Shown here: piece by piece, positions 1 to 42,708 of the stretch
How positions within the stretch are numbered: position 1 is the first letter of the stretch
Layout of the letters: each line of letters opens with the position of its first letter
DNA from: Acidobacteriota bacterium
Lineage (GTDB): Bacteria > Acidobacteriota > Terriglobia > Terriglobales > Acidobacteriaceae
Length of the DNA stretch: 42,708 nucleotides
Direction: 5' to 3'
Assembly (NCBI GenBank): GCA_021779935.1
Contig: JAJXZT010000060.1
Location: forward strand, 1 to 42,708
The notes under the pieces: generated by a model
Database searches by the model: none
What the model saw: the letters and a program-made list of their open reading frames with translations, nothing else
Told to the model about the DNA's origin: nothing
Position numbers and translations under genes: made by a program

Positions 1-498
1 ACTTGTTGCATCCCAGGGTGAAAATCACATCCTATAATCAACATGTTCGGCTCCTTCTTCCTGAGCCTTGGTCGTGGTACTTCCAAGACTACTCGGGTTG
101 CAAGGAGCCGACGTCGTTATGAAATCACGTGATAAAGCAGGTTTCGGAAGTTTCGAGAAGCAAGGATCACCACAGGGGTCACAGAGGAACACGGAGGAGA
201 AACGAAGAATTGAACGCAGAGGTCGCGGAGGAGCGCGGAGAAATGAATGAAGGAATGTCGAAGAGCGAATAGAAGAAGGAAATTCATTCGCAGTTGTGAG
301 AGGCGGGGCGTAAAGTAATCGGCGCGGTAGGTTGGGTCACCAGCTAGGTCGAGCGTCGAACCGCGCCACTCTGTCGCAGGGCGCGAGTAAGGTAGGGTAC
401 GCAGAGATTCGTAGGATCGAAAGCGTTGTTAGCAGCCACGGTCGAGTTTATAAAATTGAACGTGTGTCCTCCCGAGCAGTGAAAGGGAACGATAAAAC
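1..498. other. Gene-free leader region with repeat debris
   Basis: No convincing gene is visible in these 498 bases. The stretch at 167-231 holds two short motifs of the CAGAGG type (see the repeat entry). The only open frame, 68-250 on the plus strand, translates those repeats (SPQGSQRNTEEKRR and similar) and has no protein-like features. The last 200 bases before the zinc-ribbon gene presumably hold its promoter, but I see no clear -35/-10 pair. Confidence 0.6.
167..231 (+). repeat. Dispersed CAGAGG-type repeat, two motifs in tandem
   Basis: The first motif (167-199) reads roughly TCACCACAGGGGTCACAGAGG followed by AACACGGAGG. The second (211-231) is GAACGCAGAGGTCGCGGAGG preceded by T, one base different from the copies that flank the GxxExxY gene at 27348-27368 and 27770-27790. 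The first motif is related to the stretch inside mnmG at 21571-21598. Short purine-rich repeats of this style are common between genes in Acidobacteriota and Verrucomicrobiota; their role is unknown. Confidence 0.7.
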
Positions 499-1050
499 AT
501 GAGCTACAAAAAGGTAATGCCTGACCTTCAGATTTACGAAGTTATGGGAGATGATGGTTTCCTTGGAATCGAGATCAAGGACATACCTAGAGTTGCCAAT
601 GAAATTGCTGCCGTACTCGCTAAAGAAGATTTTAAATTGCGAAGCTGTTCGGCTGCTCTCGCGCATGTTTTGGGATGGCTGGCTTACCAGATAAAAGAGC
701 AGGGGAGCAGTCCCGAGGATTTCATGGCAGCGGTTACAGAGCAATCATTGAACTACTGTCATGAGTTTTCCCGCCTACCCGACATGACATCTGACACTTC
801 ATATCGCTGCTGGACGGTTGCATGTCCCGAGTGTAAGACAGTCATTTTTCTCGATATCATCGCTCCATACGATGGACTCGTCAAGATTCCTATCGTTCCA
901 CGGTGTCGACAATTTGAGCTTACATGCCCGGCCTGTCAGGCTGAACATAGGTATTCGAGCACTGATTTGAAAGATTTGATTCTTCTGAATCCACCCTTGG
1001 GCACTTACTGCCGTCAATTTCGTGATGCGCTAGAATCGGACGACACTTAG
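499..1050 (+). CDS. Zinc-ribbon protein of unknown function
   Basis: I do not recognise this 183-residue protein. The first 100 residues look helical and soluble. The C-terminal half carries two CxxC pairs, CPEC at 109-112 and CPAC at 143-146, about 30 residues apart, which is the spacing of a zinc ribbon. There is no signal peptide or membrane segment. It ends 12 bases before the SIR2-like gene on the same strand, so the two are probably co-transcribed. Codon use is more AT-rich than in the genes after 2165, which suggests recent acquisition. A partner or regulator of the downstream SIR2-like protein is possible, but that is inference from position only. Confidence 0.7.
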   Translation: MSYKKVMPDLQIYEVMGDDGFLGIEIKDIPRVANEIAAVLAKEDFKLRSCSAALAHVLGWLAYQIKEQGSSPEDFMAAVTEQSLNYCHEFSRLPDMTSDTSYRCWTVACPECKTVIFLDIIAPYDGLVKIPIVPRCRQFELTCPACQAEHRYSSTDLKDLILLNPPLGTYCRQFRDALESDDT

Positions 1051-1062
1051 CAATCATCGTTA

Positions 1063-2100
1063 ATGAGCCGCAAAATGACTGTATACGTGCTCGGGGCAGG
1101 CGCATCAGCACATGTCGGGTACCCGTTAATTTCGAATATGAGTTTGAAACTACTTCAATGGATGAAGAAGCACGACAGTCGCTTTGACTATGCGTCGAGA
1201 GCAAAGTCTTTAGAAGAGTCTTTTGGTAGCCTTTCGAATTTCGAGGAACTGCTAATCAAAATGACCAGATGTGTTGAAGAGTGCCCCCGAGACAACAGCG
1301 AAGGACTTGGACGGAGAACACAGCTTAAGAGCGACCTTTTCGTACTTAGCTGTGCCCTGCGAGAATGGTTTACTGAAATCCAGGTGAATCCTGCGTGCGC
1401 CTACCGAAGTTTCTGTCTTGATGTGGTACAACCGGGGGATTGCATTATCACATTCAATTATGATGTTTCGCTCGACCGGGAACTTCGAAATGCTGACAAG
1501 TGGCAAGTCGGTGACGGCTATGGATTTGTCATTCCCGGTTTGCCCAATAAATCACCTGTGAAGATTCTAAAGCTGCATGGCAGTTCGAATTGGCTTGCTT
1601 CGCTTTATACGAACATGGCTGGGTATGGCCAAACCGCCCCCGGGTTTATCTTCGGTCCCCGGCCAGTCATCTCTGATCAGGACATGAAGTTTCTTAATTA
1701 TGACGATCACCGTGATGTGTCTTTTCGCGGCGGTGTCTCCGGACTTTGTCCACTGATCATTCCTCCTACGCCGTCAAAGAACTTCTTTATTGATATTTCC
1801 GGCAAGGAAGAGTTGAAGAATTTCTTTGACGAACTGTGGTCCCAAGCACGGGAAGCCCTAAAACAAAGCGAACATGTTGTGATCTGTGGCTATAGCATGC
1901 CAGAGGTAGACCACAGGGCTCGCGAGCTACTACTTAGCTCGATTGACAAAGGCTCGCAAATTAGCATCGTGAGCGGGAATAATTCGTCGGATGAGATCGC
2001 AAATACATTTCGCCAACACGGCTTTTTAAACGCGGCTCCTGCGAAAAGAAGGCGGTTTGAAGATTGGGTATCGACGGTCCCTTCTTCGATGAGATCATAA
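1063..2100 (+). CDS. SIR2-like NAD-binding domain protein
   Basis: This 345-residue protein matches the SIR2-like (SIR2_2) pattern. It has an N-terminal dinucleotide-binding loop GAGAS at 11-15, FNYD at 131-134, KLHGS at 170-174 (the His aligns with the sirtuin catalytic His) and a late ICGYSMPEVDH segment near 274-284 followed by a SIVSGN strand. Proteins of this type bind or cleave NAD and occur both as lone genes and as effectors of anti-phage systems such as Thoeris, DSR and SIR2-HerA. No HerA, Argonaute or TIR gene is adjacent; the only partner is the zinc-ribbon gene 12 bases upstream. The start could also be Met5. GC content is lower than downstream, consistent with a transferred module. 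Confidence 0.75.
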   Translation: MSRKMTVYVLGAGASAHVGYPLISNMSLKLLQWMKKHDSRFDYASRAKSLEESFGSLSNFEELLIKMTRCVEECPRDNSEGLGRRTQLKSDLFVLSCALREWFTEIQVNPACAYRSFCLDVVQPGDCIITFNYDVSLDRELRNADKWQVGDGYGFVIPGLPNKSPVKILKLHGSSNWLASLYTNMAGYGQTAPGFIFGPRPVISDQDMKFLNYDDHRDVSFRGGVSGLCPLIIPPTPSKNFFIDISGKEELKNFFDELWSQAREALKQSEHVVICGYSMPEVDHRARELLLSSIDKGSQISIVSGNNSSDEIANTFRQHGFLNAAPAKRRRFEDWVSTVPSSMRS

Positions 2101-2164
2101 CGACGCAGAGACCATCCTCCCCGTATTTCAATCCCCCTCCTGAATGAACGTATTGCGTCCGCTT

Positions 2165-3748
<1,584 letters not shown>

Positions 3749-3815
3749 GCCGGGGATTATAGACAGCGGCGCGAGGTTGGGGAAAGTGAATGGAGGAGCA
3801 GGAGCCCGAAGCGGA

Positions 3816-4415
3816 TCAATTATTCTCGGAACTCATGCCGAACGCTTCCCATCGGTATTTCTTGCCGTCCCAATAAATAGCCCAGTCGACGCCGCCGTCG
3901 CCTTCGGCGCCGGTGATGGCGCGGACAATCTTCTTCTTAACCATGAAGGTGCCGACCTTCAGGGTCTGGAACTCGGGGACGTTGATGAGGATGACCTTCG
4001 ACTTGGGGGTATGCAGCCAGTCCTGCGCGATGAGGAGAAAACGGCGGCGGTCGGGATCGAGGCCTCCGAACTGGATGGTGACGCGCGGATTACCGTACCC
4101 GAAATATTCGTCGTAGGGGTCCGCGACCTTGTAGTTGTACTTGCCCTGCTCCTCGAAGGGATTCGGGCCGCTGGTGACGGCGACAAGGTCCTCGGTGCCA
4201 TCGCCGTCGAAGTCGAGCACGAGCGGTGGTTGCGAGGAGATGAGCTTATAACCTGAGCCAAACTCGCGCGCGATGAAGGCTTGTACCTTGGCCGGGTCAG
4301 GTGCAGGGAAGTTCTGCACGACGGGTTCCTGCGCAGGGTGTTTCTTGGCGAAGCAAGAACCAACGAGCGAAAAGAAAAACAAAACGGCAATCGACACGAT
4401 GGTGAATCTGCGCAT
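3816..4415 (-). CDS. Exported protein with one FG-GAP-like Asp motif
   Basis: The 199-residue product starts with a Sec signal peptide ([19 protein letters not shown], cleavage near residue 23 after CFA). The mature part contains DFDGDGTED at 68-76, a calcium-loop motif seen in FG-GAP/VCBS-type repeats, here in a single copy. The C-terminal half is beta-rich ([21 protein letters not shown]). I do not recognise a catalytic family. It lies 67 bases upstream (in its own direction) of the carboxyltransferase gene, which could be co-transcribed, but no functional link is evident. Confidence 0.75.
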
Positions 4416-4569
4416 GAGAGAACTGTAACGCTATTCGGGGAACATCGAGTGATAAATCGCACGGGCGACCCCGGAGGGTAAACCGAGCAAATGGTGGCGG
4501 GAACTATATAATGGCGGACGCCGCCGTGCGTGAAGGGAAAACCATGCAGCGGCTGACAAGGACGGACGT

Positions 4570-5325
4570 GTGCGTCTCCTCATCCTGAGCGATATTCATT
4601 CGAACCTGGAAGCCCTGGAAGCATGCCTGGCGGTGGCGCCTCCGCATGACGCGGTGGCAAACCTGGGCGACGTGGTCGGCTATGGCGCAAGTCCGAATGA
4701 AGTTGTGGAACGAGTGCGCGGGCTGGGGAAAATTTTTGTGCGCGGAAATCATGACCGTGTTTGCAGCGGCATCGGCGAGACCAATGACTTCAATCCGGTT
4801 GCGGGAATGGCGGCGCTATGGACGCGCAAGAAGCTGACGCCGGAGAATTGTGCGTGGGTGGCCGGATTGCCAAAGGGGCCAATCCTCAACGCGGAGTGGC
4901 CGGATACGCAGTTTGTGCACGGTTCGCCACTGGACGAGGACGGCTACATCATGACAGAACCGATGGCGGAGATTGCGATGGATGCGAGTCCCTGCTCGAA
5001 CACGTTCTTTGGTCATACGCATATGCAGGGGATGCTGGTGGTGACGAATTGCAGGGTGGTGATGTCGCGCTCGGAGATGAAGGACCGCACGCGGATGGAG
5101 CAGGAGATAATCCAACTTCCGCGAGGAACAAAGTGCCTGGTCAATCCGGGATCGATCGGGCAGCCGCGCGATGGCGATCCACGGGCGGGATTTGCGATCT
5201 ACGATTCGAGCGAAAATGAGTTTACGTTCTATCGCGTGCCGTATGACGTGGCAAAGGCGCAGCAGAGGATTCTGCGGGCAGGGCTGCCGGAGCGGCTGGC
5301 GTTTAGATTGAGCGAGGGAAGATAA
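4570..5325 (+). CDS. Metallophosphoesterase, YfcE/MJ0936-like
   Basis: This 251-residue protein has all calcineurin-type metal-binding blocks: D8-x-H10, GD at 33-34, GNH at 59-61, H117 and GHTH at 148-151. This order and length match the small bacterial metallophosphoesterases of the YfcE/MJ0936 group, cytosolic di-metal phosphodiesterases acting on cyclic nucleotides or other phosphoesters. The start is a GTG at 4570; the nearby ATGs at 4511 and 4544 are out of frame. The late NPGSIGQPRDGDPRAG block is typical of the family. The true substrate is not known. The RNase HI-like gene follows 60 bases later on the same strand. Confidence 0.9.
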   Translation: MRLLILSDIHSNLEALEACLAVAPPHDAVANLGDVVGYGASPNEVVERVRGLGKIFVRGNHDRVCSGIGETNDFNPVAGMAALWTRKKLTPENCAWVAGLPKGPILNAEWPDTQFVHGSPLDEDGYIMTEPMAEIAMDASPCSNTFFGHTHMQGMLVVTNCRVVMSRSEMKDRTRMEQEIIQLPRGTKCLVNPGSIGQPRDGDPRAGFAIYDSSENEFTFYRVPYDVAKAQQRILRAGLPERLAFRLSEGR

Positions 5326-5385
5326 AAGGATCGACGATTGCTGATTGACGAATGACGAATTACGGCAATCGATTACACTCACTTC

Positions 5386-6021
5386 ATGCCATTTCGTAAT
5401 TATCCAAAGAGAAAAGATCATGCGCACACGGCGGAGATGTTTGGCGCTCCGGCGGAGGAAGCCGCGGAAGAATGCCTGGTGGCGCACATCGACGGCGGGT
5501 CGCGCGGAAACCCGGGGCCCGCGGGATATGGCGCGGCGATTGACGACGCGAAGGGACACCGGGTTGCGGAGCTGAGCGACTTCCTGGGGATACAGACAAA
5601 TAATTTTGCAGAGTACTCGGGGCTGATGGCGGCGCTGGAATACGCGCTGAAGCACGGCCACAAGAAGCTGAAGGTGATCAGCGACTCTGAACTGATGGTG
5701 AAGCAGATCAAGGGCCAGTACAAGGTCCGTAGCGAAGCGCTGCACGACATCTATACGGAAGCGAAGAAGTTGATTGCGCGGCTGGAGTGGTTTCGCATTG
5801 AGCACGTGTTGCGGCATCACAACAAAGACGCGGACCGGCTGGCGAACGAAGCGATGGATCGCGGGATGGGCAAGGCGAAGCTCGACCGGGCGAATGCTTA
5901 TGAGAAGCCGCCAGAGATGAAAGAAGTGCGAGGGTTCGTGCGCGGAGGAGTGGTGGAGTTTGTGGGCGACACACTGCCGGATGGAATCTTTGTCACGGTG
6001 AAGCCAGCAAGAAAATCGTAG
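5386..6021 (+). CDS. RNase HI-like protein
   Basis: The 211-residue product contains a full RNase H fold. The four catalytic acids are visible: D36 in HIDGGSRGNPGP, E76 in NNFAEYSGL, D100 in ISDSELMVKQI and D150 in HNKDADRLANEAMD. The enzyme cleaves the RNA strand of RNA-DNA hybrids. It resembles the short RNase HI/YpdQ type found as single-domain proteins. The fold ends near residue 160, leaving a 50-residue tail of unknown role. The first 30 residues are extra and variable. The preceding 50 bases contain short direct repeats of GACGAAT/GACGAAT. Whether this is the main RNase HI of the cell cannot be told here. Confidence 0.88.
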   Translation: MPFRNYPKRKDHAHTAEMFGAPAEEAAEECLVAHIDGGSRGNPGPAGYGAAIDDAKGHRVAELSDFLGIQTNNFAEYSGLMAALEYALKHGHKKLKVISDSELMVKQIKGQYKVRSEALHDIYTEAKKLIARLEWFRIEHVLRHHNKDADRLANEAMDRGMGKAKLDRANAYEKPPEMKEVRGFVRGGVVEFVGDTLPDGIFVTVKPARKS

Positions 6022-6047
6022 GGATCAGAACGAAATCAGGAGAACAC

Positions 6048-6485
6048 TCAGCGGCCGGGCAGCTTAAGGCTGCTCTGCGCACGGACATGGTCGGCAGGCT
6101 TTCCGGGGGTGACGCGGAGAAGGATATGCTTGGCCTCGATGGCGCCGGCAATGCCGTAGCAGGGTTTGAGTTCGAGACGGAAGCCGGTGGCATTGCGCTC
6201 AATTTCCAGTCCGGCGATTACGTTGTTCGCGGCGAATCCGCCAACGGAAAGATCGGTGATTCCGTGGAGAGAGAAATCGACGACCACATCCTTGGCGTGA
6301 ATGTGATACCCGCGGCTATCGAGTTCGTCGGTGGTTTCCCAGGTGTACAGGGTGAGCATGGATGAAGCGGTGCGATGGAGCTGAAGGCTGACCACCTCGG
6401 CGTCGTTAAAACTGGGCCAGTAGCCAAACCAATCGTAAAGGACCTGGGCTCCCTCAATACCGCGCCAGTGATCCGCAGTAGCCAT
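6048..6485 (-). CDS. Imm50-like protein
   Basis: The product (145 residues from this ATG) shows the WFGYWPSFNDAEV block near its N-terminus, which resembles the signature of the Immunity protein 50 family. In polymorphic-toxin loci such proteins neutralise a secreted toxin, but no toxin or secretion gene is nearby and many family members stand alone. The rest is beta-rich with no catalytic motif. I chose the ATG at 6485 because it leaves the upstream yqeY-like gene intact and begins just before the conserved region; an ATG at 6524 would add 13 residues and overlap yqeY by 20 bases. Both genes are probably co-transcribed. Confidence 0.6.
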   Translation of the reverse strand: MATADHWRGIEGAQVLYDWFGYWPSFNDAEVVSLQLHRTASSMLTLYTWETTDELDSRGYHIHAKDVVVDFSLHGITDLSVGGFAANNVIAGLEIERNATGFRLELKPCYGIAGAIEAKHILLRVTPGKPADHVRAQSSLKLPGR

Positions 6486-6504
6486 CAATCGCCGTCCCGC
6501 CACG

Positions 6505-6957
6505 CTATTTTCCTGCCAGTGCATTCTTAACTGTCTCGCTTACCAGTTTGCCGTCGACGCGGGCTCCAGCGAAACGGGCCATCGCGGCTTTCATCACGTT
6601 GCCCATGTCCTTCATGGTAGGTGAACCCATTTCAGCGATGACGGCGTTCACAGTGGCAACGACATCTTCCGGCGCGACAGCCTTGGGCATGTAGCCTTCG
6701 ATGATGCCAATCTCCTGTTGCTCTTTGGCGGCAAGCTCCGGGCGATTGCCCTTTGTAAACTGCTCGACGGAGTCCTTGCGCTGCTTGATGAGCGTGGAGA
6801 GAACCTGCAATTCTTCTTTTTCGTCGAGCGGTGCGCGCTTGTCGATCTCTTTGTTCTTGAGTGCCGACTTTGCCATGCGCAAGGTGGAGAGGCGGAGTTC
6901 CTCCCGCGCCTTCATCGCCGCAACGATGTCTTTCTGAATCTGTTCCGTGATCGTCAT
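6505..6957 (-). CDS. yqeY: GatB/YqeY domain protein
   Basis: The full 150-residue protein matches the YqeY family along its length: MTITEQIQKDIVAAMKAREE at the start, LSTLRMAKSALKNKEID, the central LIKQRKDSVEQFTKGNRPELA and the C-terminal TMKDMGNVMKAAMARFAGA block. The fold equals the tail domain of the GatB subunit of tRNA-dependent amidotransferase, which contacts tRNA. Free-standing YqeY has no settled activity; a role in tRNA handling is inferred from the domain. It sits 95 bases after the M50 protease gene on the same strand. Confidence 0.93.
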   Translation of the reverse strand: MTITEQIQKDIVAAMKAREELRLSTLRMAKSALKNKEIDKRAPLDEKEELQVLSTLIKQRKDSVEQFTKGNRPELAAKEQQEIGIIEGYMPKAVAPEDVVATVNAVIAEMGSPTMKDMGNVMKAAMARFAGARVDGKLVSETVKNALAGK

Positions 6958-7052
6958 TCGGATGATCTACCCACAGAAGCCTTCGGACTTCTTTGCCAAT
7001 TATAGATGTTTGCGAGGATTGTGGGATGAACTCTTCGAGGTTACGAGAGGCA

Positions 7053-8147
7053 TCACTCGCTCTGTAACTTTCGTGTCTCCGCAAGGAGCGCCATGCTGTG
7101 CGAAAGGTTCTGCAGAGTGACGATGCCGACGAGATGCTCGTTGTCGACGACGGGGACGAGGGAGAGTCCGCCGCTGCCGAGGTGATTGAGGACGGTGGCG
7201 AGAGTGTCGTGCGGGTGAGCTATGAGCGAAATGCGGTTCATGCTGCCCTGGACGTATCCGTTGCCGTGATTGCGCAGGGTCTCGAGGATGTGCTGACGCG
7301 AGATGATGCCGACGAGATCGGTTCCACGGACGACAGGGAAATCGTCCTGAAGAGAGTGGACAGCCTTGCGCAGCGCGTCTTCCAGGGTATCCGCCGGCGA
7401 GAGAGTGGCAAAGTCGGTGAGCATCACGTCTTCCATGCGGACGTGCTCAATGACGGAGTGAAAGACGGCGCTGCGGTCTTCCAATTGCGCGCCGAAGAAG
7501 AGGAAGAGGCCGATGATCATCAGCCAGGTGTTCCAGATGCCGCCGAAAATCATCAGCATGGAAAAGGTCTGGCCGATGGCTACAGCCCGGCGGGTGGCAT
7601 GAACGTGGTCCATGCGCTGCGAAAACCAGGCGCGGAGGACGCGGCCGCCATCAAGCGGATAGGCGGGCAGAAGGTTGAAAGCTCCGAGGAAGAAATTTCC
7701 CCATACCAGCGCCTGCGGCAAATTTGCCGGAGAGACAAAAGGCTGATGGAAGAGATTGACCTGGCGGAAAAAGAGCAGGATGGTGGAGCCGAAGAAAATG
7801 GCGAGTACAAGGTTGACGACAGGGCCGGCGGCGGCGATCCGCATCTCGCGCTGGGGATTGGGATTGCGCTGCGACTGGTCGTCCATGATGGTGATGCCGC
7901 CGATGGGCAACAGGACGATGGAGCGCACGGGCACGGAGTTGCGCATGGCAACGATGGCGTGTCCAAGCTCATGCAGAATCACGGAGCCGAAGATGATGCC
8001 AACGAGCGCGAGTCCGCGCAACGCTCCGGAAACACCGGCCTGCGCAGACTGCGTGATCCAGACGAACGCGAGCAGTATGGCAAAGGTGAAGTGAATACGG
8101 AGCTCAACCCCGAAGACCCGCCCCACCGGAATGGACCAGCCTCTCAT
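7053..8147 (-). CDS. Site-2 protease family (M50) with two CBS domains
   Basis: The 364-residue membrane protein is an intramembrane zinc protease of the M50/SpoIVFB type. It has transmembrane segments in the first 230 residues, the zinc motif HELGH at 59-63 and the third ligand in NLLPAYPLDGG (D166). Two CBS domains fill the last 130 residues (about 240-360) and probably sense nucleotides, as in SpoIVFB, where ATP binding gates cleavage. The natural substrate, presumably an anti-sigma factor or another anchored protein, is not encoded nearby. The rsmD gene is divergent, with about 130 bases between them. Confidence 0.92.
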   Translation of the reverse strand: MRGWSIPVGRVFGVELRIHFTFAILLAFVWITQSAQAGVSGALRGLALVGIIFGSVILHELGHAIVAMRNSVPVRSIVLLPIGGITIMDDQSQRNPNPQREMRIAAAGPVVNLVLAIFFGSTILLFFRQVNLFHQPFVSPANLPQALVWGNFFLGAFNLLPAYPLDGGRVLRAWFSQRMDHVHATRRAVAIGQTFSMLMIFGGIWNTWLMIIGLFLFFGAQLEDRSAVFHSVIEHVRMEDVMLTDFATLSPADTLEDALRKAVHSLQDDFPVVRGTDLVGIISRQHILETLRNHGNGYVQGSMNRISLIAHPHDTLATVLNHLGSGGLSLVPVVDNEHLVGIVTLQNLSHSMALLAETRKLQSE

Positions 8148-8279
8148 GTCACCTCACTACTATTACGGTAGCATGCGGATCGCACGGGGAGAATTTGCCA
8201 CGCTCCATTGCAGACGATACGCTGAAGGTCATTTTATACACTTAGGACATGCCAGCGCTTGCTGGCGCTGCCAACAACG

Positions 8280-8840
8280 ATGAGAGTGATCGCGGGAAAA
8301 TATCGCAGCCGAACGCTGAAAAGCGTGCCCGGCAAGGAAACCCGGCCAACTTATGACCGCCTGAAAGAGACGCTGTTTAACGTCCTGCAGGCAGCCGGAA
8401 AACTGGAAGGCGCGGCGTTCCTGGACCTTTTTGCGGGAACAGGAGCGATTGGCGTGGAGGCGTTGAGCCGAGGCGCAGCGGTGGTCCATTTTGTCGAACT
8501 GAACCGCAAGGCGGCGCGGGTGATCCAGGAGAACCTGGAAAGCCTGGGCATTACCGAGGGCGTGGAAGTCCTCGACGTAAACGCGGACGAAGCGCTGATT
8601 GCGCTCGAACGGCGCGGCATCGAGTTCGATATCTGCTTCCTCGATCCGCCATATCAAATGCAGGGCATCTACGAGCAGACGCTGCGACTGCTGGCGTCAG
8701 GGAGCGTGTTGAAGGACGGTGGAGTGGTAATCGCTGAACACGAAAAACGTTTTGATCCGGGCGATGGATACGGCAAGCTCGCACGCTATCGGAAGCTCGA
8801 ACAGGGCGAGTCGTCGTTGAGCTTTTATCGGAAGGGGTAA
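8280..8840 (+). CDS. rsmD: 16S rRNA (guanine966-N2)-methyltransferase RsmD
   Basis: From the ATG at 8280 the product has 186 residues, the usual RsmD length. It starts MRVIAGKYRSRTL, carries the RPTYDRLKETLFN block, the SAM-binding loop DLFAGTGAIG (49-58) and the catalytic DPPY at 122-125. RsmD methylates G966 of 16S rRNA in the small subunit. An upstream TTG at 8259 would add seven residues that are not family-like. In many bacteria coaD follows rsmD; here the gene is followed by repeats and a convergent gene instead. Confidence 0.95.
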   Translation: MRVIAGKYRSRTLKSVPGKETRPTYDRLKETLFNVLQAAGKLEGAAFLDLFAGTGAIGVEALSRGAAVVHFVELNRKAARVIQENLESLGITEGVEVLDVNADEALIALERRGIEFDICFLDPPYQMQGIYEQTLRLLASGSVLKDGGVVIAEHEKRFDPGDGYGKLARYRKLEQGESSLSFYRKG

Positions 8841-8846
8841 AAGAAG

Positions 8847-8916
8847 TTTCGAGTTTCAGGTTTCGAGTTTCGAGAAAAGACGAACGATAACCACGAAGGA
8901 CGCGAAGGGCCACGAA
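8847..8916 (+). repeat. GTTTCGAG direct repeats and CGAAGG-type dispersed repeat
   Basis: Bases 8847-8876 contain three copies of GTTTCGAG or close variants. Bases 8889-8916 read CCACGAAGGACGCGAAGG and then GCCACGAAGG, a second subfamily of the purine-rich dispersed repeat seen at 167-231 and around 27348 and 27770. It lies just after the rsmD stop codon. A similar GTTTCGGAAGTTTCGAGAAG string occurs at 141-160, also just before a dispersed repeat, so the two motifs may travel together. Confidence 0.6.
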
Positions 8917-9005
8917 GGAAAGGCTGAAGAGGTTAAAGCAGACAGATTCTTATATCCCACCTTTCGTGCATACCGAGGGGCACCCGCTGTTGGGAATTTG
9001 CGAAT

Positions 9006-9040
9006 CCCATGCAAGCAAAGGAAGCTTGCATGGGCCACCC
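9006..9040. repeat. 11-bp inverted repeat with GCTTGCATGGGCCACCC motif
   Basis: CCCATGCAAGC at 9006-9016 pairs perfectly with GCTTGCATGGG at 9024-9034 across a 7-base loop. The right arm extends to a 17-mer, GCTTGCATGGGCCACCC (9024-9040), that recurs exactly at 36252-36268 and 38350-38366. The hairpin lies between the convergent rsmD and the gene at 9046-9603, so it may help end transcription, but there is no T-run. Confidence 0.6.
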
Positions 9041-9045
9041 GATAT

Positions 9046-9603
9046 TTACATCACGATGTTGTCGATGCGCCGCGAAATGGGATGCTGGAGGGCGACGAGG
9101 TCGTTCTTCACCATGTTGAGCGCGTAGACGCAGGGCTCGAACTCACGGGCGAGGGTAGCGAAGAGCGGCGCCACACGGGCGTATTCGAAGTGCTCAAACT
9201 TCGACACGATGTAGTAGCTTTCCTTGCCGGCCTTCATCAGGTCGATGAAATTTTCCAGGCGATGATGGCGAAGACGGAAGCGGTTGATGCTCTCCGGAAA
9301 CATGCCGGTGAAGAAGAGCGTGTAGTCGCCAATATGCTTACGCACCTGGCGCTCGCGGTCGAATGACGGCGCCTCGCCATAGATGGGATCAGATTCCAGC
9401 AGCATTTCGCCTACATCGCTGAGCGGGCGGTCCTGCGCATTGCGAATTTTGTAAAGCTGGTTGACGTCGCAAAAAGCGGTGAGGAGATCGGCGATGTATG
9501 ACTTCATCGCGGCGTCACGCAGGCCAATCTCGCAGTCGAAGTGGAGATCGACGAGTTCGAGAAACAAGCGACGCAATGGATGCGATTGCGGGATCTCGGT
9601 CAT
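9046..9603 (-). CDS. Conserved hypothetical protein
   Basis: The product has 185 residues, no signal peptide and no membrane segment. It is mostly helical, with an acidic N-terminal half (HFDCEIGLRDAAMKSYIADLLTAF) and an aromatic-rich C-terminal half (GKESYYIVSKFEHFEYARVAPLFATLA). I do not recognise a family. It is convergent with rsmD and separated from it by repeats. Codon use is like that of neighbouring core genes, so it is probably a native lineage-specific gene. Confidence 0.72.
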   Translation of the reverse strand: MTEIPQSHPLRRLFLELVDLHFDCEIGLRDAAMKSYIADLLTAFCDVNQLYKIRNAQDRPLSDVGEMLLESDPIYGEAPSFDRERQVRKHIGDYTLFFTGMFPESINRFRLRHHRLENFIDLMKAGKESYYIVSKFEHFEYARVAPLFATLAREFEPCVYALNMVKNDLVALQHPISRRIDNIVM

Positions 9604-9838
9604 GCCGGTTCACCGTCCTTCCGACGACAGCGATTTCCGTTCGCCTGCTAAGTGAAACACAGAGTGGGGCGGATGGTTGCAAAAAGCGATATGTCTGGAG
9701 AAAACAAGCAGCAGGCTGGGAGCGCGAGTGCCAGAGAGAAGTTGGATAAAAAATCACGGCATGATAAATGGATGAATAGCACTGAAAAATTTCGCGTGGC
9801 GGCAGCATTCCGTTGGTGGACGTTGTATGATGCGCGCC

Positions 9839-10228
9839 ATGGAACGGCAAAACATTTCCAGTGGGACGCCATGGGAAGCCACGGTTGGCTACTCCAGGGC
9901 GGTGAAGGTTGGGCGATTTGTAACGGTTTCCGGCACGACGGCGGTGGGGCCGGAGGGAAAGATTGTGGGCATTGGCAACGCCTACGAACAGGCGAAGCAG
10001 TGCTTCCGCAACATCGAAACCGCGCTGAATAAGGCCGGTGCGGGCATGGAAAACGTGGTGCGGACGCGGATGTTCGTGGTGCACTACGAGGACTGGCAGC
10101 AGGTCGGCCGGGCACACGGCGAGTTCTTCCGCGACATAAGGCCATGCGCGACGATGGTGGGTGTAACGTGGCTGGTGGACCCGGCGATGCTGGTGGAGAT
10201 TGAAGTGGACGCCGTGCTGCCTGCGTGA
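9839..10228 (+). CDS. Rid family protein (RidA/YjgF-like)
   Basis: The product (about 129 residues) has the Rid fold pattern: [31 protein letters not shown], the helix [20 protein letters not shown] and the C-terminal VEIEVDAV. RidA proper removes reactive enamines and needs an Arg in a PARSxVE motif. Here the matching stretch is [12 protein letters not shown], with Ala in place of that Arg, so classical imine deaminase activity is unlikely. This points to one of the Rid4-7 subfamilies of unknown function. ATG codons at 9827 and 9830 are alternative starts. About 220 bases of empty sequence precede it. Confidence 0.85.
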
Positions 10229-10332
10229 GTTGGCAGGTATTTCGGGACTCCGGAAAGAACTTTTCGGAACTTTTACTTGCCGTTTGAGTCTAGTAAGTGT
10301 AATTGTACCGATTCATTCGGAGTCATAAGACC

Positions 10333-10746
10333 ATGAACATTTTGGATTACTCTGCCAAAGATCCCGCTGCGGTGCTGGTGACGGCAACGGCGGCTGAGGC
10401 GATTGATGCGATGATTAGCCGCCGCATGGGCGCAGCGGCAATCGTCGATGACAAGGGCATCGTCGCTGGAATTTTTACCGAACGCGATGTGCTGACGAAG
10501 GTGGTGCTGAGCGGCAAGGACCCGCGCAAGCTTCCGGTGCATGAAGTGATGACCGTGCCGGTGCTAATGGCGACGCGCGGAACGGGCATTGCCGAGGCGC
10601 TACAGGTGATGATCGACAACCAGCACAGGCACCTGCCGGTGGTGGAAGAGGACGGCACGCTGATTGGAATGCTGTCGATTCGCCACGTGCTGGAGCGCAA
10701 GGTGGACGAACTGACAAAGCAACTGGCGGAGTCAGTGAAAGCGTAA
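10333..10746 (+). CDS. Protein with paired CBS domains
   Basis: The 137-residue product is built only of two CBS motifs forming one Bateman module. The first spans about 7-60 (MISRRMGAAAIVDDKGIVAGIFTERDVLTKVV) and the second about 70-128 (VMTVPVLMATRGTGIAEALQVMIDNQHRHLPVV and then GMLSIRHVLE). Such modules bind adenine nucleotides and act as regulators in trans. The start ATGAACATT at 10333 follows ATAAGACC, a weak ribosome site. A terminator hairpin follows at 10771, so it is a monocistronic unit and is not part of the hslVU operon. Confidence 0.9.
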   Translation: MNILDYSAKDPAAVLVTATAAEAIDAMISRRMGAAAIVDDKGIVAGIFTERDVLTKVVLSGKDPRKLPVHEVMTVPVLMATRGTGIAEALQVMIDNQHRHLPVVEEDGTLIGMLSIRHVLERKVDELTKQLAESVKA

Positions 10747-10770
10747 GTTCGACAGGGCAACTGTTGGCTG

Positions 10771-10794
10771 AGCCGGGAGTCAATCCCGGCTTTT
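10771..10794 (+). terminator. Intrinsic terminator after the CBS gene
   Basis: AGCCGGGA pairs with TCCCGGCT over a short loop and runs into TTTT. It lies 25 bases past the CBS gene stop. Confidence 0.8.
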
Positions 10795-10906
10795 GCTATG
10801 CATGAAGCGCGATAGGATAAGAATTTGACCGTCCATTGCCTGGCCCCAAAGGGCCGTCGAAAGGGCGGCCAGGGCCCTCCGGCTGCTATAATCGGAGATT
10901 AGTCTC

Positions 10907-11491
10907 ATGTCCAAGAACTTCTTAGTGCACTCCTACGGCTCGGAACGAGAGCCGAATCCAACGAGAATCCGCTCCACGACAGTTCTGTGTGTCCGGCGCG
11001 ACGGCAAGGTAGTAATGGCCGGCGACGGGCAGGTTACGCTGGGCGACCACGTGATCAAGCAGGGAGCGAAGAAAATCCGCCGGTTGTACCAGGAGAAGAT
11101 CCTGGCCGGATTTGCCGGATCGACGGCGGACGCTTTTTCGCTTTTTGCGCGCTTCGAGGCGAAGCTGGAGCAGTATCACGGCAACCTGGGACGCGCAGCG
11201 GTGGAACTGGCCAAGGATTGGCGTACCGATAAGTCGCTGCGCCAACTGGAGGCGTTGTTGCTGGTGGCGGACGACAAGGCGACCTACCTGCTGAGCGGCA
11301 ACGGCGACGTGATTGAGCCGGACGACGGCATCGCGGCGATCGGCAGCGGCGGTCCCTATGCGACGTCGGCGGCCGAGGCGCTGATGGCGCATACGCAGCT
11401 TACGGCGCGGGAGATTGCCGAGGAAGCGATGCGCATCGCGGGTAAAACCTGCATCTATACAAATGATCAGCTTACGATCGAGGAACTGTAA
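10907..11491 (+). CDS. hslV: ATP-dependent protease peptidase subunit HslV
   Basis: The 194-residue product aligns along its length with HslV (ClpQ), the N-terminal-threonine peptidase of the HslUV complex. Motifs seen are [66 protein letters not shown] and the C-terminal [12 protein letters not shown]. The catalytic Thr is residue 24 or 25, so this start gives a 23-residue leader, while Escherichia coli HslV has only Met before the Thr. No start codon lies directly before the TT pair, so the leader must be cut off for activity. hslU follows, with a terminator-like hairpin between them. Confidence 0.96.
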
Positions 11492-11527
11492 GCGACGGAA
11501 GCTGGCGAAAGGCTTCCGGCTTAACCT

Positions 11528-11548
11528 GCGGCCTTCGGGCCGCTTTTT
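11528..11548 (+). terminator. Terminator-like hairpin between hslV and hslU
   Basis: GCGGCC, a TTCG tetraloop and GGCCGC are followed by five T. It sits 37 bases after the hslV stop and 25 bases before the hslU start. A second weak stem (CGGAAGC with GCTTCCG) lies just upstream at about 11495-11517. Confidence 0.8.
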
Positions 11549-11572
11549 GACGCAAAGATTCGGAGTTTCGTA

Positions 11573-12994
11573 GTGGCTATCTATTTACCCCAATCCGTGG
11601 AAGAAGAACAGCTCGCGCTGGATGAATTAACTCCGCGCGAAATCGTAGCCGAACTGGATAAGTACGTGGTGGGCCAGCACGAGGCGAAGCGCGCAGTGGC
11701 GATTGCGTTGCGCAATCGCATGCGTCGGCAGAAGCTTCCGCCGGAGATGGCGGAAGAGGTGATGCCGAAAAACATCATCATGATTGGACCCACGGGCGTG
11801 GGCAAAACGGAGATCGCGCGCCGGCTGGCGAAGCTGGCGAACTCGCCGTTCCTGAAAGTGGAGGCCTCGAAGTTTACGGAGGTCGGCTACGTGGGACGCG
11901 ACGTGGAATCGATGATCCGCGACCTGATCGAAATCGCGATTGAAATGATTCGCGAGGAAAAACTGGAAGACGTGGCCGACAAGGCGGAATTGAACGCCGA
12001 AGAACGGCTGCTGGACCTGTTGCTGCCTGCGATGCCGACCGCTCCCGCGGCAAGCGAAGGGAGCACGGTGGGATTCGGCACGCAGCCCATGCTGTTGGGC
12101 AGCGAGTCGAGCGGGCGCACGCGCGAGAAGCTGCGCCAACAGTTGCGCGAAGGCAAACTCGACGACCGCATGGTGGAGATCGAGACGCGGGAAAAGAACA
12201 TGCCGGCGTTCGAGATCATCTCCAACCAGGGCGTCGAGGAGATGGACGTCAACATCAAGGACATGCTGCCGAACATCTTCGGACAACGCACGAAGAAGCG
12301 GAAGATGAAGGTCAGCGAGGCGTTCGAGTACCTGATCCAGGAAGAAGAGCAGCGCCTGATCGATATGGACCAGGTGACGCGCACGGCGCTGGAACGGGTG
12401 GAACAGTCGGGCATTATCTTCCTCGACGAGATCGACAAAATTGCCGGACGCGAGAGCGGACACGGCGGGCCGGACGTTTCACGCGAGGGCGTGCAGCGGG
12501 ACATTCTGCCGATTGTGGAAGGGACGACGGTTAACACGCGCTATGGCATGGTGCGGACGGATCACATCCTGTTCATCGCGGCAGGAGCCTTCCACGTGTC
12601 GAAGCCGAGCGACCTGATACCGGAGTTGCAGGGGCGCTTCCCGATCCGCGTGGAACTGAAGTCGCTGACCGTGGAAGACTTCATTAAGATTCTGACGGTA
12701 CCGAAGTCGTCGCTGGTGAAGCAGTACATTGCGCTGCTGGACACGGAAGGCGTGAAGCTGGAGTTTACGCCGGATTCGCTGGAGGAGATTGCGAGCTTCG
12801 CGGCGAAGGTGAATGAAGGCACGGAGAATATCGGCGCACGGCGTTTGCATACGATCATGGAACGCGTGCTGGACGAGATCAGCTTCTCGGCGCCGGACCT
12901 GAAGGAAAAAGAAGTGAAGATCGACCGCGAATACGTCGGCAAAATGCTGACGGACATCGTGAAGGACCAGGACCTGTCGAGGTACATCCTGTAG
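11573..12994 (+). CDS. hslU: ATP-dependent protease ATPase subunit HslU
   Basis: The 473-residue product is the AAA+ unfoldase of HslUV. It has Walker A GPTGVGKT at 72-79, the pore loop GYVG at 105-108, the intermediate I domain (about 115-260), Walker B IIFLDEID at 281-288, the arginine-rich C-domain and the terminal DLSRYIL tail that docks into HslV. It starts with GTG. The length is slightly above the usual 440-465, the extra residues lying in the I domain ([17 protein letters not shown]). It follows hslV by 81 bases; the hairpin between them could lower hslU readthrough or mark a separate promoter. Confidence 0.97.
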
Positions 12995-13017
12995 TCGAGA
13001 GAATTGCGCGGTTTCGG

Positions 13018-13043
13018 GCGGCGGGCTTCGGCCTGCCGCTTTT
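13018..13043 (+). terminator. Intrinsic terminator after hslU
   Basis: GCGGCGGGC, loop TTCG and GCCTGCCGC form a nine-pair stem with one G-T wobble, followed by TTTT. It closes the hslVU unit. Confidence 0.85.
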
Positions 13044-13124
13044 GCTTGGCGGAAAATAAAATCGCGCCGGGCAATCGCGTAAGCGTCGCCCTGGCGCGCG
13101 AGTTAAGAAAAAGAATGACTGCGA

Positions 13125-13535
13125 TTATCCGTTTGATTTTTTGTGACAATCCATGCACTTGCCAACGCCCGGGACTCCCGGCTTGCCGGCATTCGCCTTG
13201 TGGCAGTCGATGCAGATACCAGACTTTGCCATCGCGTCATGGAACGCGAACTCGGTCTTGGTGGTCACCGGCGGCACGGCGGGTGTCTTGTGGCAATCCT
13301 GGCATTTCTCGTGAGGAGTAGCGAGCGCCTTGGCTGGCTTCGAGGCATGGTGGCAGGTGGCGCACTTTCCACCTGCGGCTTTCATGTGGGCCATGTGATC
13401 GAATTTCACGCTGCCCATGGGATTGCCCTTCAAGAGAACCGTCCCAGGAGCCTTTTCCTGCGCAAAGCCGATCGCGGCTAAAAGTAGAAACGAAAGCCCG
13501 AGCAAAAGAACTGACAGGTTACGAGTATTTTTCAC
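13125..13535 (-). CDS. Exported tetraheme c-type cytochrome
   Basis: From the GTG at 13535 (GGAGG seven bases upstream) the product has 136 residues. A signal peptide covers 1-25 (cleavage near GFA-QEK). Four heme-binding CxxCH motifs are present: CATCH 58-62, CQDCH 78-82, CIDCH 108-112 and CMDCH 127-131. FDHMAH and FHDAM provide candidate distal histidines. This resembles the small class III / c7-c3 type multiheme cytochromes that shuttle electrons in the periplasm. An in-frame ATG further upstream (13616) lacks a good ribosome site and would bury the signal peptide. No partner oxidoreductase is adjacent. Confidence 0.92.
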   Translation of the reverse strand: MKNTRNLSVLLLGLSFLLLAAIGFAQEKAPGTVLLKGNPMGSVKFDHMAHMKAAGGKCATCHHASKPAKALATPHEKCQDCHKTPAVPPVTTKTEFAFHDAMAKSGICIDCHKANAGKPGVPGVGKCMDCHKKSNG

Positions 13536-13826
13536 AGCGCCTCCAAACACAACAGCATCAGTACAACGCGATGGGAAACCATACAGCGAGCGGATAGTAG
13601 CAAATAGGTGCCGCACGGGAATGTGACCGATAACCCGCTTCCAGGTGATGCGCGATGCCGAAAGCCGCGATGGACGGGCATGGAGGATGGCACAAATTGA
13701 GACATTGCCGGCGCAACCGGGGGCATCCGAATTGACACTTGGGTCGCAAATTCGTAACTTAAGCCAACGAGTCTGTTCCGGGCGATGTGGGCATGCCGGA
13801 ACGGCAATCCAATGAATTAAAAAGGG

Positions 13827-14309
13827 ATGACGATGAGGAACCTTGCGCTACGGATGGTGGCGGGGCTGTGCCTGGGTGCGCTGCTCTGCGGTGTGGCATT
13901 TGGGGCTGACGCTGCGAAACCCTCGGCAGTTGGGAAATGGAAATTAAATATCAAGAAAAGCGATTTTGGAGGGGCACCCGCGCCCAAAAGCATCCTGCTG
14001 ACGGTGACCAAGGATGGTTCCAGCGATTTTGAATGGACGGTCGCGGGAGTGGATGCGAGCGGCAAGAAGATCAGCGAATCCTACAAAGGCAAGGCGGACG
14101 GCGTCTTTGTGCCGATACAGGGTACGGATATCCGAGCAGCCTACATGTGGGAGGGTGACACGCTGGTCGAGCAGTTCGAGAGGCCGGATCACTCGACGAG
14201 CGTGAATCGCATTACGTTCTCAACGGACGGACACCACATGACCATCCAGTCGACAACCAAGAGTCCCAAGGGACTGACGTACGCGACGGAAATCTTTGAC
14301 CGGCTGTAG
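13827..14309 (+). CDS. Exported protein, paralogue of the next gene
   Basis: The 160-residue product begins with a signal peptide (to about residue 27, CGVAFGADA). The mature part has the pattern VGKWKLNIKKSDFGGAPAP, then beta strands ending in TFSTDGHHMTIQSTT. The same layout (W-x-L-x-KSDF ... FS-DG--MTI) recurs in the next gene, so the two are tandem paralogues. The fold looks like a small beta-barrel or lipocalin-like domain, but no family is recognised. ATG at 13833 (AAGGG six bases before) is the better start by its ribosome site; it removes two residues. Confidence 0.75.
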   Translation: MTMRNLALRMVAGLCLGALLCGVAFGADAAKPSAVGKWKLNIKKSDFGGAPAPKSILLTVTKDGSSDFEWTVAGVDASGKKISESYKGKADGVFVPIQGTDIRAAYMWEGDTLVEQFERPDHSTSVNRITFSTDGHHMTIQSTTKSPKGLTYATEIFDRL

Positions 14310-14317
14310 AAAATCCC

Positions 14318-14752
14318 ATGGATCATTCCGACGCAAATTCGGCAAATCTTCTGGACGAACGCAGCCGCGCACAGGGCAGATGGGTGCTTGACAAGGAGAA
14401 GTCAGACTTTAGAGGCGAGCCCATGCCGAGACAGCGCGTGATTCATATAACCTGTTCCAGTGAGAGCCGGTTTGCGTGGGTGATGCAGGGGATCTCCGCA
14501 GAGGGCCAGGCGATTGAAAGCGCATGGTCGGGCCCGGTGGACGGAACTCCATGCGAAGTGCAAGGACGGCCGGGGTGGAAGATGGCGTTCCACTGGCAAG
14601 GCGAGATGCTGCTGACCGAGGCGACGACTCCGGTGAGCACTCGCAGGGAAGAGACTCAGTTCTCCGGCGATGGAAAGACGATGACGATTCGCGGAGTGGA
14701 GACGCGCGAGAGCGGCGAGCGGCGGTGGATGGAAGTGTACGAGCGGAAGTAG
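14318..14752 (+). CDS. Cytoplasmic paralogue of the preceding exported protein
   Basis: The 144-residue product repeats the architecture of the gene just before it: GRWVLDKEKSDFRGEPMPRQ near the N-terminus, AFHWQGEMLLTEATTP in the middle and FSGDGKTMTIRGVETRES near the end. Unlike its neighbour it has no signal peptide; it starts with a polar stretch (MDHSDANSANLLDERSRAQ). The gap between the two genes is eight bases, so they form an operon. Function is unknown. The pair probably arose by tandem duplication followed by loss or gain of the export signal. Confidence 0.72.
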   Translation: MDHSDANSANLLDERSRAQGRWVLDKEKSDFRGEPMPRQRVIHITCSSESRFAWVMQGISAEGQAIESAWSGPVDGTPCEVQGRPGWKMAFHWQGEMLLTEATTPVSTRREETQFSGDGKTMTIRGVETRESGERRWMEVYERK

Positions 14753-14813
14753 CAGTAAGGTGTTTCGTTCGTCGAGCAAACTTGAAACGGAAGTGGCTTT
14801 TCGAATTTTTAAA

Positions 14814-16088
14814 ATGACAAATCTCAATCAGCAAAGTTCAGACGACAGTCAAGCAGCCAGCCAACAGCTCCGCGAACAGTACCATGCCTTCAAGGCAAGA
14901 GGCCTTAAGCTCGACCTTACACGTGGCAAACCATCCTCGGCCCAACTGGCCTTGAGCACGGAGTTACTATCGCTTCCCGGTTCGGCGGATTTCACTGCCG
15001 AAGACGCGGTGGATACGCGCAACTACGGCGGTCTGCAAGGGCTGATGGAGGCGCGGCGGCTGTTCTCCGGGATGCTGGGGGCGGCGCCGGAGCAGATCGT
15101 GGTTGCCAATAACGCGAGCCTTGCCCTGATGCATGATGTCGTGGTGTTCGCGTTGCTCAAGGGAACATGCGACAGCACCGCGCCATGGTCGAAGCAATCC
15201 GAGATTGCGTTCCTGTGTCCCGTGCCCGGCTATGACCGGCATTTCAAAATCTGCGAGGACTACGGCATCCGCATGATCACCGTTCCGATGAACGATGACG
15301 GGCCGGACATGGATGAAGTTGAGCGCCTGGTGGCGCAGGACGCGTCGATCAAAGGAATGTGGTGCGTCCCCAAGTACAGCAATCCCACGGGCGCAATCTA
15401 TTCGGATGCCGTGATTGAGCGGCTGGCGGCGATGAAGACCGCGGCCCCCGACTTCCGGCTTTTCTGGGACAACGCTTATTGCGCGCATCATCTGACGGAG
15501 GAACGCATCGAGATCGCCAACGTCCTGGAAGTGTGCGAACGCCACGGAAATCCGAACCGTGCATTTGTCTTCGCTTCCACGTCGAAGATCACGCTGGCCG
15601 GCGCGGGGCTCGCACTGTTCGCCTCGTCAAAAAGCAACGTAAGTTGGCTGCTCGCAAGACTCACGCCACGGACGATTGGTCCGGACAAGATCAACCAGTT
15701 GCGGCATGTTCGTTTTCTGAAAGACGAGGCGGGGATTCTGCAATTGATGGAGAGGCACAAGGCCCTGATCCGGCCCAAGTTCCAGAAGGTGCTCGAAATC
15801 TTCAGCGAAAAACTTGGCCACCAGCCCGGCGTCACCTGGAGCAAACCCAAGGGCGGGTACTTCATCACGCTGGAAGTGCCGAAGGGATGCGCCCAGCGGG
15901 TGATCGCCCTGGCGAAAGAAGCGGGCATCGCGCTGACACCTGCGGGAGCGACACATCCCTACGGGAAAGATCCAGATGACCGCACGATCCGCATTGCGCC
16001 GACGTTTCCTGCACTGGCGGAAGTTGCCCAGGCCGCGGAGGGCGTAGCTCTGTGCGTGCTGCTGGCTACGGCAGAGAAAGCGGACTGA
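14814..16088 (+). CDS. PLP-dependent aminotransferase, class I/II
   Basis: From the ATG at 14814 the product has 424 residues. It is a fold-type I aminotransferase: RNYGGLQGLMEARRLFSGMLG near 70-90, the Asn of YSNPTG (N190), FWDNAYCAHH with D219 and Y222, and the pyridoxal-binding lysine in STSKITLAGAG (K258). The sequence style matches the Asp_aminotransf subgroup exemplified by Corynebacterium AspT, so aspartate aminotransferase is the most likely activity, though substrate choice is not proven by sequence. A GTG at 14760 would add 18 residues that are not family-like. Confidence 0.9.
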   Translation: MTNLNQQSSDDSQAASQQLREQYHAFKARGLKLDLTRGKPSSAQLALSTELLSLPGSADFTAEDAVDTRNYGGLQGLMEARRLFSGMLGAAPEQIVVANNASLALMHDVVVFALLKGTCDSTAPWSKQSEIAFLCPVPGYDRHFKICEDYGIRMITVPMNDDGPDMDEVERLVAQDASIKGMWCVPKYSNPTGAIYSDAVIERLAAMKTAAPDFRLFWDNAYCAHHLTEERIEIANVLEVCERHGNPNRAFVFASTSKITLAGAGLALFASSKSNVSWLLARLTPRTIGPDKINQLRHVRFLKDEAGILQLMERHKALIRPKFQKVLEIFSEKLGHQPGVTWSKPKGGYFITLEVPKGCAQRVIALAKEAGIALTPAGATHPYGKDPDDRTIRIAPTFPALAEVAQAAEGVALCVLLATAEKAD

Positions 16089-16239
16089 ATCGTCCACTGG
16101 AAGTTCCCGTTTGACGGTTCATGCGTCAATAGCGTACCGCCGCAGGGTGTCGCTTTGGTGTTCGTTTTTTGTAACAAACACAAGATTTTCTCGCCTCCAA
16201 TACGACATGCGTCGTACAAGTGAGCGCCGGAGGTGGAGT

Positions 16240-16692
16240 ATGCGCTCAATCGGAATCTGCCTTCTTACATTGCACTTAGCTATCCTCACATTCACAACTG
16301 CAGCGAACGGACAAGTCTGCACGGCGATAACGACCGTCCGAATGACCTGTCAGGCAGGTACCTGCAAAAGCAGCACCATGGTCGCCGTGTGCTATGGAAT
16401 GGATCTCCTTCGACGTTGCTATCCGGAAGAGAGTAAAGTTCCGGCCTATTGCTGTGGAGGTGAAATTCCGCAGGCCTGGTCCGGCTTCTGCCAGGGGATT
16501 GTGCAGGCGAAGAATGATCCCGCAGCCCTGATGGTCGGCATGCAAGCAACACCTTGGAAACCCCTTTACATACTCAGTTGTTCTGGGGAGTACGTCATCG
16601 TCAAATGGGAAGACTTGGCAGCCCATCGAAAAGCTATCCCTGATGGCGGAAGCAGCGAAGCAATACCATATTTCACGAAACGTGGTTTCTAG
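16240..16692 (+). CDS. Exported cysteine-rich protein
   Basis: The ATG at 16240 follows GGAGGTGGAGT, a strong ribosome site. The 150-residue product has a signal peptide (about 1-23, ending TTAANGQ) and about ten cysteines in the mature part (VCTAITTVRMTCQAGTC, CYGMDLLRRCYP, YCCGGEIP, FCQGIV, LSCSG), probably forming disulfides. I do not recognise the family. It ends ten bases before the next exported protein, so the two form an operon. Codon use is less GC-biased than in core genes. Confidence 0.72.
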   Translation: MRSIGICLLTLHLAILTFTTAANGQVCTAITTVRMTCQAGTCKSSTMVAVCYGMDLLRRCYPEESKVPAYCCGGEIPQAWSGFCQGIVQAKNDPAALMVGMQATPWKPLYILSCSGEYVIVKWEDLAAHRKAIPDGGSSEAIPYFTKRGF

Positions 16693-16702
16693 GAGGCTGG
16701 CC

Positions 16703-17731
16703 ATGCGCACAGGTTGGCTTGCATTGATCCTGACATGTGCCCTCAGCGGTCTCCACGGGCAGGAGCGGCTGAAGCTTCACATGAATCGCGCCGTTCCGGT
16801 CGCAGATGTATACGCGAATTTCATGATGGCCCCTTTCCGTTGCGATGCGGACAACAACGCCTACTTCATTGCTCCGCAGTTTCAGCCCACGGCTTCTTCC
16901 GGAATAGTGTTGAGAGTGTCTGCCGACGGACAGAGGGTAACGCGCTACAACTTGAATTCGGTAACGGACATCAAGAGCACGGGCCTTGTTGAGTACGCAG
17001 TGGGAAGTCCGGGTGAGGTGTACGCACTCACTCAAGATCAGCGTAGTAGAGATACGGTGATCGTCAAGTTCGACAAGAACGGTGCGGTGAAAAGCGTGAT
17101 TCGGCTCAACACGTCTGGAATCGTGCCTCGTCAACTGGGGGTTCTTCCCTCTGGAAGCTTCTTTCTCGCGGGACTGAAATACCAACAAACAGATCACGGG
17201 GCGCAAGTACACCCGTACACCTCCATGTTTAACGAGAGGGGCCAATTCCTACAGCCGATACGCCTCGCAGGCGATCTTAAGCCTGATCCAAAAGACGCCA
17301 AGGTTGTGATCGGCAGCAGCCTGGGGAAGTATGAATCCGAGTTAGATCAGAGTCTCGCTGTGCGGGGAGATGACGGCCAATTGTACTTTGTACGGTTCGG
17401 ACCGAAGGCCCTAGTCTTTGCTTTGTCTGCTGCCGGAGAAGTCCACGAGCTGTTTGCCCTAAGTCCTCCCAGTCCAAGGTCAGAGCTGGCTGACGTGCGC
17501 GTTGCCGGTGGACGAATGGCTGTTGAGTATGTGGAGTCTGACAACAAGACGAATCAGACAGCGAAGGTTTACATCAACATAGTGGACCTGGCGACGGGAG
17601 AAACCGTACAAAAGTACTGGCATCAAGACTGGCGAATCGGCGTAGCCCTGGCCTGTTATTCGCCAGAGGATTTTACATTTCTTTCAGCCGCCGAGAATGG
17701 ACAACTACAGTTGGTGCACGCTGTGCCGTGA
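16703..17731 (+). CDS. Exported protein, possible beta-propeller
   Basis: The ATG at 16703 has AGGAGG at good spacing. The 342-residue product starts with a signal peptide (MRTGWLALILTCALSGLHGQ). The mature part has repeated strand patterns such as RVSADGQRVTRYNL, YALTQDQRSRDTVIVKFDKNGAVKSVIRL and MFNERGQFLQPIRL, the style of short propeller blades without a clear WD or NHL signature. No catalytic motif is seen. It is the second gene of the two-gene exported unit. Confidence 0.7.
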   Translation: MRTGWLALILTCALSGLHGQERLKLHMNRAVPVADVYANFMMAPFRCDADNNAYFIAPQFQPTASSGIVLRVSADGQRVTRYNLNSVTDIKSTGLVEYAVGSPGEVYALTQDQRSRDTVIVKFDKNGAVKSVIRLNTSGIVPRQLGVLPSGSFFLAGLKYQQTDHGAQVHPYTSMFNERGQFLQPIRLAGDLKPDPKDAKVVIGSSLGKYESELDQSLAVRGDDGQLYFVRFGPKALVFALSAAGEVHELFALSPPSPRSELADVRVAGGRMAVEYVESDNKTNQTAKVYINIVDLATGETVQKYWHQDWRIGVALACYSPEDFTFLSAAENGQLQLVHAVP

Positions 17732-17808
17732 TCGACGCCTGGACCTTATTAGAAGCAACAGTGCGAAGGCGCGCGGGGTCAGTCCCCCCATTCGCTTGCA
17801 AGGCAAAC

Positions 17809-18459
17809 TCAGCGAGCCTGTTCGTACGCGTGTTTCTGCTGAAGGGCTTCGATGGCGGCTTGGGCGCGTTGTTCGAAGTGAGCGGCTTTGGCTTCGAGTG
17901 CGGGCAACGGATGGGCGAGGTCGCCGCGCATGGTAAACAGGCCGTCCTGCTCCAGACGCTTGCCGACTTCGAAGAGCTTCGCCGTGGTCGTTCCCAAGTA
18001 GAGAGAATCGCAGGGATCGGCGACCAATACTGGTCCCGGCGAAAGGCGCGTGCCGAGCCAGAAAATTTTGTCGAGAACGGCCTCGGAGATTTGTTCTTCG
18101 GTGGCGTGCTCGAAGGACCAGGTTCCCTGCCTGAAGTTGAGAAAACGGCTGGAGAGCGGAATGGGCTGGCGCTTGCCGCTGCGGAGAAATTCAAGCTGCT
18201 TGCGGTCGGTTTCCTTGCGCAGGGCGTTGATGACGACGTTGCGCGCGTCCTTCTCGTCGAGCGAGGGCAGTTTGTCGACAACGGTCAGCGAGAGGTGCAC
18301 GGCGATGTCGGCGTGCAGACCGCTGCCATCGGCCAGTTGCACGACACCGTGCAGGACGTGGAAATCCGCGCCGGAGGTGGACTTGTGAAAAGGCCATTCG
18401 AAGTCGAACTGTAGCGGAATTCCGCTGAGCGTGATGTAAGCAAGTGTCTGATTCGCCAT
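17809..18459 (-). CDS. Conserved hypothetical protein
   Basis: The product has 216 residues from the ATG at 18459 (an upstream TTG would add three). It has no signal peptide. The first part is beta-rich (TLAYITLSGIPLQFDFEWPFHKS, HVLHGVVQLADGSGLHADIAVHLSLTVV), the middle holds LVADPCDSLYLGTTTAKL and the end is a charged helix, perhaps a coiled coil (LEAKAAHFEQRAQAAIEALQ). I do not recognise the family. Its codon use is like that of core genes. Confidence 0.7.
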   Translation of the reverse strand: MANQTLAYITLSGIPLQFDFEWPFHKSTSGADFHVLHGVVQLADGSGLHADIAVHLSLTVVDKLPSLDEKDARNVVINALRKETDRKQLEFLRSGKRQPIPLSSRFLNFRQGTWSFEHATEEQISEAVLDKIFWLGTRLSPGPVLVADPCDSLYLGTTTAKLFEVGKRLEQDGLFTMRGDLAHPLPALEAKAAHFEQRAQAAIEALQQKHAYEQAR

Positions 18460-18614
18460 GCGATCCAATGGAGCGTCGCCGGCGAATTGCCCGCAACATA
18501 CTCCTGCCTCAGATATCGTTTCGATTCCCCAGCCAGGTTTGCCCAGCGGGTTCCCACGAGGCGCGTCCGGTGAGCAGCGCTGCTAGAGCAGATGCCGCGA
18601 CGCGCGAAGTGTAT

Positions 18615-19115
18615 TCATGATAAATCGGGCGTTGGGATACGTCCAAACTGAGCGGAAGAGAATCGCTTTTCGGCGGGCTTGACTTCAGTGTAAGAGACGA
18701 TGAGTGGTTCTTCGATGAATTGCTTGTCGTCGCCTACAGCGGGCAATTCGAACGAACGCACCTGCGCGATGGAACCGTTTTCGACGCTGGCGATGACGTA
18801 GGAACAATCCAGCCAATGGGCCTCTTCAAGATCGGTGCGAGAAGCGTACGAGGGGCGATCAGGGTGAGAGTGATAGAAACCAACGATTTCGAGATCACGC
18901 TCGCGGGCCTTGCGTTGCAAGGCGATAAGCTCCGCCGGATCGATGGCATAACGCGTGGTGGGCGTGTCGTGGACATTCCGGCAGCGAACGACGTCGACCA
19001 CCTTGCGGCCTTTGTCGATGCGATGGCCGAGCAGTGCACCGCAGCACTCCTCCGGATAAGCGGCGGATGCGTGCTCGGTGACGGCACGGAAATGGGCTTC
19101 AGGCAGAACAATCAT
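18615..19115 (-). CDS. JAMM/MPN domain zinc metalloprotease
   Basis: From the ATG at 19115 the product has 166 residues. It carries the full JAMM metal site: a Glu in PEECCGALLG (22-23) and H82-S-H84-P followed by S92 and D95, the HxHx7SxxD pattern. Eukaryotic relatives remove ubiquitin; bacterial ones (Mec+ type) cut C-terminal extensions of ThiS/MoaD-like sulfur carriers. No ubiquitin-like, E1-like or cysteine synthase gene is adjacent, so the substrate is unknown. The frame stays open to 19256, but the extra upstream residues are not family-like. Confidence 0.85.
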   Translation of the reverse strand: MIVLPEAHFRAVTEHASAAYPEECCGALLGHRIDKGRKVVDVVRCRNVHDTPTTRYAIDPAELIALQRKARERDLEIVGFYHSHPDRPSYASRTDLEEAHWLDCSYVIASVENGSIAQVRSFELPAVGDDKQFIEEPLIVSYTEVKPAEKRFSSAQFGRIPTPDLS

Positions 19116-19348
19116 GACAAATTTACCGACAGGAAGATTGTGCGCGTGCGGTGAGCGAAACCGCAAGCAGCGGGCCGCCGGGTACCACGGACGTGTGATC
19201 CGAAGTGGCTCACGAACGCCGCGTGTACCAGCCAGCAGAAATGCAGGTTGCTGCATCCCATGCCAATATGCGACATTGAATAGCTGGGATTGATCCAGAA
19301 GATGTCACTATAAGGACGGCCCGTTCAACGGGTTACAGGTTTGAAGCA

Positions 19349-19813
19349 ATGTCAAAGAAAGTGAAACAGGTTACTTACGAAGAAGCGCTGGCGTGGCTGC
19401 GCAGGAACGGGTTCGACGTGATCGACGCTCCGGGGACACACACGGACCGCGTGTTCCTGAAGAAATACGGCTGCTCGGCGGCGATTGAGAAGGCCGCGGA
19501 TGGCACAGCGAAGATCTTTGCGTTTCCGGGAGTGCTGATTGCGGGCGAAATCGCCAAGATGGTCGACAAAGGCTTCCAGAAGTTTTTGAAGACGAGCAAG
19601 GTGGAGCGCGCGGTGATGGAAATCGACCTGACCAACCTGCACAGCTTCAGCGAAGAACTGAAGGAAGCTACCGGCGCTACGAGTCTCTACAACGAATCGC
19701 TGGGCTCGACGGGCGAGTTCTACCAGTACGACCGCGTGAAAGATCGCGACCTGGAAGAATCGGCCCGGCCGGTGCGTCCGTGGGAAGAAGAGCCGAAGAA
19801 GAAGCACGCGTAG
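19349..19813 (+). CDS. Conserved hypothetical protein
   Basis: The 154-residue product is soluble and charged. It starts MSKKVKQVTYEEALAWLRRNGFDVIDAPG, has a compact alpha/beta middle (KIFAFPGVLIAGEIAKMVDKGFQKFLKT) and a disordered acidic-basic tail (RPVRPWEEEPKKKHA). No family is recognised. It lies 152 bases upstream of mnmG but is separated from it by a terminator hairpin, so it is a separate unit. Confidence 0.75.
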   Translation: MSKKVKQVTYEEALAWLRRNGFDVIDAPGTHTDRVFLKKYGCSAAIEKAADGTAKIFAFPGVLIAGEIAKMVDKGFQKFLKTSKVERAVMEIDLTNLHSFSEELKEATGATSLYNESLGSTGEFYQYDRVKDRDLEESARPVRPWEEEPKKKHA

Positions 19814-19843
19814 ACAGCGCAGCATCAGAGCGCAAGGGAACGC

Positions 19844-19868
19844 AAGGCGGGCTCAAGGCTCGCCTTTT
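19844..19868 (+). terminator. Intrinsic terminator upstream of mnmG
   Basis: AAGGCGGGC pairs with GCTCGCCTT (one G-T wobble) and runs into TTTT. It ends the preceding hypothetical gene. Confidence 0.8.
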
Positions 19869-19965
19869 GCTTTTGCGGGAGAATCGAAGCGCAGGGCGAA
19901 GGTGGATTTCCGCTTGATAGAATGAAGATAAGGATGGCAGCGGTAATCCTCCGCACGAAATAACA

Positions 19966-21918
19966 ATGCAGTTTACGGAACAATACGACGTAGTGGTGGT
20001 GGGCGCCGGTCACGCAGGTTGCGAGGCCGCGATGGCGGCTGCGCGCATGGGACTGAAGACCGCGCTGTTCACGCTGAACGTGGACCTGATTGCGCAGATG
20101 TCGTGCAACCCGGCGGTGGGCGGAATCGCCAAGGGCCACCTGGTGCGCGAGGTCGACGCGCTGGGCGGCATCATGGGCGAAGTCACCGACGCAGTCGGCA
20201 TCCAGTTCCGCCTGTTGAATACTTCGCGCGGACCGGCGGTGTGGTCGCCACGAGCGCAGTGCGACAAGCAACAATACCGCCTGAAGATGCGCGAGGTGCT
20301 GGAGAGCCAGGCGAACCTGCAGATCAAGCAGGCGGAGGTGGCGAACCTGATCGTAGAGGAGCAGGTGTGCCACGGCGTCAAATTGCGCGACGGACGCACG
20401 GTGAGCGCGCAGGCGGTGATCATCACGACGGGAACGTTCCTCAATGGATTGATTCATTGCGGCGAGCAACAGTATCCGGCGGGACGCAGTGGCGAGCCCC
20501 CGGCGGTGTTGCTGGGCGAGTCGCTGAAGGCGCTGGGGCTGCGAGGATGCCGCCTGAAGACGGGCACTCCGCCGCGGCTCGACGGACGCACGATCGACTG
20601 GTCGAAGTTCACGGTGCAACCGGGAGATGCCGATCCCACGCCGTTCAGCTTCCGCACGAAGAAGATCACGCAGCGGCAGGTGCCGTGCTACATCGCGTTT
20701 ACGACGGAGGAGACGCATCGCGTCATCCGCGAAAATGTGCATCGCTCGCCAATGTACTCGGGGCAGATACAGTCGATTGGGCCGCGCTATTGTCCGTCGA
20801 TTGAAGACAAGATTGTGAAGTTTCCAGACAAGGAGACGCACCAGATCTACCTGGAGCCGGAAGGGCTGAATACGCATGAAATCTACGTCAACGGCATGAG
20901 CACGTCGCTGCCGGTGGACGTGCAACTGGCGATGGTGCAGTCGATCCCCGGACTGGAGAAGGCGGAGATGCTGCGGCCGGGTTACGCCATTGAGTACGAC
21001 TCGATTGACCCGACGGAGCTGCAACGCACACTGGAGACGAAGAAGATTTCGCGGCTCTACCTCGCCGGGCAGATCAACGGCACGAGCGGCTACGAAGAGG
21101 CGGCATGCCAGGGAATCATGGCGGGGATCAATGCGGCGCTGGCGATCAAGGGCGAGGCGCCGCTGATCCTCGACCGGACCGAGGCCTACACGGCAATCCT
21201 CATCGACGACCTCATCAGCAAGGGAACGAACGAGCCGTATCGCATGTTCACCTCGCGGGCGGAGTTCCGCTTGCACCTGCGCATCGATAACGCGGACCGC
21301 AGGCTGACGCCGCATGGACGGCGCGTGGGACTGATCTCGGACGAGGCATGGCGGGAGCATCTGGCGAAGCAGGAACGGATGCGAACGTTGCAGGAAGTGC
21401 TGGAGAAGTCGCGCGTCAACGGCGAACTTCCGGCGGCGCTGGCGGAAAAAGTGGGCAACGTCGCAGGACAGACATATGCGCAACTGCTGAAGCGTCCCGA
21501 AGTGACGATCAACGATCTGGCTCCGGCGGCGCAACAGTTGATGCCGGCATTCTTCGAGCGGGACGGTGACTCACCCCAGAGGCACGGAGACACAGAAGAA
21601 CAGCATTTTCCGGTGGAAGTCTGGAATGAGTTGAAGTCGGTGGAGACGGAACTGAAGTACGCGGGATACCTCCAGCAACAGGAGAAGGCGATTGAGCGGC
21701 TGAAGCGGGCGGAGGAGCGCACGATTCCGGAGTGGTTCGACTACGCGCAGGTGAGCGGGCTTTCGCGCGAGATGAACGAGAAACTGAAGCGAGTGCAACC
21801 GCAGACGATTGGCCAGGCGTCGCGCATCCCAGGCGTGACCCCGGCGGCAGTGTCGCTGATCAACGTGTATATCGAGATACAGGGGCGGCAGAGGCGGCAG
21901 GCGCAGGGAGCGGTGTAA
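19966..21918 (+). CDS. mnmG: tRNA U34 5-carboxymethylaminomethyl modification enzyme MnmG
   Basis: The 650-residue product is MnmG (GidA), the FAD subunit that with MnmE modifies the wobble uridine of several tRNAs. It has the Rossmann motif [17 protein letters not shown] at 13-29, the active-site block [20 protein letters not shown] (46-65), the second FAD segment [15 protein letters not shown] and the helical MnmE/tRNA-binding C-domain ending [12 protein letters not shown]. It is about 20 residues longer than the usual 625-630. The excess lies in residues 531-550, where [11 protein letters not shown] (536-546) is the translation of a dispersed repeat inserted in frame. No mnmE or rsmG is adjacent. 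Confidence 0.97.
21571..21598 (+). repeat. Dispersed repeat read in frame inside mnmG
   Basis: CACCCCAGAGGCACGGAGA followed by CACAGAAG is a member of the CAGAGG-type family also seen at 167-199. The reading frame runs through it without a stop, adding a hydrophilic loop between the central and C-terminal domains of MnmG. Confidence 0.7.
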
Positions 21919-21975
21919 AGACGCGCCGCTCATTCACGCAGAGCAGCACTTTCATGACAGATAGAAATTTTTCGC

Positions 21976-21991
21976 TGTGACCTAAGTCATA
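21976..21991. promoter_or_regulatory. Candidate CRP/FNR-family operator
   Basis: TGTGA-CCTAAG-TCATA matches the TGTGA-N6-TCACA dyad at nine of ten positions. It lies 46 bases before the start of the NapH-like gene, a sensible place for regulation by an oxygen- or redox-responsive CRP/FNR-type protein. This is a pattern match only; no regulator of that type is in the window. Confidence 0.35.
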
Positions 21992-22037
21992 GGCGGGCAG
22001 GGGTGCGGGTTTTAGGCTCGGAGATGGAAGGTGCTGT

Positions 22038-23225
22038 ATGGCAACCGAGCCAAGGATTCATACCGTTCATACTTACGAAAGCTCGACGGCAGGGGTGCCG
22101 GCGAGCGGCCATCCTATCGCAGTGGAGGAACTCCCCGATACTCTCGTCGAAGACACACGGAAACATCCCACGACCAAGCCGAAGAAGAAACTCATTCGTC
22201 GCACGGAGAAGGACAACTCGCAGGCGATTCGGCGAGCGTTTCAGTTTGTCTTTGTGGCAATCAATGTCTGGGTTGGCATCACGTTTTATCTCTGGACGCG
22301 CTACTTCGAAACCGGCGGCACGACACGCTACGTCGAGCGTCCGGCGGGCGTAGAGGGCTGGCTGCCCATCGCGTCGTTGATGAACCTGAAACTGTTCGCA
22401 CTCACCGGAAAGATTCCGGAGATTCATCCGGCGGGCATGTTTCTGCTGATCGCGTTTCTCGCGATGAGCGTGCTGTTCAAGAAGGCTTTCTGCGCGTGGC
22501 TGTGTCCGGTGGGGACGCTGGCGGAGTACTTGTGGAAGCTGGGGCGCAAGCTGTTCAAGCGCAACTTCCATCCGTGGAAGTGGATCGACATTCCGCTGCG
22601 CGGGCTGAAGTACCTGCTGCTGGGATTCTTCCTGTACTTCATCAGCATGATGTCGGCGGACGCGCTGGAGCAGTTTATGGGCGCACCGTATGCGCTGATT
22701 GCCGACGTGAAGATGCTGAACTTTTTCCGCTACATGACGGAGACGGCGGCGATCACAATCGTTGTGCTGGTGGTGCTGTCGATGCTGATCCAGAACTTCT
22801 GGTGCCGGTATCTGTGTCCTTACGGCGCGCTGATGGGATTGGCGTCGCTGCTGAGCCCGGTGAAGATTCGGCGCGACGCGGCGGCGTGCATCGATTGCGC
22901 GAAGTGTGCAAAGGCGTGTCCATCGCAGCTTCCGGTGGACAAGCTGGTGAAGATTCAATCGGCGGAGTGTACGGCATGCCTGGAGTGTGTGGCCGTCTGT
23001 CCGGCCGAAGGAGCGCTGGCGTTCGCGCTGCCGAAGATGCCGCTGGTGGTCAACGCGAAGCCGAAACAGGTGGCGCCGTGGGTGGTCGCAGCCGCCATTG
23101 CAGCGCTGTTCGTGGGACTGGTGGGCGGAGCGAAGTTGACCGGCCACTGGAACACGGACATCTCGAAGCGGGCCTACATGCAACTGGTTCCGGAGGCGAA
23201 CGAAGCAAGTCATCCGGGATTCTGA
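22038..23225 (+). CDS. NapH/CcoG-like membrane Fe-S protein
   Basis: The 395-residue product is a polytopic membrane ferredoxin. Membrane segments lie near 66-88, 133-149, 190-208, 237-254 and 346-366. Two CxxxCP motifs follow helices (C152/C156 and C256/C260), as in the NapH/NosR/CcoG group. Two 4Fe-4S clusters follow: C284-x2-C-x2-C-x3-C294P and C311-x2-C-x2-C-x3-C321P. The protein probably passes electrons between quinone and a periplasmic or membrane acceptor. It lacks the C-terminal FixG domain of CcoG. A 61-residue charged N-terminal tail is unusual. It is convergent with the DsbD-like operon, across a shared terminator. Confidence 0.88.
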   Translation: MATEPRIHTVHTYESSTAGVPASGHPIAVEELPDTLVEDTRKHPTTKPKKKLIRRTEKDNSQAIRRAFQFVFVAINVWVGITFYLWTRYFETGGTTRYVERPAGVEGWLPIASLMNLKLFALTGKIPEIHPAGMFLLIAFLAMSVLFKKAFCAWLCPVGTLAEYLWKLGRKLFKRNFHPWKWIDIPLRGLKYLLLGFFLYFISMMSADALEQFMGAPYALIADVKMLNFFRYMTETAAITIVVLVVLSMLIQNFWCRYLCPYGALMGLASLLSPVKIRRDAAACIDCAKCAKACPSQLPVDKLVKIQSAECTACLECVAVCPAEGALAFALPKMPLVVNAKPKQVAPWVVAAAIAALFVGLVGGAKLTGHWNTDISKRAYMQLVPEANEASHPGF

Positions 23226-23243
23226 CGGCACAGCAAAAACAGA

Positions 23244-23270
23244 AGAGCCATCCGCGCAGGATGGCTCTTT
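23244..23270. terminator. Bidirectional terminator between convergent units
   Basis: AGAGCCATCC and GGATGGCTCT form a perfect ten-pair stem. TT follows on the plus strand and AAAAACAG precedes it, giving a U-run for the minus-strand transcript. Confidence 0.8.
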
Positions 23271-23286
23271 GCGTCAGAAGACTTGC

Positions 23287-23772
23287 TTAACGCCTTCGCG
23301 CGCGAACAATGTGTACATCGAAGTGGACGGGCGTGGTGCGCGGCGGAAAACACTGGCGGTCGTTGCATGCCTGGAAACGCAGCGTGCCGCGGACGCGATA
23401 GGTTCCGGGCGAGATGGCGCGAACGGCGAGCACACGCGCGCCGATCTGGAAATCGCCGGAGTAGACGCTGATCTTCTCGTTCACGATGGGTAACGAGAGC
23501 ATTTCTCCCGGCGGATACTTGACGTCGGCCACCATGAGTTGCGAAGGCGGGTCGAGTTTCAACTCGGTGGGAATCAGGATCTCCGAGTTTGGCTTGTTGG
23601 AGTTGATGTGGAAACCCTGGTTGACGCGGAAGTTGAGCGTGACAGGCGCCGACTTGCCGGCGACGACCGTGACCGGGTCGGGCGTGAGAGCAGTGACCGA
23701 GGGGCCGAAGTCCTGCGCGTAGGCAGCGGCAGCGAAAGCAAGCACGGCGGCAAAGAGAAGAGCACGTTTCAT
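23287..23772 (-). CDS. DsbD N-terminal domain protein (periplasmic)
   Basis: The 161-residue product has a signal peptide (1-20) and then a single immunoglobulin-like domain of the DsbD_N type. The redox pair is C136-NDRQ-C141 in FQACNDRQCFPPRT, matching the CxxxxxC region of DsbD-alpha. In normal DsbD this domain takes electrons from the membrane part and passes them to periplasmic disulfide proteins. Here it is a separate protein, the last gene of a three-gene unit. Its start overlaps the tlpA-like stop by four bases (ATGA), which implies translational coupling. Confidence 0.88.
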   Translation of the reverse strand: MKRALLFAAVLAFAAAAYAQDFGPSVTALTPDPVTVVAGKSAPVTLNFRVNQGFHINSNKPNSEILIPTELKLDPPSQLMVADVKYPPGEMLSLPIVNEKISVYSGDFQIGARVLAVRAISPGTYRVRGTLRFQACNDRQCFPPRTTPVHFDVHIVRARRR

Positions 23773-24419
23773 TTGGAGGCTCCCGCAGTGGAGTCGGAGC
23801 GATTGGGCACGACACTGTTGGCGACGGTGTTGGGCGGTGTACTGGAGGGCGTTGCGATGCCAGGCGCCTGATCTCCAAGCGCGACCTTCAGCTTGCTCTC
23901 GATATCCTTGCGGTCGATGATGCCGGCGACGCTATCGGTGATGCGGCCCTGGCGATCGATGTAGAAGGTGGACGGCAGGAAATTCACGCCGCCGTATTCC
24001 TGCCCCACGGCTTCCTTGCCGAAGAGGACCGGGTAGTTCATGCCCATTTGCTTGGCGAACTCGGCGATCTTTTCGTGGCCGGAATCGTCCATGGCGACGC
24101 CGATGACCTGCAATCCCTGGGGACCGTACTGCTTCTGAAAATCCTCGAACCATGGAATCTCGGCCTTACAAGGCGAACACCAGGTAGCCCAGAAGTTCAG
24201 CACGACGGCCTTGCCACGGAAGTCGGAGAGCTTGACCTGCTTGCCGTTGAGGTCTTGTAGTTCGAAGCCGGGTGCAATCTGCCCGGTTTTGATTCCAGTG
24301 TTCGCGGCCTCGGGACTGGCATCCGCTTTCTTTGTTGTGATGTCGTTCATGAAGAGCAGAAGCGCGACCACGACAACCGTAATGCCGAAGATGACGATGT
24401 TTCGTTTCACGACAAACAA
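23769..24419 (-). CDS. TlpA/ResA-like membrane-anchored thioredoxin
   Basis: The 216-residue product has an N-terminal membrane anchor (about 6-24) and a thioredoxin fold facing the periplasm with the active site W-C81-SPC84 in LNFWATWCSPCKAEIPWF. It resembles ResA/TlpA/CcmG-type reductases that reduce apocytochrome c or other exported thiols. A low-complexity tail (GIATPSSTPPNTVANSV) follows the domain. It stands between ccdA (12-base gap) and the DsbD N-domain gene (4-base overlap), so the three proteins together supply all parts of a DsbD-like electron relay. Confidence 0.93.
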   Translation of the reverse strand: MFVVKRNIVIFGITVVVVALLLFMNDITTKKADASPEAANTGIKTGQIAPGFELQDLNGKQVKLSDFRGKAVVLNFWATWCSPCKAEIPWFEDFQKQYGPQGLQVIGVAMDDSGHEKIAEFAKQMGMNYPVLFGKEAVGQEYGGVNFLPSTFYIDRQGRITDSVAGIIDRKDIESKLKVALGDQAPGIATPSSTPPNTVANSVVPNRSDSTAGASK

Positions 24420-24431
24420 ACCTTTCCGCTG

Positions 24432-25154
24432 CTACAGCGAGAAGCGATTCAGAAATCCGAGATACCCCGAGAGTATGGAGAAACGCCCGAGGGCAATCAG
24501 CGCGCCGAAGGCGATCAACAACACGCCGCTGACTACTTCGACGGCGTGGAGGTGGCGACGGAAGCGAGAATAAAAACCAAGAAAGCGATTTACACCGAGC
24601 GACGTCAGCAGGAAAGGCACGGCGAGCCCGGCGGAGTAGACGGCCAGCAGGAGGATTCCCTTGGCCAGAGTGTTCTGCGAACCGGCGAGGACAAGGATGC
24701 CGGCGAGAATGGGGCCGATGCAGGGCGTCCAGCCAAAGGCGAAAGCGAAGCCGATGAGGAAAGCACCGAGGGGACTGGCGCCGCCCTTTACGTCGTGCAG
24801 ACGCTTGTCGGAGTAAAGTGCATTGATCTTGAAGATGCCGGTGAGGTGCAGTCCGAAGATGATGATGATGACGCCGGCGATCTTCGCCAACAGGCCGTGA
24901 TACTGGTGCGTGAGCTGGCCGATGGTGGTGGCGACGGCTCCCAGCGCAATAAAAACCACACTGAAGCCGAAGATGAACGAAATGGAGTTCAGCATCACCG
25001 AGCGCAGCAGGCGGCGGTCGGCCGTTTGCAGGGTTTCCACGCTGGCGCCGGAAATGAGCGAGACATAGCCGGGTACAAGCGGCAGCACGCAGGGCGAGAG
25101 GAAGGAGAGTACTCCCGCAACAAACGCCGCGATGGGAAGGGGAAGGCTATACAT
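24432..25154 (-). CDS. ccdA: Cytochrome c biogenesis protein CcdA (DsbD transmembrane domain)
   Basis: From the ATG at 25154 the product has 240 residues and six predicted membrane helices. The two redox cysteines sit in LSFLSPCVLPLVPGY (C22) and GWTPCIGPILAG (about C146), the CcdA/DsbD-beta signature. CcdA moves electrons from cytoplasmic thioredoxin across the membrane to periplasmic acceptors such as ResA/TlpA. It is the first gene of the three-gene unit. The frame is open to 25193, but the extra 13 residues lack the family pattern. The nearby tetraheme cytochrome (13125) is one possible client. Confidence 0.93.
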   Translation of the reverse strand: MYSLPLPIAAFVAGVLSFLSPCVLPLVPGYVSLISGASVETLQTADRRLLRSVMLNSISFIFGFSVVFIALGAVATTIGQLTHQYHGLLAKIAGVIIIIFGLHLTGIFKINALYSDKRLHDVKGGASPLGAFLIGFAFAFGWTPCIGPILAGILVLAGSQNTLAKGILLLAVYSAGLAVPFLLTSLGVNRFLGFYSRFRRHLHAVEVVSGVLLIAFGALIALGRFSILSGYLGFLNRFSL

Positions 25155-25280
25155 CTCGAAAAATAGTAACAAGCCGCACACGGGCCCAGCCAAGGGAATG
25201 TGCGGAATCCACTCTATTTCAGATGCATTCGGGACGGAATCGTTACATAAGTTGGGCGGCTCCGGGCTGGGTGCACCACT

Positions 25281-25676
25281 TCAGCGGCGCAGCCCGGTCC
25301 AGTCTTCGCTGATGACGATGGAGTTGCCGGGGTTATGGGGATCGTATTTGACGCTGGTCTGGAGGCCGAGTCGGCAGGAATGGACGTCGACGAACTGGCG
25401 CAAGTAAGTGATGTCCTGCGAGCACTGGTACTGCACTCCAGCAACATCGTAGCTGTAGATGAGCAACTGAATGGGCGGGCGTCCCGCGGCTTCTTCGATT
25501 TCCTGCACATCGATTACCGTGCCATCGGTAATGCGGCCGGTGGAACTGATGCGCAGGCGCCGTAAGCGTTCCTTCTGGCCGTCGGTGAGTTGCTTTCCGC
25601 GAAAGAGCGCCGCAACGCCGAAGACAACAAGCGCACTGCTACCGATCGCCAGCGAATAAAAACGTAATGAGGTCAT
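25281..25676 (-). CDS. Membrane-anchored protein, DUF3592-like
   Basis: The product has about 131 residues from the ATG at 25676 (an upstream ATG at 25691 would add five). One membrane helix lies near the N-terminus (FYSLAIGSSALVVFGVAALF). The outer part has RITDGTVIDVQEI, YSYDVAGVQYQCSQDIT and VKYDPHNPGNSIV, the strand order of DUF3592 domains. Its function is unknown. It is separated from the transaldolase gene by 134 bases. Confidence 0.7.
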   Translation of the reverse strand: MTSLRFYSLAIGSSALVVFGVAALFRGKQLTDGQKERLRRLRISSTGRITDGTVIDVQEIEEAAGRPPIQLLIYSYDVAGVQYQCSQDITYLRQFVDVHSCRLGLQTSVKYDPHNPGNSIVISEDWTGLRR

Positions 25677-25810
25677 GAAGTAGCGCAACACTGGCCACCG
25701 GGAGATGCCAGCGTCCTTTATAGAAGAGCATACTACGGAGAGGCGGCCCTGCGCATCTTATGGATGCATTGCCGAGGGCCCCCGCCACTCCCGTAGCCGA
25801 AACGTAAAGC

Positions 25811-26455
25811 TCAGGCCTTTACTTTTTCCCAATCCTTGAGGAAAGCCGCGATGCCCTTGTCGGTGAGCGGGTGGTTGAACATCTGATCCAGCACCTTCCA
25901 GGGGATGGTGGCGACGTGCGAACCTGCGAGGGCGGCTTCCACGACATGAAGCGGATGGCGAACGGACGCCGTCAGTACCTGCGTTTCGTAGCCGTGAATG
26001 TCGTAGATCTCGACGATCTGGCGAATCAGGTCCATGCCGACGCTGCTGATATCGTCGAGGCGTCCGACGAATGGGCTGACGTAGGTGGCTCCGGCCTTGG
26101 CGACGAGCAGCGCCTGGCTGGCGGAAAAGCAGAGCGTCAGGTTGGTCTTGATGCCTTCGTCGGAGAGCGCCTTGCAAGCCTTGACGCCGTCGCGCGTGGT
26201 CGGCAGCTTGATGACGACGTTCGGGTGCCACTTGGCAAATTCGTGCGCTTCCTTGAGCATGCCGTCCTTGTCGAGCGCGACGACTTCCACGCTGACCGGA
26301 CCATCGACAATCGAGCAGATCTCAAGAATCGTCTCCTTGAACGGCTTGCCGAACTTGGCGACGAGCGAGGGGTTGGTGGTGACTCCGTCGAGAATGCCGA
26401 GCGACTCGGCCTCGCGGATTTCGTTGACATCAGCAGTATCGATGAAAAATTTCAT
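25811..26455 (-). CDS. Transaldolase, small (FSA/TalC-like) type
   Basis: The 214-residue product is a full-length short transaldolase/fructose-6-phosphate aldolase. It has MKFFIDTAD with D6, GVTTNPSL (24-31), the Schiff-base lysine K83 in [21 protein letters not shown] and the phosphate-site SPFVGRLDD. Members of this group transfer dihydroxyacetone units in the non-oxidative pentose phosphate pathway, or act as fructose-6-phosphate aldolases; sequence alone does not settle which. It lies 41 bases after the FAH-family gene on the same strand, so they may share a transcript. Confidence 0.93.
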
Positions 26456-26496
26456 GACGGACTCTTTCGATTTGGTTCCGGCGGTGAGACCGGGGT

Positions 26497-27330
26497 CTAT
26501 TCATCCACAACTGGATTGCGCAACGTGCCGATGCCTTCGACGGTGATCTCCACGACGTCGCCGGCCACCAGCGGGCCTACGCCCGAGGGTGTTCCGGTCG
26601 CGATCAGGTCTCCGGGCAGCAGCGTGCAGAACTGCGAAATATAACGGATCACGGTGTCGAGCGAGAAGATGAAATCCCTGGTGGTGCCACTCTGGCGGAC
26701 TTCACCATTGACGCGCGCTTCCACCTTGACGCCAGCCCAGGGGTCGAGATCGCTCTGCACCACGGGGCCGATCGGACAGAAGGTGTCAAAGCCCTTGGCG
26801 CGGGTCCACTGGCCGTCCTTCTTCTGCAGATCGCGGGCGGTCACGTCATTGACGCAGGTGTAGCCGAGGATGTAACGGCGGACATCTTCGTCTTCGCGGA
26901 GCTTGTGACAGGTGCGGCCGATGATGACGCCGAGTTCGCCCTCGTGATCGACGCGCTGCGAAAGCGCTGCCGGACGGACGATGCGGCCTCCGGGGGCGAG
27001 CAGCGACGAAGGCGGCTTGGAGAAGATCAAGGGTTCCTTGGGGACTTCGTTGCCGAACTCCTGCGCATGCTCGGCGTAGTTGCGGCCTACGCACATGATC
27101 TTGCTGAGCAAGGGTAACGGCGTCAGAAGGGTGGCGTCGTCAAGTGCGATTGGGCGCTCTAGCTTGTTGCCCTGCGCGGGATCGGCAAGCACGATCTGCT
27201 GCGGCACACCGGCGTCGGAGACCTGTAAGTGTGGGCCGGGAAGTTCATGGGTGATGCACTCGCGTCCGGCGAGGTTCTCAACCAGGCCGTACCGGGTGCC
27301 TTCCTTGGTGATGTAGCGGCAAAATTTCAT
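26497..27330 (-). CDS. Fumarylacetoacetate hydrolase family protein
   Basis: The 277-residue product has the FAH fold in full: a short N-terminal domain, [14 protein letters not shown] at 80-93, the metal-binding pair E130 and E132 in [12 protein letters not shown]162 in NDVTARDLQ, the [11 protein letters not shown] block (179-189) and the late [15 protein letters not shown]. Enzymes of this type hydrolyse or decarboxylate diketo acids (fumarylpyruvate, acylpyruvate, oxaloacetate). The exact substrate is not visible from the sequence. No aromatic degradation genes are adjacent, so a housekeeping role such as acylpyruvase or oxaloacetate decarboxylase is as likely as a catabolic one. Confidence 0.92.
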
Positions 27331-27346
27331 AAATCCTCTAAAAGGA

Positions 27347-27380
27347 TTGAACGCAGAGGTCGCAGAGGATCGCGAGGGTT
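27347..27380 (+). repeat. Left inverted repeat of the GxxExxY cassette
   Basis: GAACGCAGAGGTCGCAGAGG with a preceding T (27348-27368) is a perfect 21-base inverted match to 27770-27790. The similarity continues for about ten more bases (ATCGCGAGGG against TTCGCAAAGG). It begins right at the stop codon side of the GxxExxY gene. Confidence 0.85.
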
Positions 27381-27791
27381 AAAGACGATTTACAATCCGC
27401 GAGATACCATCTCTGAGATGCTCAACGTGAAAGTTGATCAACAGTCCCAATCGACTTTTGCGAAGGCGCAGATAAGACAATAGTTGCGCCTTGTGGACCG
27501 GCTGAATGGACTCTATCGCCTTCAGTTCGATGATGACTTCGTCCTCTACGAGCATATCAAGCCGGTAGCCGATATCGAGAACGACGTCGTCATATGTGAC
27601 CGCAAGCGGAACTTGTGTCGTGACATGAAAGCCAGTCTTGCGCAGTTCGTATGCAAGGCAAGCCTCATATGCACTTTCTAACAATCCCGGCCCGAGCGCC
27701 GTGTGGACCTTCATCGCACCCGAATGATTCCGGCGGAAATGCGGTTCAATTCAACCGGACCTTTGCGAACCTCTGCGACCTCTGCGTTCAT
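27379..27791 (-). pseudogene. GxxExxY protein gene, frameshifted near its start
   Basis: The main frame (27379-27714) encodes 111 residues with the family signature G10-LL-E13-SA-Y16 and a PD-(D/E)XK-like nuclease core: D53 in YRLDMLVED and E63-L-K65. The natural N-terminus is in another frame: an ATG at 27791, inside the flanking repeat, begins MNAEVAEVRKGPVELNRISA and reaches IIRVR, then a stop at 27711-27713. One added base near 27715 would join this to MKVHTALGPG and restore a protein of about 137 residues. So the gene has lost one base, or the assembly has an error, or translation restarts at 27714. Both ends touch inverted copies of the same repeat. Biochemical role unknown. Confidence 0.8.
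27760..27791 (-). repeat. Right inverted repeat of the GxxExxY cassette
   Basis: On the minus strand this reads TGAACGCAGAGGTCGCAGAG, one G and then TTCGCAAAGG. It pairs with 27347-27380 and contains the ATG that once started the GxxExxY gene (27789-27791). Confidence 0.85.
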
Positions 27792-27797
27792 TCTTGT

Positions 27798-28895
27798 CTA
27801 CCTCGGTACGGATTCGCTCGCTTCCCCCGACGCCTTGCTCTGGTTTCCGCGGAGGTCGACGGCGCTGACCGAGTAATAGTATGTCTTGCCCGGCTGAACA
27901 TTGTCGTCCCGGAACGACGGGGCCTTGAGCAGCGCGGAGTTGATCTTCTGCGGCGCTTGTCCCTGCTCGTGACGGAAGAGGTTATAGCCGGCAAGATCGC
28001 TTTCCATGTTGGGAGCCCAGGTGAGATCGATAAACGGCTTCTGTCCCACGCCACTGAAGACCGCCTGAAGTCCGGTCGGCGCGCCCGGAGCAAACGTATC
28101 GTGCACAAAGATCCGCACGGTGGGAGAGTCGTTGCCTTCAATCTCGAAGGGAGCCATCCCCTTGAGGGAAACTTCCGTGACCGGGACGACTTTGTATTCG
28201 TAGGTCTGCTCCCACTCGAAGCTGGGGTCGTGCACGCGGATCTCGCCGCCGTTCAGCGGCACATCCACAACATCCGAGTAATCCTGCTGTCCGGCGACTC
28301 TGCGGTAGAGGCGGTAACGGAACGAGAGTTCGGGCGGCATGCCGGCGAGGCTGGCGCGAGCGGCCGCAGTCCAGGCCAGTTCGACACCGGAGGAGACAAC
28401 TTCGGCGCGCAGGTCGGTGGGAGGCGCCAACGTAGGCGCAAGCGAAACGCGCACCTGGTTGGAAAGTCCCGCGCTACGCCCGCGTGAGTTCAGCACTTCA
28501 ATGGCATAGGTGACGAACTGCAGCGGATTGCCGGCGTTCTTCGGCAAAACGCCTTCAAAGAGGACGTGCGGATTTTTGGAACCCGGCTCGGCGGAGCGCA
28601 GGTCCGACTGCGTGAGTTCCTTCACCACGTCGACGCAGTGGGTGATGGGGTATTGTCCGATGGCGCGGCAGATGACGGTCTTTCCCGGACGGCGAATGTT
28701 TTCGCGGTCGGTCGTCTGGCTGGGCGGAGTCCAGGTGAGGACGATGAGATCGCCCTTGCGCGCGGCGGCCAGGTCATCCACCGGTACCGGCAGTTTGAGC
28801 GAGGGAGGCATCGGCGCGCCCGGCGTTCCACAACCAGCGGCGCCAATAATCAACAAACCGGAAATGAGCGCGGAAAACAGAAAAGAGAATCGCAT
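27798..28895 (-). CDS. Lipoprotein with fibronectin type III domains
   Basis: The 365-residue product has a signal peptide ending in IGAAGC (C22, a slightly atypical lipobox), so it is probably a lipoprotein. Three fibronectin-III-like domains follow: about 33-130 (DLIVLTWTPPS), 145-255 (PPTDLRAEVVSSGVELAWTA, SFRYRLYRR, YEYKVVPV) and 265-355 (PTGLQAVFSG, FIDLTWAPN, GKTYYYSVSAVDLRGN). Such proteins bind other surface molecules or act as spacers. No enzyme domain is present. The adjacent GxxExxY cassette begins seven bases after its stop, so the cassette did not disrupt it. Confidence 0.85.
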   Translation of the reverse strand: MRFSFLFSALISGLLIIGAAGCGTPGAPMPPSLKLPVPVDDLAAARKGDLIVLTWTPPSQTTDRENIRRPGKTVICRAIGQYPITHCVDVVKELTQSDLRSAEPGSKNPHVLFEGVLPKNAGNPLQFVTYAIEVLNSRGRSAGLSNQVRVSLAPTLAPPTDLRAEVVSSGVELAWTAAARASLAGMPPELSFRYRLYRRVAGQQDYSDVVDVPLNGGEIRVHDPSFEWEQTYEYKVVPVTEVSLKGMAPFEIEGNDSPTVRIFVHDTFAPGAPTGLQAVFSGVGQKPFIDLTWAPNMESDLAGYNLFRHEQGQAPQKINSALLKAPSFRDDNVQPGKTYYYSVSAVDLRGNQSKASGEASESVPR

Positions 28896-28965
28896 ACGAA
28901 GCTCTTCAGGCTACCAGAATGGCCGCGCCTGCGATAGCGGCCATGCGACACAAATGCTGCCTGGC

Positions 28966-29439
28966 TCACTCCGGCCGGGGAACGGGAATGAGCCGGGTGC
29001 GATAGGCGGAGTAGTCCGGCACGATGCGCTCGTACTCGGTATCCATGAGTGGCGACGAAATAATGAAGTCCGCCGAGGACCGATTGCAGGCGACAGGGAT
29101 GTTCCAGACGGCCGCCACGCGCAACAGGGCCTTAATGTCAGGATCGTGCGACTGCGGCTCCAGTGGATCCCAGAAGAAGATGAGGAAGTCGATTTCGCGC
29201 TCGGAGATTTTGGCGCCGATCTGCTGGTCGCCGCCGAGCGGGCCGCTTTCAAGCTTGTGGATCCGCACGCCTAATTCGCGCTCCAGCACGGTACCCGTTG
29301 TGCCGGTGGCGTAGAGCGTGTGCACGGCCAGCAACTCGCGATTGAAGTGCGCCCACTCCAGCAACTCGTGCTTCTTGTTGTCGTGCGCGACCAGGGCAAT
29401 GTTTTTCCTGGCATGAAGAGGAAGCAACTTGTAGCTCAT
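28966..29439 (-). CDS. mgsA: Methylglyoxal synthase
   Basis: The 157-residue product matches MgsA along its full length. It has the phosphate and catalytic residues at the usual numbers: D20 in LVAHDNKK, the loop ATGTTG (44-49), [10 protein letters not shown] with D71, [11 protein letters not shown] with D91, H98 and D101 nearby, and NRSSADFII. The enzyme converts dihydroxyacetone phosphate to methylglyoxal plus phosphate, a bypass of lower glycolysis used when phosphate is short or sugar phosphates accumulate. No glyoxalase gene is adjacent. Confidence 0.95.
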
Positions 29440-29514
29440 GCAACTCCCCGTGAACGCGGTTTGCGCGTAGCCACATGGTAGCGCGACGGACGCGAGCGCG
29501 TCACGAAGGAGGCG

Positions 29515-29904
29515 TTACTCGGAGGAGATGGTGTTTTCCGGCCCGATGGTGAGTACGCGGGGAACGCCCTGCGGCGGAGTCCCCTGGTAAGTGGCGGTCG
29601 CGGTGAAGCTGTTGCCGGAGACCTCAACGGCGTAGACGTACGGGCCGCGGCTGTCGTTGGGCAGACCCGTGTCGCCGTTGGCGCGCATGTCGGCGAGGCT
29701 GACGTAATGACCGTCAGTGGCGAGGTGCTGCTGCTCGTCGCGCGCGAACTGCAAGAGATCGCTGCGCACGCCCATCAGGTCGATCGTCATCTGCGGAGCC
29801 GCTCCCGTTCCCTTGGGCGAGACCGACTTTACCTGCTGCATGTAGATGTACATTCCGGCGGCGGCGACAATCAGGACAGCGATGAAACCGAAAACTCGCG
29901 ACAT
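29515..29904 (-). CDS. Small anchored protein, pilin-like
   Basis: The 129-residue product has one N-terminal membrane helix (VFGFIAVLIVAAAGMYIYM) and a periplasmic part with a helix (MGVRSDLLQFARDEQQHLATDGHYVSLADMRANG) followed by strands (GPYVYAVEVSGNSFTATATY). This layout resembles the minor type IV pilins or pseudopilins of Acidobacteriota, but the classical G/E prepilin cleavage site is missing, so it may simply be an anchored protein. It has a separate upstream region and lies 75 bases before mgsA. Confidence 0.65.
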   Translation of the reverse strand: MSRVFGFIAVLIVAAAGMYIYMQQVKSVSPKGTGAAPQMTIDLMGVRSDLLQFARDEQQHLATDGHYVSLADMRANGDTGLPNDSRGPYVYAVEVSGNSFTATATYQGTPPQGVPRVLTIGPENTISSE

Positions 29905-30004
29905 AATACTTCTCCGTCAGGTGGATGTTATCGCATGGGCGGCCCCGCACGGATGTACCGAAAGGACAGCGCCCGGACGTGCGCCCGGGCGCCACGCGAC
30001 GCTT

Positions 30005-30457
30005 CTACGAGGAACTCTTGCCGGAGAGCATCCGGTCGAGCGATGCCGCGCCGCTTCCGCCCAGCAGGATGACCAGGCCGAGTGCGATTGCCAGCAGGTG
30101 ATACTCGTAACCCTCTCCCTTCTGGGTCCCCATCCAGTTCATAAAGAAGCCGAACTTATGGTGCACGGTCCAGATGGCGCCGATCATATCGACGACGATA
30201 CCGAAGGCGGCAATACGCGAGAGCAGGCCGACGATCAGTCCGAGTCCGCCGAAGAACTCGATAGCAATCACCAGCCAGGCGATAGGTGCCGGAATGCCCA
30301 TGTAAGCAGTGAAGGCATGGACGGTTGCGGAAGGTCCGGCGCCGCCGAACCAGCCAAGCATTTTCTGCGCACCGTGGGCAAAGAACACAATGCCGAGCAC
30401 GACGCGAGCGATGAAATAGGCCCAGTTGTTATCGGTTCCAGTGAGTCGCTGCCACAT
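30005..30457 (-). CDS. DoxX family membrane protein
   Basis: From the ATG at 30457 (GGAGG upstream) the product has 150 residues and four membrane helices: YFIARVVLGIVFFAHGAQKM, AWLVIAIEFFGGLGLIVGLL, IAAFGIVVDMIGAIW and YHLLAIALGLVILLGG. The HGAQKMLGWFGG motif after the first helix is typical of the DoxX/YphA group. These proteins are linked to thiol or redox stress in some bacteria, but no activity is established. The open frame upstream to 30697 is not family-like. Confidence 0.88.
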   Translation of the reverse strand: MWQRLTGTDNNWAYFIARVVLGIVFFAHGAQKMLGWFGGAGPSATVHAFTAYMGIPAPIAWLVIAIEFFGGLGLIVGLLSRIAAFGIVVDMIGAIWTVHHKFGFFMNWMGTQKGEGYEYHLLAIALGLVILLGGSGAASLDRMLSGKSSS

Positions 30458-30612
30458 ACATCCTCCACATTTTGTGATCGGATTTACAAATTGTTGGGAC
30501 GAAACGATAGCACGCGGGCGCAAATGAGGAAACCCATTCATGTCTGCCATGTGGCACTTCAGTGGGAAATCGTTTCGGCAAAGATGTGCCGGGGTGCGAA
30601 AATGCAACGAAT

Positions 30613-31350
30613 ATGTCGATAGCGGATGTTCGTACCTACCGATTGAACCAGGAAACGCTGCCGGCAGCGGAACGGCGGGCACGTACCCAATACGCACCTA
30701 CGATGCTGATGATTCTGGCCGGAGCGCTGGTGGTGGCGCTGCTGCTGAACGCCGGACACGGGGCAACCATTGGCTCGCTGGTGGCCGCGGCCATGGTGAT
30801 CGGGTTGTACCTCGCCTACATGGTGATCGCCATGCCACGCCGTTTGCGCGCACGTATGGCAAACGTATGGAAGACCTACGAGATCGAGATCGGTCCGAAC
30901 TTCATTTTGCGACGCCAGGATGGACTGCCGGATCTGTGCATACGGTTCGACGACCTGAAGCGAATCGAACATATGCCGGGACGCTACCTCCGCGTCTTCG
31001 GCAACGGAGTCGATCGCATCATCTGGATACCGGTGAGTATCGAGAACTTCGAAGAGATCTTCATGGAGCTCTCGACCGTGACCAAGGTGATCGAGCGGCG
31101 CGTGGAGTTCTGGAAGCTGCAGGCGTTCTACATGGGTGCAGGACTGGCGGCGTTTGCGGTGATGCTGTGGGCGCACTGGCCGTGGGTGGTAATCCCGCTG
31201 GCTGCAGTACTCTCGGCGCTGATCGTGTGGATCTTTATCTGGACGCGGCGCAGCCCCAACGTGCCCCACTCAACCAAGATGGCCGCATGGGCATACATCG
31301 CTCTGCTGCTGGTGTGCTGGCTGAAAGTGTTCGCGGTGTTGCAGGGATAA
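30613..31350 (+). CDS. Membrane protein with a PH-like central domain
   Basis: From the ATG at 30613 the product has 245 residues. Two helices near 30-75 (MLMILAGALVVALLL, TIGSLVAAAMVIGLYLAYMVIA) and two or three near 172-242 frame a soluble segment (YEIEIGPNFILRRQDG, CIRFDDLKRIEHMPGRYLRVFG, IIWIPVSIENFEEI) whose strand order resembles bacterial PH-like (YcxB/bPH) domains. The function is unknown. It diverges from doxX, with about 155 bases between the two starts, and converges on the rhodanese gene. Confidence 0.75.
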   Translation: MSIADVRTYRLNQETLPAAERRARTQYAPTMLMILAGALVVALLLNAGHGATIGSLVAAAMVIGLYLAYMVIAMPRRLRARMANVWKTYEIEIGPNFILRRQDGLPDLCIRFDDLKRIEHMPGRYLRVFGNGVDRIIWIPVSIENFEEIFMELSTVTKVIERRVEFWKLQAFYMGAGLAAFAVMLWAHWPWVVIPLAAVLSALIVWIFIWTRRSPNVPHSTKMAAWAYIALLLVCWLKVFAVLQG

Positions 31351-31388
31351 GGTAACGCTGCTCCCTCACATCCGCTCTTCGATATCCT

Positions 31389-32063
31389 TCAATCCTTCAG
31401 CGGTTTTTGCGTCGCAGCGTCGCAACAAGAAGTTGAACGGGATCGCCCCATGCGATTCCACGGCATTTTCGCCAGCACCAACGCCAATCCGCAAATGCCG
31501 GTAATGCCCGCAAACAAAAGTCCGCAACCGACGAACAGCGGAAGAATGGCAAAACGCGGGTTCACCGTGAGCGCCAATACCGCGCCAACAGCGGCAATCA
31601 GTCCGACGGCAATATGAACTTGGCGCATCAGTGGTAGGACTTTGCTTTCGCCGCGATTCACGGGCAGACCGGCTTCCATCCACGCCTGCGTTCCACCTTC
31701 CACCAACACACAATCGCTGAAACCCGCGCGCAGAAATTTTTCGATCGCCTTGTGCGCGCGCCGGGTGGTTTCGCAAATGACGTAAATCGGTTTGTCCGCG
31801 GCACTCCGCTGGCTCAAATAGGCGGAGGCGTCGAGGTCGTCGAGAGGGAGGAGTTTTGCGCCCGGCACGTGAGCTGCGGCGTGTTCACCGGGAGTGCGAA
31901 CGTCCAGCAGTTCAATGTCGCGGTCTTCGATGAGCAACCGGCGAAGTTCACGGGGAGTAATGGCCGTTTTGGGTTGGGCAGGGGCACGTTCAAATTGTTC
32001 GCTGACCGGCGCGCCGGATTGCCGGCCTCCGTTGCTTGCATCGATCAAGGGAGATGCACTCAT
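31389..32063 (-). CDS. Rhodanese domain protein with membrane tail
   Basis: From the ATG at 32063 the product has 224 residues. A rhodanese domain fills about 35-140, with ELLDVRTPGEHAAAHVPGA and the active loop C97-ETTRR. The C-terminal 70 residues contain two membrane helices (VHIAVGLIAAVGAVLALTV, LPLFVGCGLLFAGITGICGLALVLA), the same order as YgaP, an inner-membrane sulfurtransferase. It probably moves sulfane sulfur at the membrane. The gene diverges from a LysR regulator, so the regulator is likely to control it. An upstream extension of the frame to 32540 runs through the regulator gene and is spurious. Confidence 0.9.
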   Translation of the reverse strand: MSASPLIDASNGGRQSGAPVSEQFERAPAQPKTAITPRELRRLLIEDRDIELLDVRTPGEHAAAHVPGAKLLPLDDLDASAYLSQRSAADKPIYVICETTRRAHKAIEKFLRAGFSDCVLVEGGTQAWMEAGLPVNRGESKVLPLMRQVHIAVGLIAAVGAVLALTVNPRFAILPLFVGCGLLFAGITGICGLALVLAKMPWNRMGRSRSTSCCDAATQKPLKD

Positions 32064-32141
32064 GATGATATCCAATGTAGTTGCTGTTAGATATATTACA
32101 AAGACATTGTCTATATAGAATACATAACATAATCTTATGTC
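32064..32141. promoter_or_regulatory. AT-rich divergent promoter with dyad
   Basis: The 78 bases between the rhodanese and LysR genes are much more AT-rich than their surroundings. They contain the dyad ACATAA (32122-32127) / TTATGT (32135-32140), overlapping the region just before the LysR start, and a TTGTCT/TATAGA-like stretch. LysR regulators commonly bind such divergent regions. Confidence 0.5.
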
Positions 32142-33083
32142 ATGAATCGAAATCATCTGGCTTTGTTTCATGCCGTTGCCCGCGCCGGCGGCATCAGTCG
32201 CGGGGCGGAATTGGCAAGGGTGAGCCAGCCGGCGGTGTCCAAGCAAATCAGGGAGCTGGAAGAGGCGCTGGGCATCCGTCTGCTGGAGCGGTTGCCCCGG
32301 GGCAGCCGCCTTACCGACGGTGGCAAGCTGCTGGCGGAATACGCGCAACGGCTGGCCGCGCTGGAACAGGAAGCGTCGCGGGCGGTTGAAGAATTCCGCG
32401 GACTCAAACGGGGACGCCTGGCCGTCGGTGCCAGCACAACGATTGGCGCCTACCTGCTGCCGTTGGCATTTGGTGAGTTCCATCGGCGGCATCCCGACAT
32501 TGAGCTTCAACTGGAAATTGCCAACACCCAGACCATTCAACGTTATCTACTGGCAGGCACGGTGGAACTGGGGTTGACGGAAGGGCTGATGGAAGCCGAA
32601 CATCTGTCTTCCACAATTTTTCACGAGGACGAACTGGTCGCGATTGCCCCCAAGGGGCATCCGCTGCTGAAACAAAAGCGCGTCACGGCGCGAGACATCT
32701 GCCGTGAACCTTTTGTGATGCGCGAAGAAGGTTCGGGCACGCGCGCCGTGGTGGAGCAGACATTACGCCAGCGGGGCTTGGCCGTGAAACCAGTTTTGTC
32801 CCTGGCCAGCACGGAAGCAGTCAAGCATGCGGTCATTGCGGGAGTGGGCATTGCCATCGTCTCCCGCCTGGCCATCGGATGCGAACTTCAGTCCGGCTCA
32901 CTGAACATCATTCCGGTCGCAGACTTTATCATCCGCCGTCCTCTGCATTTGCAGACGCTTCGCGGACGCACTCCAGGACCGGCCGCTGCCCGGTTTCTGG
33001 CGATCCTCTCCGGCACCGCAGATGGCGGCGAAGCTTCCGCCAAGACGAGAAACAAGGGAAGCGGAAAGGGCCGCCGGAGATAG
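32142..33083 (+). CDS. LysR family transcriptional regulator
   Basis: The 313-residue product has the LysR winged helix-turn-helix in the first 60 residues (NHLALFHAVARAGGISRGAE, SQPAVSKQIRELEEALG, RLLERLPRGSRLTDGG) and the two-lobe effector domain from about 88 onward (RLAVGASTTIGAYLLPLAF ... VELGLTEG ... FVMREEGSGTRAVVEQTL ... VKHAVIAGVGIAIVSRLAI). The closest style is the CysB/CbbR/YeiE subgroup that reacts to small anions, but this cannot be assigned firmly. Its divergent position suggests it controls the rhodanese gene and itself. Confidence 0.93.
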   Translation: MNRNHLALFHAVARAGGISRGAELARVSQPAVSKQIRELEEALGIRLLERLPRGSRLTDGGKLLAEYAQRLAALEQEASRAVEEFRGLKRGRLAVGASTTIGAYLLPLAFGEFHRRHPDIELQLEIANTQTIQRYLLAGTVELGLTEGLMEAEHLSSTIFHEDELVAIAPKGHPLLKQKRVTARDICREPFVMREEGSGTRAVVEQTLRQRGLAVKPVLSLASTEAVKHAVIAGVGIAIVSRLAIGCELQSGSLNIIPVADFIIRRPLHLQTLRGRTPGPAAARFLAILSGTADGGEASAKTRNKGSGKGRRR

Positions 33084-33095
33084 CTTTTAGGCCCT

Positions 33096-33120
33096 GTAGG
33101 CCCAGCCGCCCTCGGCTGGG
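33096..33120 (+). repeat. REP-like palindrome 5' of the intact RAYT
   Basis: GTAGGCCCAGCCGCC followed by CTCGGCTGGG folds on itself (CCCAGCCG with CGGCTGGG). With one mismatch it is the inverse of 33676-33700. Confidence 0.85.
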
Positions 33121-33143
33121 CGGTCGAGCGAAGCTCGACTAAA

Positions 33144-33650
33144 ATGACACGCGTGATCCCGAAGCACTTCTACCGTCGCAACCTTCCGCACATTCAACGT
33201 GACTCATATCCGCATTTCATCACTTTTTGCACATATCATCGTTGGATTCTTCCGCCTGCTGCCCGCGAGCTCGTGTTGCATTCCACGCGACACGATCACG
33301 AGATACGTGCTTTCATCCATGCGGTAGTGGTCATGCCGGACCATGTTCACATGGCCCTAACGCCATTGACCAACGAGTACACACGGCAGACTTGGGCGCT
33401 CGCCGACATCATGGGTCCGATGAAAGGCGCATCCTCGCACGCGGTCAATAAGCTGCTCGGCAGGAAAGGAACAGTGTGGCAGGAAGAGTCATTTGATCGC
33501 GTCCTTCGCAGCAATGAGGATGTGAACGAGAAGCTCTCTTATATTCTTCACAATCCAGTACGAGCCGGGCTGGTAAAAAGGGCGCGGGAGTACCCTTGGC
33601 TGTGGACGGCAAGTCCTACGCTGTTTGACTACGTGCCGCCGCAACCTTAG
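33144..33650 (+). CDS. REP-associated tyrosine transposase (RAYT)
   Basis: The 168-residue product is a Y1 HUH single-strand nuclease of the TnpA-REP type. The metal-binding HUH motif is MPDHVHMAL (H67, H69) and the catalytic tyrosine is Y133 in LSYILHNPVRAGLV. WQEESFDRVLRSNED is also typical. RAYTs cut and join REP palindromes as DNA hairpins and are normally immobile, vertically inherited genes. Here the coding region lies between two inverted REP-like palindromes (33096-33120 and 33676-33700), as expected for a natural REP-RAYT unit. The gene appears intact. Confidence 0.93.
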   Translation: MTRVIPKHFYRRNLPHIQRDSYPHFITFCTYHRWILPPAARELVLHSTRHDHEIRAFIHAVVVMPDHVHMALTPLTNEYTRQTWALADIMGPMKGASSHAVNKLLGRKGTVWQEESFDRVLRSNEDVNEKLSYILHNPVRAGLVKRAREYPWLWTASPTLFDYVPPQP

Positions 33651-33675
33651 AAATAGGTGCGCTCGCGCGCACCCG

Positions 33676-33700
33676 CCCAGCCGGGGGCGGCTGGGCCTAC
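33676..33700 (-). repeat. REP-like palindrome 3' of the intact RAYT
   Basis: CCCAGCCGGGGGCGG followed by CTGGGCCTAC is an imperfect hairpin and the inverse of 33096-33120 with one mismatch. It also lies just after the thrS stop codon on the other strand and might act as its transcript end. Confidence 0.85.
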
Positions 33701-33708
33701 ATGGGTGG

Positions 33709-35682
33709 TTAGTCCAGCTTCACGCCCTTTTCATCGATCAAGCGCTTCACGCGGGCGACGAAGTCGGAGGTGTTCATGGTGCCTTCGGCTTTTTCCTGGC
33801 CACGGACGCGGACATTCACCTGGTTGGCCTCGGCTTCCTTGTCGCCGACGATCAGGATGAACGGGACTTTCTGCAAGGCGTGCTCGCGGATCTTCGCATT
33901 CATCTTCTCGTTGCGCCCATCGACTGCCACACGCGCTCCGATCGCCTTCAACGCGTCGGCAACCTTGTTGGCGTATTCAATGTGGCGCTCCGAGATTGGA
34001 ACGATCGCCACCTGCGTCGGCGAGAGCCACAAAGGGAAGGCGCCGGCGTAGTGCTCGATCAGCACACCAAAGAAGCGTTCGACCGAGCCATAGAGGGCGC
34101 GATGCACCATCAGCGGCTGATGGCGCTGTCCGTCTTCGCCCACGTACTCCAGTCCAAAGCGCTCCGGCAGGGTAAAGTCGAACTGCACGGTCGAGAGCTG
34201 CCAGAGGCGTCCAATGGCGTCCACCAGCTTGACGTCGATCTTCGGGCCGTAGAACGCGGCTTCGCCGGGGATGAACTTGTACGGGATGTTGCGCCGCTCG
34301 AGCGCGCTCTTTAGCGACTTCTGCGCCAGCTCCCACTGTTCTTCCGTGCCGATGTACGACTTGCGGTCGTTGGGGTCCCAGCCGGAAAGCTCGACCTGGT
34401 ACTGCTCGAAGCCGAAGGTGTTCAGCACGGCCAGCGCGAAGTCGATGCAGCCGATAACTTCGTCCTCGATCTGTTCGGGAGTGCAGAAGATGTGCGCGTC
34501 GTCCTGGGTAAAGCCGCGCACGCGCAGCAACCCATGCATCACGCCCGAACGCTCGTAGCGATAGACGGTTCCGAGTTCGCCCAGCCGCACCGGCAAGTCG
34601 CGATACGAACGCAACTGGTCCTTGTAGATAAGGATGTGGAACGGACAGTTCATCGGCTTCATGCGGTAGTCCGCATCGTCCAGTTCCATCGGGGTGAACA
34701 TGTTCTGCGAGTAGTAGCCTTCGTGGCCGCTGGTCTTCCAGAGATCCACGCGCGCGACGTGCGGCGTATAGACGAGCGAGTAGCCGCGCTTCAGATATTC
34801 CTCGCGCAGCCAGTCTTCCATCACCTTGCGAATGATGCCGCCCTTGGGATGCCAGAAGATCAGTCCCGGGCCGGCCAGGTCCTGTATGGAGAACAGGTCA
34901 AGCTGCTTGCCGAGCACGCGATGGTCGCGCCGCTTGGCCTCCTCCTGCTGCTTCAGCCACTCGTCCATCGCCTTCTTCGAGTAGAACGAGGTGCCATAGA
35001 TGCGCTGGAGCTGCGGGTTGCCTTCCTTGCCGAGCCAGTAAGCGCCGGCAATGTTCAGCAGCTTGAAGGCCTTGATGCGTCCGGTCGACGGGATGTGCGG
35101 CCCGCGGCAGAAGTCGACGAACTTGCCGGTGCGATAGAGCGAAATCTTTTCATCCGCAGCGGTGAACTGCTCGATGAAGTGGCACTTCATGAAGTCGCCT
35201 TCGGTCTTGAACTGGTTGAGCCCCTGGTCGCGGGGCAGCCACTCACGCGCATAAGGCTCGTCGCGCTGCACAATCTCCTGCATCTTGGCTTCAATCTTCA
35301 GCAGGTCCTCGGGCGTGAACGCGGTCTCGCGAAGGAAGTCGTAGAAGAAGCCGGTCTCGGTCGAGGGACCGTGGCCCAGCTTGGTCTCCGGAAAGAGTTC
35401 CAGCACGGCGGCCGCCAGCAGGTGCGCCGATGAGTGCCGGAAGACCTCGAGCGATTCCGGGTCTTTTTCGGTCAGGATGCGCAGCTTGGCGTCCTGCTCG
35501 ATCGGCTTGGTGAGATCGACCAGGTCGCCGTCTCCATTGGAGGAGTCAAGCGGCGCGATCTTGGCCACCAACGCGGCGTCGGCCAGACGCGGCGAAATGG
35601 ACCGTGCAATGTCGAGGGCGGTGGTGCCCTGTGGAACTTCCTTCACAGAGCCATCGGGGAGCTGAATTTTGATATCTGGCAT
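33709..35682 (-). CDS. thrS: Threonyl-tRNA synthetase
   Basis: From the ATG at 35682 the product has 657 residues, full length. It has the TGS domain (1-61, MPDIKIQLPDGSVKEVP), the editing domain (SSAHLLAAAVLELFP near 75-90, CHFIEQFTAADEKISLY), the class II core with motif 2 (YRYERSGVMHGLLRVRGFT), the zinc cysteine in MKPMNCPFHI, motif 3 (YGSVERFFGVLIEHY) and the anticodon-binding C-domain. The frame is open further upstream to 36213, but that part translates REP sequence. No infC-rpmI-rplT cluster follows, unlike in many bacteria. I see no convincing T-box in the 120 bases before the start. Confidence 0.97.
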   Translation of the reverse strand: MPDIKIQLPDGSVKEVPQGTTALDIARSISPRLADAALVAKIAPLDSSNGDGDLVDLTKPIEQDAKLRILTEKDPESLEVFRHSSAHLLAAAVLELFPETKLGHGPSTETGFFYDFLRETAFTPEDLLKIEAKMQEIVQRDEPYAREWLPRDQGLNQFKTEGDFMKCHFIEQFTAADEKISLYRTGKFVDFCRGPHIPSTGRIKAFKLLNIAGAYWLGKEGNPQLQRIYGTSFYSKKAMDEWLKQQEEAKRRDHRVLGKQLDLFSIQDLAGPGLIFWHPKGGIIRKVMEDWLREEYLKRGYSLVYTPHVARVDLWKTSGHEGYYSQNMFTPMELDDADYRMKPMNCPFHILIYKDQLRSYRDLPVRLGELGTVYRYERSGVMHGLLRVRGFTQDDAHIFCTPEQIEDEVIGCIDFALAVLNTFGFEQYQVELSGWDPNDRKSYIGTEEQWELAQKSLKSALERRNIPYKFIPGEAAFYGPKIDVKLVDAIGRLWQLSTVQFDFTLPERFGLEYVGEDGQRHQPLMVHRALYGSVERFFGVLIEHYAGAFPLWLSPTQVAIVPISERHIEYANKVADALKAIGARVAVDGRNEKMNAKIREHALQKVPFILIVGDKEAEANQVNVRVRGQEKAEGTMNTSDFVARVKRLIDEKGVKLD

Positions 35683-35800
35683 GAGAGGTCTCCGCTCGCA
35701 CCTACAAGTGTGCAATGCAGATGGATTGAATCTTTGAGTGTAAAGACTATGGAGAGAAGGGTCAAACGGGGTGTCGATTAGAGGGTATCCCGAGTGATTG

Positions 35801-35845
35801 TGCCCTACCCTTGTCGCCCGCTGTTGGCGACAGGGTGGGGTAGTT
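35801..35845 (+). repeat. 45-bp REP-like palindrome, copy 1
   Basis: The unit contains TTGTCGCCCGCTGTTGGCGA with flanking TGCCCTACCC and CAGGGTGGGGTAGTT. The core TGTCGCC/GGCGACA is a hairpin. It is the exact inverse complement of copy 2 at 36166-36210. Confidence 0.9.
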
Positions 35846-35924
35846 GGAACCGCGACCCGGAACAGACTTTGTTGTGCCATCAAGGGAATATCCCTCCGCA
35901 ATATCTTCCATCTCGACCGCGACG

Positions 35925-36153
35925 GAAGGAGCGCGTCGCGGCCCTGCGCTATATCCATCGCAATCCGGTAAAGCGCGGACTGGTTGAGTTGCCGGAAGAG
36001 TGGCGCTGGAGTAGCTTTCTCCATCATGCGACTGGGGTGGAAGGTGTAGTTGAGATCGAATCGGAATGGACGGTACGCAAGCGCGAGCGGATGGGCGTGG
36101 TGCCTACGGTCAAGTACAAACCGCAGTGCACACCCGAAGAGAAGATGCGATAG
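35925..36153 (+). pseudogene. RAYT transposase remnant, C-terminal part
   Basis: This frame encodes KERVAALRYIHRNPVKRGL followed by VELPEEWRWSSFLHHATG and a tail rich in charge (ESEWTVRKRERMGVV). It is the C-terminal third of a REP-associated transposase, including the catalytic-tyrosine segment (RYIHRNPV), but the HUH domain is missing. The tail differs from the intact RAYT at 33144, so it belongs to another RAYT family. It lies between perfectly inverted 45-bp palindromes. The last 44 codons are duplicated at 37515-37646. Confidence 0.85.
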
Positions 36154-36242
36154 CTGGCGGCGATGAACTACCCCACCCTGTCGCCAACAGCGGGCGACAA
36201 GGGTAGGGCACAATCAAGCGTGCACGACCAGTAGGGTGGGCC
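36022..36242 (+). repeat. 221-bp duplicated module, copy A
   Basis: The module comprises the last 44 codons of the RAYT remnant, a spacer, REP copy 2 and the trailing GTGCACGACCAGTAGGGTGG. It aligns without gaps to 37515-37735 with scattered, mostly third-position changes in the coding part, so the copies diverged while still under some coding constraint, or they come from two related RAYT genes. Confidence 0.85.
36166..36210 (-). repeat. 45-bp REP-like palindrome, copy 2
   Basis: It is the exact inverse of copy 1 and follows the RAYT remnant stop by 12 bases. Confidence 0.9.
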
Positions 36243-36251
36243 ACCTGTGAG

Positions 36252-36268
36252 GCTTGCATGGGCCACCC
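36252..36268 (+). repeat. 17-base motif, second copy
   Basis: GCTTGCATGGGCCACCC is identical to 9024-9040 and 38350-38366. Here it follows the REP module by ten bases. Confidence 0.75.
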
Positions 36269-36321
36269 GCCAAAGCGATAAGTGTGAGGTAGATTATCAG
36301 GAGTGAGCGTCAGCTACAGGC

Positions 36322-36413
36322 CGGGTTCTATAAAAGGGGATGCCAAGAGAACTTCTGCCTCCCCGCGGAAGGGGTGAAGTGTTTTCTCTTGACATTCCCT
36401 TTTATAGAACCCG
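36322..36413. repeat. 92-bp long-hairpin element
   Basis: CGGGTTCTATAAAAGGG (36322-36338) and its perfect complement CCCTTTTATAGAACCCG (36397-36413) form a 17-pair stem. Pairing continues inward (ATG with CAT, CAAGAGAA with TTCTCTTG) with one G-T wobble and one mismatch. The middle has a second small stem (CCCC GCGGAA GGGG). It begins 15 bases past the stop of the minus-strand gene 36428-37336. It could be a MITE-like insertion or a large transcript end; no target-site duplication is obvious. Confidence 0.8.
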
Positions 36414-36427
36414 CCAACAATGGGGCG

Positions 36428-37336
36428 CTAACTTGGGGTATCCGACACGCGGCCAGTCAACAGTTCCCGGACTGACGCCCGATCTAAAAGTTCTAAAGCA
36501 CCCCGTCCGAACATCGCACAAAACAATGCGGATTGGGTAAATTTAAGTGGACTTCCGACATGTTTCGCCGCCTCCCAAAGCAGAGTGCCTTTGGCTCCTT
36601 CTTTTTCTATATCTTCGGGAATCCACTTTTGATATTGACCATATTCGTCCATCCGGTCAGTGATCGTCTGGTAAATCAGTTCGGGGGGCATTCCTTGTAA
36701 AGCCAGCAGATGCGCCAAGTCGTCGCCAAAATGGTCCATAAACAATGGCCTATCGGGGCCAAGGTGTCGAAAAGATAACTCGTCAATCATGCGGCAAAAA
36801 CACGCAGCCTCTTCCGCTTTTGCTAAAACTTCTTGTTCCTCCGCCAGTTCATTGCTAGGTTCACGCATCTGCCCATAGATTGTCACTCCTATGCCAAGGT
36901 TATAGGCAATAAAAGTAGCCAAACACGCGCTCTTCTCGCTCAAAACATCATTGGTGTTTGCTCGACTGTCGTACTTCGCAACAACGGAGGCCCAGCTATC
37001 GTTAAGCTGGCGCTTAGCGTCTGGCGTCGGAAAACAGAGGTAGAGCGAGGGCTCAAGGATAGCCGAGTCCGGCTGTTTTTTTATCTCCTCGATTAGTTTT
37101 AGATCTACACACAGAACACCTTCTTTTTCTGCGAACGCAACTGCCATCTGGCCACTATCCGCCTCAAACTTTTCAATCAAAGAAAGTACACGCAGTCTAA
37201 TTTCAGCGCCATACAGTGCCGCTTGAGCCAAGACTAATGGCTTGTTGACATCCTCCCACGCCTTATCGATCAATTGCCGTGCTTGTTCAGCAATAGAGGC
37301 ATTTCTCTCACAAAACAACTCGTTCGGCAGCTTCAT
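36428..37336 (-). CDS. Hypothetical protein in a REP-bounded island
   Basis: The 302-residue product is soluble and acidic with many helices (NASIAEQARQLIDKAWEDVN, ELAEEQEVLAKAEEAACFC). I recognise no domain or catalytic motif. Its codon use is clearly more AT-rich than that of thrS or the SMR gene. It lies between two copies of a REP/RAYT module (36022-36242 and 37515-37735), with a 92-bp hairpin at its 3' end, so it looks like an acquired gene. Residues such as FRHLGPDRPLFMDHFGDDL could be searched for structural relatives. Function unknown. Confidence 0.72.
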   Translation of the reverse strand: MKLPNELFCERNASIAEQARQLIDKAWEDVNKPLVLAQAALYGAEIRLRVLSLIEKFEADSGQMAVAFAEKEGVLCVDLKLIEEIKKQPDSAILEPSLYLCFPTPDAKRQLNDSWASVVAKYDSRANTNDVLSEKSACLATFIAYNLGIGVTIYGQMREPSNELAEEQEVLAKAEEAACFCRMIDELSFRHLGPDRPLFMDHFGDDLAHLLALQGMPPELIYQTITDRMDEYGQYQKWIPEDIEKEGAKGTLLWEAAKHVGSPLKFTQSALFCAMFGRGALELLDRASVRELLTGRVSDTPS

Positions 37337-37431
37337 AGAGATTCGACTGGTGGTCCACTCTTTCCGCTGTGGAGTTTACCCCCCAAATCTATCCGCAAGA
37401 AAAGAATTCTTCGTGTCCTCCGTCAAATACG

Positions 37432-37476
37432 AACTACCCCACCCTGTTGCCAACAGCGGGCGACAAGGGTAGGGCA
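37432..37476 (-). repeat. 45-bp REP-like palindrome, copy 3
   Basis: It is the same orientation and sequence as copy 2 with one change (CTGTTGCC for CTGTCGCC). It is followed by AGGGTGGGCCACC at about 37500. Confidence 0.88.
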
Positions 37477-37514
37477 CCATTAGATTCATACGATGCGCAG
37501 GGTGGGCCACCAGC

Positions 37515-37646
37515 CATCATGCCACCGGAATCGAAGGCGTGGTCGAAATCGAATCGGAATGGACGGCACGCAAGCGCGAGCGAATGGGGGTGGTGCCCAC
37601 GGTGAAATACAAACCGCCGTGCACGCCCGAAGAAAAGATACAATAG
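37515..37646 (+). pseudogene. RAYT transposase remnant, last 44 codons only
   Basis: The frame HHATGIEGVVEIESEW and the tail RKRERMGVVPTVKYK end at a TAG (37644-37646). It is parallel to 36022-36153 codon for codon. No start or catalytic part remains; upstream the sequence switches directly into REP-associated sequence. Confidence 0.85.
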
Positions 37647-37658
37647 CCGGCGGCGATG

Positions 37659-37703
37659 AACTACCCCACCCTGTCGCCAATGGCGGACGACAAGGGTAGG
37701 GCA
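37659..37703 (-). repeat. 45-bp REP-like palindrome, copy 4
   Basis: It has three changes relative to copy 2 (CCAATGGCGGACGA in place of CCAACAGCGGGCGA), so its hairpin is weaker. Confidence 0.85.
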
Positions 37704-37775
37704 CAATCAAGTGTGCACGACCAGTAGGGTGGGCCTGCCATAGGGTGGCCCCCCGGCCGATTTACAAGGGGGCAG

Positions 37776-38228
37776 GTGAAACCGCGTAAAGTGCAGTGGA
37801 AAATGCTGGCTGTATCAGTAGCGTCAGGTGCGGGTGTCGCTTTCCCGTGGATTTTTCACCCACAGTTGCTACTAATTCTGACGGTTTTGTTCGCTGTTGC
37901 TATCAGAATTCTTATGTCACTCGTGGTTGTCGTGTGGGGCTTAACGAAGAAGCAAATTCCGTTATACCTATTACTACTTCCCGTCGCGATTAGTTTCTTC
38001 ACATCTACAGCTATCTGTGTCACCGTCGGGTGGCACAAGACGATGACGTGGCTGGTGTACTTATCCAAGGCGGAGTTGAGCGTATTCGAGACTGCCTTTA
38101 GTGTTCCGTGGATAATTGTCACTATTGCCGCACTATTCGTTGTAGGCGCTCTGGAGCATCGTGCATTGAGCATCGCTCCACCTGCGTCGCAACCGGCGCC
38201 AAAGGCACCAACAGGTGGCTCAAACTAG
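37776..38228 (+). CDS. Small polytopic membrane protein
   Basis: The 150-residue product begins with GTG at 37776 (AAGGGGG upstream). It has about four membrane helices (MLAVSVASGAGVAFPWIF, LLLILTVLFAVAIRILMSLVV, LYLLLLPVAISFFTSTAICV, VPWIIVTIAALFVVGALE) and a Pro/Ala-rich cytosolic tail. I do not recognise a family. It lies just after the second REP module and has lower GC than core genes, so it may belong to the same acquired island as 36428-37336. Confidence 0.7.
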   Translation: MKPRKVQWKMLAVSVASGAGVAFPWIFHPQLLLILTVLFAVAIRILMSLVVVVWGLTKKQIPLYLLLLPVAISFFTSTAICVTVGWHKTMTWLVYLSKAELSVFETAFSVPWIIVTIAALFVVGALEHRALSIAPPASQPAPKAPTGGSN

Positions 38229-38349
38229 ATGGGACGGTTGGTTCATTAAAGCTTGTCCCGTGCGCACGGGAAAGGCACGCAACCGCTCTGGTGTTACATA
38301 GTGAAGCGCACGCCAAGCGCGGTGCCGCAACCCGCCGCGCCCAACGGCG

Positions 38350-38366
38350 GCTTGCATGGGCCACCC
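38350..38366 (+). repeat. 17-base motif, third copy
   Basis: GCTTGCATGGGCCACCC is identical to 9024-9040 and 36252-36268. It lies in the gene-free stretch 38229-38487. Confidence 0.75.
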
Positions 38367-38412
38367 ATCAGTTCTTTTGCTGCTAGCAATATCAAATTAA
38401 AACATTCCCCCA

Positions 38413-38474
38413 CCCCGGAGGCCCGCTCTCTGCGGAACCAGGTTCGATCCTTTGCAGAGTGCGTGCCTCCGGGG
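38413..38474. other. 62-nt hairpin between convergent genes
   Basis: CCCCGGAGGC (38413-38422) pairs with GCCTCCGGGG (38465-38474), and CTCTGC (38428-38433) pairs with GCAGAG (38454-38459) further in. It sits 14 bases beyond the stop of the SMR transporter gene and after the membrane protein gene on the other strand. It could end both transcripts, though no T-run follows. Confidence 0.6.
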
Positions 38475-38487
38475 CGGGTGCCGCGGG

Positions 38488-38949
38488 TCAGCGGAGTTGG
38501 CGCTGTTCCGCGGCGGCGGTCTTCGTCATGGAGGAGCCGGTCATCGTCATCGACGGCTCGCGTGTGTCGAGTGTCGCCGTCGCCGTTACATCGACCGTGG
38601 CAACGCGCGCGGCGTGACGACCGTCAGGCTTCTTGCCTTGTGAAAGATTCAGCACCACCACGCCCACGACGATCATGGTGATGGCGGCCATCTTGAGCGG
38701 GGTCATGACCTCCTTGAAGAGGAAGAATCCGATCAGGGTAATGAGCGCCGTGCCGACGGCCGACCACACAGCGTAGACGACTCCGACCTCTATGCGCCGC
38801 AACGCCAGCGCCAGGGGAATGAAGCTCAGTGCATAGAGCAGCGCCATCAGCGCCGTGGGCACGGTCTTGCTGAACCCATCGGAGAGCTTCAGGCAGACGG
38901 TTGCGGCAACCTCCAGCACAATCGCCAGAAACAACCACAGCCAACACAT
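38488..38949 (-). CDS. SMR family multidrug efflux protein
   Basis: From the ATG at 38949 the product has 153 residues. The first 105 form the four-helix SMR fold: LFLAIVLEVAATVCLKLSDGF with the key Glu in helix 1, the YALSF and AVWSAVG signatures and FFLFKEVMTPLKMAAI before helix 4. The YxxSF and WSxxG motifs fit the Qac/EmrE type (hydrophobic cations) more than the Gdx guanidinium type. A 45-residue polar tail (KKPDGRHAARVATVDVTAT ...) is absent from EmrE and may be cytosolic. The long GC-rich leader upstream is described separately. Confidence 0.9.
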   Translation of the reverse strand: MCWLWLFLAIVLEVAATVCLKLSDGFSKTVPTALMALLYALSFIPLALALRRIEVGVVYAVWSAVGTALITLIGFFLFKEVMTPLKMAAITMIVVGVVVLNLSQGKKPDGRHAARVATVDVTATATLDTREPSMTMTGSSMTKTAAAEQRQLR

Positions 38950-39585
38950 AAAAATCACTTTCCGGTACGAACCATGTCCCCGGCCAGTCGAGCCGCCGGA
39001 GACCCCCATTTGCGGGAAAAAGCCCATCGCGAGTGGCCGGTGCGCCCCTCGGCGGGGCGTCCTGTGCCGGACGGGAGTGCGGTCGTACCACGATCCGCAG
39101 CTTGTCCCGGCCCAATAAGCCGGGCTCCCGCCACTCTCAGCGGAACAGATGTCAGTCAGTTCAGTCCGTTGGCGCCCTAAAGGTCGGGCAGCGAAAACAA
39201 GGGGGAACAACTGGAGGTGGTATGGCAAGAATCGAGTTGTAATTGCGGTCTCATAAGAGCCTCACGGGAACCGCGCCACCGGGATGGCGGCAGCAGGAAC
39301 CCTCCTATAAGTATAGACGCGGGACGGGGAGAGGAGTCTTCTCGGAATTATAACTATCCTATTATCAGCGACTTATATCTTGCGAGCAGGAACTTTTTGG
39401 CGGCAATTTAGGGGGCTCTGGAAGGGCGGAATGGGGCTGGCGAAGGCGTCGAGGGGGTGGATGTCCCCGGTGTGGAAACTTCCGCTTCTCCCTCGGAGTC
39501 TAACTTGATACGTCCATCCGGGGCCGGGTGCTAGTATCGCGGTGGACGCAAGTGTTGACCGCTACGTCCAAAGGGGATTGACAGC
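38950..39585. other. Gene-free region with structured leader of the SMR gene
   Basis: No gene is supported in these 636 bases. The part next to the SMR start (38950-39125) is GC-rich and can form at least three hairpins: CCGGC/GCCGG near 38980, CGCCCC/GGGGCG at 39043-39059 and CCCGGC/GCCGGG at 39106-39124. The part 39230-39400 is more AT-rich (TTATAACTATCCTATTATC) with no clear feature. I could not match the leader to the guanidine-I, -II or -III riboswitch consensus. Promoters for the SMR gene and for the gene at 39586 presumably lie here. Confidence 0.5.
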
Positions 39586-40101
39586 ATGGCTGAACCGTTT
39601 TCGCCGCTCAACCCGAACGCCGTCGAGCGTGAACCGCGCAACTGGGTACCGATGATCGTCGGACTGGCGCTGGTGGTGCTGGTGGTGGCCGGCATGGCGA
39701 TTCTTGGCCGCAACCGCCCGAAGCCTCCGGCCGCACCCGATCCTTATGCACAGTTCCTACAGGTGTCGAACGCGCGGCTGAGCCAGGCGGATAATTTTGT
39801 CGGCGCCACGGTGACGTACCTGGATTTCACGGTGACGAACACGGGTACACGGGCGGTGGTCGGAGGGCAGGTGGTGGCTACGTTCAAGAACACCTTGGGC
39901 GAGGTTGTCCAGACCGAGCAGTTCCCCATGCGGGCGCTGGTAAAGAACTCGCTGGGCGGATACTCGGATCAAGTGGACCTGAGCATGGCGCCGATCGTGC
40001 CGGGAAAATCGCAGGACGTACGGCTCACGCTCGAACATGTTTCCGATGACTGGAACCAGGCGGCTCCAGACATGAAGTTCGTCAATTTGAAGCTGCAATA
40101 A
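39586..40101 (+). CDS. Single-pass membrane protein, DUF2393-like
   Basis: The 171-residue product has a short cytosolic N-terminus, one helix (VPMIVGLALVVLVVAGMAIL) and an outer beta-sandwich domain: VSNARLSQADNFVGATVTYLDFTVTNTGTRAV, VVATFKNTLGEVVQTEQFPM and VRLTLEHVSDDWNQAAPDMK. This is the pattern of DUF2393/FxLYD-type domains that may bind ligands or partner proteins outside the membrane. No function is established. A strong terminator follows 18 bases after the stop. Confidence 0.78.
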   Translation: MAEPFSPLNPNAVEREPRNWVPMIVGLALVVLVVAGMAILGRNRPKPPAAPDPYAQFLQVSNARLSQADNFVGATVTYLDFTVTNTGTRAVVGGQVVATFKNTLGEVVQTEQFPMRALVKNSLGGYSDQVDLSMAPIVPGKSQDVRLTLEHVSDDWNQAAPDMKFVNLKLQ

Positions 40102-40119
40102 GCGAAGCATGGAAAAGTT

Positions 40120-40149
40120 AAAACGGGGAGCGCAATGCTCCCCGTTTTT
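40120..40149. terminator. Strong terminator, shared stem sequence
   Basis: AAAACGGGGAGC and GCTCCCCGTTTT form a 12-pair stem, then T. The A-rich left side makes it work on both strands, so it also serves the convergent gene at 40186. The stem is identical to that at 41663-41692. Confidence 0.9.
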
Positions 40150-40185
40150 ATGTGAGTGCTGCGTACTACTCGGAAAGGCCTCGGA

Positions 40186-40518
40186 CTACTCGCTGAAGAC
40201 GACGGAACCCTTCATGTTGGCCAGCCGAACTTCCTGCACGGTGTCGCCGTTGGTAACGACTGCGCTGTACTGGTGCGGCTCTTTCGCTTCGACGAACTTG
40301 CCGTCGGCGGTCGCAACCACTTTCTTTCCCTGCTGGAAGGTCACCTTGGCGGTGGCGCCAGTGGTATCGACCACTACCTTGTAATTGCCGGCGGCCAGCT
40401 TGGCGCCGTTCAGGGTCAGGTCGCGTTGCAGTGTCAGACTTCCTTTCGTCGCGGCAAAGGCCCCAACTGCCAGGAATACGACAAGCGTAAGAATGAGAAG
40501 CTTCGAAATAGATTTCAT
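40186..40518 (-). CDS. Small exported beta-rich protein
   Basis: From the ATG at 40518 (AGGAGG 12 bases upstream) the product has 110 residues. A signal peptide covers 1-22 (LTLVVFLAVGAFA). The mature part is a small beta protein: GSLTLQRDLTLNGAKLAAGNYKVVVD, KVTFQQGKKVVATADGKFVEA and VRLANMKGSVVFSE. Similar small secreted proteins are frequent in Acidobacteriota. No enzyme motif is visible. The frame upstream to 40614 has no family support. Confidence 0.78.
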   Translation of the reverse strand: MKSISKLLILTLVVFLAVGAFAATKGSLTLQRDLTLNGAKLAAGNYKVVVDTTGATAKVTFQQGKKVVATADGKFVEAKEPHQYSAVVTNGDTVQEVRLANMKGSVVFSE

Positions 40519-40922
40519 ACGAGCAACATCCTCCTCTAGGCACACTCTGCCGGCACATGGTGCCGGGTATGATGGCGCCGGTCCGGGCAACCACTCCCTT
40601 ACCGGCGCGTCCAAGAATCACCTTGGTTATAAGTCCGAAACCACTACGTAGTTGGATCCGGATCGTTACGGCTGACTGCACAGTCCCGTTTCCCACGGGG
40701 ACAGGGTTTGCCACCCACAACTAAAGACGGAAACCACAGCAAATAAGTTCCGTAGAATTTCCGTCCATATGTTTGGACGGAAATAATTACCTTCGGTGAG
40801 CAACCTTCCTCGGAAAATCACCCCGGCTGAAATGGGAAGTCCTTTATTACAGGTATTACAGGTGTCGAAACTTTGGGCACAATCGTGCTGTTAAAAAGAG
40901 CATGGGAGAGGAGGGGAACTCC
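40519..40922. promoter_or_regulatory. Divergent intergenic region with dyad and tandem 9-mer
   Basis: Between the divergent small exported protein gene and the PEGA gene lie two marked patterns. TTTCCGTCCA (40758-40767) and TGGACGGAAA (40774-40783) form a perfect ten-base inverted repeat with a six-base spacer. ATTACAGGT occurs twice in direct tandem at 40846-40863, about 60 bases before the PEGA start. Both could be operators. No promoter motif is certain and no ORF is supported. Confidence 0.45.
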
Positions 40923-41642
40923 ATGGCACCGCGACGCGTGTATTTTGTCCTGGTCGTGGCGATGTTGCTGACGGCTGTGGCCGTATTCGCAGGCGATAAC
41001 CCACGGGTCTATATCACTGACAGCAAATCCTGGGAGGTTGGCTCAGGAGGCGCGGGGGTTAACGATACCTTTGGCACCAGCGGCAGCGGCGGCGCGCGTC
41101 CGCAGACCGCCGAGATTATCAAGACCTTCAATCAGCGTTGCCCGAACGCGATCATCAACGAACGCCGCGACAAGGCGGACTATGTTGTGGTGTTGGACCA
41201 CGAGGGTGGAAAAAGCTTCTACAACCGCGACAACAAAATCGCGGTCTTTAATAACGCCAGCGGCGATGCCATCTTCTCGCAATCCACGCGCTCGCTGGGG
41301 AACTCCGTGAAGGACGCCTGCACGGCGATCTTCCGCGACTGGTCGCGCCACACTGCCGTCGTGGACAGCAACAAGCAGGTGGAAGCCTCGGCGGCTCCGG
41401 TCGATACCCCGCAACGGGTCGCCGGCGACGCGCAAGGCGCACGCCTCCAGGTGAAGTCGACTCCCGGTGATGCCGACATCGAAATTGATGGAAACTTTGT
41501 CGGCAATACGCCGTCGGAAATCCAAGTGACTCCGGGCGACCACAAAGTTGTGGTGCGCAAGAACGGATACGTGGCGTGGGAGAAAACACTGCACGTCACG
41601 GGCGGTGATATCAGCCTGGTGGCGGAGCTGGAGAAGGAATAA
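40923..41642 (+). CDS. Exported PEGA domain protein
   Basis: The ATG at 40923 follows GGAGGGG and gives 239 residues; an ATG at 40902 would add seven before the signal peptide. The signal peptide is about 1-24 (FVLVVAMLLTAVAVFAG). The middle part (RVYITDSKSWEVGSGGAG ... SVKDACTAIFRDWSRH) has an unknown fold. The C-terminal 65 residues form a PEGA domain: VKSTPGDADIEIDGNFVGNTP and VTPGDHKVVVRKNGY. PEGA domains are surface or periplasmic beta modules thought to bind peptidoglycan or S-layer partners. A strong terminator follows. Confidence 0.88.
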   Translation: MAPRRVYFVLVVAMLLTAVAVFAGDNPRVYITDSKSWEVGSGGAGVNDTFGTSGSGGARPQTAEIIKTFNQRCPNAIINERRDKADYVVVLDHEGGKSFYNRDNKIAVFNNASGDAIFSQSTRSLGNSVKDACTAIFRDWSRHTAVVDSNKQVEASAAPVDTPQRVAGDAQGARLQVKSTPGDADIEIDGNFVGNTPSEIQVTPGDHKVVVRKNGYVAWEKTLHVTGGDISLVAELEKE

Positions 41643-41662
41643 GGTAGGAACGAGAAAGTTGA

Positions 41663-41693
41663 AAACGGGGAGCCAGTGCGCTCCCCGTTTTTA
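41663..41693. terminator. Strong terminator after the PEGA gene
   Basis: AAAACGGGGAGC and GCTCCCCGTTTT form the same 12-pair stem as at 40120-40148, with a different loop (CAGTGC), followed by T. Confidence 0.9.
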
Positions 41694-41796
41694 TTGCTAC
41701 AGAGAATATTGTGAATTCATCCCTTATGTACCGAAAGTGGTGTTAGTCTTCCCCCGCCGCACTTAGGGCATCGATTCCCACAATTAAATTGAGGTA

Positions 41797-42294
41797 ATGA
41801 TGACGAAGTTCATTAAATCCGTTTCTTTGTTGCTCGTACTCTGCATTTTTGCCGACCTTGGTGCCTTTGCCGGTATTCCAGCAGACAAATCCGTCTACAT
41901 CGGTGGAACGTCGAGTATTCAAAAGAATGCACAAGGTGTGCTTTCTACAGAGGATGCGAAGGTACTCAGGTTTTCCGCCCAAGGTTCCGCCTGGGAAGTT
42001 GAATATGGAAAGATTAGCTCGCTGTCATACGGTCAACATGCTGGCCGCCGAGTAGGCGCAACCGTCGCGTTGGGGGTCACGACTCTTGGCGTAGGCGCAT
42101 TGCCGATGCTCTTCTCAAAAAAGCGGCGGCACTATCTGACGATCGAATACACGGACGCCAACAATACAGCACAAGCGGCGGTCTTCGAGGTTGGCAAGAA
42201 CGCTATCCGCACACTTTTAACGACCTTGGAAGTTAGATCGGGAAAGAAGGTTGAGTACGAAGACGACGAGGCACGCAAGGCTGGAAATAAGTAA
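41797..42294 (+). CDS. Exported protein with one internal hydrophobic segment
   Basis: The 165-residue product begins MMTKFIKSVSLLLVLCIFADLGAFAG, a signal peptide cleaved near residue 26. It continues with strands (SVYIGGTSSIQKNAQGVLST, AWEVEYGKISSLSYG), a hydrophobic segment (VGATVALGVTTLGVGALPML) and a basic patch (FSKKRRHYL), then ends in strands and a charged tail. The SLSYGQHAGRRVGATVA...LFSKKRRHYL order suggests a membrane-linked beta domain. I do not recognise the family. GAGGT upstream supports the start. Confidence 0.72.
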   Translation: MMTKFIKSVSLLLVLCIFADLGAFAGIPADKSVYIGGTSSIQKNAQGVLSTEDAKVLRFSAQGSAWEVEYGKISSLSYGQHAGRRVGATVALGVTTLGVGALPMLFSKKRRHYLTIEYTDANNTAQAAVFEVGKNAIRTLLTTLEVRSGKKVEYEDDEARKAGNK

Positions 42295-42312
42295 CTTCAG
42301 GAATTGAAGGCG

Positions 42313-42340
42313 CGGGAGGCAGGGCACTGCCTCCCGTTTT
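42313..42340 (+). terminator. Intrinsic terminator
   Basis: CGGGAGGCAG and CTGCCTCCCG form a ten-pair stem over a four-base loop, then TTTT. It lies between the exported protein gene and the convergent oxidoreductase gene. Confidence 0.9.
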
Positions 42341-42345
42341 CGTTC

Positions 42346-42708
42346 TTACACCGTCAGCACGATCTTGCCGAAGTTCTTCCTTTCCAGCAGCAGGCGGTGT
42401 GCCTCGGCGGCGGCGCTGAGCGGGAACTTGGCGCCGATGGATGGGGTCAATGCGCCGCTTTCGATCCACGGCTTCATTGATTCCAATGCCTGGTGAATCA
42501 GTGCCGTGTTCTGCGAGAGGCGGCTGAGCCACAGACCATGTACGCTGGCCGACTTCGTGTACATTGCCATGGTGTCGAACTTGGGACGCTCGCCGCTGGC
42601 GCTGCCGAACATGATGACCCTGCCGAGGAATCCGCAGCAGCGCAGGCTGCGCGCCGTGTGTTCTCCCGCCAGGCTGTCGAAGACGGCATCGACGCCTTCG
42701 CCGTTGGT
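42346..42708 (-). CDS. Zinc-type/quinone oxidoreductase, C-terminal part (cut by window edge)
   Basis: Only the last 120 residues are in the window; the frame is open to the edge at 42708. It contains the end of the Rossmann domain (GVDAVFDSLAGEHTARSLRC, GFLGRVIMFGSASG) and the C-terminal part of the substrate domain (ESGALTPSIGAKFPLSAAAEAH, RKNFGKIVLTV). This is the MDR/quinone oxidoreductase (Qor-like) family, NADPH-dependent reductases of quinones or enones. An internal ATG at 42612 is not the true start. Substrate is not predictable from this fragment. Confidence 0.88.
   Translation of the reverse strand, partial: TNGEGVDAVFDSLAGEHTARSLRCCGFLGRVIMFGSASGERPKFDTMAMYTKSASVHGLWLSRLSQNTALIHQALESMKPWIESGALTPSIGAKFPLSAAAEAHRLLLERKNFGKIVLTV

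Follow-up and report, generated by a model that had tools for sequence, protein, structure and literature searches.

GxxExxY proteins are widely annotated, and we know of no role for them. The stretch of DNA analysed here, 42,708 nucleotides from an Acidobacteriota bacterium (hereafter the window), holds a GxxExxY gene that lies between inverted copies of a short repeat. Do the gene and its flanking repeats form one element? Or, has the gene been caught between repeats that owe their spread to something else? A literature search, outside which most subscription papers fell, returned no description of such arrays flanking GxxExxY genes.

The gene, at 27379-27714 on the minus strand, scores above the curated cut-off of two profiles, with 137.9 bits for TIGR04256 (cut-off 35) and 131 bits for PF13366 (cut-off 22). 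These are the sole matches in those profile searches, and neither is an HUH/Y1 transposase. A fumarylacetoacetate-hydrolase-family gene lies on one side and an fn3-domain gene on the other, and the source genome of 4.49 Mb contains this one GxxExxY gene. The repeat copies that a sequence-only reading had placed on both flanks are there, as an inverted pair of 35 nt at 27345-27379 and 27759-27793, 89% complementary and with 379 nt between them, and the layout recurs in relatives. Simple arithmetic says that the 21-base exact inverted match within this pair, at such a short distance, is not chance. The 21-base repeat itself is not one unique 21-mer, however, but a few copies of a 7-bp unit in tandem: each arm consists of two to three CGCAGAG-type units set 9–10 bp apart. 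The arm 5' of the gene (27759-27793, minus strand) contains CGCAGAG at 27780-27786 and at 27771-27777 and CGCAAAG at 27761-27767. The arm 3' of the gene (27345-27379, plus strand) contains CGCAGAG at 27352-27358 and at 27361-27367, then a degenerate third unit. A further copy had been noticed at 211-231. It was recovered as an array at 205-237 on the plus strand (CGCAGAG, CGCGGAG and a degenerate third unit), 91% identical to the left arm over 33 nt, with no inward partner or adjoining gene. Beside it and in the same orientation is a degenerate array of another type (167-198, plus strand; CACAGAG and CACGGAG, read by eye), and locus L007 has an arrangement similar to these two neighbours. Outside the window, three more arrays in the source genome match one exact pattern.

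The window contains other repeats as well. A likely REPtron occupies 33092-33704, with a Y1_Tnp gene (PF01797, 25.8 bits, cut-off 23) at 33144-33650 on the plus strand and inverted arms at 33092-33130 and 33666-33704 that are 87% complementary. Another dispersed repeat, beginning AACTACCCCACCCTGTCGCC, has inverted and direct copies in 35795-36242 and 37431-37735, and falls partly within a 222-nt direct repeat at 36021-36242 and 37514-37735 (89%). Inverted near-copies of a hairpin-like sequence beginning AAAACGGGGAGC, possibly terminators, stand about 1.5 kb apart at 40120-40149 and 41662-41691.

Does the repeat encode the start of the protein, as had been proposed? In the window copy it does not. 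Within the right arm, the ATG at 27789-27791 on the minus strand opens a frame other than that of the conserved domain, and by eye this frame stops where the domain-frame ATG (27712-27714) begins. The segment 27715-27791 on the minus strand is the counterpart of the relatives' N-terminus in this other frame, while the domain frame is open from the ATG at 27714 without the first helix of the relatives. Eight bases separate the II of helix 1 from MKVH, where relatives encode three residues. Because relatives have one base more at this junction, the window copy has either an internal start that omits the first helix or a broken frame. It looks frame-broken at its N-terminus, the probable cause being a 1-nt frameshift. 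Of the 86 relatives with an array upstream, 64 have no stop in the domain frame as it passes through the array; in these an ATG lies at or before the array in 24, only inside or after it in 29, and nowhere in 11.

The association of gene and arrays was followed across genomes. GxxExxY matches were present in 158 of 398 genomes searched from the window's taxonomic family. The family set of 91 loci comprises the window, the 30 best matches and 60 further ones taken nearly in score order, so that it is a high-scoring set and not a random draw; some loci near contig ends were skipped. Arrays were defined as two or more units of the motif C[AG]C[ACGT][AG]A[GT], which was derived from the arms of this same set. 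They flank the gene on both sides and point inward at 80 of the 91 loci, with the reverse arrangement at 3. A profile scan with each species represented by one genome confirmed 583 loci, and the best 80 of these formed a wide set. It includes Chloroflexi, Cyanobacteria, Planctomycetes, Bacteroidetes, Proteobacteria, Acidobacteria, Verrucomicrobia, Dojkabacteria and Methanosarcinales, among others. In this set, archaea included, both arms are present and inward at 56 of 80 loci and reversed at 8. Flanking arrays are thus far commoner at GxxExxY genes than in distal control windows 700–1060 bp away, where inward pairs were found at 0 of 85 loci in the family set and 0 of 58 in the wide set. Flanking repeats no commoner here than elsewhere would have refuted the sequence-only reading, and this was not the outcome.

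The same result was obtained without the motif, from the best inverted local alignment between the 300 bp upstream and the 300 bp downstream of the gene. In the family set the score was at least 20 at 84 of 89 usable loci, against 15/89 for direct alignments, 27/88 for arms of different loci and 1/89 for shuffled sequence. The corresponding values in the wide set, from which ten loci too close to a contig end were excluded, were 52/70 inverted, 31/70 direct, 15/70 cross-locus and 11/70 for the maximum of 20 shuffles. The high direct scores arise because several loci carry extra arrays or arm hairpins. Two inward arms are missing at 24 of 80 wide and 11 of 91 family loci, some of them near contig ends, and a Methanothrix locus (L207) has no inverted pair (motif-free score 13). 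Arms of the window's form are nevertheless present in Methanosarcinales (L195, L204), and arms are also found in Dojkabacteria (L237). That oriented arrays accompany the gene so often, and over so great a phylogenetic distance, suggests that the two belong together.

The arms have a common anatomy. A general arm begins with TTMAC and continues with two to four, rarely more, C[AG]CN[AG]AG-type units at a spacing of 8–10 bp; in the family set the spacing is 8 in 208 instances, 9 in 158 and 10 in 37, others being rare. With arms aligned at the first unit, the five positions before it (-5 to -1; TT, A/C, A, C) hold most of the remaining information. At -6 it is at most 0.2 bits in the family set, and the wide set retains 0.2–0.4 bits at -6 and -9. 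The downstream arm starts at a median of 4 nt past the stop codon and overlaps the end of the frame in 26 of 80 cases.

The two arms of a cassette also resemble each other. The majority unit is common to both in 115 of 136 cassettes, against a mean of 25.8 and a maximum of 38 in 1000 permutations. Even within one unit type (126 of the 136 cassettes), a cassette's own two arms score 17.3 and arms from other cassettes 13.1 (sd 0.36); the unit variant is particular to each cassette. In the family set, unit type is distributed in accord with the protein tree, with 15 changes against a shuffled mean of 45.5 and a minimum of 40 in 200 shuffles. In the wide set there is no such agreement, the tree needing 29 changes against a shuffled mean of 32.8 (minimum 27).

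The alignment of relatives shows conserved residues G21-E24-Y27, D64, E74-x-K76 and Q88-xxx-Y92; in alignment A1 the residues D64, E74, K76 and Q88 are invariant and Y92 nearly so. QxxxY is a hallmark of RecB-type nucleases. Five structure models of the protein at locus L008, built from 20 aligned sequences, reached a best pLDDT of 90.7, two of them being poor (53.8 and 49.5). Foldseek placed SSO0001 (4ic1, E 2.5e-3), LHK-Exo and lambda exonuclease first among solved structures, with 4ic1, 3sz4 and 6m9k at E 2.5e-3 to 6.7e-3 and none at 0.001 or better. SSO0001 is a Cas4 protein. VIA-align gave Z 9.7 against SSO0001 (rmsd 3.5, 100 aligned, 17% identity), then Z 8.3 for the restriction-endonuclease-like 3ijm, followed at about 7 by several nuclease-fold and some unrelated chains. 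A sequence search of solved structures gave no convincing match (best E 0.79). In a defence library the Cas4 profile matched weakly, at E 0.002 for the window protein and 5.9e-4 for L089, and did not match L008; L089 also matches unnamed candidate defence models, PDC-M36A (1.6e-4). In one paper, the same gene is named GxxExxY by one pipeline and cas4 by another tool (PMC8934634). The protein models as a Cas4/lambda-exonuclease-like PD-(D/E)XK fold, and nuclease activity is predicted. Among 15 pairs of GxxExxY genes tried, dN/dS was 0.03–0.15 in 12, several of which have dS above 1.5; two of the other three pairs were of unequal length and one was saturated. On this codon comparison the protein is under purifying selection.

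Arrays are also scattered away from the gene. For three unit types, exact hits to a two-unit pattern were counted across 150 genomes; these counts miss other unit types, and their reversed-pattern control can match inside period-8 arrays. Arrays of the CACAGAG, CACGGAG and CGCAGAG types occur in 85, 77 and 77 of the 150 genomes, respectively. At least five arrays are present in 60 of 74 genomes with a GxxExxY gene and in 16 of 76 without a detected gene; 8 of the 74 have fewer than three arrays of the types counted. The expected relation of repeat number to gene number was borne out in part. Its Spearman coefficient is 0.68 over the 150 genomes. With one genome per genus it is 0.64, at least five arrays being found in 33 of 41 genomes with the gene and 11 of 38 without. 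After four hits per gene are subtracted it is 0.46 (51/74 and 16/76). The relation is not specific, however, since counts of S23 genes track arrays nearly as well (0.64; partial coefficients 0.47 for S23 and 0.55 for GxxExxY). Part of the correlation is therefore a general property of repeat-rich genomes.

What surrounds the scattered arrays? A sample centred on arrays, with one locus per genome and pattern, gave 90 loci: 3 gene cassettes, 26 gene-less inward pairs, 45 solo arrays, 13 with partners in the same orientation only, and 3 outward pairs. Counted as partners within 700 bp of the 90 arrays, inward ones number 29 and outward ones 7. The likeness of the arms in the 26 gene-less pairs is not significant (8.5, permuted mean 6.8, sd 1.05, maximum 10.6), and in G049 and G114 the pairs without a gene that were read have no more than 27–52 bp in common around the arms. 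A match in type between scattered arrays and the resident cassette is significant while cassette arms are counted (p 0.0015) and not after their removal (p 0.29), a step that charges four hits per gene and may over-correct. One genome, G133, has 413 exact hits to the CGCAGAG pattern. In the stretches read from it (L397, L399, L400, L404), the arrays form part of a larger repeat that is itself dispersed, with matches of up to 211 bp at 73–94% identity.

The sequence-only reading had supposed that solo repeats are non-autonomous products of a minimal mobile unit. Three orthologous sites were compared, with class counts taken from a rescan. At the first (L081, genus g28), the cassette is present in 3 of 22 sequences and no array in 14. 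G164 differs from G287 by a 312-nt internal deletion of the gene, with both arms and the flanks kept, and so has a gene-less copy with both ends of the kind expected of a MITE-like derivative. This single case supports the idea of gene-less products, in the form of a pair of arms. Also at this site, G275 has one cassette-type arm with a second array farther in, G281 a single array and G268 an outward pair of another type; G178 was left unclassed.

The second site is flanked by a class-II tRNA synthetase gene (PF00152) and an arginase-family gene, and both anchors are present in 16 of its 24 loci. A CGCAGAG-type cassette occupies four of these, a CGCCGAG-type cassette three, and nine have no array. 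Among the nine, G293 has an assembly gap, and seven carry by eye inverted pairs of another, ACTGAGAAC-like unit. Locus L009 combines both types, with the last unit of a CGCCGAG-type arm behind a complete arm of the CGCAGAG type, so that one cassette was replaced by another or received it. At the third site (L071, genus g7; L370-L393) both anchors are present in 21 of 24 loci. The cassette is found in two, a CACGGAT-type pair in another two and nothing by motif in 14. G325 has a gene-less CRCNGAG pair, G189 one arm by motif and two by eye, and G202 one array. By eye, the 14 without a motif match include ten taatt/attgag-type inverted pairs, a degenerate array (G333), a REP-like repeat (G252) and a long other insert (G006), and G291 has nothing. 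Presence and absence across these sites indicate that the gene cassette is patchy and that such spots hold many inverted tandem pairs.

Are the cassettes mobile? They end in terminal inverted repeats, as insertion sequences and transposons do. Empty sites with a precise boundary, the other check that the sequence-only reading called for, were sought at the three sites; their intergenic flanks are too diverged, and none gave a base-exact join of an intact target. Cassette ends are accordingly defined by conservation. A DNA search with the window's own site found orthologous neighbours, in G029 for example with about 300 bp between two matches. Among the 136 cassettes there is no convincing target duplication over 13 x 13 offsets and lengths of 2–9 (1352 combinations). 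The top signal, 6 against 0.3 expected, lies 2 nt inside the conserved TTMAC; the best outside it, 8/136 against 1.4 expected, is weak and uncorrected for shared ancestry. No near-identical cassettes were seen within a genome in 28 pairs of fetched copies from 20 genomes. The closest pair, side by side in G004, is 78% identical over the domain. One GxxExxY query matched 8 of 72,556 plasmids and 0 of 50,697 phages, which is too few to supply close empty sites and is what a gene resident in the chromosome would show. That no convincing target duplication and, among the copies compared, no recent ones were found, together with the 16 of 76 gene-less genomes that have arrays, speaks against simple transposition. 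The sequence-only interpretation is thus supported in part. Of the supposed minimal mobile unit, the gene-less derivative is in its favour, and against it stand the target duplications and near-identical copies that were looked for and not found.

Another family of genes is found in the same setting. At 30 loci with S23/four-helix-bundle genes (L098-L127), of which two short ones were excluded, the inverted arm score was at least 20 in 24 of 28 usable loci. Controls gave 0/28 across loci, 1/28 for direct alignments and 2/28 for the highest of 20 shuffles. Each locus was centred on its gene, a choice that is slightly off at L103 and L110. By eye, these arms are mostly tandem units of about 7 bp, such as AGCTTTC, CAGTTCC, TAGCACT, GAGCAYC and CAGACTT, among others. 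The unit varies by locus and matches between the two arms of a locus. Arrays of the GxxExxY type were found within 300 bp of none of the 30 S23 genes, and farther off at 4 of the 30 loci. The S23 genes with their inverted tandem arms make the GxxExxY cassettes look like a second, unrelated occupant of that architecture. A 23S rRNA intervening sequence was considered as an identity for the cassette and rejected, as Rfam gave 0 matches in the window and 10 GxxExxY loci and the protein is not S23.

We propose that the cassette is one functional unit, an intragenomic element resembling a REPtron, with a Cas4-like nuclease in place of the HUH transposase, and give this a probability of about one half. 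Its layout, its breadth, the concordance of its arms, the purifying selection, one gene-less derivative and the alternation of cassette types at a fixed site are in the data. The element would have a low-copy, conserved nuclease gene framed by repeats, and the chromosome that carries it would also contain arrays standing alone and inverted pairs without a gene. Most probably the nuclease would recognise the arrays and nick or process DNA there. The DNA bounded by the arms would then be copied or converted by repair, with another array as template. Such copying would keep the arms alike, spread arrays and swap cassette types at a site, and internal deletion would leave gene-less pairs. The Cas4/lambda-exonuclease-like fold suggests end processing or nicking and not DDE transposition, which agrees with the lack of convincing target duplications.

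An alternative that we consider unlikely places the element at the level of RNA. As in an intervening sequence of 23S rRNA, the arms would pair in the transcript and a host ribonuclease would cut the stem, so that the arms serve insertion tolerance or expression. A stem would require concordance between arms, as is seen, and the inverted tandem-unit arms at 24 of 28 S23 genes of the studied genomes recall the known intervening sequence, which has terminal inverted repeats, RNase III excision and tandem heptamers before S23p (PMC4990558). Yet a scan of the window, two S23 loci and ten GxxExxY loci against Rfam, rRNA families included, gave 0 matches; the unit sequence is conserved from bacteria to archaea, beyond the need of a stem; and 45 of the 90 sampled arrays have no partner within 700 bp with which to pair.

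The gene might instead be a passenger, the arrays being moved or amplified by an unlinked enzyme or by replication slippage or template switching, and the nuclease gene being caught between them and kept for a defence- or repair-like role. Array-rich genomes without the gene (16/76) fit this, as do the 27–52 bp shared around the gene-less pairs in G049 and G114, the larger dispersed repeat to which the G133 arrays belong and the other inverted tandem-array pairs at intergenic spots. Passengers would hardly show an association so frequent, oriented and phylogenetically broad, no GxxExxY-type arrays lie within 300 bp of 30 S23 genes, and the defence library returned just weak Cas4 and unnamed-candidate matches; this account also seems improbable to us. 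Homing, in which the nuclease cuts gene-less array sites and the cassette is copied in by homologous repair, has a very small chance of being right. Solo arrays would be its targets, a nuclease fold is predicted, and two cassette types occur at one site, where one of them retains part of an arm of the other. It predicts a target split by the gene, however, with which inverted arms do not fit, and none of the three sites gave a base-exact empty site with an intact joined target. The element with its own nuclease thus remains our preferred reading. If the flanking array is the DNA partner of the GxxExxY protein, function becomes directly testable with one protein and one oligonucleotide. The scattered CACAGAG-, CACGGAG- and CGCAGAG-type repeats, each type in about half of 150 genomes, would also have an owner.

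A bolder and more tentative suggestion, which is rather less probable than the element itself, extends to both gene families. The GxxExxY nuclease and the S23 four-helix bundle, although unrelated, may each have built a minimal chromosomal element, with a gene between inverted arrays of 7-bp units and gene-less pairs as satellites. These could represent an unrecognised class of array-bounded selfish elements in bacteria and archaea, in which a nuclease, not a transposase, would maintain and spread the arrays and homogenise the arms.

How do the cassettes compare with known systems? The Coxiella intervening sequence consists of an S23p gene and terminal inverted repeats that form a 28-bp stem, with tandem heptamers, and is excised from rRNA by RNase III (PMC4990558). 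Elements of this S23 (TIGR02436) kind resemble GxxExxY cassettes in size, about 0.4 kb, in their one small ORF and in their inverted tandem-heptamer arms. The GxxExxY protein is unrelated, however, the units are other ones and the scanned loci lack Rfam matches. With Cas4, lambda exonuclease and RecB-type PD-(D/E)XK nucleases the protein shares the predicted fold, D64, E74-x-K76, Q88-xxx-Y92 and weak Cas4 profile matches, but it is only about 120 aa long, has 17% identity to 4ic1 and never reaches a Foldseek E of 0.001. MITEs and insertion sequences are similar in their terminal inverted repeats and in the gene-less derivative formed by internal deletion. They differ in that the cassettes have yielded no convincing target duplication, known transposase or recent copies.

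The closest parallel is the REPtron (RAYT/TnpA-REP with REP/REPIN). REPtrons combine HUH transposases with palindromic repeats, and RAYT genes are described as single-copy, with no evidence of mobility reported (PMC8266576). Like them, GxxExxY cassettes have a low-copy conserved gene bordered by an inverted repeat that is dispersed in the genome, with scattered solo repeats and inward pairs. The protein is of the PD-(D/E)XK type and not HUH/Y1, and the arms are tandem, non-palindromic 7-bp units, unlike palindromic REPs with their GTAG-type tag. If the proposed reading is correct, HUH transposases are not alone in following the REPtron way of life.
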